Part shown: piece by piece, positions 1 to 44,899 of the stretch
Position numbering within the stretch: the first letter of the stretch is position 1
Layout: every line of letters starts with the position of its first letter
Notes under the pieces: model-generated
The model's input: the letters and a program-made list of their open reading frames with translations, nothing else
Told to the model about the DNA's origin: nothing
The model's database searches: none
Program-made: the position numbers and the translations under genes
Assembly (NCBI GenBank): GCA_021789815.1
Contig: JAJYIZ010000003.1
Location: 1-44,899 of the forward strand
DNA from: Microcaldota archaeon
GTDB taxonomy: Archaea; Micrarchaeota; Micrarchaeia; Micrarchaeales; Micrarchaeaceae
DNA length: 44,899 bases
Direction of reading: 5' to 3'

Positions 1-410
1 GTGGGTATGAATATATTGGCGTCGCAACCTGCAAGCTCCTCCTTTGTGAGGCCGGTGTCATCCCTTCCTATCAGCACCGAAACGTTCGTTATCCCGTTCT
101 TCTTTATCAGTTTTAGCAGGTCTTCTGGCATGTACACATTGTGGAATGACTTTCCGGTCTTCTCCCATAGCGCAGTGGTGCCCACAACGAAGCTTCCTTT
201 TGTCGCTTCGTCTATCGACTTGAATATCCTTGCGCCCTGAAGCAGGTCCCTCGCATGCTTCGAATACTTTATCGCGTCCTTGCCTTTGTAGTTGCACTTC
301 GGCCTTACAAGATTCAATTCATTTATCCCAAAGTTCTTCAACGCCCTTGCTATGTACCCCAGGTTTATCTGATATACAGGTTCTACAATGACTACCTTGA
401 GCTTGTTCAT
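1..410 (-). CDS. TrmJ/SpoU-family RNA 2'-O-methyltransferase (3' end outside window)
   Basis: Partial gene: ATG at 410, reading off the left edge, about 136 residues seen. The protein opens MNKLKVVIVEPVYQINLGYI, continues with RALKNFGINELNLVRP, and later has VVGTTALWEK and LIGRDDTGLTKEEL. These are the first half of a SPOUT (alpha/beta knot) methyltransferase; the closest recognised type is archaeal TrmJ, which 2'-O-methylates position 32 of tRNA with SAM. The SAM-binding knot motifs lie mostly beyond the edge, so substrate specificity cannot be judged. It starts 3 nt after the TGA of the CPBP protease gene and probably shares the aIF5A-S24e-S27ae transcript. Family assignment is firm; the exact tRNA target is inferred. 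Confidence 0.8.
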   Translation of the reverse strand, partial: MNKLKVVIVEPVYQINLGYIARALKNFGINELNLVRPKCNYKGKDAIKYSKHARDLLQGARIFKSIDEATKGSFVVGTTALWEKTGKSFHNVYMPEDLLKLIKKNGITNVSVLIGRDDTGLTKEELAGCDANIFIP

Positions 411-414
411 CTAA

Positions 415-1086
415 TCATATCAGCGCTAACGCGAGCAGGCCCAGTATGTTGACGCTCATGTGGGCTATTATTGAAGGGTAGAGCGAGGACGTCCTCTTCC
501 TTACATATCCTGCAAGTATTCCGAAGACCAGAGCTGCGACGAATTCCGATATTGAGAGGTAGCCTATGTAATGCAGGGCCGCGAATATTAGCGCGCTGAT
601 GATTATGCCTAGTCTTGGGACCATGAAGCCCCTGAATAGTATCTCCTCGTTTATCGGGACGATTATCGCAGAGAAGAGCAGGAAGTAGAGCGGCAGCCCA
701 GAGAATATCTGGCTTACGTTAGATGGGAGCTGTATTCCTGTTGCAGCCTGGAATAAGGCTATAGAGAATTCAAGGAATAGGACCGCTACGAAGAGCGCAA
801 CTCCGTATAGCAGATGAATTGACTTGAACGAAGAGAGGCCCAGCTGCACTGTCACCTTCTTGAATGTTCTACCTTTGGTAAGCAGCATATAGGTGAATAC
901 TCCAAAAGAGAAGATCAGCGACTGCGCGATCGATGCATAGACGGTCAGTTGATTCTGGTTTATGGTTCCTACTTTGTAGAGGTATACGGAAACTCCGAAA
1001 ACAACGAAAAGCAGGAACGTTGTCAGATATACCGCAATCCTTGCTGGCTTTTCTTTTTTCCTTGCTGCCCTGGAGCTTTTGGGCAT
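415..1086 (-). CDS. CPBP-family intramembrane metalloprotease
   Basis: A 223-aa multi-pass membrane protein. The ATG at 1086 is preferred over an upstream in-frame codon because upstream sequence belongs to the S27ae gene, which ends at 1089. After a basic N terminus (MPKSSRAARKKEKPAR) come several hydrophobic segments. The CPBP (CAAX protease and bacteriocin-processing, Rce1-like) motifs are visible: NEEILFRG (EExxxR), FAALHY (FxxxH) and HMSVN (HxxxN/B). These supply the glutamate and histidines of the active site. Rce1 relatives cleave C-terminal CAAX peptides, but prokaryotic members act on varied membrane substrates, so no substrate is assigned. It lies between S27ae and a tRNA methyltransferase, probably as a passenger of a translation operon. 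Confidence 0.88.
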   Translation of the reverse strand: MPKSSRAARKKEKPARIAVYLTTFLLFVVFGVSVYLYKVGTINQNQLTVYASIAQSLIFSFGVFTYMLLTKGRTFKKVTVQLGLSSFKSIHLLYGVALFVAVLFLEFSIALFQAATGIQLPSNVSQIFSGLPLYFLLFSAIIVPINEEILFRGFMVPRLGIIISALIFAALHYIGYLSISEFVAALVFGILAGYVRKRTSSLYPSIIAHMSVNILGLLALALI

Positions 1087-1088
1087 GT

Positions 1089-1238
1089 TCACGCCTGCTT
1101 GGCATGGCCCTTGAATTCTGTATACCCGCAATGTCCGCATGAGAACCTGTCAGAGTGCTCGGCGAGCCTTCTGCCGCACTTTGGGCAGCCCTTGCCTGTT
1201 TTGTACGGTGCTACTTTCTTAGCTTTCTTTTCTGCCAT
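1089..1238 (-). CDS. rps27ae: 30S ribosomal protein S27ae
   Basis: A 49-aa small-subunit ribosomal protein. It begins [20 protein letters not shown] and has a zinc ribbon made of C18-P-K-C21 and C34-G-H-C37, followed by [12 protein letters not shown]. Length and cysteine spacing match archaeal S27ae, which lacks the ubiquitin fusion of eukaryotes. It starts 6 nt after the S24e stop, the usual archaeal S24e-S27ae order. Confident. Confidence 0.95.
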
Positions 1239-1243
1239 AAGCA

Positions 1244-1588
1244 TCACTCCTTCTTCTCCTCTTTCTTCTCTTCCTTCTTTGGCTCCTCCTTTGGCGCAGC
1301 CTCCTTCTTGCCTTTCTTAGTAAGCCTTGCAATTAGGTACCTTGGCTCCGATCTTTCCATCTGCTCCTTTGTTTTATATGAATGGGCCATCCCGGAGCTC
1401 CTTTTCATGCCGAATTCCTGTTTTACTTCAACTATTATCGTTGACTCCGGGCTCAGATTCATCTTCTTGCATAGCTCTTGCTTTATCTCGTCTTTTGAAG
1501 ATGTCCTGTCATCCTGGACAACAGAGAATGCTATCTCGCGCCTGTCCATCATTGGATTGTTTGTGTCTGAAAGAATGCTCACTTCCAT
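1244..1588 (-). CDS. rps24e: 30S ribosomal protein S24e
   Basis: A 114-aa protein, [20 protein letters not shown], with the S24e signature [10 protein letters not shown], a central [15 protein letters not shown] helix and the conserved [20 protein letters not shown] segment. The C-terminal roughly 25 residues are a Lys/Glu-rich low-complexity tail ([11 protein letters not shown]). It sits between aIF5A and S27ae with 4-6 nt spacings, so the three are almost certainly co-transcribed from the promoter ahead of aIF5A. Confidence 0.96.
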
Positions 1589-1592
1589 TTAA

Positions 1593-1997
1593 TCACTCGT
1601 TGCTCAGCGCCCTAGAGAGCGCCTTCCTGCCCATTGCCTCTATCACTTCAACAAGCGTCCCGGCCTTTAGCTTGCCCTGAAACTCATCTGTTATTGGCAC
1701 TTCATAAACCTCATACGTCTCTGAGTCCATGAGCTGCGCAGTAGTATCACCTACAGATACCACCTGGGCCTTCTTCTTTGTTATGACTGGTGCTTCAACA
1801 TCAGCATGGCTTGGCATGAGAAGGGTCTTCTTCTGCCCTTCGAACATTCCTATGCCGGTGACGCGCATCTTTGCCGAACCGTGCTTGCCTGGCGCGCTTA
1901 TCTCTATATCAACGACCCTGCACGGCACACCGTCTATGAGTATGTACCTGCCGACGCGCACGTCTTTCATTGATACAAGTGTTATCTCGTCGCCCAT
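1593..1997 (-). CDS. eif5a: Translation factor aIF5A
   Basis: A 134-aa homologue of eIF5A/EF-P, the factor that promotes peptide-bond formation at stalled ribosomes. The N-terminal SH3-like barrel carries the hypusine loop APGKHGSAK with Lys38 as the expected modification site. The C-terminal OB domain runs from about residue 75 (QVVSVGDTTAQLMD). The deoxyhypusine synthase gene is not in this window. It is the first gene of a minus-strand operon (aIF5A, S24e, S27ae, CPBP protease, RNA methyltransferase) and has a clear TATA box at 2034-2043. Confidence 0.97.
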   Translation of the reverse strand: MGDEITLVSMKDVRVGRYILIDGVPCRVVDIEISAPGKHGSAKMRVTGIGMFEGQKKTLLMPSHADVEAPVITKKKAQVVSVGDTTAQLMDSETYEVYEVPITDEFQGKLKAGTLVEVIEAMGRKALSRALSNE

Positions 1998-2033
1998 ACT
2001 TTCACTGGATTACAGAATGGTTTGCCTATTCGG

Positions 2034-2043
2034 ATTTATAAAG
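2034..2043 (-). promoter_or_regulatory. TATA box of the aIF5A operon
   Basis: Minus-strand CTTTATAAAT lies in the 53-nt gap between the M48 gene stop (2051) and the aIF5A start (1997). Its centre is about 26 nt from a predicted transcription start near 2012, leaving a leader of about 15 nt. The position and consensus fit archaeal TBP sites. Confidence 0.65.
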
Positions 2044-2050
2044 CGTTCTG

Positions 2051-4744
2051 TTATGAGAGCCTTATGGCAATTAGCGACATACCGCCTATGTACTCAACCG
2101 GATTCCAGCCCCACGATACATTGAGGTTTGTCTGTGTTGATGTGACAGTCGCATAAGCAACTTCTGTTGATGGGCCTCCAGAATTTACAGGTAGGGTGCT
2201 GAATGGCAGGCCTGTGGGGGCGCCCATAGCAGGCGAGCTTGCTACAAAGAGCCACGCAAGAATGAGGTCTTTTGGATTGCTTGTGGTTATCATGCCGCTT
2301 ATGTTTGCTGCCGGCGCGGTTGGCACGCTCGTCGAATTCGCATCGGTTGGTGATGCGAGGTCTGCTCCGTTAATCCCAATTGCATATAGATTCAAGTTGC
2401 CTGGGCTCAAAGATGTGGTAGTGATTATGTCGTTCTTAAGCGGTGTGGGCGAGATTGCCATCCAATACTCTGCAGCTCTGCCGTTGCTGTTTTCGAATGA
2501 TTTTATTGGTCTCCAACTGAGGCCTGCCGAATCTGATATGCCAAAGGCTGATAGGGAAGACCCCCCTTCTGCAAGATAAACTATGACTACGTCGTTCGGC
2601 TTTGAGGTTGTGAGTGCTGTGCTTGTAGAGTTAACAGATATTGCCTGGGAATAGCTGTAACCATCTATCTGCTGCGATGTTTGTGATGTTATTGGTGTGG
2701 TGGATGCTGTTGGCGTAGAACCTGTAGTTGATCCAGATGTGGAACTTGAGGCAGGTGAACCTATTGATGTAGTTGCAGGCGCAGGAAGGACAGTAATCAG
2801 ATATGCCTTATACACATAGGCGGTCGTATCATTGACATAAAATGTGTATGTGCCTGGAGCATCTTCGATTTTTACTCCGCACGATCCTATTTGTGTGCAC
2901 AAATGAGTCCCTAACGGCCTATCAAGAGCGCAAATGCCCGCAGGGCGATAATTACCTTGGCCTGTGCCATAGCACGATACATAGATATTACCGCCTTGGT
3001 AAACCGTCTGTGGGTATATCTGCAGGTTAAGGTTCGCTGTCTGCGCTGCGGCTATGCTAGAGTTTAATCCGATGTACCACGAGTGCAGCACGTTTGCTGT
3101 GGTGCTCGATCCTGCATGCAGGGAGAGCACAGAAGGTGCTAGTATCAATGTTCCAAGTATCAAGATGATAAGAGCTCCGATGATGCTCAGCCCTTTTTCC
3201 CTGCTATGGAAGGTATTGCTCCCGCTTTGCAAAGTGTATAATGATAACGATTGATTAAAGCCCCTGAAGAACCAGCCGTTGCACGATGCAGCGTTGCCTA
3301 TCATCGTCTTTACCTTCTTTATTGCGAAGTAGAGATCGCCTATCAAAGGCAGACCTGCAGTGAATCCAAAGTAGAGCAGCCCCGTCTTATCCTGGAACAT
3401 CATGCTCTCAGAAAGGACAAACCCAGGCACCCCTTTCCCTACAATTTTACCATCGAGCGCTGCGCGTATGCCCCTCACAGGAGAAGCGTATACCTGTGAC
3501 ATGAGGCTCTGGACGTTCGTTTTTGTAAATCCTCCGCCAGGATATTTGTATAAGGCAAGGATGAGCAGCCCAACACCCAGTGCAGGAAGAAGCGCACCGA
3601 ATATCGGAGCTGCCGGCAGGTTGTAACCTGCAAGAAAGATTGCTATTGGTAGTATGAGCCAGAGCTTCGACACAGTAAGATCTACTGCAAACTCTTTCCT
3701 GCATTTTCCTTTATCGAATGGGAAGCTCTTTACCTTGCCGATATCGAAGACCTGTTTCTTCTCGCCATCGAGCATGTGGATTATTCGCTTGCCTGTCAGT
3801 GGGTGGGATGATCCGAACTCGAAAAGGAACGCCCAGATGCTGTGCGTGTCGTAGACTATGGATCCGGTTATCGCGCTGTCATCCTTGTCAACAACGTAAT
3901 CCGCTCCGGCAAGGCCAAAACTCTTCGCGTGCTTGTGATCGTAGATGCCGAGCGCTCTTGTTCCCTGCATAAGCTCGTTCGTCTTGGCTGCGTTTTGCGA
4001 TGTAGATGTCAGTATCCCATAGGCGATCTTCACGAGCGCCGTAGAGAGCGGATTGCCCGTGCCCATCTTCTGTTTTGAATATTCATCTGCATAGTACTCC
4101 CTTGCCCTGCTCAGGTAGAGCAGGAAGTATGTCCCGATGTAGTAGAAAACCAACGAGAATATGCCTATGGCAATCGCAGCCGGCGCGCCCTTCCTGGCTC
4201 CGCGCGCAGCCCTTATGAAGCTTCTGCCTATCACGTAGAGCATTGTCAGCATGAAGCTTGCGAGAGTCATTACTATGAAGTCCCTGTGCACTACGTGGCC
4301 TACCTCGTGGCCAAAAACACTCTTCTTTTCATCAGTGTTAAGATACTTTATTATCCCGTTAGTGAAGATTATCCTTGCGTTGCGCGGCAGCGATCCGTAT
4401 GTGAATGACTGCGGGTTGTCATCGTTTATGTAGCCGATCTTTGGCACTGGTATCTTGTCAGTTGCACAGATCTGCTTTATGAACTTGGCTACCTCTGGCT
4501 CCATCTTTGAGAATTCATCGAACGTGAGCCACTGCGCTTTGTAGAACCATTTGTATATAAAATCAGAAAACCATGGGCTGAACCACCAGACAAGCAGGTA
4601 AACAACAGCTATCAGTATTGTTATTCCGATTAATCCTATTGTAGCGTACAGGTGGCCGAAGAAGAGAACAAGAAAGACTATGAAAAATAGGAACAGGGCA
4701 AGAAACCCTAATGCGAATATGGAGCCTACTATAGACTTAAGCAG
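2051..4744 (-). CDS. htpX: HtpX-like M48 metalloprotease fused to an extracellular beta-rich C-terminal region
   Basis: If translation starts at CTG 4744 this is 897 aa; the first in-frame ATG (4504) would delete two N-terminal membrane helices. Region 1 (about 1-85): two TM segments ending in SPWFSDF, typical of HtpX. Region 2: the M48 catalytic domain with zinc motif HEVGH (residues 146-150) and downstream ligand helix SRAREYYADEYS, two further TM helices and SHPLTGKRI. Region 3: a segment ending in GWFFRG, also found in archaeal M48 proteins. Region 4 (roughly the last 400 aa): a new hydrophobic helix after REKG, a beta-type domain, a Ser/Thr-rich linker, and a second beta-sandwich-like domain with many N-glycosylation sequons. 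Membrane quality-control protease function is inferred from the family; the C-terminal fusion is unusual. It follows ftsZ1. Confidence 0.85.
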   Translation of the reverse strand: MLKSIVGSIFALGFLALFLFFIVFLVLFFGHLYATIGLIGITILIAVVYLLVWWFSPWFSDFIYKWFYKAQWLTFDEFSKMEPEVAKFIKQICATDKIPVPKIGYINDDNPQSFTYGSLPRNARIIFTNGIIKYLNTDEKKSVFGHEVGHVVHRDFIVMTLASFMLTMLYVIGRSFIRAARGARKGAPAAIAIGIFSLVFYYIGTYFLLYLSRAREYYADEYSKQKMGTGNPLSTALVKIAYGILTSTSQNAAKTNELMQGTRALGIYDHKHAKSFGLAGADYVVDKDDSAITGSIVYDTHSIWAFLFEFGSSHPLTGKRIIHMLDGEKKQVFDIGKVKSFPFDKGKCRKEFAVDLTVSKLWLILPIAIFLAGYNLPAAPIFGALLPALGVGLLILALYKYPGGGFTKTNVQSLMSQVYASPVRGIRAALDGKIVGKGVPGFVLSESMMFQDKTGLLYFGFTAGLPLIGDLYFAIKKVKTMIGNAASCNGWFFRGFNQSLSLYTLQSGSNTFHSREKGLSIIGALIILILGTLILAPSVLSLHAGSSTTANVLHSWYIGLNSSIAAAQTANLNLQIYPQTVYQGGNIYVSCYGTGQGNYRPAGICALDRPLGTHLCTQIGSCGVKIEDAPGTYTFYVNDTTAYVYKAYLITVLPAPATTSIGSPASSSTSGSTTGSTPTASTTPITSQTSQQIDGYSYSQAISVNSTSTALTTSKPNDVVIVYLAEGGSSLSAFGISDSAGLSWRPIKSFENSNGRAAEYWMAISPTPLKNDIITTTSLSPGNLNLYAIGINGADLASPTDANSTSVPTAPAANISGMITTSNPKDLILAWLFVASSPAMGAPTGLPFSTLPVNSGGPSTEVAYATVTSTQTNLNVSWGWNPVEYIGGMSLIAIRLS

Positions 4745-4813
4745 AGAAACCCCTCACATTGACTGGTTCTATTGCTCCGTGCAGCTATTAAAGCTTGTGC
4801 TGCTGCGGGTCAA

Positions 4814-5824
4814 TCAGATTAGCTCAAGGTTCAGGTCCCCTAAAGGCGCAGCGTTGCGTGCCATCCCGGTTCCGAACTTCGGAGTGACGCCCGTGACTAT
4901 GGACATCACCCTTATCTGGTCATTGAGCTCCGGGATGAGCCTTGCTCCGAATATGACGTTCGCCTTTTCGTCCATTCCGTCTGTGACACCTTCGCCTATC
5001 CTTGTTGCCTCTGCAATTGTCAATGATGTGCCACCAGCAACGTGGACCATTGCACTCTTGCCGCCCTGCAGGTCAACATTCAGCATTGGGTGAGTCAGTG
5101 TGGACTTTATTGCCTTCTCGACCTTGTCGTGGCCGTTGCCTGCACCCAGGTTTATCACAGCCGTTCCGGCATCTCTCATTACAGCACGAACGTCTGCGAA
5201 ATCGAGGTTTATCAGGCTGGGAAGCATTATTGTGTCAGCTATTCCCTTCACTGCGTTGCACGCGACGCTGTCAACGAGCTCGAACGCCTTCTCCATCGGA
5301 AGGTTTGGCGCATAGCTCAGAACCCGGTCGTTCTCTATTATTACAGTTGTGTCAGCGTACTTGCCGAGTTGTTGCAGCGACCAGTCCGCTTTGTTCTTCC
5401 TGCTCCTCTCTATCGCGAATGGGTACGTTACAAATGCAACTACCAGGGCCCCCATGTCCTTTGCTATCCTTGCTACAACCGGTGCAGCTCCTCCTCCTGT
5501 GCCGCCTCCCATACCGGCTGCAACGAAGACCATGTCGTATCCTTCAATAGCGCGCGCGATCTCGTCCTTGCTTGCATCTGCGCACTTCTCTGCCACTTCT
5601 GGGAAGCCGCCTGCCCCCAGCCCGTGGGTTATGTTCTTGCCAATGAGTATCTTCTTGTCAGCATTGACTATGCTAAGATGCTTTGCATCTGTGTTCAGCA
5701 TAAGTGTGTCTGCACTCCTTATGCTAGCATTGTACAGCCTGTTGACAAGGTTGCATCCCTGGCCTCCGACTCCTACTACCGCAAGCTTCGCTACGAACTC
5801 CTCTCTAACACGGTCTCCCAGCAT
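4814..5824 (-). CDS. ftsZ: Cell-division GTPase FtsZ (paralogue B)
   Basis: A 336-aa tubulin-superfamily GTPase. The Rossmann start VGVGGQGCNLVNRL is followed by NTDAKHL, and the tubulin signature is at residues 106-112 but reads GGGTGGG instead of GGGTGTG. The T7 loop NLDFADVRAVM keeps both acidic residues needed for GTP hydrolysis in the polymer. It ends in a short hydrophobic tail, GDLNLELI, placed like the SepF/partner-binding tails of other FtsZ proteins. ATG at 5824 has GGTGG just upstream. The gene starts 23 nt after the second ftsZ (5848-6918), so the two are probably co-expressed. Of the three paralogues it diverges most in the signature and synergy regions (MLNVDLQGGKSAMVHVAGG). Confidence 0.95.
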   Translation of the reverse strand: MLGDRVREEFVAKLAVVGVGGQGCNLVNRLYNASIRSADTLMLNTDAKHLSIVNADKKILIGKNITHGLGAGGFPEVAEKCADASKDEIARAIEGYDMVFVAAGMGGGTGGGAAPVVARIAKDMGALVVAFVTYPFAIERSRKNKADWSLQQLGKYADTTVIIENDRVLSYAPNLPMEKAFELVDSVACNAVKGIADTIMLPSLINLDFADVRAVMRDAGTAVINLGAGNGHDKVEKAIKSTLTHPMLNVDLQGGKSAMVHVAGGTSLTIAEATRIGEGVTDGMDEKANVIFGARLIPELNDQIRVMSIVTGVTPKFGTGMARNAAPLGDLNLELI

Positions 5825-5847
5825 TTAACCACCTAAATATTATGTGG

Positions 5848-6918
5848 TTAGCCGATCATTTCAAGGTCGTTGTAGGATGCCTCCTGGCGCCTGTCTTCCA
5901 GGCGGCCGACTATGCTCGAGCCCTTTACGCCTGTGACAATAGCCACTATCTCGAGCTGGTCCTCGTACCCTGGGATTATTCTGGCTCCCCACTTTACGTT
6001 TGACTTCGGGTCCATTCTTTCGGTGATTATCTCACCCGCATGGACTGCGTCGCCGATCGTGAGTGATGATCCTCCTGATATGTGCACAAGTGCGCCTGTC
6101 GCGCCCTCGAAGTCCACATCAAGGAGTTTGTTCTTAAGGACACCTTCGGCAGCGTTTCCTACCTTGTCCGCGCCACGTCCCGTTCCAACAGCTATGAAGC
6201 CGACGCCTCCGCCTACCATTATGCTGCGCACGTCAGCGAAGTCTATGTTAATCATGCTTGGCTGTGTTATTGTCCAGACAAGACCTCCAATGGCCTTTGC
6301 GAGCACAGAGTCTGCCAGCGCGAACGCCTCGTTCATTGGAAGGTTTGGTACCAGCTTGACTAGCGTGTTGTTATCAAGGATTATCACGCTGTCGCAGTGC
6401 TTCCTCAGCTCCTGTATTCCCTCTTCGGCCTTGACCTTTCTGACTCTTTCAAGGTCGAACGGATAAGTTACCATTGCTACTACAATGGCTCCCTGCTCCT
6501 TCGCCACCTGTGCCGCTACAGAGATTGCCCCTGTTCCGGTTCCTCCACCCATTCCTCCGCATAGGAATACGAGTTGTGATCCGTTGAAAACCTCTTCTAT
6601 GAGATTCTTGTCGAGCTCTGCTGCTTTTCTTCCTGTTCCGGGGTCTCCGCCTGCTCCCAATCCCCTTGTTAATGCGCGACCAATGAGCACCTTCTTTATT
6701 CGCTCATCGATTATCTTGAAGTGCTGTGCGTCTGTGTTGACAGCAACGAATTCGGTGCCCTTAACTCCGGCCTTTACAAGCCTGTTGACTATGTTGCATC
6801 CCGCTCCGCCTAATCCGCAGGTTACAATCTTAATCTGTGATGAGCTGAAGTCATCCTGTGCTGCGTTGCTGCTGCTCTCTCGCGGTTGTCCCAATAGGTC
6901 GTTAACAAGGTCGTTCAT
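5848..6918 (-). CDS. ftsZ: Cell-division GTPase FtsZ (paralogue A)
   Basis: A 356-aa FtsZ with a roughly 28-residue N-terminal extension (DLLGQPRESSS) before the GTPase domain. Motifs: CGLGGAGCNIVNRL, NTDAQHF, tubulin signature GGGTGTG at 124-130, and T7 loop NIDFADVR at 224-231. It has one sequence difference from the others in the early domain (GAGGDPGTGRKAAE where B and C have GAGGFPEVA). The C terminus ends SYNDLEMIG, again an acidic/hydrophobic tail. It is the first gene of an ftsZA-ftsZB unit, with a TATA-like element at 6948-6960 and a GGCGATA ribosome-binding site directly before ATG 6918. Expected to form the constriction ring; division of labour with the other two is unknown. Confidence 0.96.
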   Translation of the reverse strand: MNDLVNDLLGQPRESSSNAAQDDFSSSQIKIVTCGLGGAGCNIVNRLVKAGVKGTEFVAVNTDAQHFKIIDERIKKVLIGRALTRGLGAGGDPGTGRKAAELDKNLIEEVFNGSQLVFLCGGMGGGTGTGAISVAAQVAKEQGAIVVAMVTYPFDLERVRKVKAEEGIQELRKHCDSVIILDNNTLVKLVPNLPMNEAFALADSVLAKAIGGLVWTITQPSMINIDFADVRSIMVGGGVGFIAVGTGRGADKVGNAAEGVLKNKLLDVDFEGATGALVHISGGSSLTIGDAVHAGEIITERMDPKSNVKWGARIIPGYEDQLEIVAIVTGVKGSSIVGRLEDRRQEASYNDLEMIG

Positions 6919-6947
6919 TTTATCGCCTATCTACGTTATACTGAATA

Positions 6948-6960
6948 GCTTTAAAAACCT
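6948..6960 (-). promoter_or_regulatory. Probable TATA box of the ftsZA-ftsZB unit
   Basis: Minus-strand AGGTTTTTAAAGCT-like sequence places a transcription start near 6928, about 10 nt before the ATG at 6918. It lies closer to the gene than the palindromic AT-rich block at 7033-7089. Confidence 0.5.
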
Positions 6961-7032
6961 TATGCATCTCGAATTGATAGTAGTAGTTTTGAGTTCGGGC
7001 GAAAAAACCCGTGCTTCCCGTGCAGGAGAAAG

Positions 7033-7089
7033 AGTAAATTTTATTTACTTTAATAAAATAGTATATACTATAGTATATATAAATATACT
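7033..7089. repeat. Three consecutive AT-rich dyad symmetries upstream of ftsZ
   Basis: Three inverted repeats follow one another: 7033-7049 (arms AGTAAA/TTTACT), 7058-7071 (perfect 14-bp palindrome ATAGTATATACTAT) and 7072-7089 (arms AGTATAT/ATATACT). They start 4 nt after the stop of the surface-protein gene and end about 115 nt upstream of the ftsZ ATG. They could be an operator, a terminator region or simple AT-rich spacer; the sequence alone does not decide. Confidence 0.5.
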
Positions 7090-7092
7090 AAA

Positions 7093-7758
7093 TTAGTGGC
7101 TGAGCGGTGGATGGCTAAGCGTATAATTGTATAATATAGTGCCTGTGGAGCTGAGCACCACGTATTGTGAATCTGGCGCATGGATCGCTGTGTAGTTTAT
7201 CAGCCATACGTCAGCGTATGTGTTGCCGGAAGGCGAAACCGACTTGTTTAGGGCAAGGTTTGTGTAGTGTTTTGCATAGACGTTCGTGTTGTTGTAGCCG
7301 TATGTATTGACGTATACAACAAGCGATGGATAGGATGTGTTGAACGACTTCGCTATCGCCACCTCTGGCGAGGTTATCAGATATGTGTAATATGGGAGCG
7401 AGCTGTTTGACAGGCCATATATTATGCAATGCTCGGTATAGAGGTTCGCTACAGTTGGCACAAACCCAGTAGCGGGGTAATCGTACTCTTCGAGATAGAC
7501 AGTGGGGCAGGGCCTCGTCGCGTTGTAGACCAAGCTGACAAAGATATTCCAGCTGTTCTTCTCCAGAGTGGACGGAGTAACATTGATGACGCTGACGCTA
7601 GCGTTCGGGTAAGAAGCAGCAAGATCGCGCTGAACGTTCTGCGCCGCTTGCGTTGAAGTAAGCGGTCCGGACCCGGCAACGTACTTGAATGCTAGATATC
7701 CTCCGAATATCGCTATGAGTATTGCAGCGATTATTCCTACTCTGACAAGAAGGTCCAT
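7093..7758 (-). CDS. Single-pass membrane-anchored surface protein, function unknown
   Basis: A 221-aa protein with one N-terminal helix (VGIIAAILIAIFGGYLAF) followed by an exported Asn/Ser/Tyr-rich domain with many NxS/T sequons (for example NAS, NVT, NAT, NSS, NTS, NTT, NKS, NYT) and two cysteines (PCP and EHC). The composition is typical of glycosylated archaeal surface proteins. No known family is recognised. A TATA-like element at 7780-7788 places transcription start almost at the ATG, so the message may be leaderless. It lies between argF and the ftsZ pair, all on the minus strand. Confidence 0.8.
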   Translation of the reverse strand: MDLLVRVGIIAAILIAIFGGYLAFKYVAGSGPLTSTQAAQNVQRDLAASYPNASVSVINVTPSTLEKNSWNIFVSLVYNATRPCPTVYLEEYDYPATGFVPTVANLYTEHCIIYGLSNSSLPYYTYLITSPEVAIAKSFNTSYPSLVVYVNTYGYNNTNVYAKHYTNLALNKSVSPSGNTYADVWLINYTAIHAPDSQYVVLSSTGTILYNYTLSHPPLSH

Positions 7759-7792
7759 GATGCTGGTTCGCAGAATAAGAATTTATATCTAT

Positions 7793-8734
7793 CTAAACTT
7801 TATCGACTTCCGACAGATACAGCAGTATTGCCTTGTTGAGCAGCAGCCTGTTTGCCGCCTGCTCCCACGCTATGCACCTTGGTCCGTCAAGCACATCGTC
7901 GGTTATCTCTACGCCCCTGTGCGCCGGAAGGCAGTGCATTGCAAGCGCCGTTTTTGCTGCCATGGACATCGCCTTTGAGTTGAGCTGATACGGCAGGAAT
8001 ATCTTGTTCCTCTTTTCTATCTCTAGCTCTCTCCTTGCTGCATCTTCTTTGCTCTGCACAAGTGCGGGCATGCCTAGATATGTGTCCGTATAAAGTATGT
8101 CAGCGTCTTCCAGCCCCTCTTCAAGAGAGTCGTAGGCAAATACCTTGCTGTACTCCCTTGCCTTGTTGAAGTATAGGCTGTTCGGCGGATAGTCCTTGAC
8201 CGGACCTACCAGAGCGATCTCTGCCCCCAGCTTTGCAGCCGTAAGCATCAACGAGTTTGCTGTGTTGTTTGCAACGTTGCCGAGATAGGCTATCTTGAGG
8301 TCTTTTATTCGTCCATGATGCTGCAGTATTGTATACACATCGGCGAGCGCCTGTGTCGGGTGCTCCAGATCTGTCAGCGCGTTTATCACAGGAACGCTTG
8401 AGTTGTCTGCTATCTCGACGAGCTGCGACTGGTCGAACATCCTTGCCGCTATGAAATCTGCATAGCTGCTTAGCACCTTCGCCATGTCTGCGAGGCTCTC
8501 ACCCTTGCCGAGGTGGGTCATCTGCGTTTCCAGATATATCGAGTGGCCGCCGAGTTGCGCTGCCGCAGTCTCTAGAGATACCCTGGTCCTGAGCGATGGT
8601 TTTTCGAAGAGCAGCACAAGTGTCGCATGCTGCTTTATCGTTATTTGAACTTTGTTGTTCTTCAGGTCGTCTGCGACCTTGAATATCTTGTTGATTTCGT
8701 CCCTAGAAAGATCATCTGAGCTTATTATGTTCAG
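7793..8734 (-). CDS. argF: Ornithine carbamoyltransferase
   Basis: Catalyses carbamoyl phosphate + ornithine to citrulline. From CTG 8734 the product is 313 aa, the normal length for the family, and opens with the expected N terminus (NIISSDDLSRDEI). Motifs: carbamoyl-phosphate loop FEKPSLRTRV (STRTR variant SLRTR), DLEHPTQALAD (HPTQ), and ornithine loop HCLPAHRG. The last motif separates it from aspartate carbamoyltransferase. No ATG, GTG or TTG lies between the upstream in-frame stop (8737) and the conserved N terminus; the first GTG (8617) would remove about 39 conserved residues, including the first helix. GGTG at 8743-8740 sits 5 nt before the CTG. No other arginine genes are nearby, so a catabolic or standalone role is possible. 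Confidence 0.93.
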   Translation of the reverse strand: MNIISSDDLSRDEINKIFKVADDLKNNKVQITIKQHATLVLLFEKPSLRTRVSLETAAAQLGGHSIYLETQMTHLGKGESLADMAKVLSSYADFIAARMFDQSQLVEIADNSSVPVINALTDLEHPTQALADVYTILQHHGRIKDLKIAYLGNVANNTANSLMLTAAKLGAEIALVGPVKDYPPNSLYFNKAREYSKVFAYDSLEEGLEDADILYTDTYLGMPALVQSKEDAARRELEIEKRNKIFLPYQLNSKAMSMAAKTALAMHCLPAHRGVEITDDVLDGPRCIAWEQAANRLLLNKAILLYLSEVDKV

Positions 8735-9112
8735 TCAACCACCGAATATAGCGCCTATGCCGGCGTTACCCATATCGTGCTCCTGGTCTACTATGTACTT
8801 GAAGGTATTCTCTGCGTCGGGCTGCGCCCTCTTTACGCTCTTGAAGTTCTTCTTCAGTTTTGCGTCCGCCCCAGCAAGGAAGTCATCGTTCGCATTTATG
8901 TATAGGTAGTACTTTTTGGGATCAAGCCCGAGGGCCGTTCCGTCTCGCAGGCTGTACTCCTGCCTGGAGAATATTATGTTTGCTTCCTTGTCGTCCCTGA
9001 GCTTCTTGAGCTGCTCCTCGTTCAGGGCCTTGTCAAGATACGGATCGTATTCGAGGAACTTCTTCAGTGCATCGCATTCTGAGGAATCGACTTCGTATAC
9101 TGCTACGGTCAT
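8735..9112 (-). CDS. Hypothetical protein, 125 aa
   Basis: A soluble, acidic 125-aa protein starting MTVAVYEVDSSECDALKKFL. It has an alpha/beta pattern with a helix-rich middle (NEEQLKKLRDDKEANI), a central YYLYINANDDFLAGADAKLK segment and a glycine-rich end (GNAGIGAIFGG). No family is recognised. It starts 4 nt after S8e and its TGA directly abuts, in the same frame, the CTG where ornithine carbamoyltransferase seems to start. It is therefore likely translated from the S8e transcript. Confidence 0.75.
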   Translation of the reverse strand: MTVAVYEVDSSECDALKKFLEYDPYLDKALNEEQLKKLRDDKEANIIFSRQEYSLRDGTALGLDPKKYYLYINANDDFLAGADAKLKKNFKSVKRAQPDAENTFKYIVDQEHDMGNAGIGAIFGG

Positions 9113-9116
9113 CCGC

Positions 9117-9515
9117 TCAAGCCCCGAGAAGTATGGCGTTCACGCCGCCTTCCCTGCCTGGCCTGTTTGTAACCTGAGCTCTTCCGAGCTCTGTGTTGAT
9201 GACCGTTCCTTTTGTTATTATGTTCTGACGTGCAAAGTTCCTGTTGTTCCTTGATTCCAGAACTCCCTTTATCTTGACCTTCTTGTAGCCCTCCTTCGTA
9301 AGAAGGTTGACAAAGCCCGCTTGCTTGAGCACCATCTTGTAGGAACCGCCGCGCATCCTGTGCTCTCTGAACGCGTCGTTCTCCGACATCTTTGTCGCAG
9401 AGAAGTAGCTGCCTATTTCACTTCTCCGCTTGTCCCTGAACTTGAGCTTACGCTTACCATTACCTGCAGATTTTGTACTTGATTTTGAATGCAACTGCAT
9501 GCCAAATTGGCTCAT
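9117..9515 (-). CDS. rps8e: 30S ribosomal protein S8e
   Basis: A 132-aa S8e. Visible family features: LHSKSSTKSAGNGKRKLKFR, the RSEIGSYFSATK segment, RMRGGSYKMVL, and the C-terminal TKGTVINTELGRAQVTNRPG. It lies upstream of a 125-aa unknown and argF, an odd partnership that is not part of a conserved ribosomal cluster. Confidence 0.96.
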   Translation of the reverse strand: MSQFGMQLHSKSSTKSAGNGKRKLKFRDKRRSEIGSYFSATKMSENDAFREHRMRGGSYKMVLKQAGFVNLLTKEGYKKVKIKGVLESRNNRNFARQNIITKGTVINTELGRAQVTNRPGREGGVNAILLGA

Positions 9516-9578
9516 GTTACCACTTAAAAGCAGAACAAGCTAGTATGAAGTGTTAAGCTATTTATAGATATCCTTTCG

Positions 9579-10055
9579 CTACTGGCGCGCCAGGACTGGT
9601 GCTGGCAGTATTCTTATGCTGGCTGTGCTGCCGTCTCTTATGTTATAGAAACGTCCGCCGCGATCTCTCTGGTATGCAGGTACGTCTATCTCTACAACCC
9701 CCCTGGTCTCGAGCTCCCCCTTTAACTTGTACTCTAGTGCCATAAGCGCGTCGCTATCCTTCAGGGATCTACCATAAACCGCTGCTTCGCGTCCGTACGT
9801 CAGGCCATCCTTCTCAAGTTCTCTGTCTATCTCAGCCCTTGGTTGTACATTTATGAAAAATATAGAACCGTCAGAGAGTTTAAGCCATAACGATTTGAGC
9901 CTGACCCTTGGCTCTGCTCTCACGGTTTCGTCCTCTGGCGAAACACCGACCACGCTTATTCTAGTATCACCAAGTGGCACTGGCGCCGCCCTGACAAACG
10001 CCTCTGGCTCAGAAGGATAACTCTGATGCCTATACCTTGGTCTTCCTACCACCAT
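9579..10055 (-). CDS. Hypothetical protein, 158 aa
   Basis: An Arg/Glu/Pro-rich soluble protein (MVVGRPRYRHQSYPSEPEAF) with alternating beta-prone stretches (RISVVGVSPED, SLWLKLSDGSIFFINVQPRA, TRGVVEIDVPAY, TASIRILPAP). No signal peptide, TM helix or recognised motif. The pattern suggests a small beta-rich domain. A TATA-like run at about 10086-10097 (minus strand) fits a short leader before ATG 10055. It is divergent from the tRNA-binding gene at 10203. Confidence 0.75.
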   Translation of the reverse strand: MVVGRPRYRHQSYPSEPEAFVRAAPVPLGDTRISVVGVSPEDETVRAEPRVRLKSLWLKLSDGSIFFINVQPRAEIDRELEKDGLTYGREAAVYGRSLKDSDALMALEYKLKGELETRGVVEIDVPAYQRDRGGRFYNIRDGSTASIRILPAPVLARQ

Positions 10056-10142
10056 TGTATCTTAATTATTTGGACTTTGCAGATATTTATATATTGGGAT
10101 AAACGACGACAATGAGCCGGTATTTAAAGCTTAATGACAATC

Positions 10143-10150
10143 TATTTATA
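10143..10150 (+). promoter_or_regulatory. TATA box for the tRNA-binding/carbonic anhydrase pair
   Basis: TATTTATA in the 147-nt divergent gap predicts a transcription start near 10171, leaving about 32 nt of leader before ATG 10203. AGTGA just upstream of the ATG is a plausible ribosome-binding site. Confidence 0.5.
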
Positions 10151-10202
10151 TCTGGTTTTGACCATTAAAATGCGATAAATCTTCATTATTTTAAGTGACC
10201 GA

Positions 10203-10529
10203 ATGGCGACTATTGATGAATTCTTAAACTTAGACATCAGAGTGGGCAAGGTAATCGCGGTCAGCGAACTGAATACGAGAAAGCCCATGTATGGACTTAA
10301 GGTTGACCTAGGTGAACTTGGGGTCAGGAACATTGCTGCCGGTATAAAAAGCAGTTACACAGCAGAGGAACTTTCCGGAAGGAGTGTGGTAGTGGTAGCA
10401 AACCTAGATCCCAAGAATGTAGGAGGTTTTGTTTCCGAAGGAATGCTCCTGGCGGTCGGTGACACTCCAGACTCGATTACATTATTGAAACCTGACAAGG
10501 ACGTTAAACAAGGTAGCAGAGTGAGATGA
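10203..10529 (+). CDS. csaA: Stand-alone tRNA-binding OB-fold protein (CsaA/MetRS C-terminal domain type)
   Basis: A 108-aa protein consisting only of a tRNA_bind domain: FLNLDIRVGKVIAVSEL at the start, then LGELGVRNIAAGIKSSY and VVVVANLDPKNVGGFVSEGML. The same fold forms the C-terminal appendix of many methionyl-tRNA synthetases and the protein CsaA. The MetRS encoded 680 nt away lacks this appendix, so this protein probably acts as its trans-acting tRNA-binding partner; that role is inferred. It overlaps the carbonic anhydrase gene by 4 nt (ATGA). Confidence 0.88.
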   Translation: MATIDEFLNLDIRVGKVIAVSELNTRKPMYGLKVDLGELGVRNIAAGIKSSYTAEELSGRSVVVVANLDPKNVGGFVSEGMLLAVGDTPDSITLLKPDKDVKQGSRVR

Positions 10530-11194
10530 TGGCAATGGCAACAAGGACACCGGAATCGAAACGTTCGGGATCACCATTTGCAGAGCTTCTTGCGGATAAC
10601 GCTAGATCTCTTCAAAAAATGAATACAGACGAGGTTTCCCTTTTGAAGGAGCTGGCAGAAAACGGCCAGCATCCGCACACTGTAGCGGCGGCGTGCGCGG
10701 ACTCGAGAGTACTGATCGGTGCACCGGGAAGGATATTTGTCAATAGGAGCATAGGGGAAGAGATGGATAGGGCAACCACCGCGGGTTTTGAGTACGCCAT
10801 AGCTGTGTTGCATGCTAAAAATGGTGTAATAGTAGCACATACAAAATGTGGAGCTGTTGGAGCTGCAATAGAGAAGAACTCGATCGGTGTTAACGGATCG
10901 CATGCTGTAGATGATGATTCTGCCTTGGGTGTCACAATAACAAACCTCGCAAGAGGACTGAGAAGGAAAGGAAGCCCAACCGATCACACCCAGGCGGCAA
11001 TCGAAAATGCAATAGTCCAGGGTGAGCGTCTTGTAGCAGGCAGCCCTATTGTTAGAGATGCGCTTGCTAGAGGTGAGTTCACGTTGGGCATAGTGCTGGA
11101 CGACATTTCAACCGGCAGATTAGAGGTTGTGAAGGTTGGTGTATATTCAAATGACACTGAAAAAATAGCCTTTGTTGACCCACATCAGCATTAA
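10526..11194 (+). CDS. Beta-class carbonic anhydrase
   Basis: A 222-aa protein with the zinc-site motifs of beta carbonic anhydrases: CADSR (Cys57, Asp59, Arg61) and HTKCG (His105, Cys108). The Asp/Arg dyad is intact, so reversible CO2 hydration is expected. The core also has GRIFVNRSIG and GFEYAIAVLHAKNGVIVAH. Length is typical. Translation is coupled to the preceding tRNA-binding gene by an ATGA overlap, which is an unusual partner. A run of seven T residues at 11217-11223 follows the stop. MMAMATR offers three start ATGs; the first is used here. Confidence 0.88.
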   Translation: MMAMATRTPESKRSGSPFAELLADNARSLQKMNTDEVSLLKELAENGQHPHTVAAACADSRVLIGAPGRIFVNRSIGEEMDRATTAGFEYAIAVLHAKNGVIVAHTKCGAVGAAIEKNSIGVNGSHAVDDDSALGVTITNLARGLRRKGSPTDHTQAAIENAIVQGERLVAGSPIVRDALARGEFTLGIVLDDISTGRLEVVKVGVYSNDTEKIAFVDPHQH

Positions 11195-11205
11195 TGTCTA
11201 TCAGC

Positions 11206-12666
11206 TTAGTTTTCAATTTTTTTGAATAGGTATTCTCCTTTTTTTACTTTGTAGGCGTGCTTCCCGAATTTGCAGTCTTCCAGTGCACCAGCTTTGACTC
11301 CGAGTTGTGCATTTATCTTTTCTGAAGTGCCTGGAGTGAATGGGCTTATCAGTATAGATATTATGCGCAGAGATTCGAGAAGATTGTATAGAACCCCGCC
11401 GAGTTCCTTTCCTTTCAGTTTCCATGGCTCCTTGTCATTAACATACTTGTTTGCGGCTTTTATGAATAGGAATATCTCGCTGAGTGCATCAAAGGTGTTT
11501 ATTCTTTCCATCGCTTCGTCAATCTTATCTACATTGAGAGAGCTTTCGAGCTCTGGGCTGCCCTCTATTGCACCGTCATACTTCTCCGCTATTGTTACGG
11601 CTCTGTTGAGAAGGTTCCCTAGCTCGGCAGCGAGTTCGTTGTTAAGCCTGACCGCAAGTGTCTTCTCCGAAAAGTCCCCGTCATCACCAAGCGGCATTTC
11701 TCTGAGCAATGCATACCTGAACGCATCCAACGAGTATTTCTTTGCTAGCGCGACTGGGTCTATCGCGTTTCCAAGGCTCTTGCTTATCTTTTTGCCATCT
11801 ATAGTCCACCATCCGTGTGCAAATACCTTCTTTGGAGGTTCTATGCCCGCGGAGAAGAGCAACGCTGGCCAGATAACAGAGTGGAACCAGTTTATCTCCT
11901 TACCTATAAGGTGAATGTCGGCAGGCCAGAATTCCTTGAATCTCTTCCCATCCGGCCAGCCCAGTGCACTTATATAGTTGATGAGCGCGTCGATCCAGAC
12001 ATACAATGTATGTTTTTCATCCATCGGAAACGGCACTGCCCATTTAATAGTTGTCCTAGTTATGCTGACATCTTTGAGCCCATCTTCTACCCTATTAAGT
12101 ATCTCTTTTGACCTGAACTTCGGAGAAAGGAAACCGGGATTCTTTTTGTAGAACTCTAGAAGTTTATCCTGGTATTTGCTAAGCTTGAAGAAGTAGCTTT
12201 CTTCTTTTATCTTCTTTACATCACGGCCGCATTCTGGGCATTTCCCATCTTTCAATTGCAGGTCGGTCCAGAATGTTTCGTCTGGTACGCAGTACCAGCC
12301 TTCGTAGTATCCTTTGTAAATGTCACCATTTTTGTAAATTTTCTCTACAAGCTGCTTCACAATTTTTTCGTGCGATGGGTCGCTCGTCCTTATGAAATAG
12401 TCGTACGATATGTTGAGTTCTTTCCATATCCGTATGTACTGATCAACTATTCCATCTACGAATTCTTTTGGTGTCTTGCCCTCCTTCTTCGCCGCCTGTT
12501 CTGCTTTTTCACCGTGTTCGTCTGTGCCTGTAAGAAAGAATACTTCTTCTCCCTTAAGCCTGTGCCATCTGGCTATAACATCGGCCGCTATTGTGGTGTA
12601 GGCGTGGCCTATGTGCGGCTTGTCGTTTACGTAGTATATTGGTGTTGTAATGTAGAACTTTGCCAG
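11206..12666 (-). CDS. metG: Methionyl-tRNA synthetase
   Basis: A class I synthetase that charges tRNA-Met. From CTG 12666 the product is 486 aa and starts (M)AKFYITTPIYYVNDKPHIGH, matching the normal family N terminus. Motifs: HIGH signature PHIGHAYTT; one zinc knuckle near CPECG; KMSKS-type loop KKISKSLGNAI; anticodon-binding helical domain in the last 140 residues. A GTG at 12675 is also open, but it overlaps the best Shine-Dalgarno (GGTGA, 12676-12672), which sits 5 nt before the CTG. The C-terminal tRNA-binding domain of long MetRS forms is absent and is encoded separately at 10203. Confidence 0.96.
   Translation of the reverse strand: MAKFYITTPIYYVNDKPHIGHAYTTIAADVIARWHRLKGEEVFFLTGTDEHGEKAEQAAKKEGKTPKEFVDGIVDQYIRIWKELNISYDYFIRTSDPSHEKIVKQLVEKIYKNGDIYKGYYEGWYCVPDETFWTDLQLKDGKCPECGRDVKKIKEESYFFKLSKYQDKLLEFYKKNPGFLSPKFRSKEILNRVEDGLKDVSITRTTIKWAVPFPMDEKHTLYVWIDALINYISALGWPDGKRFKEFWPADIHLIGKEINWFHSVIWPALLFSAGIEPPKKVFAHGWWTIDGKKISKSLGNAIDPVALAKKYSLDAFRYALLREMPLGDDGDFSEKTLAVRLNNELAAELGNLLNRAVTIAEKYDGAIEGSPELESSLNVDKIDEAMERINTFDALSEIFLFIKAANKYVNDKEPWKLKGKELGGVLYNLLESLRIISILISPFTPGTSEKINAQLGVKAGALEDCKFGKHAYKVKKGEYLFKKIEN
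11217..11223 (+). terminator. T-run after the carbonic anhydrase gene
   Basis: Seven T residues 23 nt after the carbonic anhydrase stop and just inside the 3' end of convergent metG. T-runs of this kind are typical archaeal transcription terminators. Confidence 0.4.
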
Positions 12667-12778
12667 CTCTCTCACCTTGCGGTAGGAATACCACTAAAAG
12701 GTTTTGATTGCAGGGAATATAAAGAGTTTGGTAATGATACTATCCGGCTAGCTTGGCAAATTATATTAATCTAAATTA

Positions 12779-12792
12779 GGATATATTTTTAG
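12779..12792 (+). promoter_or_regulatory. TATA box of mcm
   Basis: GGATATATTTTTAG in the 141-nt divergent gap between metG and mcm. Its centre is about 23-24 nt from ATG 12808, so the mcm message may be leaderless or nearly so. A separate CTTTATATT on the minus strand near 12714-12724 serves metG. Confidence 0.55.
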
Positions 12793-12807
12793 CGGCCATT
12801 TGGGGTA

Positions 12808-14874
12808 ATGATGGTAGACGCTGCACTCGAGGGCATCAAATCGCGTTTCGACGATTTCTTCGACAGATACTATGATGAACAGATCAACTCGTTGATCATA
12901 TCTTTTCCTGAAAAGAGAAGCCTGCCGGTCGATTTCAGAGATCTAATAAAGTTCGATCCAGAACTTGCCGAATCTCTGATTGAGCAGCCGGATCCTATAA
13001 TAGAGGCTGCAACGGAGTCCCTGAAAGGCAAGATGAGCAACGTCAACCTTGACGGCAACGACCTGCACGTAAGGTTCTTTGGCCAGAGCGTTAATACTCC
13101 GCTTGTTCAGGACGTTGGCTCATCCTACATAAGCAAGATGGTGCTGCTTGACGGCCTTATAGTAAAGAGGTCAGAAATAAACCCGAAGGTGCAGATGGGT
13201 TCCTACAAGTGCACTTTCTGCGGTGCTACATACAAGGTGCGCGCCGGACGCGATGAACTCCCAGATTTGTGTCTATCGTGCAAGAGGCGTTCACTAAAAC
13301 AGGTAGCCGAGGAGTCGCAGTTCATAAACCTGCAGAGAATAGCGGTGCAGGATCCGCTTGAGAGGCTAAAGGGAAGCGCACCGACATGGCAACTTGAAGT
13401 CTGGATAGAAGATGATCTGGTCAACACGGTTATTCCAGGAGATAGGATAGAGCTAACTGGTGTATTGAGGATAAGACCTAGGAGGAACCAGAGGGGCAAG
13501 CTCGAGCGTGATGTCTACACGATGTTCCTTGATACTGTATCGATAGTTCCAAAGCAGAAGGAGTTTGCAGAGCTGCAGATAAATGAAGAGGAAGAGAGGG
13601 TCATAAAGGAACTCGGAAAGGACCCGCATATATTCGAAAAGATAGCAAAATCTATTGCACCATCGATATACGGTTACAACGAGATAAAACAGGGCGCGGC
13701 GCTGCAACTCTTCGGTGGCACGTCTGGAAAGACGCTCATAGACGGGGGTGCGATACGAAGCGACATGCACATTCTGCTAATAGGAGACCCTGGAAGCGCA
13801 AAGACAAGGGTCCTGCAATCGATATCTAAGCTCGTTCCAAAAGGAATCTACGTCAGCGGAAAATCCGTAACAGGAGGGGGAATGACTGCTGTCGCAGAAC
13901 GTGATGATTTCTCAGAAGGAGGCTGGACTCTAAGGGCAGGTGCCATGGTTCTGGGCAACGGTGGAATCGTATGCATCGACGAATTTGATAAAATAGGCGA
14001 TGATGACAAAGCTGCGCTTCACGAGGCCCTAGAATCCCAGACAATAAGCGTTGCTAAGGCCGGAATAATAGCAACCTTCACTGCAAAGACTGCTGTACTC
14101 GCAGCTGCAAACCCAAAGTTCGGCAGGTTCGATCCGAATGCTTATCCGGCTGAGCAATTCAACATACCGCCAACGCTTCTGTCAAGGTTTGACCTGATAT
14201 TCCCGATAAAGGACGTAATGGACGAAGAGCTAGACAGAAACATAGCAAAGCACATACTTCTACAGCACGAAGCGGCAGGAGCGCAAATGGCGGAAATAGA
14301 GGAGCACGAACAGGTAGAGAAGCCGCCTATAGACAGCGAACTGCTCAGGAAGTACATAGCCTATGCAAGGAAGAACATAGCACCCAGGATAACTACAGAA
14401 GCCTCAAAGAGGATACAGGATTACTATCTAGAGCTAAGGAAGATAGGCTCCAAGCAGGGCGCCACGCCGATAACGCCGAGGCAGATAGAGGGCCTGGTGC
14501 GTATGGCAGAAGCGAGCGCCAAGGCGCGCTTGTCCCATGTGGTTGAGGTGTCAGACGCAGAGAACGCGATTGCTTTGAATGAATTCATGCTCAAGACACT
14601 TGCAGTAGACAGGGGCGGCCGCCGTGACATAGACATGCTCATGACAGGCGCCCCGCGCGAGAAGGTCACCAGAATAAACACAATTCTTGGAATAGTGAAG
14701 AGGCTCGAGGCAGATGAGGGCAGCGCGCGCATGCAACGTCTCATGGAAGAGGCAGAGAAGGCGGGGATAGCAGCCGCGGAGGTCAACAAGTATATAGTGG
14801 AGCTTGAGAAGAGCGGTGATATATTCAGGCCAAAGCCTGGCTTCGTGAAGACGATAAGCCACGAAGGAGAATAG
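12808..14874 (+). CDS. mcm: Replicative DNA helicase MCM
   Basis: A 688-aa hexameric 3'-5' helicase. N-terminal domain with a zinc knuckle at C135/C138 and C155/C158. AAA+ domain with Walker A GDPGSAKT (326-333), Walker B VCIDEFDK (D391, E392), the NPKFGRFDP sensor region and arginine finger LSRFDL (Arg460). A C-terminal winged-helix region ends GDIFRPKPGF. All catalytic elements are intact, and the length is that of ordinary archaeal MCM without inteins. It is followed after 2 nt by a presenilin-like protease, so the two are likely co-transcribed. GINS, PCNA and primase genes are not in the window. Confidence 0.98.
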   Translation: MMVDAALEGIKSRFDDFFDRYYDEQINSLIISFPEKRSLPVDFRDLIKFDPELAESLIEQPDPIIEAATESLKGKMSNVNLDGNDLHVRFFGQSVNTPLVQDVGSSYISKMVLLDGLIVKRSEINPKVQMGSYKCTFCGATYKVRAGRDELPDLCLSCKRRSLKQVAEESQFINLQRIAVQDPLERLKGSAPTWQLEVWIEDDLVNTVIPGDRIELTGVLRIRPRRNQRGKLERDVYTMFLDTVSIVPKQKEFAELQINEEEERVIKELGKDPHIFEKIAKSIAPSIYGYNEIKQGAALQLFGGTSGKTLIDGGAIRSDMHILLIGDPGSAKTRVLQSISKLVPKGIYVSGKSVTGGGMTAVAERDDFSEGGWTLRAGAMVLGNGGIVCIDEFDKIGDDDKAALHEALESQTISVAKAGIIATFTAKTAVLAAANPKFGRFDPNAYPAEQFNIPPTLLSRFDLIFPIKDVMDEELDRNIAKHILLQHEAAGAQMAEIEEHEQVEKPPIDSELLRKYIAYARKNIAPRITTEASKRIQDYYLELRKIGSKQGATPITPRQIEGLVRMAEASAKARLSHVVEVSDAENAIALNEFMLKTLAVDRGGRRDIDMLMTGAPREKVTRINTILGIVKRLEADEGSARMQRLMEEAEKAGIAAAEVNKYIVELEKSGDIFRPKPGFVKTISHEGE

Positions 14875-14876
14875 GT

Positions 14877-15872
14877 GTGCCCTTGCCCTTCAGAGTGATA
14901 GAAACAAGGCAGCTCTTACAGATTCTTGTAATCTTTATGATCGTGCAGTTCTTCGGCCTCTTCCTCTCTGCTGAAATATTTACAGGCACGACCTTCCAGC
15001 AGGTCAATAGCGCACAGGTAATAAATTCTGCAACGAGCGCTCTGCTCTACATCGTCTACATAATCATCTTCACTGCGGTGATAATAATGGTCTTCAAGTT
15101 CTACAAGGGAGATAAGTTCTTCGTTCTTCTTGAAGGCGCTGTAGTTTTCATATCATCTTTCTTCGTCTTCCTCGTGCTCTCTGGTCTGCTCACCAACATG
15201 ACGCTCTTCTCTGTAGGCGGGAACACAATAACGACCAATTTTGTAATAGCGGTTGGCGCCGCGATAGTTTTGATAGTAGCAAAGAACAAGTTCCCAAGGC
15301 TCAGGAACGCAACAACAATGATAGCTAGCGTTGGTGTTGGGCTGGTGCTTGGCGTCAGCTTCAGTTTCCTTGCAGCGATGATCTTCATGATGGTTCTAGC
15401 AGTATACGATTTCATAGCCGTATTCGTTACAAAGCACATGATAACGATGGCGAAGGCTATGTCATCAAGGAACCTCGCATTCCTAGTTGGAGTGAACGAG
15501 GTGGAGGCTATACCGAAGAGCAAGTTCTCGAAGAGCGAGATAGAGGAGTATAAGAAAGAAATGAAGGGTATGAAGCTCAGCCCCGTTTTGGCAGACTTCT
15601 ATAAAAAGGATATGTACCCTGTTGCAGCAAGAGTGGAATTGGGCGCCGGAGACCTGGCTGTGCCGCTGATGGTTTCTATAGCGGCGTACAAGGTTTACCT
15701 GAACTTCGTGCTGAGCTTTTTCATAACCCTTGGTGCCGTGCTAGGCCTTCTCATTACTATGTACATAATCAAGAAACAGAAACGGCCGCTGCCTGCAATC
15801 CCACCACTTCTTTTTGGTGTCGTAGTAGGGATATCTTTGTATATATTGCTCTTTAACGTGCTCAATATTTAG
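14877..15872 (+). CDS. Presenilin/signal-peptide-peptidase-like A22 intramembrane protease
   Basis: A 331-aa protein with about nine hydrophobic segments. The two catalytic aspartates of GxGD proteases are visible: AVYDF (Asp178) and GAGD (Asp259), the latter followed by LAVPLMV; the C-terminal PALP-like element appears as LPAIPP. A cytosolic, charged loop (about 212-250) separates them. These enzymes cut single-pass helices within the membrane, typically remnant signal peptides. GTG 14877 begins 2 nt after the mcm stop, with GGAGA just upstream in the mcm coding region. Function by family; substrate unknown. Confidence 0.92.
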   Translation: MPLPFRVIETRQLLQILVIFMIVQFFGLFLSAEIFTGTTFQQVNSAQVINSATSALLYIVYIIIFTAVIIMVFKFYKGDKFFVLLEGAVVFISSFFVFLVLSGLLTNMTLFSVGGNTITTNFVIAVGAAIVLIVAKNKFPRLRNATTMIASVGVGLVLGVSFSFLAAMIFMMVLAVYDFIAVFVTKHMITMAKAMSSRNLAFLVGVNEVEAIPKSKFSKSEIEEYKKEMKGMKLSPVLADFYKKDMYPVAARVELGAGDLAVPLMVSIAAYKVYLNFVLSFFITLGAVLGLLITMYIIKKQKRPLPAIPPLLFGVVVGISLYILLFNVLNI

Positions 15873-15921
15873 CTCGAAAGAATCTTTTTATACCTTAATC
15901 TTGATTAATAACTTGCATTTC

Positions 15922-17739
15922 ATGTTAAGGACCACCCAACGCTCTATACTAGCGTTGCTTTTTACATTTGTTTCGCTTGCAATAGGAGCGCAAGCCCAGG
16001 TTGTCGGTACCGCTTCGCTTCTCGCTCCTGCAGTAAATTCATACAACAACACCGGCAGCCTTACAACAATATCCCTTACTGTTACAAAGGGAACCGGCCA
16101 TGTATCGATCACTGGCCCGATAAACGTATCTAGCGATACATATCAGTCTGCGATAAACGCCGCAACTACAGCCGCAATGTATCTGAATGTGAGCTATGCA
16201 AGCTACAACTACACGTACAACATAGCTGATTACAATCAGACCGTATCTGGACCTAGCGCAGGAGCTGCAATGACACTACTTGCAATATCTGCGATTTCGG
16301 GCCAGAGCTTTGTCCATTCCTTTACTATAACGGGCACGATCAATAATGGCGCGATAGGCGCAGTTGGTGGGGTCTACGATAAGACAATGGCTGCAAAAGA
16401 AAATCACCTAAGATTCATACTTGTGCCCGCGGTATCGCAGAGCAGCGAAGAGGCCGAACTTTATTATCTAACGCAGGGAACGTTCGGGATACCTATGATA
16501 CAGGTTGCAAACATAAGTGCTGCTGCAAGCTATGCCTTTGGAACAAAGTCGATAAACAATGCTGGGACGAATTTCTCATTCTCCACCAATTACAACGCAG
16601 GTTCACTGCCAGTGGCAACGCTGCAGTGTAGCAACTCATGCAGCAGCCAGCCGTTTGCTGCACTTGACAATTTCACAATTAACCTTACACAATCACAGAT
16701 ATCAAGAGTACCTGGATTCCAGAGCGCAGCATCACAGATGATCAATGTCCTCAACCAGAGCGGGACAATGGTAGCGCGCGGCTACCTTTACTCTGGTGCA
16801 GATATCGCTTTCCTCGATTACATAAACGCATTCTACCTTTCGAGCGGAAGTGTGACTGTAGATTCTGGGCTGCAGGCCCTGAAAACGATCAGCAGCTACT
16901 GCTCCGGGCTGAATGCGCCGCAGCTTACCACACAGAACTATGAGTGGGTACTTGCCGGGCAGCTGAGACAGGCTTGGGGAACCTACAGCGTTTCAGGTGC
17001 GATATCGGAATACAACACAAGCGGGTACACGACAGACGATGTGCTTGCATCGATGTATAGCGCTGCGGAGTCGAACGCATGGTGCAGGGCCGCTAACTTC
17101 ATGTACACAAGCGCGGCAAACACCGGAGGCATTCAGGTTTATCAATCGCAGGCTCTAGCAAGCATAGCAAGGGGCCGGTTGGAAAGGGCCGCGCCTTATG
17201 CAGGGAGCATGTACTTCAACACGGCAAACTCATCGTATGCGCAAGGAAACTATGCGCTTGCCATACTGGGATCGGATTATGCTTACTCTGAAGGCATAGC
17301 TGTAAGGCAGGAGCAGAACATGAGCACATCTCAGCTCGTAAACTCTTCGCGCGCCGTAGCGTCGAATTCAACATACGGTGCATGGCCTACGCAGATTGCA
17401 AACCAGGCATACTTCTACTCATACGAATCCGTAATGGCGAGCAATGCCACGATTGCGCGATCGTATGCAATTCAGGCATATTCTGCTGCATTACTATCGC
17501 AGCAACTGAGCAATGACACCCAGACCATTTACTCTAACCTGCAGCAGAACCAGCCCCAAAGTACTGGCGTGCCGGTCTCTGTGCTACAGTCAGCTCACTT
17601 TGATGCCCTACACATAGCTATATATTTGACATTGGTCCTTGTCATAGTAGTATTTATGATTGATGTTGTAATACTTATTCTGCTTTCGGGAATGGTATTC
17701 GGCAAGAAGAGACTTATAAAAAGAAGAATACGTTGGTGA
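15922..17739 (+). CDS. Secreted, membrane-anchored S16 (Lon-type) Ser/Lys protease
   Basis: 605 aa from ATG 15922; an in-frame TTG at 15901 is less likely because ATG gives a clean signal peptide (about residues 1-25, ending GAQA). The S16 catalytic domain lies at about 45-215: catalytic Ser112 in SGPSAGAAMTL and Lys154 in GGVYDKTMAA. There is no AAA+ domain, unlike Lon. A long Ala/Ser/Tyr/Asn-rich, probably helical region follows (about 230-555), then one C-terminal TM helix and a basic tail (GKKRLIKRRIRW). It matches the archaeal predicted serine protease group with an isolated Lon proteolytic domain. Active outside the cell, probably tethered to the membrane. A TATA-like TTTTTATACC lies near 15885-15894. 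Confidence 0.9.
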   Translation: MLRTTQRSILALLFTFVSLAIGAQAQVVGTASLLAPAVNSYNNTGSLTTISLTVTKGTGHVSITGPINVSSDTYQSAINAATTAAMYLNVSYASYNYTYNIADYNQTVSGPSAGAAMTLLAISAISGQSFVHSFTITGTINNGAIGAVGGVYDKTMAAKENHLRFILVPAVSQSSEEAELYYLTQGTFGIPMIQVANISAAASYAFGTKSINNAGTNFSFSTNYNAGSLPVATLQCSNSCSSQPFAALDNFTINLTQSQISRVPGFQSAASQMINVLNQSGTMVARGYLYSGADIAFLDYINAFYLSSGSVTVDSGLQALKTISSYCSGLNAPQLTTQNYEWVLAGQLRQAWGTYSVSGAISEYNTSGYTTDDVLASMYSAAESNAWCRAANFMYTSAANTGGIQVYQSQALASIARGRLERAAPYAGSMYFNTANSSYAQGNYALAILGSDYAYSEGIAVRQEQNMSTSQLVNSSRAVASNSTYGAWPTQIANQAYFYSYESVMASNATIARSYAIQAYSAALLSQQLSNDTQTIYSNLQQNQPQSTGVPVSVLQSAHFDALHIAIYLTLVLVIVVFMIDVVILILLSGMVFGKKRLIKRRIRW

Positions 17740-17749
17740 TTTCATTTCT

Positions 17750-17911
17750 GTGTTACCAGGCAAAACATGTGTATCGTGCGGCAGGCTTACTAGCGAGTAT
17801 ACAGAATTCAAGTGCCCCGCGTGCGGAAAGTCGGTCATAGTCAGATGTCATCATTGCAGGGAGATATCCAACATCTACAAGTGCAGCGAATGCGGATTTG
17901 AGGGACCATAA
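17750..17911 (+). CDS. Small four-CxxC zinc-ribbon protein of the aEF1beta operon
   Basis: A 53-aa protein starting at GTG 17750 with GGTGAT nine nt upstream. Four CxxC pairs (CVSCG, CPACG, CHHC, CSECG) make two zinc ribbons. Tiny proteins of this kind precede the aEF1beta gene in many archaea; haloarchaeal relatives are known as small zinc-finger proteins. Its stop overlaps the next ATG (TAATG at 17909-17913), so the genes are translationally coupled. A nucleic-acid- or ribosome-related role is likely but unproven. Confidence 0.88.
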   Translation: MLPGKTCVSCGRLTSEYTEFKCPACGKSVIVRCHHCREISNIYKCSECGFEGP

Positions 17912-18159
17912 TGTCTAAGGTATCTGTTATTTTCAAGGTTTATCCAAAGGAGAATGCTCTTGAGAGCGCGCTCAAGAACATAAAGGAGAATCTAAAACCG
18001 GTAGCCATACAGGCAGAGGAGGTTGCCTTTGGGATAAAGGTCATAAAGGTCCGGTTTGTCTTCAACAACGAGCAGACGACTTCTTCTGCGATAGAGGAGC
18101 AGCTCAGGAAGACCGATGGAGTAGGGGAGATAGAGGTAGAGGAAGAGAGCCTCATCTGA
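17911..18159 (+). CDS. ef1b: Elongation factor 1-beta (aEF1B)
   Basis: An 82-aa guanine-nucleotide exchange factor for aEF1A. It begins VSVIFKVYPKENALESALKN and carries EVAFGIKVIKVRFVFNNEQ and the C-terminal GVGEIEVEEESLI. The length equals the compact archaeal form, the catalytic C-terminal domain of eEF1B. Its ATG overlaps the TAA of the zinc-ribbon gene by one base. Confidence 0.95.
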   Translation: MSKVSVIFKVYPKENALESALKNIKENLKPVAIQAEEVAFGIKVIKVRFVFNNEQTTSSAIEEQLRKTDGVGEIEVEEESLI

Positions 18160-18170
18160 TATTCAATAAT

Positions 18171-18180
18171 CTTTTTATAG
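18171..18180 (+). promoter_or_regulatory. TATA box of rad50
   Basis: CTTTTTATAG, centred about 24 nt from the GTG at 18199, suggesting a leaderless rad50 message with its own promoter after the aEF1beta stop. Confidence 0.5.
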
Positions 18181-18198
18181 CGGAAAAGCGCTATACAT

Positions 18199-20520
18199 GT
18201 GCCTGATTTTATGATAAGCGGCATAGAGCTCCGCAACTGGAAGACCCACGGCGAGACTAGGCTCTCATTCCAGAAGGGCGTTAATGTGCTTATAGGCATA
18301 ATGGGAGCCGGCAAGAGCTCAGTGATGGAGGCAATCTCTTTTGCCCTCTTTGGCACGTTCCCAATGCTGAAGCAGAGGCGCGTCAAGCTCGAGGGGATGA
18401 TAAAGAGTAGACCCTCTAAAGAGGATGAAGCCCAGGTAAAGTTGACTTTCGTTGTGGGAAGCGATACATACACAGTGACTAGAAAGATATCCTCTGATGG
18501 AGGGACTATGGCGAGGCTGGACAAGAATGGAGCGCACCTCCAGACCCAGCCCATACGCGTCAATGAGGAGATAGCAAGCATACTGAAGGTTGATTATGAT
18601 ACATTCGCTAGGGCGATATACGCAGAGCAGAACGGCCTTGATTACTTCCTGAGCATAGCAAAAGGCGACAGGAAGAAGCAGATAGACAACATGCTCGGTC
18701 TCGACCAATTCGCAACAGCAGAGGAGAACTGCAAATCCCTGATAAACAGCATAAAGGCGTCTGCAGAGAGCGAAGAGACAGTCCTAAACAGCATGGATAT
18801 CAAAACAATGAGGGCCCAGTTGGACAAATCTGTGGAGGCGAAGGACAACGCGGCAAAGGAATTGGCTTTACTAAAAGAAAGGAAGAAGAAGGAGGAATTG
18901 GAACTGAAGAAAGTGCAAGAGTCATTAGACTTACAGAAGAAACTCTACAAAAAGAAGGATGAACTATCAAGAAAGTCGGCAGAGCTGAAGAGTAAGATAG
19001 AGATTCTGCATAAAGAGATAAGCAAGATCGATTCAAAGATAAAGAATGTGAGTGAAGGGGCACTAAAAAAAGAGCTCGACTCCCTTATTCTGAAAGAAAA
19101 GGAGATGAAACAGCTTGTAACAGAGCTTGAGAGAGATTCTGATAAGCTGAAGAGGGAGATGGCGTCACTCCAGACCTCACTGAACAACGATGAGAGGCGG
19201 CTTTCTGAGAAGAAGAAGCTCGCAAATGAGATAGAAGGGAAGGATGGGGTATCTCTCGAGAAGAAGCTGAAGGAAGAGACCTCTTCTCTTGATATGCTTG
19301 TGAATGCAGAGGCGCTTGCGAGAAACAGGCTTGAGGAATTGAATTCTACCCTAAAGGAACTGCAGAAACACCTTGCAAAATGTCCGGTGTGCGAAAGGGA
19401 ACTCGGTCCGGAGCTCTGCGAGAAGCTGATATCTGAAAAATGCTCTTCGATAGAAAAGACCAGGGACGAAATAGCAAAATCTGGCAAACTTGTTGAAACG
19501 AAGCGCAAAGATGTTAAGAAGATTAATGATGAGCTTGCTGCGCATTCGCTAGCAAGCAGCAGGCTGAAGGATTATTTTGGAGTTGAAGAAGTGATAACCG
19601 AAAATAAAAATAAATTGGAAGCTCTGAACAAAGATGTTGAGAAAGCGGGCAGCTCATTAGAAAAGAAAAAGAGGGAAATTGAAGAACTCAGAGATGTGGT
19701 TCAGAAAACAAAGGCGTCGCTCGGGATGTTTGAGAAGAGAAAGGAGCATCAAGACGATATATTCAAATACTCAGAGCTTGTTGAATCCAGCGAGAAGGAA
19801 GCCGGATCCATAAAGGCAGAACAGAAGGATGTGGATATATTGCAGGCCCGTTTCACAGAACAGAGTGCCGCGCTCGCTGACGTCTCTGCAACAATCTCAG
19901 GATCGGAGAAGCAGTATGCCACTTTGGAATCAAGGGTATTGGAACTAGTGAAGCAGATCGACAACATCAGGGAACTGGAACAGAGATTGGAGAGGCAGAG
20001 GGCTTTGGTCAAGAATTTGAATAATTTCAAGTCTGCGCTTGTGGAGACCGAGGCGTTTTTGAGGGCCCGGCTTACCCAGTCAATAAACAGCCTGATGCAG
20101 GGAATATGGCCGGAACTCTATCCATATGCTGACTACACCAAACTCAGGTTGAGCGCGAAGCCGGATGATTATCTTCTAGAAGCAAGCCTCCAGAACGGCT
20201 CTGGAGAAGAGTGGGTTCAGGTAGATGCGGTTGCTAGCGGTGGAGAGCGAAGCATTGCCTGCCTTGCAATGCGGATTGCTCTGTCTATGGTAATAGTGCC
20301 AAACCTAAAGTGGCTGATACTGGATGAGCCTACGCACAACATAGACTCTAGCGGAATATCGAAGATGGTTGGAGTGCTGAGTGACACGCTCCCGAGAGTC
20401 GTAGAGCAGGTGTTCATAATCACGCACGATGAGAATCTGAGGCAGATAACATCCGCTAAGGTCTACCAACTTGAAAGAGATAAGGGAGTTGCCGGGCCTA
20501 CGCTCGTTTCAGAACTGTAG
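18199..20520 (+). CDS. rad50: DNA double-strand-break repair ATPase Rad50
   Basis: 773 aa, shorter than the roughly 850-900 aa of many archaeal homologues. Walker A GIMGAGKSS near residue 34; long coiled coil (Lys/Glu-rich, about 190-620); zinc hook CPVC at 395-398; ABC signature ASGGERSIA near 680; Walker B LILDEPTHNID near 706. With Mre11 it tethers and processes DNA ends. Mre11, HerA and NurA genes, usual operon partners, are not adjacent. GTG 18199 is chosen; ATG 18211 (MISGIELRNW) is also possible. The last 12 bp overlap the 3' end of the convergent third ftsZ. Confidence 0.96.
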   Translation: MPDFMISGIELRNWKTHGETRLSFQKGVNVLIGIMGAGKSSVMEAISFALFGTFPMLKQRRVKLEGMIKSRPSKEDEAQVKLTFVVGSDTYTVTRKISSDGGTMARLDKNGAHLQTQPIRVNEEIASILKVDYDTFARAIYAEQNGLDYFLSIAKGDRKKQIDNMLGLDQFATAEENCKSLINSIKASAESEETVLNSMDIKTMRAQLDKSVEAKDNAAKELALLKERKKKEELELKKVQESLDLQKKLYKKKDELSRKSAELKSKIEILHKEISKIDSKIKNVSEGALKKELDSLILKEKEMKQLVTELERDSDKLKREMASLQTSLNNDERRLSEKKKLANEIEGKDGVSLEKKLKEETSSLDMLVNAEALARNRLEELNSTLKELQKHLAKCPVCERELGPELCEKLISEKCSSIEKTRDEIAKSGKLVETKRKDVKKINDELAAHSLASSRLKDYFGVEEVITENKNKLEALNKDVEKAGSSLEKKKREIEELRDVVQKTKASLGMFEKRKEHQDDIFKYSELVESSEKEAGSIKAEQKDVDILQARFTEQSAALADVSATISGSEKQYATLESRVLELVKQIDNIRELEQRLERQRALVKNLNNFKSALVETEAFLRARLTQSINSLMQGIWPELYPYADYTKLRLSAKPDDYLLEASLQNGSGEEWVQVDAVASGGERSIACLAMRIALSMVIVPNLKWLILDEPTHNIDSSGISKMVGVLSDTLPRVVEQVFIITHDENLRQITSAKVYQLERDKGVAGPTLVSEL

Positions 20521-21555
20521 GTTGCCCAATCCGTAATCTTCCGTTTCGTCCATCTTTGTGCCGCCGAGTATGGATGAACCCTTTACTCCTGTGAAGATTG
20601 CTATTGCCTCTATTTTGCCGTTGTACGATGGATCTATACGTGCGCCCCAGACGACGTTCGCGCTAGGCTCTGTCATTTCCGTAAGCTTTCTTCCTACTTC
20701 GTTAGCCTCTCCCAATGTCATATCTTCTCCACCGGTTATGTGGATCAGAACGCTCGACGCCCCTTCGTAATCCACGTCGAGAAGCTTGTTCTTGAGCGTG
20801 TCATTTACTACATCGTCGACCTTATTGGGCCCTTTTCCTTCGCCCACGCTTATCATGGCCAGTCCTCCAGATTTCATTATATTTCTGACGTCGGAATAGT
20901 CGAGGTTGATAAGGCTAGGCTGGCTGATCGTCTCGGTTATTCCGCGGACAGCCCTTGACGCAACTTCGTCCGCAATCTTGAATGCCTGCTCCATGGCAAC
21001 GTTTGGGTAGAGGTCCACGAGCCTCTGGTTGTCTATTATGATGAGTGTGTCTATGTTCCTTCTAAGAGCCTCGACTCCCTTCTTTGCGACATCAATCCTG
21101 ACGCGCTCCAGAGAGAACGGGAACGTGACTATTCCTATTACTACAGCTCCGCTCTTCTTTGCTATCTCTGCCACTACAGGGGCAGCGCCAGTTCCAGTGC
21201 CCCCTCCCATGCCTGCTGTTATGAAAACTAGATTATAATCTGCAAGCGCGTTCTCGAGCTCGCTGCGCGAGTACTGCGCCGCCTTGCTCGCTACCTCTGG
21301 GAAGCCGCCTGCTCCCAGCCCCTTGGTTATCGCGCCACCTATAAGTATTCGTTTTATGGTTGCATCGAGCGTTCTGAGATGGTTGCCGTCTGTGTTGACT
21401 GCTATTAGGTTCGCTCCCTTGACACCAAGCTTGCTTATCCTCTGGATCGTGTTGCTGCCTCCGCCGCCTATTCCGCATACGGCGATCCTGGCCCTGAAGA
21501 GTTCGTCATCGCTTATGTTCGCAGATGGGCTCAGTGCTGTGTCAACAAGCTCCAT
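20509..21555 (-). CDS. ftsZ: Cell-division GTPase FtsZ (paralogue C)
   Basis: 348 aa. GTPase motifs: CGIGGGGSNTIQRI, NTDGNHL, tubulin signature GGGTGTG at 117-123, and T7 loop NLDYSDVRNIM with both acidic residues. It shares GAGGFPEVA with paralogue B and FTGVKGSSI and LLDVDYEGA-type segments with paralogue A. The end is DYGLGNLQF, another hydrophobic tail. It lies 14 kb from the ftsZA-ftsZB pair. A bactofilin-like gene lies upstream on the same strand (gap 55 nt, with a TATA-like TATTTATAA near 21585). It is convergent with and slightly overlaps rad50. GTPase activity and filament formation are expected; the special role is unknown. Confidence 0.96.
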   Translation of the reverse strand: MELVDTALSPSANISDDELFRARIAVCGIGGGGSNTIQRISKLGVKGANLIAVNTDGNHLRTLDATIKRILIGGAITKGLGAGGFPEVASKAAQYSRSELENALADYNLVFITAGMGGGTGTGAAPVVAEIAKKSGAVVIGIVTFPFSLERVRIDVAKKGVEALRRNIDTLIIIDNQRLVDLYPNVAMEQAFKIADEVASRAVRGITETISQPSLINLDYSDVRNIMKSGGLAMISVGEGKGPNKVDDVVNDTLKNKLLDVDYEGASSVLIHITGGEDMTLGEANEVGRKLTEMTEPSANVVWGARIDPSYNGKIEAIAIFTGVKGSSILGGTKMDETEDYGLGNLQF

Positions 21556-21610
21556 TCCAACACGGATTCCTCTCTCAAGGAAGTTATAAATAGATAGTGT
21601 TGACGTCTGT

Positions 21611-22144
21611 CTATCTGGCTAGCTCGAAGCGTATGCCGCCTTTGAGCCCTTCGATTCTGCTCACAGTAACGGGTGCGGGTTTCTCAAAGAAGACCAGCTC
21701 GAATCCAGATACTATGAGCTCTTTTACCTCCAAATCGCTGGTGTGACCAGGCTTGGGAGCCAAGAGGCGCAACTTGCCCGCTCTAAGAGTCGGTGTGTGT
21801 ACGCTAGAAGCGGTAAGGGCACCCTCAACCTTTACAGCCATGCTTGCATATACGTTCCCTGCGTTGAGATTGCCGCCCACATCTATGCTTCGCGTGCTGG
21901 CATCCACAAACCCCTCAATTGTCGCGTGCCCTTTCACATCTATGTGGCCCGCTTCAAGGTCCTTGACGTGAAGGTTTCCACCGACCCTGAGTAGACCTCC
22001 AACAGAAAGTGAATGCAGTTGATTTGCATGCAACGGAGCAACAGATCTGGCGACCGAAAGGGCGCCCTCAAATCTTCTGTCCGTACCCATAACAAGATTA
22101 TCTATTTCTGTAAGCTCTCCTCTCTTTCCTTCGACCTTCAACAT
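21611..22144 (-). CDS. Bactofilin-like polymer-forming protein
   Basis: A 177-aa soluble protein. The core, about residues 40-135, has short repeating beta-strand units rich in Gly and Val: LSVGGLLRVGGNLHVKDLEA, IDVKGHATIEGFVDA, IDVGGNLNAGNVYA and VKVEGALTA. This is the pattern of the right-handed beta-helix of bactofilins (DUF583), which polymerise into nucleotide-independent filaments. Short flanking tails also fit. An alternative is another small beta-helix protein, since bactofilin is best known from bacteria. ATG 22144 has a TATA-like TTATATTT at about 22172-22185. It lies directly upstream of ftsZ paralogue C on the same strand. Confidence 0.72.
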   Translation of the reverse strand: MLKVEGKRGELTEIDNLVMGTDRRFEGALSVARSVAPLHANQLHSLSVGGLLRVGGNLHVKDLEAGHIDVKGHATIEGFVDASTRSIDVGGNLNAGNVYASMAVKVEGALTASSVHTPTLRAGKLRLLAPKPGHTSDLEVKELIVSGFELVFFEKPAPVTVSRIEGLKGGIRFELAR

Positions 22145-22296
22145 TTAAACCCCGAGTTTCTGACCCGAAGAGATATTTATATGTTGCTTTGTGTTACACA
22201 GTTGCTTTTGTAGCTGCGTAGCCTTTTTATAGCTTCGTCAACAGAATAGTATTGCTTTCATTTATGTGCTAATTCTGCACTTATAGAACGATAATT

Positions 22297-22836
22297 ATGG
22301 CTAGATTGAGGCCTGCACGAACATGCAGGACACCAAATTCACAGGCTTGGGCGAGGTACTCGCTGCGCAAGCCTCGCAAGAACTACGTGAGGGCGTTGCC
22401 GCACACCAGCCTCAACGTCTTCAAGACAGGTGTAGAAAGCGAGAGCTACGATACGAGCATAACCCTTGATTGCGATCAGTACATACAATTAAGATCAAAC
22501 GCTTTGGAGTCAGCAAGGATAGCTGCAGGAAAGTTCCTCGAAGCAAACATTCCGAACGAATACTGGTTCACTTTAAGGGTATACCCGCACAATGTCATTA
22601 GGGAGAAGCGTATGGCAACGGGTGCCGGAGCTGACAGAATATCACAGGGTATGACCCTTGCTTTCGGAAAGCCCGTTTCTGTTGCTGCAAGGATAAGGCC
22701 AGGCCAGCCGGTCTTCCAGATAAAGATTAACGGAGAAAACTCTGATATAGCAAAGAAGGCTCTGAAGCGCGCTATGTCAAAGCTCTCCGGTTCGTACAGA
22801 ATAAACACACAGAGAATAGAGAAGGCCGCCGCGTAG
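22297..22836 (+). CDS. rpl10e: 50S ribosomal protein L10e
   Basis: A 179-aa homologue of bacterial L16/eukaryotic L10. It starts MARLRPARTCRTPNSQAWAR and contains YWFTLRVYPHNVIREKRMAT, GADRISQGMTLAFGKPV and GQPVFQIKI. The 152-nt upstream gap shows a TATA-like CTTTTTATAG at about 22228-22238. Dph2 follows after 8 nt, so the two are probably one transcript. Confidence 0.97.
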   Translation: MARLRPARTCRTPNSQAWARYSLRKPRKNYVRALPHTSLNVFKTGVESESYDTSITLDCDQYIQLRSNALESARIAAGKFLEANIPNEYWFTLRVYPHNVIREKRMATGAGADRISQGMTLAFGKPVSVAARIRPGQPVFQIKINGENSDIAKKALKRAMSKLSGSYRINTQRIEKAAA

Positions 22837-22844
22837 GTGCTTAA

Positions 22845-23774
22845 ATGCGACTACTTTTACAGTTCCCAGAGGGATTGAAGCAGCAGGCGCTATCATATGC
22901 AAAAAGGCTAGAGAAGGAAGGCAACGAAGTTTTCATATCCGCTTCCCCGACCTTTGGTGCGTGTGACCTTGCTCTAGATGAAATGCGCAACATAAAGGCA
23001 GACAAGCTCATCCACTTCGGCCATGCTGAGTTTCAGCATGTGGATGCGAACGTTGAGTATGTAGAATTCTTTGTAGATGCGCCGCTTGAGATACTCGAAA
23101 GGTCGCTCGACCACTTGAGAGACTACAATACGATAGGCATTGTCACTACAATACAGCACATCCATCAGCTTGACAGGATAAAAGTTTTCTTTGAGTCCAA
23201 AGGCAAGAGAGTGGTCGTAGGCAAACCGTATGGTTTTGCAAAGAAGGAAGGGCAGATACTTGGATGCGATATTGGCAGCGCGGCTACTGTAGACAGGAAT
23301 GTTGATGCATTCGTGTACTTTGGTGGAGGGCTGTTCCACCCCTTGGGAGCGCTGCTTGCTACAACAAAACCATTCCTTGTTGTAGACCCATTCAACAGCA
23401 CTATAGAATTCATAGACAGATACAGGGATACTTACAAGAAGAGAAGCAGGGGCAAGATACTTGCCTCGCTTGATGCGAGGAAGTTCGGAATACTTCTTAC
23501 CACAAAGAACGGCCAGCATAATGAAGGACTTGCAAGAATAATCAAGCAGAGGATAGAGAGAGAGGGCCTGAGCGCAGGAATTCTCACTGCAAATACTTTC
23601 GATTTCATGTCTCTTGAGAACATGCGCGAGTTCGATGCCTTTGTCAATACAGCCTGTCCCAGGATAAGCGTAGATGATGTTGACAGGCTTAGCAAGCCAC
23701 TTCTTGGAGCGAACGAGCTTATGGAGGTCCTGCGAATGAAGAAAGAGCTCTCAGAGATGAGAGCAAAAAGCTAA
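22845..23774 (+). CDS. dph2: Diphthamide synthase subunit Dph2 (radical SAM-type enzyme)
   Basis: 309 aa. Archaeal Dph2 is a homodimeric [4Fe-4S] enzyme that transfers the 3-amino-3-carboxypropyl group of SAM to a histidine of elongation factor 2. Three cluster cysteines, one per domain, are visible: Cys40 (TFGACD), Cys141 (ILGCDIG) and Cys271 (NTACPRIS). Other conserved pieces are LLLQFPEGL at the start, HFGHAEFQ and YFGGGLFHPLG. GGTG lies just upstream of ATG 22845. It is linked to L10e. Confidence 0.95.
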   Translation: MRLLLQFPEGLKQQALSYAKRLEKEGNEVFISASPTFGACDLALDEMRNIKADKLIHFGHAEFQHVDANVEYVEFFVDAPLEILERSLDHLRDYNTIGIVTTIQHIHQLDRIKVFFESKGKRVVVGKPYGFAKKEGQILGCDIGSAATVDRNVDAFVYFGGGLFHPLGALLATTKPFLVVDPFNSTIEFIDRYRDTYKKRSRGKILASLDARKFGILLTTKNGQHNEGLARIIKQRIEREGLSAGILTANTFDFMSLENMREFDAFVNTACPRISVDDVDRLSKPLLGANELMEVLRMKKELSEMRAKS

Positions 23775-23786
23775 TTCTTGCTGCGT

Positions 23787-24317
23787 TTACGATGCCTTCA
23801 GTGTTGCGCTAGCCATCTGAGCGAACTGCTGCCCGCTTACAGTAGATGTTGTGTACTCAGCCCAGATCACACCGCTGTATGTTGACCCGACAGTGCTCGA
23901 GAATGCTGTGCCGCAGCCGATAGTGCCGCCGGTTATCGTAGCTGGCTGTGTGAACGATATTGTTACCTGCTGCGTTGGGGTTATCGCGTTTGCAAATGAG
24001 TAGTAGACGCATGCCGTGAGCGCGTTTGGTACAGTGCTCGGCACGCCACCTCCAGTAACGAAGAATATGTTAGCCGAAGTCCATGTTGTTCCTGTGTCTT
24101 GCGCCACTATGAAGTTTGCCGTTCCTGAATGCAGAATCGGTCCTGTGCAGAAGTAAGCAGAAGCCTGTGTGCATGTGTTGCCGATCGGACTTGTCACAAT
24201 TCCTAGAGAGAACAGTGCACCGAGAACTATAGAAATTATGAGTATTGCCCAACCATAGGTCATCAGGTACTCCATAGCGCTTTGCGCTTTAATTTTAGGC
24301 TTGAAGGTCAATGTCAC
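23787..24317 (-). CDS. Type IV pilin/archaellin-like protein with class III signal
   Basis: 176 aa. The N terminus KPKIKAQSAMEYLMTYGWAI, then a hydrophobic helix to SLGIV, is a class III signal peptide: basic stretch, processing after KA/QSA, then a long helix that packs in a filament core. The mature domain is small, Thr/Ser/Gly-rich and beta-like, with four cysteines (NTC, YFC, TAC, IGC) that could form two disulfides. The substrate of a FlaK/PibD-type peptidase is expected, but no peptidase, ATPase or TadC-like gene is nearby. It is divergent from glutamate dehydrogenase; a TTTTTATAG element upstream fits a promoter. Confidence 0.85.
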   Translation of the reverse strand: MTLTFKPKIKAQSAMEYLMTYGWAILIISIVLGALFSLGIVTSPIGNTCTQASAYFCTGPILHSGTANFIVAQDTGTTWTSANIFFVTGGGVPSTVPNALTACVYYSFANAITPTQQVTISFTQPATITGGTIGCGTAFSSTVGSTYSGVIWAEYTTSTVSGQQFAQMASATLKAS

Positions 24318-24418
24318 ACCTCTATTCTAAACAAGAGACATCTATAAAAAGCTTTCTTTAATCGATTTCCAAAAGAAACCTAATAAATAGTTTGGTGCGA
24401 TTCTATACGGGTGAAACT

Positions 24419-25690
24419 GTGTCAGAAGAATTGGATCCATTCAAGATAGCGCAGAAGCAGCTCGATGAAGCTGCAGAGATAATGAAACTGGACAAGCAGG
24501 CGCATGCTATACTTAGAGAGCCGAAGAGAACGCTTGTGATGAACATACCTGTAAGGATGAGCAACGGCCGAACGCAGACCTTTACTGGCTTTAGAGTACG
24601 CTACAACGATGCAAGGGGCCCTGCAAAAGGCGGGATACGATTCCACCCACAGGAGAGCCTTGAGACTGTCAAGGCGCTGGCCGCATGGATGACATGGAAG
24701 TGCTCTCTTGCAGACATACCATTTGGCGGAGGCAAGGGAGGAATAATCTGCGATACAAAGAAGATGAATGAGAGGGACCTCGAGTCTCTGTCAAGAGCTT
24801 ATGTGAGAGCGCTTGGAACCGACATAGGACCTGAGGTTGATATACCAGCACCTGATGTATACACAACACCACAGATAATGGCGTGGATGATGGACGAGTA
24901 CATGAACATAGTCAGGAAGAGCCAGTTCGGTGTCATAACAGGCAAGCCGGTAGAGGTCTGGGGCAGCGAAGGCCGCATGGACTCTACAGCAAGGGGTGGC
25001 ATGTACATTATGAGAGAGGCAGCGAAGATGCTGAAGATAACACCGAAGAAAGCAACTATAGCAATACAGGGATTCGGAAACGCTGGGAGATATGCATTCA
25101 CGCTTTCTAAGGAACTGTTCGGGGCAAAGGTCGTGGCAATAAGCGATTCGGAAGGAGGTGTCTATGACCCAGACGGATTGGACATAGAAAAACTCGATGA
25201 CGCTAAGAAGAAAACGGGCAGTGTCGGAGGATACAAGGGCAGGCGTTCCCAGAAGATATCAAATGAAGAGCTGCTGGAGCAGAAGGTAGACATACTCATA
25301 CCAGCAGCAATAGAGAACCAGGTGCGTGCTGACAACGCCGATAAGGTAAAGTGCAAGCTCCTTCTCGAATTCGCGAACGGGCCTGTAACCCCGGAGGCAA
25401 CAAACATACTCTTTGAGAAGAAGATTGTTGACCTGCCCGACTTCTTGGTCAACTCTGGCGGGGTGGTTGGTTCCTATTACGAATGGGTGCAGAACGTGAC
25501 AGGGGATTACTGGGATACCTCTCTCTTCTACTCAAAGCTGGACAAGAAGCTTACAAAATCCTTCAACGATACGATGGCATTGCAGAAGGAGTACGCATCA
25601 AAGGGCCAGAAGATAAACCCGCGCATGGCAGCGTACATAATAGCCGTAGACAGGGTTGCCAAGGCCATGAAGGCGCGCGGCTGGTATTGA
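24419..25690 (+). CDS. gdhA: Glutamate dehydrogenase
   Basis: Interconverts glutamate and 2-oxoglutarate + ammonia with NAD(P). 423 aa from GTG 24419, chosen because it gives the standard N terminus (M)SEEL-DPFKIAQKQLDEAAEI and has GGTGA 5 nt upstream; TTG 24392 is open but adds nine residues. Motifs: RVRYNDARGPAKGGIRFHP, catalytic PFGGGKGGI, Rossmann fold IQGFGNAGRYA, and LVNSGGVVGSYYEW. The enzyme looks complete and connects carbon and nitrogen metabolism, while most of the window encodes information processing. Confidence 0.97.
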   Translation: MSEELDPFKIAQKQLDEAAEIMKLDKQAHAILREPKRTLVMNIPVRMSNGRTQTFTGFRVRYNDARGPAKGGIRFHPQESLETVKALAAWMTWKCSLADIPFGGGKGGIICDTKKMNERDLESLSRAYVRALGTDIGPEVDIPAPDVYTTPQIMAWMMDEYMNIVRKSQFGVITGKPVEVWGSEGRMDSTARGGMYIMREAAKMLKITPKKATIAIQGFGNAGRYAFTLSKELFGAKVVAISDSEGGVYDPDGLDIEKLDDAKKKTGSVGGYKGRRSQKISNEELLEQKVDILIPAAIENQVRADNADKVKCKLLLEFANGPVTPEATNILFEKKIVDLPDFLVNSGGVVGSYYEWVQNVTGDYWDTSLFYSKLDKKLTKSFNDTMALQKEYASKGQKINPRMAAYIIAVDRVAKAMKARGWY

Positions 25691-25698
25691 GTGCTGCA

Positions 25699-26166
25699 AT
25701 GGTAACGGAAGCGACACTTGTGGAGATAATGCATGAGGGCAAGCTTTTGCTAAAGAGGGCCACCAGGGGAATAAGCAAGAGCAGATGGAACGGAGTGGGA
25801 GGAAAGCTGCATGCTGGCGAGACCCCGGAGCAGAGCGCGATAAGGGAGACATTTGAGGAGACCGGTCTTACGGTAAGAAATCTCTTTTATCATGGAGTTA
25901 TGAACTTCCACAACTTTGGCAAAGATGAGGTGGATTTTGTAGTACATCTTTTCTCAGCCAAGGAGTTCTCCGGAGAGTTGCTAAAGAACAGCGACGATGG
26001 AGGCGAGCTGAAATGGTTTCCGATTGATGCCCTTCCTTGGCATGATATGTGGCAGGATGACCAGTACTGGCTGCAACATATGCTGAATGGTGAGAGGTTT
26101 GATGCAGACTTCTACCAGGACGAAAGCAACAAGAAGCTGGTAAAGCACGAAATCAGAATGAGATGA
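25699..26166 (+). CDS. NUDIX hydrolase, MutT/MTH1-like
   Basis: 155 aa from ATG 25699; a TTG at 25687 overlapping the glutamate dehydrogenase stop is an alternative. The NUDIX box reads GGKLHAGETPEQSAIRETF then EETGL, matching Gx5Ex7REUxEExGU except T at the first U position. NGVGGKLHAGE with the C-terminal WFPIDALPWHDMWQDD resembles 8-oxo-dGTPase MTH1-type enzymes. Nucleotide-pool cleaning is therefore the best guess, though NUDIX specificity is hard to read from sequence. The stop abuts that of the convergent aquaporin gene. Confidence 0.9.
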   Translation: MVTEATLVEIMHEGKLLLKRATRGISKSRWNGVGGKLHAGETPEQSAIRETFEETGLTVRNLFYHGVMNFHNFGKDEVDFVVHLFSAKEFSGELLKNSDDGGELKWFPIDALPWHDMWQDDQYWLQHMLNGERFDADFYQDESNKKLVKHEIRMR

Positions 26167-26856
26167 TTATCTTTTTCTTAGCAGCGCATATTCGCATATC
26201 AGAGCTGCAAGAACTCCTCCTATAACCGGGCCTATCCAGTATACATACCAATTAGTGAAATTACCTGTAACTATCTCAGGGCCAAATGCAACAGACGGAT
26301 TGGCTGCCGCGCCAGTGAACGGGCCAGCGAATAGTATTCCTATTGTCAGAGCCGCACCGATTCCAAACCCGCCCATCTTTGGCGCGTTGGGGTTCACTGC
26401 TGTCATGAAGACAGCGAAGACAAGAAGGAAGGTTATCGCCGCCTCTATGGCTATCCCTTGCATCACGCTTATCTGTGGAGCAAGCGATGGTGTGGTGTAC
26501 TGATCTGCATACGCGATCGTTCCTGAGAATACGCTGATCAGCAGTGCCACGGCAACCATTGCTCCGATAACTTGTGCTATTATGTAAAGGACCGCGTCTC
26601 GTATGTCAATCCTTTTAGCAACGAGCATGCCGATTGTGACAGCGGGGTTGATGTGACCGCCGGATATCGCCATTGCTGCAGTAACAGCGAGTGCAAGCGC
26701 AACGCCGTGCGCGAGCGCGATAACCAAAAGCTGCGCTGACCCGCCACCGTTAGCTAAAGATGATGTAGCTATGATTGACCCTGCACCTATCAGCACAAGA
26801 AAGAATACTCCTATGCTCTCTGCGAGCATCCTTTTTGCAATCGGGGCTTGCTTCAT
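26167..26856 (-). CDS. Aquaporin/glycerol-facilitator family (MIP) channel with altered second NPA motif
   Basis: About 229 aa with six TM helices and the MIP internal duplication. The first pore motif is normal (GGHINPAVTIG). The second reads ANPSVAFGPE where most members have NPAR-x-x-GP: NPA has become NPS and the Arg of the aromatic/arginine filter is Val. The N terminus RMLAESIGVFFLVLIGAGSI is typical. The pore may thus pass something other than water or glycerol. It is the last gene of a minus-strand group CYTH protein, DUF1761 protein, MIP channel. Confidence 0.93.
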   Translation of the reverse strand: MKQAPIAKRMLAESIGVFFLVLIGAGSIIATSSLANGGGSAQLLVIALAHGVALALAVTAAMAISGGHINPAVTIGMLVAKRIDIRDAVLYIIAQVIGAMVAVALLISVFSGTIAYADQYTTPSLAPQISVMQGIAIEAAITFLLVFAVFMTAVNPNAPKMGGFGIGAALTIGILFAGPFTGAAANPSVAFGPEIVTGNFTNWYVYWIGPVIGGVLAALICEYALLRKR

Positions 26857-26870
26857 CAAACCATTTTGCG

Positions 26871-27272
26871 TTATATGTAGATCAAGACCGCTGCCATTAT
26901 CAGAAGCGCTATCAGGTCATGGAATGCGTTTATCGCAAGCATCTTGCCGTGGTGCCTCATCGCAGCAGATACTATCTCCTTCGGGAAGAAGAATCCAACC
27001 CATATGATTGCCGCTACGGCCAGCGCTCCACCGATTGAGGTGGTGTGCGCCACGCCTATGAAGATATCAAGGACAATGGCGGTCACGAAGCTCGATACGA
27101 TGAGCATTATCAGGCCGAACGCATTCATCTTTGGCGCCTTCTTGCCCTTGGATGTTATGCTGTTGAGCCACGCGTTCCCAAACAGTGCAGGTGAATACCA
27201 GCTGAAGCCTATTATGAGCGCAACGGCCGTTGCTGCTATTACTCCAATCAGGTTTATCGAAGCGGTTAACAT
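26871..27272 (-). CDS. DUF1761-like membrane protein
   Basis: 133 aa with four predicted TM helices. The N-terminal motif ALIIGFSWYSPALFGNAWLN and FPKEIVSAAMRHHGKMLAIN are like DUF1761 proteins (GFxWYSPxLFG). Function unknown. It lies 20 nt after the CYTH gene and 14 nt ahead of the MIP channel. Confidence 0.8.
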   Translation of the reverse strand: MLTASINLIGVIAATAVALIIGFSWYSPALFGNAWLNSITSKGKKAPKMNAFGLIMLIVSSFVTAIVLDIFIGVAHTTSIGGALAVAAIIWVGFFFPKEIVSAAMRHHGKMLAINAFHDLIALLIMAAVLIYI

Positions 27273-27292
27273 GGTTCTCTATCAAAAGAAGA

Positions 27293-27871
27293 CTATTTAA
27301 AGGTTCTTTCTTTTCTGAATTTCAGATCACCCTGATCCTCTCCGCGGTGCCCCGCCCTTGCAAATATCTCAACAAGGTTTGTGTTGCCCAGCTCCTTGCC
27401 ATCTATGCCAAGCTCCTTTATTGCGGTCCTTACCACTTTCTCGCTTGGGGCTTCCACCTCTATGTATGGAGGTACTGGTGGCCATTTCAGTATGGCTATC
27501 TCTGCGCCTTTGTACATCCATCTCCAGACGATGTTTTCCTGGTAATATGGCCTGTTGCCCTCCAACATCCTTGAGAGAATCTTGTGCGCTTCAGCAAAAT
27601 CAGAGACGTCCACTTCTATCTCTTCGGTGTTCGCCAGCCCCTTGCCTTTCCTGAACTTGTATGTCATGGTGGTCTTCTTGCCATTGGTCCTGAGTCTTAT
27701 GAAGTTATCGTAGTCCCATTTGCTGTAGTCCGCGTATACATCGGCAGGGTGCAGGTCAAATACATACCTTCTGTAGAATGTTCTTCCAAGATATCTTGCC
27801 TTCGCCTTCTTGAGGTTGGCTCTCAGTTTCCTGATGTCTACATCGACTATCTTCGTTTCTATCTCCTTCAT
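27293..27871 (-). CDS. CYTH-domain protein (class IV adenylate cyclase/thiamine triphosphatase fold)
   Basis: 192 aa. The CYTH signature ExExK is EIETK at residues 3-7, followed by FDLHPADVYADYSKWDYDNF, FIRLRTNGKK, TYKFRKG, EEIEVDVSDF and PYIEVEAPSE, all alternating charged strands of a triphosphate tunnel. Members hydrolyse or cyclise triphosphates (inorganic, ThTP or ATP). The archaeal substrate cannot be told from sequence. First gene of a three-gene minus-strand group, 10 nt upstream of which lies tRNA-Ser. Confidence 0.88.
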   Translation of the reverse strand: MKEIETKIVDVDIRKLRANLKKAKARYLGRTFYRRYVFDLHPADVYADYSKWDYDNFIRLRTNGKKTTMTYKFRKGKGLANTEEIEVDVSDFAEAHKILSRMLEGNRPYYQENIVWRWMYKGAEIAILKWPPVPPYIEVEAPSEKVVRTAIKELGIDGKELGNTNLVEIFARAGHRGEDQGDLKFRKERTFK

Positions 27872-27881
27872 GCAAACACGA

Positions 27882-27964
27882 CGCCGAGGCTGGGATTTGA
27901 ACCCAGAACTCCTTTCGGAGCTAGGTTAGCAACCTAGTGCCTTACCAGATTAGGCTACCTCGGC
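27882..27964 (-). tRNA. tRNA-Ser(GCU)
   Basis: Folds as a type II tRNA: acceptor GCCGAGG/CCTCGGC with discriminator G, D arm, anticodon stem CTAGG/CCTAG around loop TTGCTAA (anticodon GCT), long variable arm CTCC-GAAA-GGAG, and T arm CTGGG-TTCAAAT-CCCAG. The long arm and GCU anticodon identify serine (AGC/AGU codons). No intron, and CCA is not encoded. Confidence 0.95.
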
Positions 27965-27998
27965 ACACTGTTATTTTCCATATTTGGTTTATTAAACA

Positions 27999-28260
27999 TG
28001 GCAGAAGCCGCCCTTGCACCATAAAGGCATAGAAAGTTGACTGCGCTTCTGCTCAGCTCTGTATCCCAAGAGCATAGATGTTATATGCTTAGGGTTGCTC
28101 CTTCCGGCCTGGCCCGGTTCACATATAAAGCTACCACCTGGGGCAAAACGTCGACGCTTCGACGCAGGCTTTATATGCCGACATAATACTTGAGCGGCAT
28201 TGGCCCGCCTGAAGGGATTTGCGGTGTGGGAGACCCTTAGCCCCCCGCCTATCTGCCGAT
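27999..28260 (-). ncRNA. ffs: Signal recognition particle RNA (7S RNA)
   Basis: The minus strand contains the helix 8 core GGCCAGGCCGGAAGGAGCAA at about 28093-28115, with flanks TTATATG/CATATAA that close the helix; this asymmetric-loop sequence binds SRP54. Next to it is a helix 6-like hairpin (CGTCGA-AGCG-TCGACG), and toward the 5' end a GC-rich Alu-type domain with GGCGGGGGGCTAAGG. The 5' GGCAGA and 3' TCTGCC ends can pair to form helix 1. Ends are estimates from this pairing and from the TATA box at 28279-28286. About 262 nt is slightly short for archaea. Partner SecY is in the window; SRP54 and SRP19 are not. Confidence 0.92.
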
Positions 28261-28278
28261 TATCCTTTCTGGAATTGT

Positions 28279-28286
28279 ATATAAAT
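28279..28286 (-). promoter_or_regulatory. TATA box of SRP RNA
   Basis: Minus-strand TTTATATA, about 25 nt upstream of the 5' end deduced from helix 1 pairing (near 28257-28260). Spacing and sequence agree with archaeal stable-RNA promoters. Confidence 0.65.
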
Positions 28287-28340
28287 AGGTTTGGTAAATG
28301 TTTTGCAGTTTCTAGCAAAATTTTGATAGGAACAAAACCA

Positions 28341-28349
28341 TTATATATC
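28341..28349 (+). promoter_or_regulatory. TATA box of the HTH-array gene
   Basis: TTATATATC, centred about 37 nt before ATG 28382, predicts a leader of about 10 nt. It is back to back with the SRP RNA promoter. Confidence 0.5.
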
Positions 28350-28381
28350 ACAATTTATTATCCACTAGACTAAGTGCCTTT

Positions 28382-30691
28382 ATGGAAAGAAGCGCAAGTG
28401 GGGGAACTAGTGCTACGGCCGCAAGTGGGACTGCAAAAGAGCTAGCAGACAATTCTCCTGAAGGTAAGGGATACTTTCTGCTTCAGTCGTTCGATGTGCT
28501 GCAATCTGTCGCTTTAGGTATACTAGAGAGGCATCCGAGAAACAGCCCGCCGATGTCTAGAAGCGAATTGGAAAGCAACCTTATGAAGGCATTGGACGTT
28601 GAACCGCTGCAGGCTAGGAACATAATCTACAGTCTAGAAAACAGGGGTGCATTAGGCAAATACAATGGCGGCGCGTTCTTGGACCTTGCCGACCATATAA
28701 GGGCTAATTGGACCACTCTTGAATCGACAAAACTGAGCGAGAGAGACATAAGAGATGCTGCAAGGGGTACTGTGCAACATTCTCAAGCAGGCCAAAACAG
28801 TGGCCATTGGAATAGGATTACAGAAGAAAATGTAGAGAGACCGCATAGGCCTGCGGCTAGCCAACCAGAACCTGCCCTAGAACCGGTAAGGGTTATGACC
28901 CTTGAACGAGTAATGAAATTCTTTGGAGCTTTCGCAAATTCGGGCAACAAACACATGATAGCAACGATGTTAGGGTTGAGCCCTGGTGAAGTTGACAGAA
29001 CCCTAGATGCATTCGATATAAATCAAATACCAAAGGAGAGGACAGAAAGGATTGAGATTGGAAGAAGAAAGATAGAGGAGTTTAAAAGGCGTGAGCTGGA
29101 AAGGGAAGAGCGGAGAATGCCACAACCGATTCAAAACGTGCAAGCGCCAAAACAACCCGTCCATGTTTCATCCCCATCTCACCAAACAGCTCCTCTAAAA
29201 GAGATACGTGAAATTCAACCAACTCATCAAGAGCAACATAGTACAGGAGTAAAAGTTCCTAAAAATCACAACCACGAAAGTGCAAGAAGGCTGATTGCTT
29301 CATGGGTGAAGCATGGAACGGATAGGACTAGCATCTCTGCTGAAACCGGACTAGAATATAGAGGATTATTAGGTAGACTTAGTAGGCTTGGTCTGCCGAA
29401 CCTACTCAATACGCCAGAAACAGTAGAACAGAGGGAAGAAGTTGCAAAGAGAGCAATTGAAAACCTTGAGAATACCGACGCTGGAAGAAAGGCAATAAAC
29501 GCAAGGTTGGGGGTTTTTTTCAAAGCGGTTGTAGAAGAAGATACTATTGATGGTGCGTGTGTTGCATCGGGAATTCCCAGGTCTACCGGTTACCAATACA
29601 GTAAAAAGTACTTTGGTTCTAGGATTATGCCAAAAGACAGGGCTGAAAGAGAAAGGATGGTAGAAGAAGCCCGCAAAAGAATTGCAGAAAGTGAATTGGG
29701 GGGAAGTGTAACGCCTCCAAACGCAGAAAAACATTCGGCCGTGCAAAGAGCCCCACCTCGAGAAAAGACAGAGCCGACAAAGAAGCAAAACGTAAAGCAT
29801 AAGAATGAGAAAGAAGTGAAGACCACCATGGTGCCTACACGAGCAGAGGGGGTAACAAACGAAGCAGTAGCTGCGTCTTGGGTCAAGCACGGGACAGACA
29901 AAAACCTAATGGCAAGCGACCTAGGCTGCCCAGCAATAAAGGTCTACCAGTATCTCTACAAACTGAAGCTTCCAACTAAGAATGCGGAGATACCAGAAGA
30001 TATGCACGACAGGCAGAGGATGGCGGACGAGGCGCTCGATATTCTCCAAGCAAGAGAAGCTCGCAGGGCAAAGCCCGAAGTAAAAACAGATACTAGACCA
30101 ACTGTTGCTAAGGAACCAGCACCTATAGGAAAATCAGGTGCTCCAAGAAAATTCTCTCCATCTGGGGCGATCGATGCTTATCAAGGACATGAGCGCTCTG
30201 TTACAAAAACGGCCGAAGCTACAGGAATGTCAAGGAGGACGGCTGGGCAGCTGCTAAAACAGCACGGGGCGCTGCTGAGAGAAAGAGCGAGCGGCGGATA
30301 CTTCATACCTACGCGCGATGCCTTGTGGCCTACCAACGGCAACAACGGATACAACCTAGATATAGCTGAGGGCCTCCACATAATTGACACGCAGGCTGAT
30401 AGGATTTCGGTCGCAGCGGAGCACTTAAACAACCCTGGGCTTAAGGAAATTTCTGGCAGGTTCAAAGGGCAGGTGGAGCAGCTGCACAAGGGTGTAGCTA
30501 GACTCGTAGAAGCTGAGAGAGTTAAGGTTGCAGGCAAAGAGCTCGATGTTGCGGCAAAGCAAATAGATACGGCTGTAAGGGGAGCGTCGCCAGAGATAGT
30601 TGGACAGCTTCTTAGAGAGAGATTAGATCCTGAGGTGCTCAAGGCGCTGAGCAGGGGAGCGAGAGAAAAATCTAGGTCTACATCTAGGTAA
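28382..30691 (+). CDS. Large protein with a tandem array of HTH-like modules, function unknown
   Basis: 769 aa, no known full-length family recognised. No TM helix or signal. About 30-105: winged-helix-like unit (SRSELESNLMKALDV, ARNIIYSLENRGALGKY). Then at least four related modules at about 172-240, 300-362, 370-437 and 492-560. Each has a trihelical HTH-like part, for example WVKHGTDRTSISAETGL or WVKHGTDKNLMASDLGC, followed by a charged helix built as P-x4-(E/D)R-x3-A-x2-A, for example MPKDRAERERMVEEARKRI and IPEDMHDRQRMADEALDIL. A fifth, shorter HTH lies near 595-632 (VTKTAEATGMSRRTAGQLLK). Pro/Gln/Lys-rich linkers join the modules. The C-terminal 655-769 is helical, probably oligomerising. 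Multivalent DNA binding is inferred. It is transcribed away from SRP RNA. Confidence 0.85.
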   Translation: MERSASGGTSATAASGTAKELADNSPEGKGYFLLQSFDVLQSVALGILERHPRNSPPMSRSELESNLMKALDVEPLQARNIIYSLENRGALGKYNGGAFLDLADHIRANWTTLESTKLSERDIRDAARGTVQHSQAGQNSGHWNRITEENVERPHRPAASQPEPALEPVRVMTLERVMKFFGAFANSGNKHMIATMLGLSPGEVDRTLDAFDINQIPKERTERIEIGRRKIEEFKRRELEREERRMPQPIQNVQAPKQPVHVSSPSHQTAPLKEIREIQPTHQEQHSTGVKVPKNHNHESARRLIASWVKHGTDRTSISAETGLEYRGLLGRLSRLGLPNLLNTPETVEQREEVAKRAIENLENTDAGRKAINARLGVFFKAVVEEDTIDGACVASGIPRSTGYQYSKKYFGSRIMPKDRAERERMVEEARKRIAESELGGSVTPPNAEKHSAVQRAPPREKTEPTKKQNVKHKNEKEVKTTMVPTRAEGVTNEAVAASWVKHGTDKNLMASDLGCPAIKVYQYLYKLKLPTKNAEIPEDMHDRQRMADEALDILQAREARRAKPEVKTDTRPTVAKEPAPIGKSGAPRKFSPSGAIDAYQGHERSVTKTAEATGMSRRTAGQLLKQHGALLRERASGGYFIPTRDALWPTNGNNGYNLDIAEGLHIIDTQADRISVAAEHLNNPGLKEISGRFKGQVEQLHKGVARLVEAERVKVAGKELDVAAKQIDTAVRGASPEIVGQLLRERLDPEVLKALSRGAREKSRSTSR

Positions 30692-30745
30692 CTCTTACTA
30701 CTTTAAATATCTGCCCGACAGTATATCTAATGAGATGGTGTAGCG

Positions 30746-31162
30746 TTGAGCGACGAAGAGTACATGAAGCTTCTTGACAGGGCCTTTTCAATGGCGCATA
30801 CAACTGGCAGCGAAGCCTCGGATTTTGTTATACCAAAAGTTGATTCCCTTGTTCAAGGAAACAAGACAATGCTCAGGAATCTGAATGTAATAGCGGACAA
30901 GGCAAGGCGCGACCCGAAGGAGATTGCAAGGTACATAAGCAAAGAGTTGGGAGTGCCTGTCAGCATAGAGGAACAGCGCTTAATGATAAGCGGCAAGTTC
31001 CAGGTTGCGGACCTTGACAAGCGCGTCCATAGATACTTTGAGGTATATGTAATCTGCAAGGAATGCCACAAGCCAGATACGAGACTGGAGGGTGCGGGCC
31101 GGGGAATGTTCTACCTAGTATGCGAGGCCTGCGGATCAAGATATGGTGTGAAGAATTATTAG
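30746..31162 (+). CDS. eif2b: Translation initiation factor aIF2 subunit beta
   Basis: 138 aa from TTG 30746 with GGTG nine nt upstream. Features: N-terminal helix for binding aIF2gamma, central alpha/beta domain (GNKTMLRNLNVIADKARRDP, ISGKFQVADLDKRVHRYFEV), and C-terminal zinc ribbon C-x2-C (CKECHKPDTRLE) and C-x2-C (CEACGSRY). Part of the ternary complex that brings initiator tRNA to the 30S subunit. It is followed by aIF1A after 7 nt. Confidence 0.96.
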   Translation: MSDEEYMKLLDRAFSMAHTTGSEASDFVIPKVDSLVQGNKTMLRNLNVIADKARRDPKEIARYISKELGVPVSIEEQRLMISGKFQVADLDKRVHRYFEVYVICKECHKPDTRLEGAGRGMFYLVCEACGSRYGVKNY

Positions 31163-31169
31163 TGAATAG

Positions 31170-31481
31170 ATGGCGAGAAAACCGACAACCGACATAAGAA
31201 GGGGCGCACCGATAGAGTACAAGCTTAAGATGCCAGAGCAGGGCGAGCTTATAGGCACTGTAGTGAAGATCGCCGGAGCAACAAAGTTCTTCGTAGAATG
31301 CAGCGACGGAAAGCAACGCCTCTGCGCCATACCAGGAAGATTCAGAAGACGTTTCTGGGTAAAGGAGAATGATGTCGTTATTGTAAAACCCTGGGTCGTA
31401 CAGAGCGATGAGCGTGGCGACATAGTCTGGAGGTACAGCGTGATGGACATAAACAAGCTTAGGGAAAGGCAGCTCATCTGA
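31170..31481 (+). CDS. eif1a: Translation initiation factor aIF1A
   Basis: 103-aa OB-fold factor, homologue of IF1. Core: GELIGTVVKIAGATKFFVEC, DGKQRLCAIPGRFRRRFWVK and ENDVVIVKPWVVQSDERGDI. It occupies the A site in initiation complexes. Operon with aIF2beta. Confidence 0.96.
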   Translation: MARKPTTDIRRGAPIEYKLKMPEQGELIGTVVKIAGATKFFVECSDGKQRLCAIPGRFRRRFWVKENDVVIVKPWVVQSDERGDIVWRYSVMDINKLRERQLI

Positions 31482-31568
31482 TTCTGTATTCGTGTATTGC
31501 TATCTCTCTAGGCAAGGGGAAGTCTTTTTAAATCTGAAATCAATAGTCAATCGCTATTTGTTGATTTG

Positions 31569-32792
31569 ATGCAGACCCTCAATGACCTCCTTGGCGAATC
31601 AAAAATTTTCATGAACCGAGAGGTACTTTCGCCTCACTTCACACCCAAAAAACTCGTCTTCCGTGAGAAAGAAATAAACAACATAGAGCGCGCCGTGGCG
31701 CCATCTTTGAAGGGCGAACGAGGCAGGAACCTTTTCATATACGGCAAGACAGGTACCGGGAAAACTTCGTGCGTCAACTATGTTATCGACGAGATAAAGA
31801 ATATTCCGAATACGCGAGCCAAAATATCCTACATTAACTGCAGGATATACAACTCTAGGTTCAAGGTGCTTGCAAAGATAACAAGCGACCACTTACCAAC
31901 GTATGCGAAGCGTGGGTACGGTGCAGTGGACCTTTACGAGCGCCTCAGGAACTGGATTGAGGAGGACAGCAAGATCTTCGTGGCTGTCCTTGATGAAATA
32001 GACATGGTGCGCGACCTCGACGACCTGATCTACACGCTGACAAGGATAAACAGCGACATAAAGGCCGGAGGAGTGTCAATGATAGGGATATCGAACCGGG
32101 TGTCCTTCAAAGAAGACCTGGATCCGAGAAGCCTCTCTACGCTTTATGAGACCGAGCTGGTATTCCCGCCATATTACGCTACAGAGCTTTATGCGATAAT
32201 TAAGGACAGGGCGAACACGGGCTTCAAGAAAGGCGTAATCAGCGATGACGTCCTCCACTATATTGCTGCGCACGCGGCAAAGGAGGGAGGTGATGCAAGG
32301 TTCTCGCTCAAGGTTCTGTCGAAGGCTGGCGAGCTCACAGAGGACAAGAACGCATCTTCGGTGACGCTGAAGGAAGCGCAGGAAGCGGCAAAGGTCGCAG
32401 AGGATGATGCGGTCTACGACCTTATTGGGACGCTTCCCGAGCATCAGAAGCTTGTGCTCTATTCAATAGCCCTTTTGACGCAGAGCGGTGGAACCTACAA
32501 GAAACTTACAGACGGAGTTGACACCTATCTCTTCAGTGGCGAGATATACAACCGCTACAATTCCATATGCGGAAGCATGAAGAAGGAATCGAAGAGCGAG
32601 CGATGGTACAGGAAGTACCTCTCTGAGCTGGAGATGCAGGGGCTCATCGCTGCTTTTGAATCCGGGAAGGGCATACGCGGTCACACAAAACTCGTAAAGC
32701 TGCTTGTGCCAGCAAGGAAGACGCGGGACGTTCTTGAGAAGGACATATTCGGCATGCTGGAAGAGAAGAATGAGGAGAAGGAGGCAAACTAG
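31569..32792 (+). CDS. cdc6: Origin recognition/helicase-loading protein Orc1/Cdc6
   Basis: 407 aa from ATG 31569 (a TTG lies one codon earlier). AAA+ domain: Walker A GKTGTGKT (59-66), Walker B VAVLDEIDMV (Asp142, Glu143), sensor 1 ISNRVSF, and sensor 2 GGDARFSLKVL. C-terminal winged helix roughly 280-400 (LPEHQKLVLYSIALL onward). It binds origin repeats and loads MCM, which is encoded 17 kb away. Archaeal origins often lie beside this gene, but no convincing origin repeats are seen in the 87-nt upstream gap. An upstream TTTTTAAAT at 31526-31534 may be its TATA box. Confidence 0.96.
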   Translation: MQTLNDLLGESKIFMNREVLSPHFTPKKLVFREKEINNIERAVAPSLKGERGRNLFIYGKTGTGKTSCVNYVIDEIKNIPNTRAKISYINCRIYNSRFKVLAKITSDHLPTYAKRGYGAVDLYERLRNWIEEDSKIFVAVLDEIDMVRDLDDLIYTLTRINSDIKAGGVSMIGISNRVSFKEDLDPRSLSTLYETELVFPPYYATELYAIIKDRANTGFKKGVISDDVLHYIAAHAAKEGGDARFSLKVLSKAGELTEDKNASSVTLKEAQEAAKVAEDDAVYDLIGTLPEHQKLVLYSIALLTQSGGTYKKLTDGVDTYLFSGEIYNRYNSICGSMKKESKSERWYRKYLSELEMQGLIAAFESGKGIRGHTKLVKLLVPARKTRDVLEKDIFGMLEEKNEEKEAN

Positions 32793-32800
32793 GTGCTCTC

Positions 32801-33316
32801 TTGCCCTATTACGATATCGTTTTTGAAGAGTGCAAGGTTGATGACAGGCTTTCCAACATGCTCGGCTTCAAGGTAGGAACAATCCCACAGAACATTCGTT
32901 TCATTGACCTTGACAAACAGGGACTGAGCGGAGAGAAGAAAGCGATAGTAAGCGGCCCCTCTGGAAAGCTGATAAGCGCTGCCAACTCCGGGGTCTCTGC
33001 TGTCTGCATGCAAAATCCAGATATAGACAAGGATCTCATCGCTGCCATGGCGGATAACGGCACTGTCCTTTGCATTCCATTATCGGATATGATGGGCCTC
33101 TATGGACTCAGGAGATCCCGCCATATCTTCAAGACAGCAAAATTATTCGCTTATGCAAGGAAAAATGATGTAGAGATAAGCTTCGTCACGCTTGCCAGGT
33201 CTAGGAGCATGATGTGCTCTTACATGCAGCTCCTGGAGCTCGCGAAGCTTGTTGGTGCTAGCGAGGAATATGCCAGGAAGAGCATGAAGGAAGTGAACAA
33301 GGGCCTGATAGAATGA
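32801..33316 (+). CDS. rnp3: Ribonuclease P protein component 3 (Rpp30)
   Basis: 171 aa from TTG 32801 with GGTG 5 nt upstream, overlapping the end of the preceding gene region by none. TIM-barrel-like order of strands: LGFKVGTIPQNIRFIDL, AVCMQNPDIDKDLIAAM, GLRRSRHIFKTAKLFAYARK, VEISFVTLARSRSMMCSYMQ and LELAKLVGASEEYARKSM. These fit archaeal Rpp30, shorter than the roughly 210-aa average. The next gene encodes Pop5, which pairs with Rpp30 in RNase P and confirms the call. The RNase P RNA gene is not in the window. Confidence 0.87.
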   Translation: MPYYDIVFEECKVDDRLSNMLGFKVGTIPQNIRFIDLDKQGLSGEKKAIVSGPSGKLISAANSGVSAVCMQNPDIDKDLIAAMADNGTVLCIPLSDMMGLYGLRRSRHIFKTAKLFAYARKNDVEISFVTLARSRSMMCSYMQLLELAKLVGASEEYARKSMKEVNKGLIE

Positions 33317-33627
33317 TGAGGGATAAGCAGAGATACGTTCTTGTTGAATCCGGTAGCAGCGTGCAGGATGCGGAGCGGGATGACTTCTCGCTCGGGCTCT
33401 ACAACGCTCTTCTCCATAGTATAGGAGAATCCAACTATCATAGGGTCAACCCAAAAGTGGTAAAGTTCCTAAGTGACCGAAGGTTCGTTGTCAGGACAAG
33501 CCTTTCTGGGTGCGGGCCTCTTGTTGCCGCGCTGGCCATGCTGAAGCGCGTAAACAACAAGGACTCTTACTTCTACACGCTCAAGTCTTCAGGAACCCTC
33601 AAGGCACTCGGTTCATTCAAGTACTGA
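33313..33627 (+). CDS. rnp2: Ribonuclease P protein component 2 (Pop5)
   Basis: 104 aa with the Pop5 fold order: QRYVLVESGS, an LGLYNALLHSIGESNYHRVN helix, KVVKFLSDRRFVVRTSLSGC and the C-terminal VAALAMLKRVNNKDSYFYTL. It overlaps Rpp30 by 4 nt (ATGA), so the two partners are translationally coupled. The 3' end overlaps the convergent phosphorylase gene by 15 bp. Confidence 0.87.
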   Translation: MMRDKQRYVLVESGSSVQDAERDDFSLGLYNALLHSIGESNYHRVNPKVVKFLSDRRFVVRTSLSGCGPLVAALAMLKRVNNKDSYFYTLKSSGTLKALGSFKY

Positions 33628-34416
33628 CTTGCTCGCAACCGCTCCGTCAAGCGATCTGGAACATGAGCATGACTGCTTCTTTGGAATCAGTGGTATGATC
33701 TCCTTTACAAGAGCCCTGACATGCTGCTCGCTCTCTGCGAACTTATTTGCTATCTCTCCGAAAGACACCGGTTCCTGTCCACCTATGCCGGCATCATAGT
33801 CTGTTACTACACCTATGCCAACATAACAGATGCCGAGCTCGCGCGCAAGAGCCACTTCCGGATACTGCGTCATATTGATCACATCCATGCCGCTCGAGGC
33901 GAAGAGCTTTGATTCCGCTTTTGTTGAAAATCTAGGCCCATTTATCACTACAACGGTGCCGGTCTTGTGCATGTTTATCTCTGCAGTCATCATTGTGTCC
34001 GCAACAACCGACCTCATTTCTGGACAGTAAGGATCCGCTGTGCTTACGTGGACAACCTTCCCTTCATCAAAGGTTGTGTCCCTTCTGCCGTTGGTCATGT
34101 TTATGAACTGGTCAAAAAGGACGAAATCACCTGGTTTGTAATCCTCTCTGAGAGACCCCACGGCACCTATTCCGATAATGCGTGTGACTCCAAGATCTTT
34201 GAAGGCCTGGATGTTTGCTACGTATGGTACCTTGTGTGGGGGTATTGTGTGCTCCTTTCCATGCCTGGGTATGAATGCGACATCCACCTTGCCTATCCTG
34301 CCTATGCCAACCTTGCTGCTCGGTTTGCCATATTTTGTATCGATGTCGTTCTCTGCCGCACCCTCGAGTAGCGAGTAGAGACCAGAGCCAGCTATTACCC
34401 CTATATCAGCCTTCAT
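33613..34416 (-). CDS. mtnP: S-methyl-5'-thioadenosine phosphorylase
   Basis: 267 aa from ATG 34416 (an upstream in-frame start would add 15 residues before MKADIGVIAGSGLY). Splits methylthioadenosine into adenine and methylthioribose-1-phosphate for purine and methionine salvage. Motifs of the PNP family: GSGLYSLLEG, FIPRHGKEHTIPPHKVPYVA, GPRFSTKAESKLF, NMTQYPEVALARELGI and TDYDAG. The C-terminal tail is cysteine-rich (CSCSRS), as in thermostable archaeal enzymes that use CXC-type disulfides. Related methylthioinosine phosphorylases are the main alternative. Confidence 0.93.
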   Translation of the reverse strand: MKADIGVIAGSGLYSLLEGAAENDIDTKYGKPSSKVGIGRIGKVDVAFIPRHGKEHTIPPHKVPYVANIQAFKDLGVTRIIGIGAVGSLREDYKPGDFVLFDQFINMTNGRRDTTFDEGKVVHVSTADPYCPEMRSVVADTMMTAEINMHKTGTVVVINGPRFSTKAESKLFASSGMDVINMTQYPEVALARELGICYVGIGVVTDYDAGIGGQEPVSFGEIANKFAESEQHVRALVKEIIPLIPKKQSCSCSRSLDGAVASKSVLE

Positions 34417-34458
34417 TTCGACACCAGAAGCAAAAACAAAAGAATATAAACCCGTACC

Positions 34459-34472
34459 CACTATTTATAGTG
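34459..34472 (-). promoter_or_regulatory. TATA box inside a 14-bp inverted repeat, upstream of mtnP
   Basis: CACTATTTATAGTG has arms CACTAT/ATAGTG around a TATA-like core, about 49 nt upstream of the mtnP ATG and 56 nt from the divergent psmA ATG. It may be an operator covering the mtnP TATA, or coincidence given the low complexity. Confidence 0.35.
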
Positions 34473-34496
34473 AATTCTAATTAAACACTCTGTTTG

Positions 34497-34507
34497 TTTA
34501 TTTATAG
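34497..34507 (+). promoter_or_regulatory. TATA box of psmA and the exosome superoperon
   Basis: TTTATTTATAG, centred about 25 nt before ATG 34528. GGTGTAAATC directly before the ATG could be a ribosome-binding site if transcription starts earlier. Confidence 0.55.
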
Positions 34508-34527
34508 TTTCGTTTATGGTGTAAATC

Positions 34528-35229
34528 ATGTATCCACAACAGACAGCATATGATAGAGGCGTGATGTTCGCCCCAGATGGAAGGCTCTTCCAGGTAGAGT
34601 ACGCGCGTGAAGCAGTGAAGCGCGGAGCCACATCGATGGGAATAACCACAAAAGATGGCGTTGTATTTGTAGCACACAAGAATATCACTGCACCGCTGGC
34701 CATACCTTCGAGCATGCAGAAGATCTTCAGGATAGACCAGCTCATAGGTGTGACATACAGCGGCATTGTGGCAGACGGCCTTCATTTGATAAACATAATG
34801 AGGTCAAGAACGCAGACCCACCGTATGGTTTACAATGAGACCCAGTCTGTGGAGACAATTGCAAAGGACGTTTCTGAGGAGCTACTGCTCGCTACACAGT
34901 ATGGCGGAATAAGGCCGTACGCAATATCCGTTCTGATTGGCGGAATAGACAAGGAGCCTAGGCTCTACGAGATAGACCCTGCTGCGACAGTTGCAGGCTT
35001 CAAGGCCGACGCGATAGGATCAGGAAAAGCAACAGCAGACGAGATGCTTGCAAAGGAATACAAAGATGACATGACAATGGACGACGCGATAGCGCTTGGC
35101 GTTAAAATAATAAAGAAGATTGGGGATAAGCAGCAGCCCCTTGACCAGAACAATCTGGACATAGCCACGATAACAAAGAAGGATGGCTATGCAATGATGG
35201 CTCCTGACAAGGTAGCTAAGTACCTCTGA
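34528..35229 (+). CDS. psmA: 20S proteasome alpha subunit
   Basis: 233 aa. N-terminal alpha-type gate and helix H0: YDRGVMFAPDGRLFQVEYAR, then EAVKRGATSMGI, the standard alpha signature. No active-site Thr, as expected for alpha. It forms the outer rings that admit unfolded protein; the beta subunit and PAN ATPase are elsewhere. First gene of the conserved archaeal proteasome-exosome superoperon that continues with SBDS, Rrp4, Rrp41, Rrp42 and L37ae. Confidence 0.97.
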   Translation: MYPQQTAYDRGVMFAPDGRLFQVEYAREAVKRGATSMGITTKDGVVFVAHKNITAPLAIPSSMQKIFRIDQLIGVTYSGIVADGLHLINIMRSRTQTHRMVYNETQSVETIAKDVSEELLLATQYGGIRPYAISVLIGGIDKEPRLYEIDPAATVAGFKADAIGSGKATADEMLAKEYKDDMTMDDAIALGVKIIKKIGDKQQPLDQNNLDIATITKKDGYAMMAPDKVAKYL

Positions 35230-35257
35230 TATTTCTCTTTTATCACTGTGATAAGAC

Positions 35258-35950
35258 ATGGCTTCTTCTAAGCAAGTCATAGCCAAATACGAACGTGACG
35301 GGTACACATTCGAGATATTCGTAGATGCAGATCTGGCTCATGATTACATAACAGGCAAGATAACGGACCCGCTGAAGCCGCTTGAAGTGGATGAAATATT
35401 CAAGGATGCTAAGAAAGGTGAAAGGCAGAGCAGCGACAAGATAAAGAAGGTCTTCGGGACGGAGGACCTCGCTAAGGTCGTAGAAACTATACTCAAGAAG
35501 GGCAACGTGCCAATGACAACAGAGCAGAAGAGCAAGATGATGGAGGAAAAGCGCAAGCAGATAATCGAGATAATAGCCAGGAACTCGATAGACCCAAGGA
35601 CGAACGCACCCAATCCACCGCTTAGGATAGAGAACGCGATGCACGAGGCGAAGGTCTCTATAGATCCATTCAGGAATGCGAACGAGCAGATAGATGATGT
35701 TGTGAAGAAGCTGAGCGTTGTGCTGCCGTTGAAGTTCACCACTGCGAAGATAAGCGTTACCGTGCCCGCAGAGTTCGCAAACAGATGCTACGGAATACTT
35801 AAGCAGTATGGAATAAAGTCAGAGCAATGGCTCTCGAACGGCAGCCTGCAGGTTGTCTTGGAGTTCCCTGCTGGAATGCAGAGCGAATTCTTTGACAGGA
35901 TAAACAAGGCAACGCAGGGCAAAGTGGAAACAAAGCTTTTGGACAAGTGA
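35258..35950 (+). CDS. sdo1: Ribosome maturation protein SBDS
   Basis: 230 aa, the archaeal homologue of the Shwachman-Bodian-Diamond protein that helps release aIF6 from the 50S subunit. Three domains: N-terminal FYSH (KYERDGYTFEIFVDADLAHD, PLEVDEIFKDAKKGERQ), helical middle (RKQIIEIIARNSIDPRTNAP and HPP-like NPPLRIENAM), and C-terminal ferredoxin-like (LPLKFTTAKISVTVP onward). The gap to Rrp4 is 4 nt. Confidence 0.96.
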   Translation: MASSKQVIAKYERDGYTFEIFVDADLAHDYITGKITDPLKPLEVDEIFKDAKKGERQSSDKIKKVFGTEDLAKVVETILKKGNVPMTTEQKSKMMEEKRKQIIEIIARNSIDPRTNAPNPPLRIENAMHEAKVSIDPFRNANEQIDDVVKKLSVVLPLKFTTAKISVTVPAEFANRCYGILKQYGIKSEQWLSNGSLQVVLEFPAGMQSEFFDRINKATQGKVETKLLDK

Positions 35951-35954
35951 TGCA

Positions 35955-36563
35955 ATGAAGGATATAGTTTTACCGGGAGAGATGGTCACTGAGACGCCTA
36001 TAAGGGCATCGCACACGTACATAGAGGATGGCAAGACCTACTCTATGGTGCTTGGCATGTACCAGAAGGAGCCACTTTCGATAGTGCCTCTGGAGGGCAC
36101 CTGGGTCCCGCACATAGAAGACACCGTAGTGGGAATAGTCTCTTCTGTAAAGAACAGCGTTTATGAGGTAGACCTGAAGTTCTTCGGCAGAAGCCTGATA
36201 ATAGGGGGCAAGTTCGAACGCTTCTCATTCAAGCTAGGGGATATTGTAGAGGCTACAATCAAGGACGTTGAGGAAAAGAAGACGATAATACTGAGCTACC
36301 CGAGGCTGCTTTCCGGGGGCACTCTCGTTTCGATAAAGCCTGCAAAGATACCTAGATTAATAGGAAGGGATAACACCATGATAAGGCAGATATCCGATAG
36401 CACAGGATCCACAATAGTCGTTGGAAAGAACGGCATCGTATGGGTAAATGGCGGTGACGTTGCTCTTGCAACAGAGGTTATACTTAGAATCCAGGATGAG
36501 GCCCACGTATCTGGGCTTACCGAGAGGATAAAGAAAATGATGGAAACAAGAATGGTGAAATGA
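35955..36563 (+). CDS. rrp4: Exosome subunit Rrp4
   Basis: 202 aa: N-terminal domain (LPGEMVTET), S1 domain (DTVVGIVSSVKNSVYEVDL) and KH domain (GRDNTMIRQISDSTGSTIVV, GIVWVNGGD). Forms the RNA-binding cap on the Rrp41-Rrp42 ring and guides RNA into the chamber. Its stop overlaps the Rrp41 start (ATGATG at 36560-36565). Confidence 0.96.
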   Translation: MKDIVLPGEMVTETPIRASHTYIEDGKTYSMVLGMYQKEPLSIVPLEGTWVPHIEDTVVGIVSSVKNSVYEVDLKFFGRSLIIGGKFERFSFKLGDIVEATIKDVEEKKTIILSYPRLLSGGTLVSIKPAKIPRLIGRDNTMIRQISDSTGSTIVVGKNGIVWVNGGDVALATEVILRIQDEAHVSGLTERIKKMMETRMVK

Positions 36564-37309
36564 TGGCTTCGAAAGCTAACAGACCGGAATTGATAGTACA
36601 CGGAAAAAGGCTCGATGGAAGGGCGCTGGACGAACTTAGACCGCTCAAGATAGAGGCCTCTGTTCTGAAGAATGCTGACGGCTCGGCGTATCTAGAATGG
36701 GGCAGGAACAAGGTCCTTGCAGCTGTTTATGGCCCGATGGAAACGCAGCCAAAGCACATGGCAGACCCAACAAGAGCGATAATAAAATGCAGGTACGCTA
36801 TGGCTCCCTTCTCATCTCTTGAGGAGCACGGCAGAACTGGACCAAATAGAAGGGCAACAGAGATATCTAAGGTTACTAGAGAGGTGTTCGAAAACGTTGT
36901 TATGCTGAACGAATTCCCGGGCAGCATGATAAACATCTTCATAGAGATACTGCAGAGCGATGGAGGCACCAGGGCTGCTGGCATAACCGCCGCATCTGTA
37001 GCGCTTGCTAGCGCAGGCATACACATGCGCGACCTTGTTTATGCGGTATCTATAGGAAAGGTTGGGGAGCACCTCATACTGGACCTGAACATGCTTGAGG
37101 ACAATTACTCAGACTCGGACATGCCCATGGCTATATCCCCAAGGAATGACAATGTACTGCTCCTCCAGATGGACGGAGAGTACACAAAAGAAGAGCTCCA
37201 CAAGGCAATGGAGATGGCAAAGGAGGCTGGCAAGACAATCAGCAAGATACAGAAGGACGCGCTGAAGCACGTCTACAAGAAGGTAGCGGAGAAATACGAG
37301 AGTGAATGA
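36560..37309 (+). CDS. rrp41: Exosome catalytic subunit Rrp41
   Basis: 249-aa RNase PH-fold phosphorolytic 3'-5' exoribonuclease. Seen: GKRLDGRALDELRPLKIE, GSAYLEWGRNKVLAAVYGPM, FSSLEEHGRTGPNRRATEIS, LQSDGGTRAAGITAASVALA, and the catalytic acidic motif EDNYSDSDMPMA. Works only as a ring with Rrp42, encoded immediately downstream. Two adjacent ATG codons (36560 and 36563) are equally possible. Confidence 0.97.
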   Translation: MMASKANRPELIVHGKRLDGRALDELRPLKIEASVLKNADGSAYLEWGRNKVLAAVYGPMETQPKHMADPTRAIIKCRYAMAPFSSLEEHGRTGPNRRATEISKVTREVFENVVMLNEFPGSMINIFIEILQSDGGTRAAGITAASVALASAGIHMRDLVYAVSIGKVGEHLILDLNMLEDNYSDSDMPMAISPRNDNVLLLQMDGEYTKEELHKAMEMAKEAGKTISKIQKDALKHVYKKVAEKYESE

Positions 37310-38090
37310 TATGGAAGCAATAGACATGGTAAAGAGCAGTTACATACGTGAACTGTTCGCTAAGGGACTCAGAGAAGACATGAGAAAATCATCTGAATTC
37401 AGGAAGATAAAGATAACGCCGAACGTAATAGAGAATGCGGAAGGCTCTGCACAGGTAGACCTTGGGGCTACGCGTGTGCTTGCTGGCGTTAAGCTCGATT
37501 TGGGAGAGCCTATGGAGGACACTCCAGAAGAAGGAACATTGGCTATGTCCGCAGAGCTGCTGCCTCTTGCATCGGCAGAGTATGAGACAGGGCCGCCAAG
37601 CCCAGAATCGATAGAGCTTGCGCGTGTTGTTGACAGGGGCATACGTGCGGGCAAGTGCGTGAACATGCCCAGCCTATTCATAGAGAAGGACAAGGTCTGG
37701 AACGTCTACGTCGACGTGTACGTGCTCAACTTCGATGGCAACCTCTTTGATGCAAGCGAGCTGGCAGCCATGGCTGCTCTTGTAAACACCAAAGTGCCAG
37801 AATACGAGGATGGCAAGGTACTCCGTGAGAAAAGGGTTAAAGAGCTTAAGATAGATAACATAGTCACATCGGCGACGTTCGCTAAGATTGATGGTGGGAT
37901 TCTCCTTGATCCAGATGGAAACGAGGAGAGCGCGGCAACCACAAGGCTTACGGTCGCAACAGATGGAAAGTTCGTTAGGGCCATGCAGAAGGGCCTTGGA
38001 GGCAACTTCACAACAAATGAAGTCGACGAAATGGCCGAGATGGCTATGCAGAAGCACGATGAACTGAAGAAGCACATAGAATCAAGATGA
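37302..38090 (+). CDS. rrp42: Exosome non-catalytic subunit Rrp42
   Basis: 262 aa, RNase PH fold without the catalytic aspartate set, structural partner of Rrp41. Seen: EDMRKSSEFRKIKITPNVIE, GSAQVDLGATRVLAGVKLDL, SIELARVVDRGIRAGKCVNM, and the long VDVYVLNFDGNLFDASELAA strand. GTG 37302 has GGAG nine nt upstream; ATG 37311 is also possible. Overlaps Rrp41 by 8 nt. Confidence 0.96.
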   Translation: MNDMEAIDMVKSSYIRELFAKGLREDMRKSSEFRKIKITPNVIENAEGSAQVDLGATRVLAGVKLDLGEPMEDTPEEGTLAMSAELLPLASAEYETGPPSPESIELARVVDRGIRAGKCVNMPSLFIEKDKVWNVYVDVYVLNFDGNLFDASELAAMAALVNTKVPEYEDGKVLREKRVKELKIDNIVTSATFAKIDGGILLDPDGNEESAATTRLTVATDGKFVRAMQKGLGGNFTTNEVDEMAEMAMQKHDELKKHIESR

Positions 38091-38094
38091 TAAG

Positions 38095-38337
38095 ATGGCA
38101 AACGCAAGCATAAGATACGGCGCGAGCATAAGGAAGAGGTACGCGGCCGTTAAGGCAGAAAAGCGTTCCTTGTACAAGTGCGAGATGTGCGGCCGTGATT
38201 CTGTTAAGAGATTAGGCAGCAGTATATGGAAGTGCAGACACTGCGGGGCTACGTACGCTGGTGGCGCATATACCATGACAACTGCGGCGGGAGAGGTAGC
38301 CAGAAGGCTTATAGAGGACTTTGCGAAGAAGAGATGA
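38095..38337 (+). CDS. rpl37ae: 50S ribosomal protein L37ae
   Basis: 80 aa with one zinc ribbon: CEMCGRDSVKRLGSSIWKCR with CRHC, followed by the conserved GATYAGGAYTMTTAAGEVAR. It follows Rrp42 after 4 nt, in the conserved superoperon order. Confidence 0.97.
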   Translation: MANASIRYGASIRKRYAAVKAEKRSLYKCEMCGRDSVKRLGSSIWKCRHCGATYAGGAYTMTTAAGEVARRLIEDFAKKR

Positions 38338-38341
38338 CCGT

Positions 38342-38707
38342 ATGGTGGACGTGATTTTTGACCCGATAAAGACCCTTGTCGTGCACGAAGTTGCAGGAAT
38401 ACAGATAGACGACCTTATGCGCGAGAGGATCACCCCAGGGGTAACCCTGCCGCTCTTCTGGTGCAGCGGCGTTGTCTTCAGCGTGGCACAGGCGCCGCCT
38501 TCCGAGGAACTCATAAAGGACTACATGAAAGGCAAGGTGCACTGGCTCGAGGTCCACTATGCCGACATGAAAGAATACAAACCTGTTCTGGAGCTTAATG
38601 ACGAGAACTATGGTAATAAGATTAAAATACGAGTTATCGACACATCGTTCTCGCAGACACACAAGGATTTTGTGAGCTGGCTGAACAAGAATATTAGGAA
38701 GAAGTGA
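38342..38707 (+). CDS. Hypothetical protein between L37ae and RpoP
   Basis: 121 aa from ATG 38342; an upstream in-frame start at 38321 would overlap L37ae. Sequence MVDVIFDPIKTLVVHEVAGI, then LFWCSGVVFSVAQAPPSEEL, WLEVHYADMKEYKPVLELND and a basic C terminus. It looks like a small alpha/beta protein without TM helix or known motif. In other archaea this slot before or after RpoP is often filled by Pcc1 or prefoldin, but the sequence does not show those signatures. Tight 4-nt spacing on both sides implies it is made with the exosome and RNA polymerase genes. Confidence 0.8.
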   Translation: MVDVIFDPIKTLVVHEVAGIQIDDLMRERITPGVTLPLFWCSGVVFSVAQAPPSEELIKDYMKGKVHWLEVHYADMKEYKPVLELNDENYGNKIKIRVIDTSFSQTHKDFVSWLNKNIRKK

Positions 38708-38711
38708 TACT

Positions 38712-38843
38712 ATGCCTTATGTATGCATACATTGTGGTAAGAAGATAAAGCAGATGGGAAACTTTGTAAGGTGCGAGTACTGCGGATCGCGCGTTATGGT
38801 GAAGAGCAGGCCGAATCTTTCTAGAGAGGCTTCAACAGACTGA
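38712..38843 (+). CDS. rpoP: DNA-directed RNA polymerase subunit P (Rpb12 homologue)
   Basis: 43 aa: MPYVCIHCGKKIKQMGNFVR and CEYCGSRVMVKSRPNL. The C-x2-C ... C-x2-C zinc ribbon, small size and position after L37ae identify RpoP, which stabilises the RpoB/RpoD/RpoL side of polymerase. Last gene of the superoperon; its stop abuts the stop of the convergent PRC-barrel gene. Confidence 0.93.
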   Translation: MPYVCIHCGKKIKQMGNFVRCEYCGSRVMVKSRPNLSREASTD

Positions 38844-39083
38844 CTACTTGCTCCTTACTATAATAGTCTCTGCTATGTTCTTGACGCGTTCGTACTTGAC
38901 GCTGTTCTTCGCCAGCATCATGGCCGTATTCTCGCTCCTTGTAAGGTTCTCTGCCTTGATCAGAAGCAGGTTTGCCACAGCTCCTTTCTCGAAATCGAGT
39001 ATCGCGTCCTCCACCATACCTATTCTCTTTCCTTCGTTTGTTATTATCTCCTTGCCGTAAAGCTCCGAAAGCAGAATCGCCAT
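38844..39083 (-). CDS. PRC-barrel domain protein
   Basis: A 79-aa stand-alone PRC barrel: LLSELYGKEIITNEGKRIGM, then VEDAILDFEKGAVANLLLIK and a C-terminal YERVKNIAETIIV. Small archaeal PRC-barrel proteins have been linked to RNA metabolism and, as CdpB, to cell division with FtsZ/SepF. The relation here is untested. Last gene of a minus-strand trio headed by the histone. Confidence 0.88.
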   Translation of the reverse strand: MAILLSELYGKEIITNEGKRIGMVEDAILDFEKGAVANLLLIKAENLTRSENTAMMLAKNSVKYERVKNIAETIIVRSK

Positions 39084-39087
39084 TCAA

Positions 39088-39615
39088 TCACTCTATGTGC
39101 ATTATCCTTTTTGATGCAAATATTCTTATTATGTATGCTCGAAGCTCGCCCATGAAGCCTCGCTCATCCTTGCCGAGCTGCGACAGTTCTTTTTCATCAA
39201 AGAGCGATTTGTTTGTTGATACAAGGTTCTTCAGGTACGTGTCAGTAAGGTGGTAGCTCTTCGAGCTGCATTTACTGCACACGTAGAGCGGCATCACTGG
39301 CGCTTCGTCCGGATGAGATAATGTATCGAGATACCGGGTGAGCGGCGAGCTTCCGCACTTGGGGCAATCTTTCTGCAGCACAACGTCCGTGTATTCCTGC
39401 TCCGCGATGTCTGATGCACCTATTCCTTTAAGGAAGCCGTTAGACACCTCGTCAACGAATGCCATCCTCTGTATGATCTTCTGGTCCAGTATTCCGCCAT
39501 TTGCGTCGAACCTGCTTTCAAGAACATGCTTGCCTATCTGCTCGAAGAGCACGGTTACGTGCGCTTCGTGATCATCATACTCTATTCTTGTTTTGCCGTT
39601 CTTCCCTCTCGACAC
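39088..39615 (-). CDS. Zinc-ribbon protein, function unknown
   Basis: 175 aa from GTG 39615. N-terminal charged alpha/beta region (TRIEYDDHEAHVTVLFEQIG), a central ribbon CPKCGSS...CSKCSSKSYHL with about 31 residues between the pairs, and a basic helical C terminus (RAYIIRIFASKRIMHIE). Nucleic-acid binding is likely but no family is recognised. It lies 12 nt downstream of the histone gene and 4 nt upstream of the PRC-barrel gene. Confidence 0.78.
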   Translation of the reverse strand: MSRGKNGKTRIEYDDHEAHVTVLFEQIGKHVLESRFDANGGILDQKIIQRMAFVDEVSNGFLKGIGASDIAEQEYTDVVLQKDCPKCGSSPLTRYLDTLSHPDEAPVMPLYVCSKCSSKSYHLTDTYLKNLVSTNKSLFDEKELSQLGKDERGFMGELRAYIIRIFASKRIMHIE

Positions 39616-39627
39616 TTGGGCCTTTAT

Positions 39628-39840
39628 TCAATCACCGAACTTCAGTCTGTAGGAATCTATGTCTTCCTTTAGTATGGTCCTGCGGCCATTCTTCTTGGCC
39701 TGCGCCATCGCGTATCTTGCTATCTTCCTTGCCTTGCTCTCTAGAACTCTAGATATCGACTCTGCGGCTTTGTCCGTAAGCCTTATGGAACTGCTACGGT
39801 TGACTAGCCTCTTTATTGCTGTCTTTGGTATCTTAGGCAA
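39628..39840 (-). CDS. Archaeal histone
   Basis: 70-aa histone fold with almost no tails: IPKTAIKRLVNRSSSIRLTD, AAESISRVLESKARKIARYA and GRRTILKEDID, the RT-pair and helix 3 of HMfB-like histones. Dimers and larger polymers wrap DNA. The start is TTG 39840, the only candidate. A 202-nt region upstream is shared with the divergent thioredoxin gene. Confidence 0.94.
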   Translation of the reverse strand: MPKIPKTAIKRLVNRSSSIRLTDKAAESISRVLESKARKIARYAMAQAKKNGRRTILKEDIDSYRLKFGD

Positions 39841-39852
39841 GTAACTACCCGT

Positions 39853-39921
39853 TTATCTTATCTGTTCAGCACTCAAGATCGTCTTCATAGCGCGTGGCTC
39901 AGCGTAGTGCATTATCATCAT
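39853..39921 (-). CDS. Possible 22-codon leader ORF upstream of the histone
   Basis: MMIMHYAEPRAMKTILSAEQ plus two residues and TAA, ending 12 nt before the TTG of the histone gene. A TTTTTATTG element at about 39941-39949 on the minus strand is about 24 nt from the first ATG, so a transcript would start at this ORF. It may be a leader peptide or chance. The rest of the 202-nt gap shows nothing else beyond AT-rich promoter sequence for thioredoxin. Confidence 0.25.
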   Translation of the reverse strand: MMIMHYAEPRAMKTILSAEQIR

Positions 39922-40042
39922 AGTTCTCTTTTCTTTACAATCAATAAAAATGTTCCTGTGCATGTTTAGATGCGGAAGCGCGGCGGAACATTACCTTTAT
40001 TAATCTTTTAAGGCACAAATAATCTCATTACATGGTGAACAG

Positions 40043-40363
40043 ATGAGTGTAACCGATGTAGACGAGACGAGCTTCAACGATGAAGTGATCAAGTCTGAAA
40101 TACCAGTGGTAGTCGACCTGTGGGCAGAGTGGTGCGGCCCATGCAGAATGTTTAGCCCAATATTCGATGAACTGTCACCGGAATTCAGCGGTAAGGTCAA
40201 GTTCGTGAAGGTAAACGTAGACGATAATGAGAACATCGCCAAGAAGTACAACATAATGAGCATACCGACAACTCTGCTTCTAGAAAAGGGTAAACTGAAG
40301 GCGATGAACGTTGGTGCGATACCAAAGGAAGCACTGAAGAAGTGGATCGAGAAGAATCTCTGA
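40043..40363 (+). CDS. trxA: Thioredoxin
   Basis: 106 aa with active site WCGPC (Cys31, Cys34) in VVVDLWAEWCGPCRMF, cis-Pro loop MSIPTTLLL and the KFVKVNVDDNENIAKKY helix. Cytoplasmic dithiol reductant. GGTGA lies seven nt before ATG 40043. No thioredoxin reductase nearby. Confidence 0.96.
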   Translation: MSVTDVDETSFNDEVIKSEIPVVVDLWAEWCGPCRMFSPIFDELSPEFSGKVKFVKVNVDDNENIAKKYNIMSIPTTLLLEKGKLKAMNVGAIPKEALKKWIEKNL

Positions 40364-40428
40364 TTGCTTCTGCACAATGCTTATTATATTACCTAAAGCT
40401 TATTTCTTGAACAATAAAGGTAATTGTA

Positions 40429-41700
40429 ATGCCAGACATACCGTTCCCAAGAGGCGTGCGGGATCTTCTGCCAAATGCAGCGCTCTTCAGGAACGAGCTG
40501 ATAAGGAAGATTGAGAATGTCTTCCAGAGATATGGCTTCCTTACGATAGACACGCCCATGCTTGAGTCGCTCGACATACTCAACGCCAAGAACGTGATTG
40601 GTGAGGATTCGAAGCTTATATTTGAACTGAAGGGGGACAAGCTTGGCCTAAGGTATGACCAGACCGTATCGCTTGCAAGGTACATGGGCATGCATCAGGA
40701 ATTGTCCCTGCCTTTTAAGAGGTACGCGATAGGCAAGTCCTGGCGGAGGGAGGAGCCCCAGCGAGGTAGATATCGTGAGTTCACACAAGCTGACATAGAC
40801 ATCGTAGGAGGAGATATCGCGCCGTCTGATGCTGAAGTAATCGCTGTTATAGGCAAGGTATTCGACGAGCTAGGGATAAACTACGAGGTTAGGATAAACA
40901 ACCGTGCTCTGATGAACTCGCTGCTCGACAAGTTCGGAGTAAAGACAGAGCTGCATGTTGAGGTGATGCGAACAATAGACAAGCTCCAGAAGCTTGGCCG
41001 TGACAAGGTAGTGGAGCTTCTAGGAGCACTGGGCTTGGAGCGCGACGTGGTGAGCAGGATCGATGACCTGATAAACATGCAGGGTTCGAACGAGGATAAG
41101 CTCAAGTTCGCAAGCGGACTGACCAGCGATAGGTCGGTTGCAGAGCTCACAGACCTGATAAAACTTATTGAGCCGTATGGGATGAAAGGCAATGCTGTTG
41201 TCGACTACTCAATAGTGCGGGGACTTGACTACTATACCGGTGTGGTCTTCGAATTCATAGATCCGAGTGGAACATCTGCGGGATCGATTGCTGGCGGGGG
41301 GCGCTACGACAAACTTATAGGAACCTACAGCGGGAGAAACCTGCCGGCTGTTGGTAATTCTATAGGGATAGACAGGCTTCTCGACCTTATGGAGTTCACC
41401 GCATCTACAAAGTATACGTATGCAAAGCTCTTTGTGATAAACGTAAAGGACACAAATTATCAGTATGCGCTAAAGCTTGCAAACTGGTTCAGGGGCAAGG
41501 GAGTAGCCACGGATATAAACCTTGCCTCGAGAAACATATCAAATCAATTATCGTATGCGAATTCGTTGAAGTTCCAGTATGCGGCTATAGTTGGCGATGT
41601 TGAAGAGAAGGCCGGCAAGCTGAAACTTAGGAACCTAGTAAGCGGAGAGGAGATAACAGTGACTCTTGAAGAGTGTCTAAGCATATTAAACAAAGGTTGA
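40429..41700 (+). CDS. hisS: Histidyl-tRNA synthetase
   Basis: 423-aa class II synthetase. Motif 1 region FPRGVRDLLPNAALFRNELI, motif 2 SWRREEPQRGRYREFTQADI, histidine loop GLDYYTGVVFEF and motif 3 GNSIGIDRLLDL. The C-terminal anticodon-binding domain begins about residue 328 (TYAKLFVINVKD). Length typical. The start ATG has GGTAATT upstream. Confidence 0.97.
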   Translation: MPDIPFPRGVRDLLPNAALFRNELIRKIENVFQRYGFLTIDTPMLESLDILNAKNVIGEDSKLIFELKGDKLGLRYDQTVSLARYMGMHQELSLPFKRYAIGKSWRREEPQRGRYREFTQADIDIVGGDIAPSDAEVIAVIGKVFDELGINYEVRINNRALMNSLLDKFGVKTELHVEVMRTIDKLQKLGRDKVVELLGALGLERDVVSRIDDLINMQGSNEDKLKFASGLTSDRSVAELTDLIKLIEPYGMKGNAVVDYSIVRGLDYYTGVVFEFIDPSGTSAGSIAGGGRYDKLIGTYSGRNLPAVGNSIGIDRLLDLMEFTASTKYTYAKLFVINVKDTNYQYALKLANWFRGKGVATDINLASRNISNQLSYANSLKFQYAAIVGDVEEKAGKLKLRNLVSGEEITVTLEECLSILNKG

Positions 41701-41704
41701 TCCA

Positions 41705-42214
41705 TTGGCAAAATCTGAAGTCGATAAGGTAACAGACGAGAAGGTCGCGAAGGGCGGCATACTCGTCAAGTTTTACTTTGACATGCAGAGCGAGGACAAG
41801 GAGAAGCTGCAGCCCCTTCTTGTAGATCTGATAAATGACAAGCTGATGAAAGAGCCTGGAGTGGTCTATGTCTATGGCGCTATAGAGGAACCGATAAAGA
41901 AAGATAAGTACTACATAACAAGCGCGGCAGTCCACGTTCTCTTTGAAGGCATAAGGAACCTTGTGCTTATATCATTCAAGTACGCGCCCATCGGTGTCGA
42001 GATATTAAAGCCGCAGAAAGACCTACATGTCAATGTATGGGACCTTCAGTCTGCGCTCCTTGATGTGGCGCAGTTCTCCACAGAATACTCTAGATACATA
42101 CTCGAGAAGGTGCTGAGGCCAGAGGACCTTGCAGTGATAACAAAAGAGCTGGAGAACAGGCAGGAGATAGGAAAACGCCTTATGCAGAAGAAGGATGAAG
42201 GTGCCACTAGCTAG
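41705..42214 (+). CDS. Hypothetical protein, 169 aa
   Basis: TTG 41705 lies 4 nt after the HisRS stop, with GGTTGAT upstream. Soluble: VAKGGILVKFYFDMQSEDKE, then DKLMKEPGVVYVYGAIEEPI, YITSAAVHVLFEGIRNLVLI, FKYAPIGVEILKPQKDL and a long helical end. The length and strand order suggest an alpha/beta sandwich (ACT- or ferredoxin-like); this is a guess from pattern. No family recognised. Co-transcription with hisS is likely. Its last 8 nt overlap the convergent surface-protein gene. Confidence 0.8.
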   Translation: MAKSEVDKVTDEKVAKGGILVKFYFDMQSEDKEKLQPLLVDLINDKLMKEPGVVYVYGAIEEPIKKDKYYITSAAVHVLFEGIRNLVLISFKYAPIGVEILKPQKDLHVNVWDLQSALLDVAQFSTEYSRYILEKVLRPEDLAVITKELENRQEIGKRLMQKKDEGATS

Positions 42215-43265
42215 TATTAAGGAAGGTAAGGTTCGACGGTGATATTTCCCTTGCATAGGGTTTTGCAGAGAGATAGAACCCTCCGGCAAGCACGAACTGC
42301 TGCTGTGTAACGCTCCCGGCAACTATTCTTATTGTTGCGGCCTTGCTGCCTATTGTTGTGAGCGGTATTGTCGCATTCCTGAATGTCGAAGACTGGTTTG
42401 ACTGCGATGAATTGTAAGTATTGTACGAGGCTATTATGGCCGGTTTTCCATTTGCAAGCACCTCTATGTAGAGGCTCGCAGATGGGCTGCTAACTATCTT
42501 GAAGTTGAGGAACGGTTCGGATATCATGAACGGACTTGACGTGAGATTGCCTGGTGTTGGTTGGAGTCCGCAACGGAAGGTGCTCGCCACGTACGTTCCA
42601 GGTATGTTGGACCAGGCCTTGCCGTAGTAGCACTTTATGAGGGCGTTGTTGGCAAAAGTGAGGTTGAGTGGAGCTGTTCCAAACCCGGATCCGCTGACGT
42701 TCCAACCTGTATAGGCACCGTTTGAGAAGTTTCCGTTGTAGATGAAACTGTAGGTTTGATGTGTCGGCACTGTGGTGTCGTTCAGTTTTACTATGGATGA
42801 TGCACAGGTGCCCAATCCGCCGCCCGGGCCTGTTGTAACTGTGAGGTTGTAAGCTTGCTTAGGACCTGTGAAATTCTCAACAAAGGTTGGGCAGCTATAG
42901 TAGTAGGTTTGGTTTATGTAGGTTACGTTGTCTGCTCCCTTGAACCTGATGTGGACGTTGCCTGTGCTGCCCGCGCCTGCCCATACGCCTATATCATCTG
43001 TTGTGAGCATGCATCTCTCTGTTATTATCGCATTTGGATTTGATTCGGATATGGCTACCTGATCGCATACGAAGAGCTGTGATGATATGCTGGTAGTGGC
43101 ATTGCCACCGCCTCCTGGGGTGTTTGACACAGTTGTAGTGCCTCCTCTGTGTATTGTAGTGGTGGTTGTGTGCCTTATGACAGAGAAATTGAATCCAGTT
43201 TCTATGTATGTCACAATAAGCAATATTATGACGATAACAGCTATAACTACAAGGAAGCCTTTCAT
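42207..43265 (-). CDS. Membrane-anchored extracellular protein with a possible carbohydrate-binding domain
   Basis: 352 aa. One N-terminal helix (VVIAVIVIILLIVTYI), then a Thr/Gly-rich stalk (TTTTTIHRGGTTTVSNTPGG) and two beta-rich domains. The second begins IYNGNFSNGAYTGWNVSG, the N-x-N/D-F-x-x-G-x-x-x-GW pattern seen at the start of galactose-binding-like carbohydrate modules; that similarity is suggestive only. Many N-glycosylation sequons and several cysteines. A TATA-like CAAATAAATA near 43291-43302 serves it. It resembles in design the surface protein at 7093. Confidence 0.78.
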   Translation of the reverse strand: MKGFLVVIAVIVIILLIVTYIETGFNFSVIRHTTTTTIHRGGTTTVSNTPGGGGNATTSISSQLFVCDQVAISESNPNAIITERCMLTTDDIGVWAGAGSTGNVHIRFKGADNVTYINQTYYYSCPTFVENFTGPKQAYNLTVTTGPGGGLGTCASSIVKLNDTTVPTHQTYSFIYNGNFSNGAYTGWNVSGSGFGTAPLNLTFANNALIKCYYGKAWSNIPGTYVASTFRCGLQPTPGNLTSSPFMISEPFLNFKIVSSPSASLYIEVLANGKPAIIASYNTYNSSQSNQSSTFRNATIPLTTIGSKAATIRIVAGSVTQQQFVLAGGFYLSAKPYAREISPSNLTFLNTS

Positions 43266-43308
43266 CAGAACCCGACCGCTCTCACTACTAGGTATTTATT
43301 TGTGTCAG

Positions 43309-43319
43309 TTTATTATATG
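43309..43319 (+). promoter_or_regulatory. TATA box of rpl41e
   Basis: TTTATTATATG is about 38 nt from the TTG start of L41e, predicting transcription from about 43340. Confidence 0.45.
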
Positions 43320-43351
43320 TTGTCTTTTCAGAATTCGAAAAGGTGTGACGT

Positions 43352-43465
43352 TTGGGAAGTATACCTAGAAAGTGGAAGAAAAAGGGAAGAATGCGCTGGA
43401 AGTGGAAGAAGAAGCGCAGGAAGCGCTTGAAGAGAGCGCAGAAGCGAAGAGTGGGAGAGCTCTAG
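43352..43465 (+). CDS. rpl41e: 50S ribosomal protein L41e
   Basis: A tiny, extremely basic protein. From TTG 43352 it is 37 aa (MGSIPRKWKKKGRMRWKWKK, then KRRKRLKRAQKRRVGEL); from ATG 43391 it is 24 aa. The core MRWKWKKKRRKRLKRAQKRR matches the single-helix L41e at the ribosomal subunit interface, usually about 25 aa. GGTGTGA at 43342-43348 is properly spaced for TTG, so the 37-aa form is favoured. Its 3' end overlaps the convergent unknown gene by 4 nt. Confidence 0.75.
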   Translation: MGSIPRKWKKKGRMRWKWKKKRRKRLKRAQKRRVGEL

Positions 43466-43842
43466 ATTAGACTTTTGCTACGCAATAGCGCAAGATCCGC
43501 GGCGAGGAGCGCCTCTCCCATTTCAAGATCAACGACAAGCTTGTCAGCTCTAAGTATGACCTGGGGAGTGCACTCGCTTGGCTTTCCTGGTGCCCTTCTG
43601 TGCAAACCACAAGGTTGGTGCTGTGGGCCACGCACCTTTTCGTGCGGGGTAAAGAATAGATATGTCCTGCCATCGCTCCCAACAGAAGAGTGATCAAATT
43701 CTAACAGCTTGGACCTGCTTGCATCTATTGGATGCACTATCCTTACTGGAAGCCTAAGTTCCTTTGCCCCGAATTCTCCCCATCTGCTCAGTCTTTCTAT
43801 ATCAGACCCGCTTAATTCGGTATAGGACATGAACCTTGCCAT
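43462..43842 (-). CDS. Hypothetical protein, 126 aa
   Basis: From ATG 43842; an upstream TTG at 43854 is also open. A CTTAAATATC element at about 43866-43873 places transcription near the ATG, so the message may be leaderless. Sequence: RFMSYTELSGSDIERLSRWG, KELRLPVRIVHPIDASRSKL, a His/Pro-rich middle (HEKVRGPQHQPCGLHRRAPG) and a hydrophobic, acidic end. No family recognised. It lies downstream of secY with 36 nt between them. Confidence 0.65.
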   Translation of the reverse strand: MARFMSYTELSGSDIERLSRWGEFGAKELRLPVRIVHPIDASRSKLLEFDHSSVGSDGRTYLFFTPHEKVRGPQHQPCGLHRRAPGKPSECTPQVILRADKLVVDLEMGEALLAADLALLRSKSLI

Positions 43843-43878
43843 GCAGATTATCAACTTTGGCAGATATTTAAGTATTGC

Positions 43879-44899
43879 CTATTTGGCAATCTTCTCAAGT
43901 ATCGGATATGTCTCATAGAGCCTGTCCTGTTCGAGTTGCTGGTAGAGCATGTAGATTATTCCTACAGTAAGGAGTATTCCCATTCCCGAACCTACCGCTC
44001 CTGTAAGTGTAGCAAGAGCTGCCAGCAGCCCAACAAATATGCTGCCTAGGACAGTAATAGTTGGAATGTACTTGTTAAGTACACCTTCGACTATCCTTGG
44101 GTCTCTCCTAAAGCCGGGTATCTGCCAGCCCATGTCACCCAATTGTTCTGATATGTTCTTTGGGTTCTGCCCGGTCATCTCGACCCAGAACTTTCCGAAA
44201 ACTACGCAAAGAGCAACGAGCACGAGTATGTATGTTATGACGTGCACCCACTCCGGCACAAGGACAACTCCACCCCATGGGAGGAAGAGCTGCGTTGTGT
44301 GTGAAACAAGATATGTGAAGTATGTAGTATACCCACCTATTCCTCCGTAGTTTGCGGAGTACGGCAATGGGAACGTTGGCGATATCAGATATGCAAGACC
44401 TCCGTTGAGTTGCAGGGATGTGCCTCCTGTAGATGTGCCTATTGGCTGATAAAGGGCTATGAACTTAGCAAGACCAGCTAGGGATCCCTTGACGTTTGCC
44501 AGAAACCTGAGCCAGACAGTTGCGCTCAGCTCAAGAGATGAAGCAAGTATGACAGGAAGCACGCTGACATAAAGGAAAGGAATGGGCAGACGGCCGCCTA
44601 CCCCCCTAAGCTGCTCGAACGATAGGGGAAGCTCTATCTTCATCTCGTATGCATAGATGCTTACAAGAAATACTATTATAGCGAAGAAGAGTGGGCCGAA
44701 AGCGAGAAGCGCGTTTGGTATTGCAGATGCACCGCCAGCCTGCACAGCAGCTATGGCCTCCGGTATGAGTATGCCGAATGTTCCTGCCACTATAGCGTAT
44801 GATACACCCGCTGCAATGAAGACGTTTATTCCGGATGTTACCCCGTACTTTGTCATGGTCTCGTCAAGGAAGATTATGGTTATTGCGCCGACCGCCAGC
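43879..44899 (-). CDS. secY: Protein translocase subunit SecY (5' end outside window)
   Basis: Partial gene; the open frame runs to the right edge, and about 340 C-terminal residues are present (SecY is usually about 470). Conserved pieces: LDETMTKYGVTSGINVFIAA (typical E-x-I-T-x-Y-G-I-G-NGIS region), the LPLSFEQLRGVGGRLPIPFL loop, NPKNISEQL, GMGILLTVGIIYMLYQQLEQ and the end ILEKIAK. The channel translocates or inserts SRP-targeted proteins; SRP RNA is at 27999-28260. The last TM helix is followed by a short tail. Confidence 0.96.
   Translation of the reverse strand, partial: LAVGAITIIFLDETMTKYGVTSGINVFIAAGVSYAIVAGTFGILIPEAIAAVQAGGASAIPNALLAFGPLFFAIIVFLVSIYAYEMKIELPLSFEQLRGVGGRLPIPFLYVSVLPVILASSLELSATVWLRFLANVKGSLAGLAKFIALYQPIGTSTGGTSLQLNGGLAYLISPTFPLPYSANYGGIGGYTTYFTYLVSHTTQLFLPWGGVVLVPEWVHVITYILVLVALCVVFGKFWVEMTGQNPKNISEQLGDMGWQIPGFRRDPRIVEGVLNKYIPTITVLGSIFVGLLAALATLTGAVGSGMGILLTVGIIYMLYQQLEQDRLYETYPILEKIAK

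Follow-up and report, generated by a model that had tools for sequence, protein, structure and literature searches.

Archaeal proteins that bind DNA through several HTHs on one polypeptide include Cbp1 and Cbp2, the CRISPR-array-binding proteins of Sulfolobales and Desulfurococcales (PMC10883916). In the best studied case, Cbp1 of Sulfolobales places three duplicated HTHs along one CRISPR repeat, and its HTH3 recruits the chromatin protein Cren7 (PMC10883916). Long DNA sites can be read in a simple, natural way by proteins with tandem HTHs, and a family in which a clear cassette recurs in different copy numbers lends itself to testing how such specificity evolves. Other HTH proteins such as PucR and those of the NtrC type carry a single HTH plus effector domains, and HTH folds can serve protein-protein or RNA contacts too.

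DPANN archaea have very small genomes. That of the Micrarchaeota archaeon studied here comprises 678,604 bases on 29 contigs and is ca. 90% complete (assembly figures). We analyzed a stretch of 44,899 nucleotides from this genome (contig JAJYIZ010000003.1, positions 1 to 44,899; hereafter the window), in which this strain, despite a genome of only ca. 0.68 Mb, has an additional gene of 2.3 kb. It encodes a multi-HTH protein, probably an accessory regulator that binds DNA and is rarely found. The 769-aa ORF that an initial annotation had called is present as described (Table 1). Its 3' neighbors are genes for eIF2-beta, eIF1A, Cdc6/Orc1, and an RNase P p30-like protein, while the SRP RNA gene lies divergently upstream. 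At 82.6 bits this RNA gene scores under the Rfam RF01857 gathering score of 96.5, so default annotation would miss it despite its conservation in congeners. Further away in the window, a Class III signal peptide (pilin-like) protein with a SAMEYLMTYGWAIL motif was recognized by eye at 23787-24317 on the minus strand.

Table 1. Features of the multi-HTH gene, its product, and its surroundings (window coordinates).
Feature	Position	Strand	Details
tRNA-Ser, beyond SRP RNA gene	27880-27965	-	
Archaeal SRP RNA gene, divergent upstream neighbor	27998..28259	-	Rfam RF01857, E 4.5e-18; also in congeners
26-bp near-palindrome GTTTCTAGCAAAATTTTGATAGGAAC, possible operator	28308..28333	.	11/13 pairs
TATA-like box of multi-HTH gene, TTATATAT	~28341..28348	+	about 37 bp before ATG; read from sequence
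Multi-HTH protein gene	28382..30691	+	769 aa, pI 9.5, 85 kDa; ORF, composition, homologue P0002
N-terminal domain, probable winged helix	28463..28756	+	residues 28-125; common to P0002
Module M1, HTH + tail helix	28892..29116	+	residues 171-245; z 9.1 to module Q1 of P0002
Module M2, HTH + tail helix	29270..29479	+	residues 297-366; carries ASWVKHGTD
Module M3, HTH + tail helix	29480..29701	+	residues 367-440; abuts M2; z 5.6 to M4
Module M4, HTH + tail helix	29852..30067	+	residues 491-562; carries ASWVKHGTD; AF2 pLDDT 93.4
M5, fifth HTH, unlike M1-M4, no tail motif	30152..30316	+	residues 591-645; weak Pfam HTH_23/UPF0175 matches
C-terminal region	30317..30688	+	residues 646-769; helix-rich by appearance only
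Retained TATA box region of eIF2-beta gene, TTTAAATATCTGCCCGACAG	30702..30725	+	matches promoter of empty-site congener L003

The protein is organized around four related modules, M1-M4, each of which starts with an HTH of three helices and continues through a loop into a long tail helix marked by "P-x-(D/E)-R". When the local scores of module pairs were compared to shuffled sequences, z was 16.6 for M2/M4, 5.6 for M3/M4, and 4.4 for M1/M3, while M1/M2 and M1/M4 are weakly alike (z ca. 2.3) and M2/M3 is not significant within the 769-aa protein alone (z 1.3). A profile made solely from the three modules of the relative P0002 (see below) matches M1 (E 3.5e-4), M2 (3.4e-7), M4 (1.4e-8), and the tail of M3 (E 1.6e-3), all as single comparisons, with a best E of 0.015 against five shuffles. 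There are exactly two copies of the WVKHGTD motif (residues 308 and 500), where the initial annotation had placed two identical copies at about 307 and 499. Around it, M2 and M4 have ASWVKHGTD in common, encoded with synonymous differences in seven of the nine codons, which indicates that the protein sequence was held since an old duplication. The same two modules are identical at 7 of 13 positions in helix 1 and at only 2 of 13 in the recognition helix, a divergence that suggests different sub-sites rather than copies of one site.

Structure prediction agrees with this picture. AlphaFold2 (AF2) folded M4 with an alignment of M1-M3 only at a mean pLDDT of 93.4 and a pTM of 0.80, with helices at fragment positions 2-12, 16-23, and 27-36 (HTH) and 50-69 (tail helix). 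Single-sequence AF2 of M2-M4 had low overall confidence (51.7), and the helices of M3 reached a local pLDDT of mostly 72-83 in such predictions. When the module was used for fold searches of the PDB with Foldseek, the matches were nearly all DNA-binding HTH proteins with PucR, VqmA, LysR, and NtrC nearest, none of them significant at E 0.001 or specially close to the module. The initial annotation had proposed at least four related HTH modules, each with a constant amphipathic tail, and the shuffle tests, the P0002 profile, and the AF2 fold bear this out; neither of the two outcomes that it had named as refuting, a lack of HTH folds or of significant repeats, was obtained.

The remaining parts of the protein are more individual. 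Weak Pfam matches (HTH_23 at E 0.0024, under Pfam's cut-off) support the fifth HTH that had been proposed. It is not a copy of the module, given that M5 showed no relationship to M1-M4 (shuffle z ≤ 2). No PDB relative of the N-terminal domain was found by sequence, and the C-terminal region, which likewise does not resemble the modules, has neither a notable Pfam or PHROGs match nor a counterpart in P0002. Linkers of ca. 50 aa precede M2 and M4, whereas M2 and M3 are contiguous. In three linkers the PQSTNG fraction is 0.39-0.51, and linkers C and D are basic. The net charge of several modules is close to zero (M2 -1, M4 0).

Among 301 genomes of the phylum, a protein search gave a weak match (E 1.9e-4) in G246 that led to P0002, a 400-aa protein of Candidatus Micrarchaeota isolate JOPF124 (JASHSJ010000019.1), which belongs to the same taxonomic family as the window genome. 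The N-terminal domains of both proteins align over 98 columns without gaps (20 identical; shuffle z 9.6), and P0002 shares the HTH and P-x-(D/E)-R tail module. It has three modules rather than four, is without M5 or the long C-terminus, and is encoded at another locus. In the reverse direction, a profile of the window modules recovered the first two P0002 modules clearly and the third marginally (E 0.05). With the same N-terminal domain and a different number of modules, the two proteins are a real family with variable module number, the variation for which the initial annotation had suggested a homologue search. No third convincing member emerged from searches with the module profile, P0002, or the N-terminal profile; the family is present in 2 of 301 genomes of the phylum, and what it tells about recognition helices comes from two members. 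Viral contigs, phages, plasmids, and GTDB genomes held no relatives besides P0002 in searches that reach fairly close relatives only. Weak profile matches in G009, G014, G068, G121, G136, G206, G261, and others were rejected as generic or spurious; those with a readable ORF were, named by eye, ArsR-like HTH proteins, a phage-like HTH protein, a glycosyltransferase, and primase-like, eIF2-alpha-like, and NUDIX/uracil-DNA-glycosylase-like proteins. The downstream neighbor of the P0002 gene at the end of its contig (L064, 11051-11572) is an orphan gene, for which a search of 59 further genomes, 13 of them from the same genus, gave no counterpart.

The multi-HTH gene is accessory, as is evident from its absence in all eight congeners, the empty site in several of them, its presence in so few genomes of the phylum, and its atypical GC3 (0.43 compared to 0.56±0.06). 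Its codon fit is the seventh lowest of 161 large ORFs. SRP RNA and eIF2-beta genes are separated by ca. 70-125 bp in the congeners L003, L004, L005, and L010, compared to 2.47 kb here, and the eIF2-beta promoter of L003 persists to the right of the multi-HTH gene, where its TATA box region probably marks the right boundary of an insertion. A different gene fills the same gap in L006 (863-1438) and L007 (909-1436), encoding a product of ca. 175-190 aa with MSLTTISRGKPPEDWP or a close variant, which makes this gap a variable spot. In L008, a gene similar to that of L006 and L007 lies upstream of eIF2-beta. The multi-HTH gene was apparently gained recently; patchy spread, empty sites, and atypical codons would fit gain by transfer, while loss plus fast divergence may be an alternative.

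Upstream, the multi-HTH gene shares a divergent promoter region of ca. 80 bp with the SRP RNA gene. The initial annotation had seen a gene standing alone with its own promoter; the former is supported, and the latter is putative, resting on the TATA-like box read directly from the sequence. Between the TATA boxes of the two divergent genes sits the near-palindrome, which may be a self-regulatory site. No further copy turned up in the assembly with as many as three mismatches allowed. We found six near-palindromes in the whole window compared to 0-6 in shuffles, and the chance of such a palindrome within a 120-bp promoter is ca. 1%, i.e., only mildly unlikely.

An array of repeated DNA in the organism's own genome, which the initial annotation had offered as target, finds no backing. 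No CRISPR-like or tandem array was detected in nearly the whole assembly (contigs C24, C26, and C27, i.e., L110, L112, and L117, read wholly as N and were left out of the scan), nor a repeat array near the multi-HTH gene, and the recognition helices of M2 and M4 differ. Cas1 is absent from this genome, the eight congeners, and the genome of P0002, while control genomes were positive. The sole sizeable tandem repeat of the own-genome scan was a duplication with a 297-bp period (L084, 3167-3709; 1.8 copies, 77% match).

We therefore arrive, with a probability of roughly 50%, at an accessory, sequence-specific DNA-binding protein whose modules read a single composite site or a handful of sites. 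The divergence of the recognition helices speaks more for a single long composite site than for a repeat present in many copies, and such a site agrees with the absence of Cas1 and, in nearly the whole assembly, of arrays. At least four HTH and tail modules, a probable winged helix, and the fifth HTH are strung on flexible P/Q/S-rich linkers, with each module expected to insert its own diverged recognition helix into the major groove and the tail helix to pack against or space the HTH. Single contacts that are weak would then sum to tight, selective binding of a long composite site or a few sites, an added-contacts principle as shown for Cbp1 that may apply here by analogy, as a similar design and not as Cbp1 itself. 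Occupancy at the composite site would control transcription or access there, possibly including self-regulation via the promoter palindrome; DNA binding, composite site, and regulation are all what we infer. The initial annotation had raised a new multivalent DNA-binding system. A multi-HTH and probably multivalent binder it is, but "new system" is too strong for a lone gene when tandem-HTH DNA binders such as Cbp1 are known (PMC10883916). Instead, the 769-aa protein and P0002 form a new family, rarely encountered, within a type of protein that is already known. We consider it doubtful that they represent an undescribed class of modular archaeal DNA-binding proteins in which specificity changes as the HTH and tail cassette is duplicated and its recognition helices diversify, and which spread as single accessory genes among CRISPR-less DPANN to act on a long site in the DNA of invaders or the host.

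Several other readings draw on the same observations. Patchy spread, empty sites, and atypical codons would also suit a protein for replication, partition, or control that was captured from a mobile element or virus and binds several of its iterons or a composite origin or centromere site, as would the orphan gene adjoining P0002 and the weak likeness of M3 to the HTH of phage terminase small subunits. However, the surroundings of the multi-HTH gene showed neither an integrase or replicase gene nor att repeats or further genes of such an element, no repeat array lies nearby, and the viral, phage, and plasmid searches, within their reach of fairly close relatives, were empty, which leaves such an origin unlikely, if worth serious attention. 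Multiple HTHs, long linkers that are partly basic, and the high pI could instead describe an architectural (nucleoid) protein, with low-specificity HTHs bridging distant DNA to compact or loop the chromosome. Yet the modules show no marked basic charge and have diversified recognition helices, and a gene missing from all congeners and nearly the entire phylum does not encode a core chromosome organizer; we regard this role, which the initial annotation had raised as a chromatin organiser, as unlikely.

The shared divergent promoter with its palindrome could point to a local regulator of SRP RNA and/or the downstream eIF2-beta, eIF1A, and Cdc6 genes. These are core genes that congeners regulate without the protein, though, P0002 is encoded in another genomic context, and the retained eIF2-beta promoter suggests that there is no operon link, making local control quite improbable. 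Least credible is true membership in the Cbp1/Cbp2 family as a CRISPR-repeat binder. Duplicated tandem HTHs in an archaeal host would match, and the solved structure that the module profile matches best by sequence is 2lvs (E 1.2e-4), which we take to be Cbp2, but this match covers a 27-residue generic HTH core with unrelated HTHs close behind (E 0.016-0.1), and the missing Cas1 and the lack of arrays in nearly the whole assembly speak strongly against it.

Compared to known systems, the composite-site binder that we favor has partial counterparts of different kinds. The C-terminal HTH of PucR (Pfam HTH_30) shares the HTH core, but its best score, for P0002 (E 1e-4, 22.4 bits), falls under Pfam's curated cut-off of 27 bits and PucR has no tail-helix repeat, so membership was rejected. 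Fis/NtrC-type HTHs likewise share the core (NtrC1 rmsd 1.3 over 37 columns). The phage terminase small subunit HTH (phrog_4102) matches M3 over the HTH and the next helix (E 0.0032), though only one of four modules and with no packaging genes nearby. For mad1 of the MADS defense, the match is confined to 27-48 residues of the HTH (E 8e-4 and 2.9e-4) and the neighbors are housekeeping genes, and it was set aside. Unlike Cbp1 and Cbp2, the 769-aa protein is much larger, has linkers before M2 and M4 that are not short, adds a tail helix to each module, possesses an N-terminal domain as well as a fifth HTH unrelated to the others, and resides in a host without Cas1 or a detected array; its likeness to them in sequence is limited to the HTH core. 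Like them, it is archaeal and carries several HTHs that arose by domain duplication, four related modules in this case; module number varies in both families, between three and two for Cbp1 and Cbp2; and the alignment of their domains along one extended site is the design that we propose, in similar form, for the 769-aa protein.
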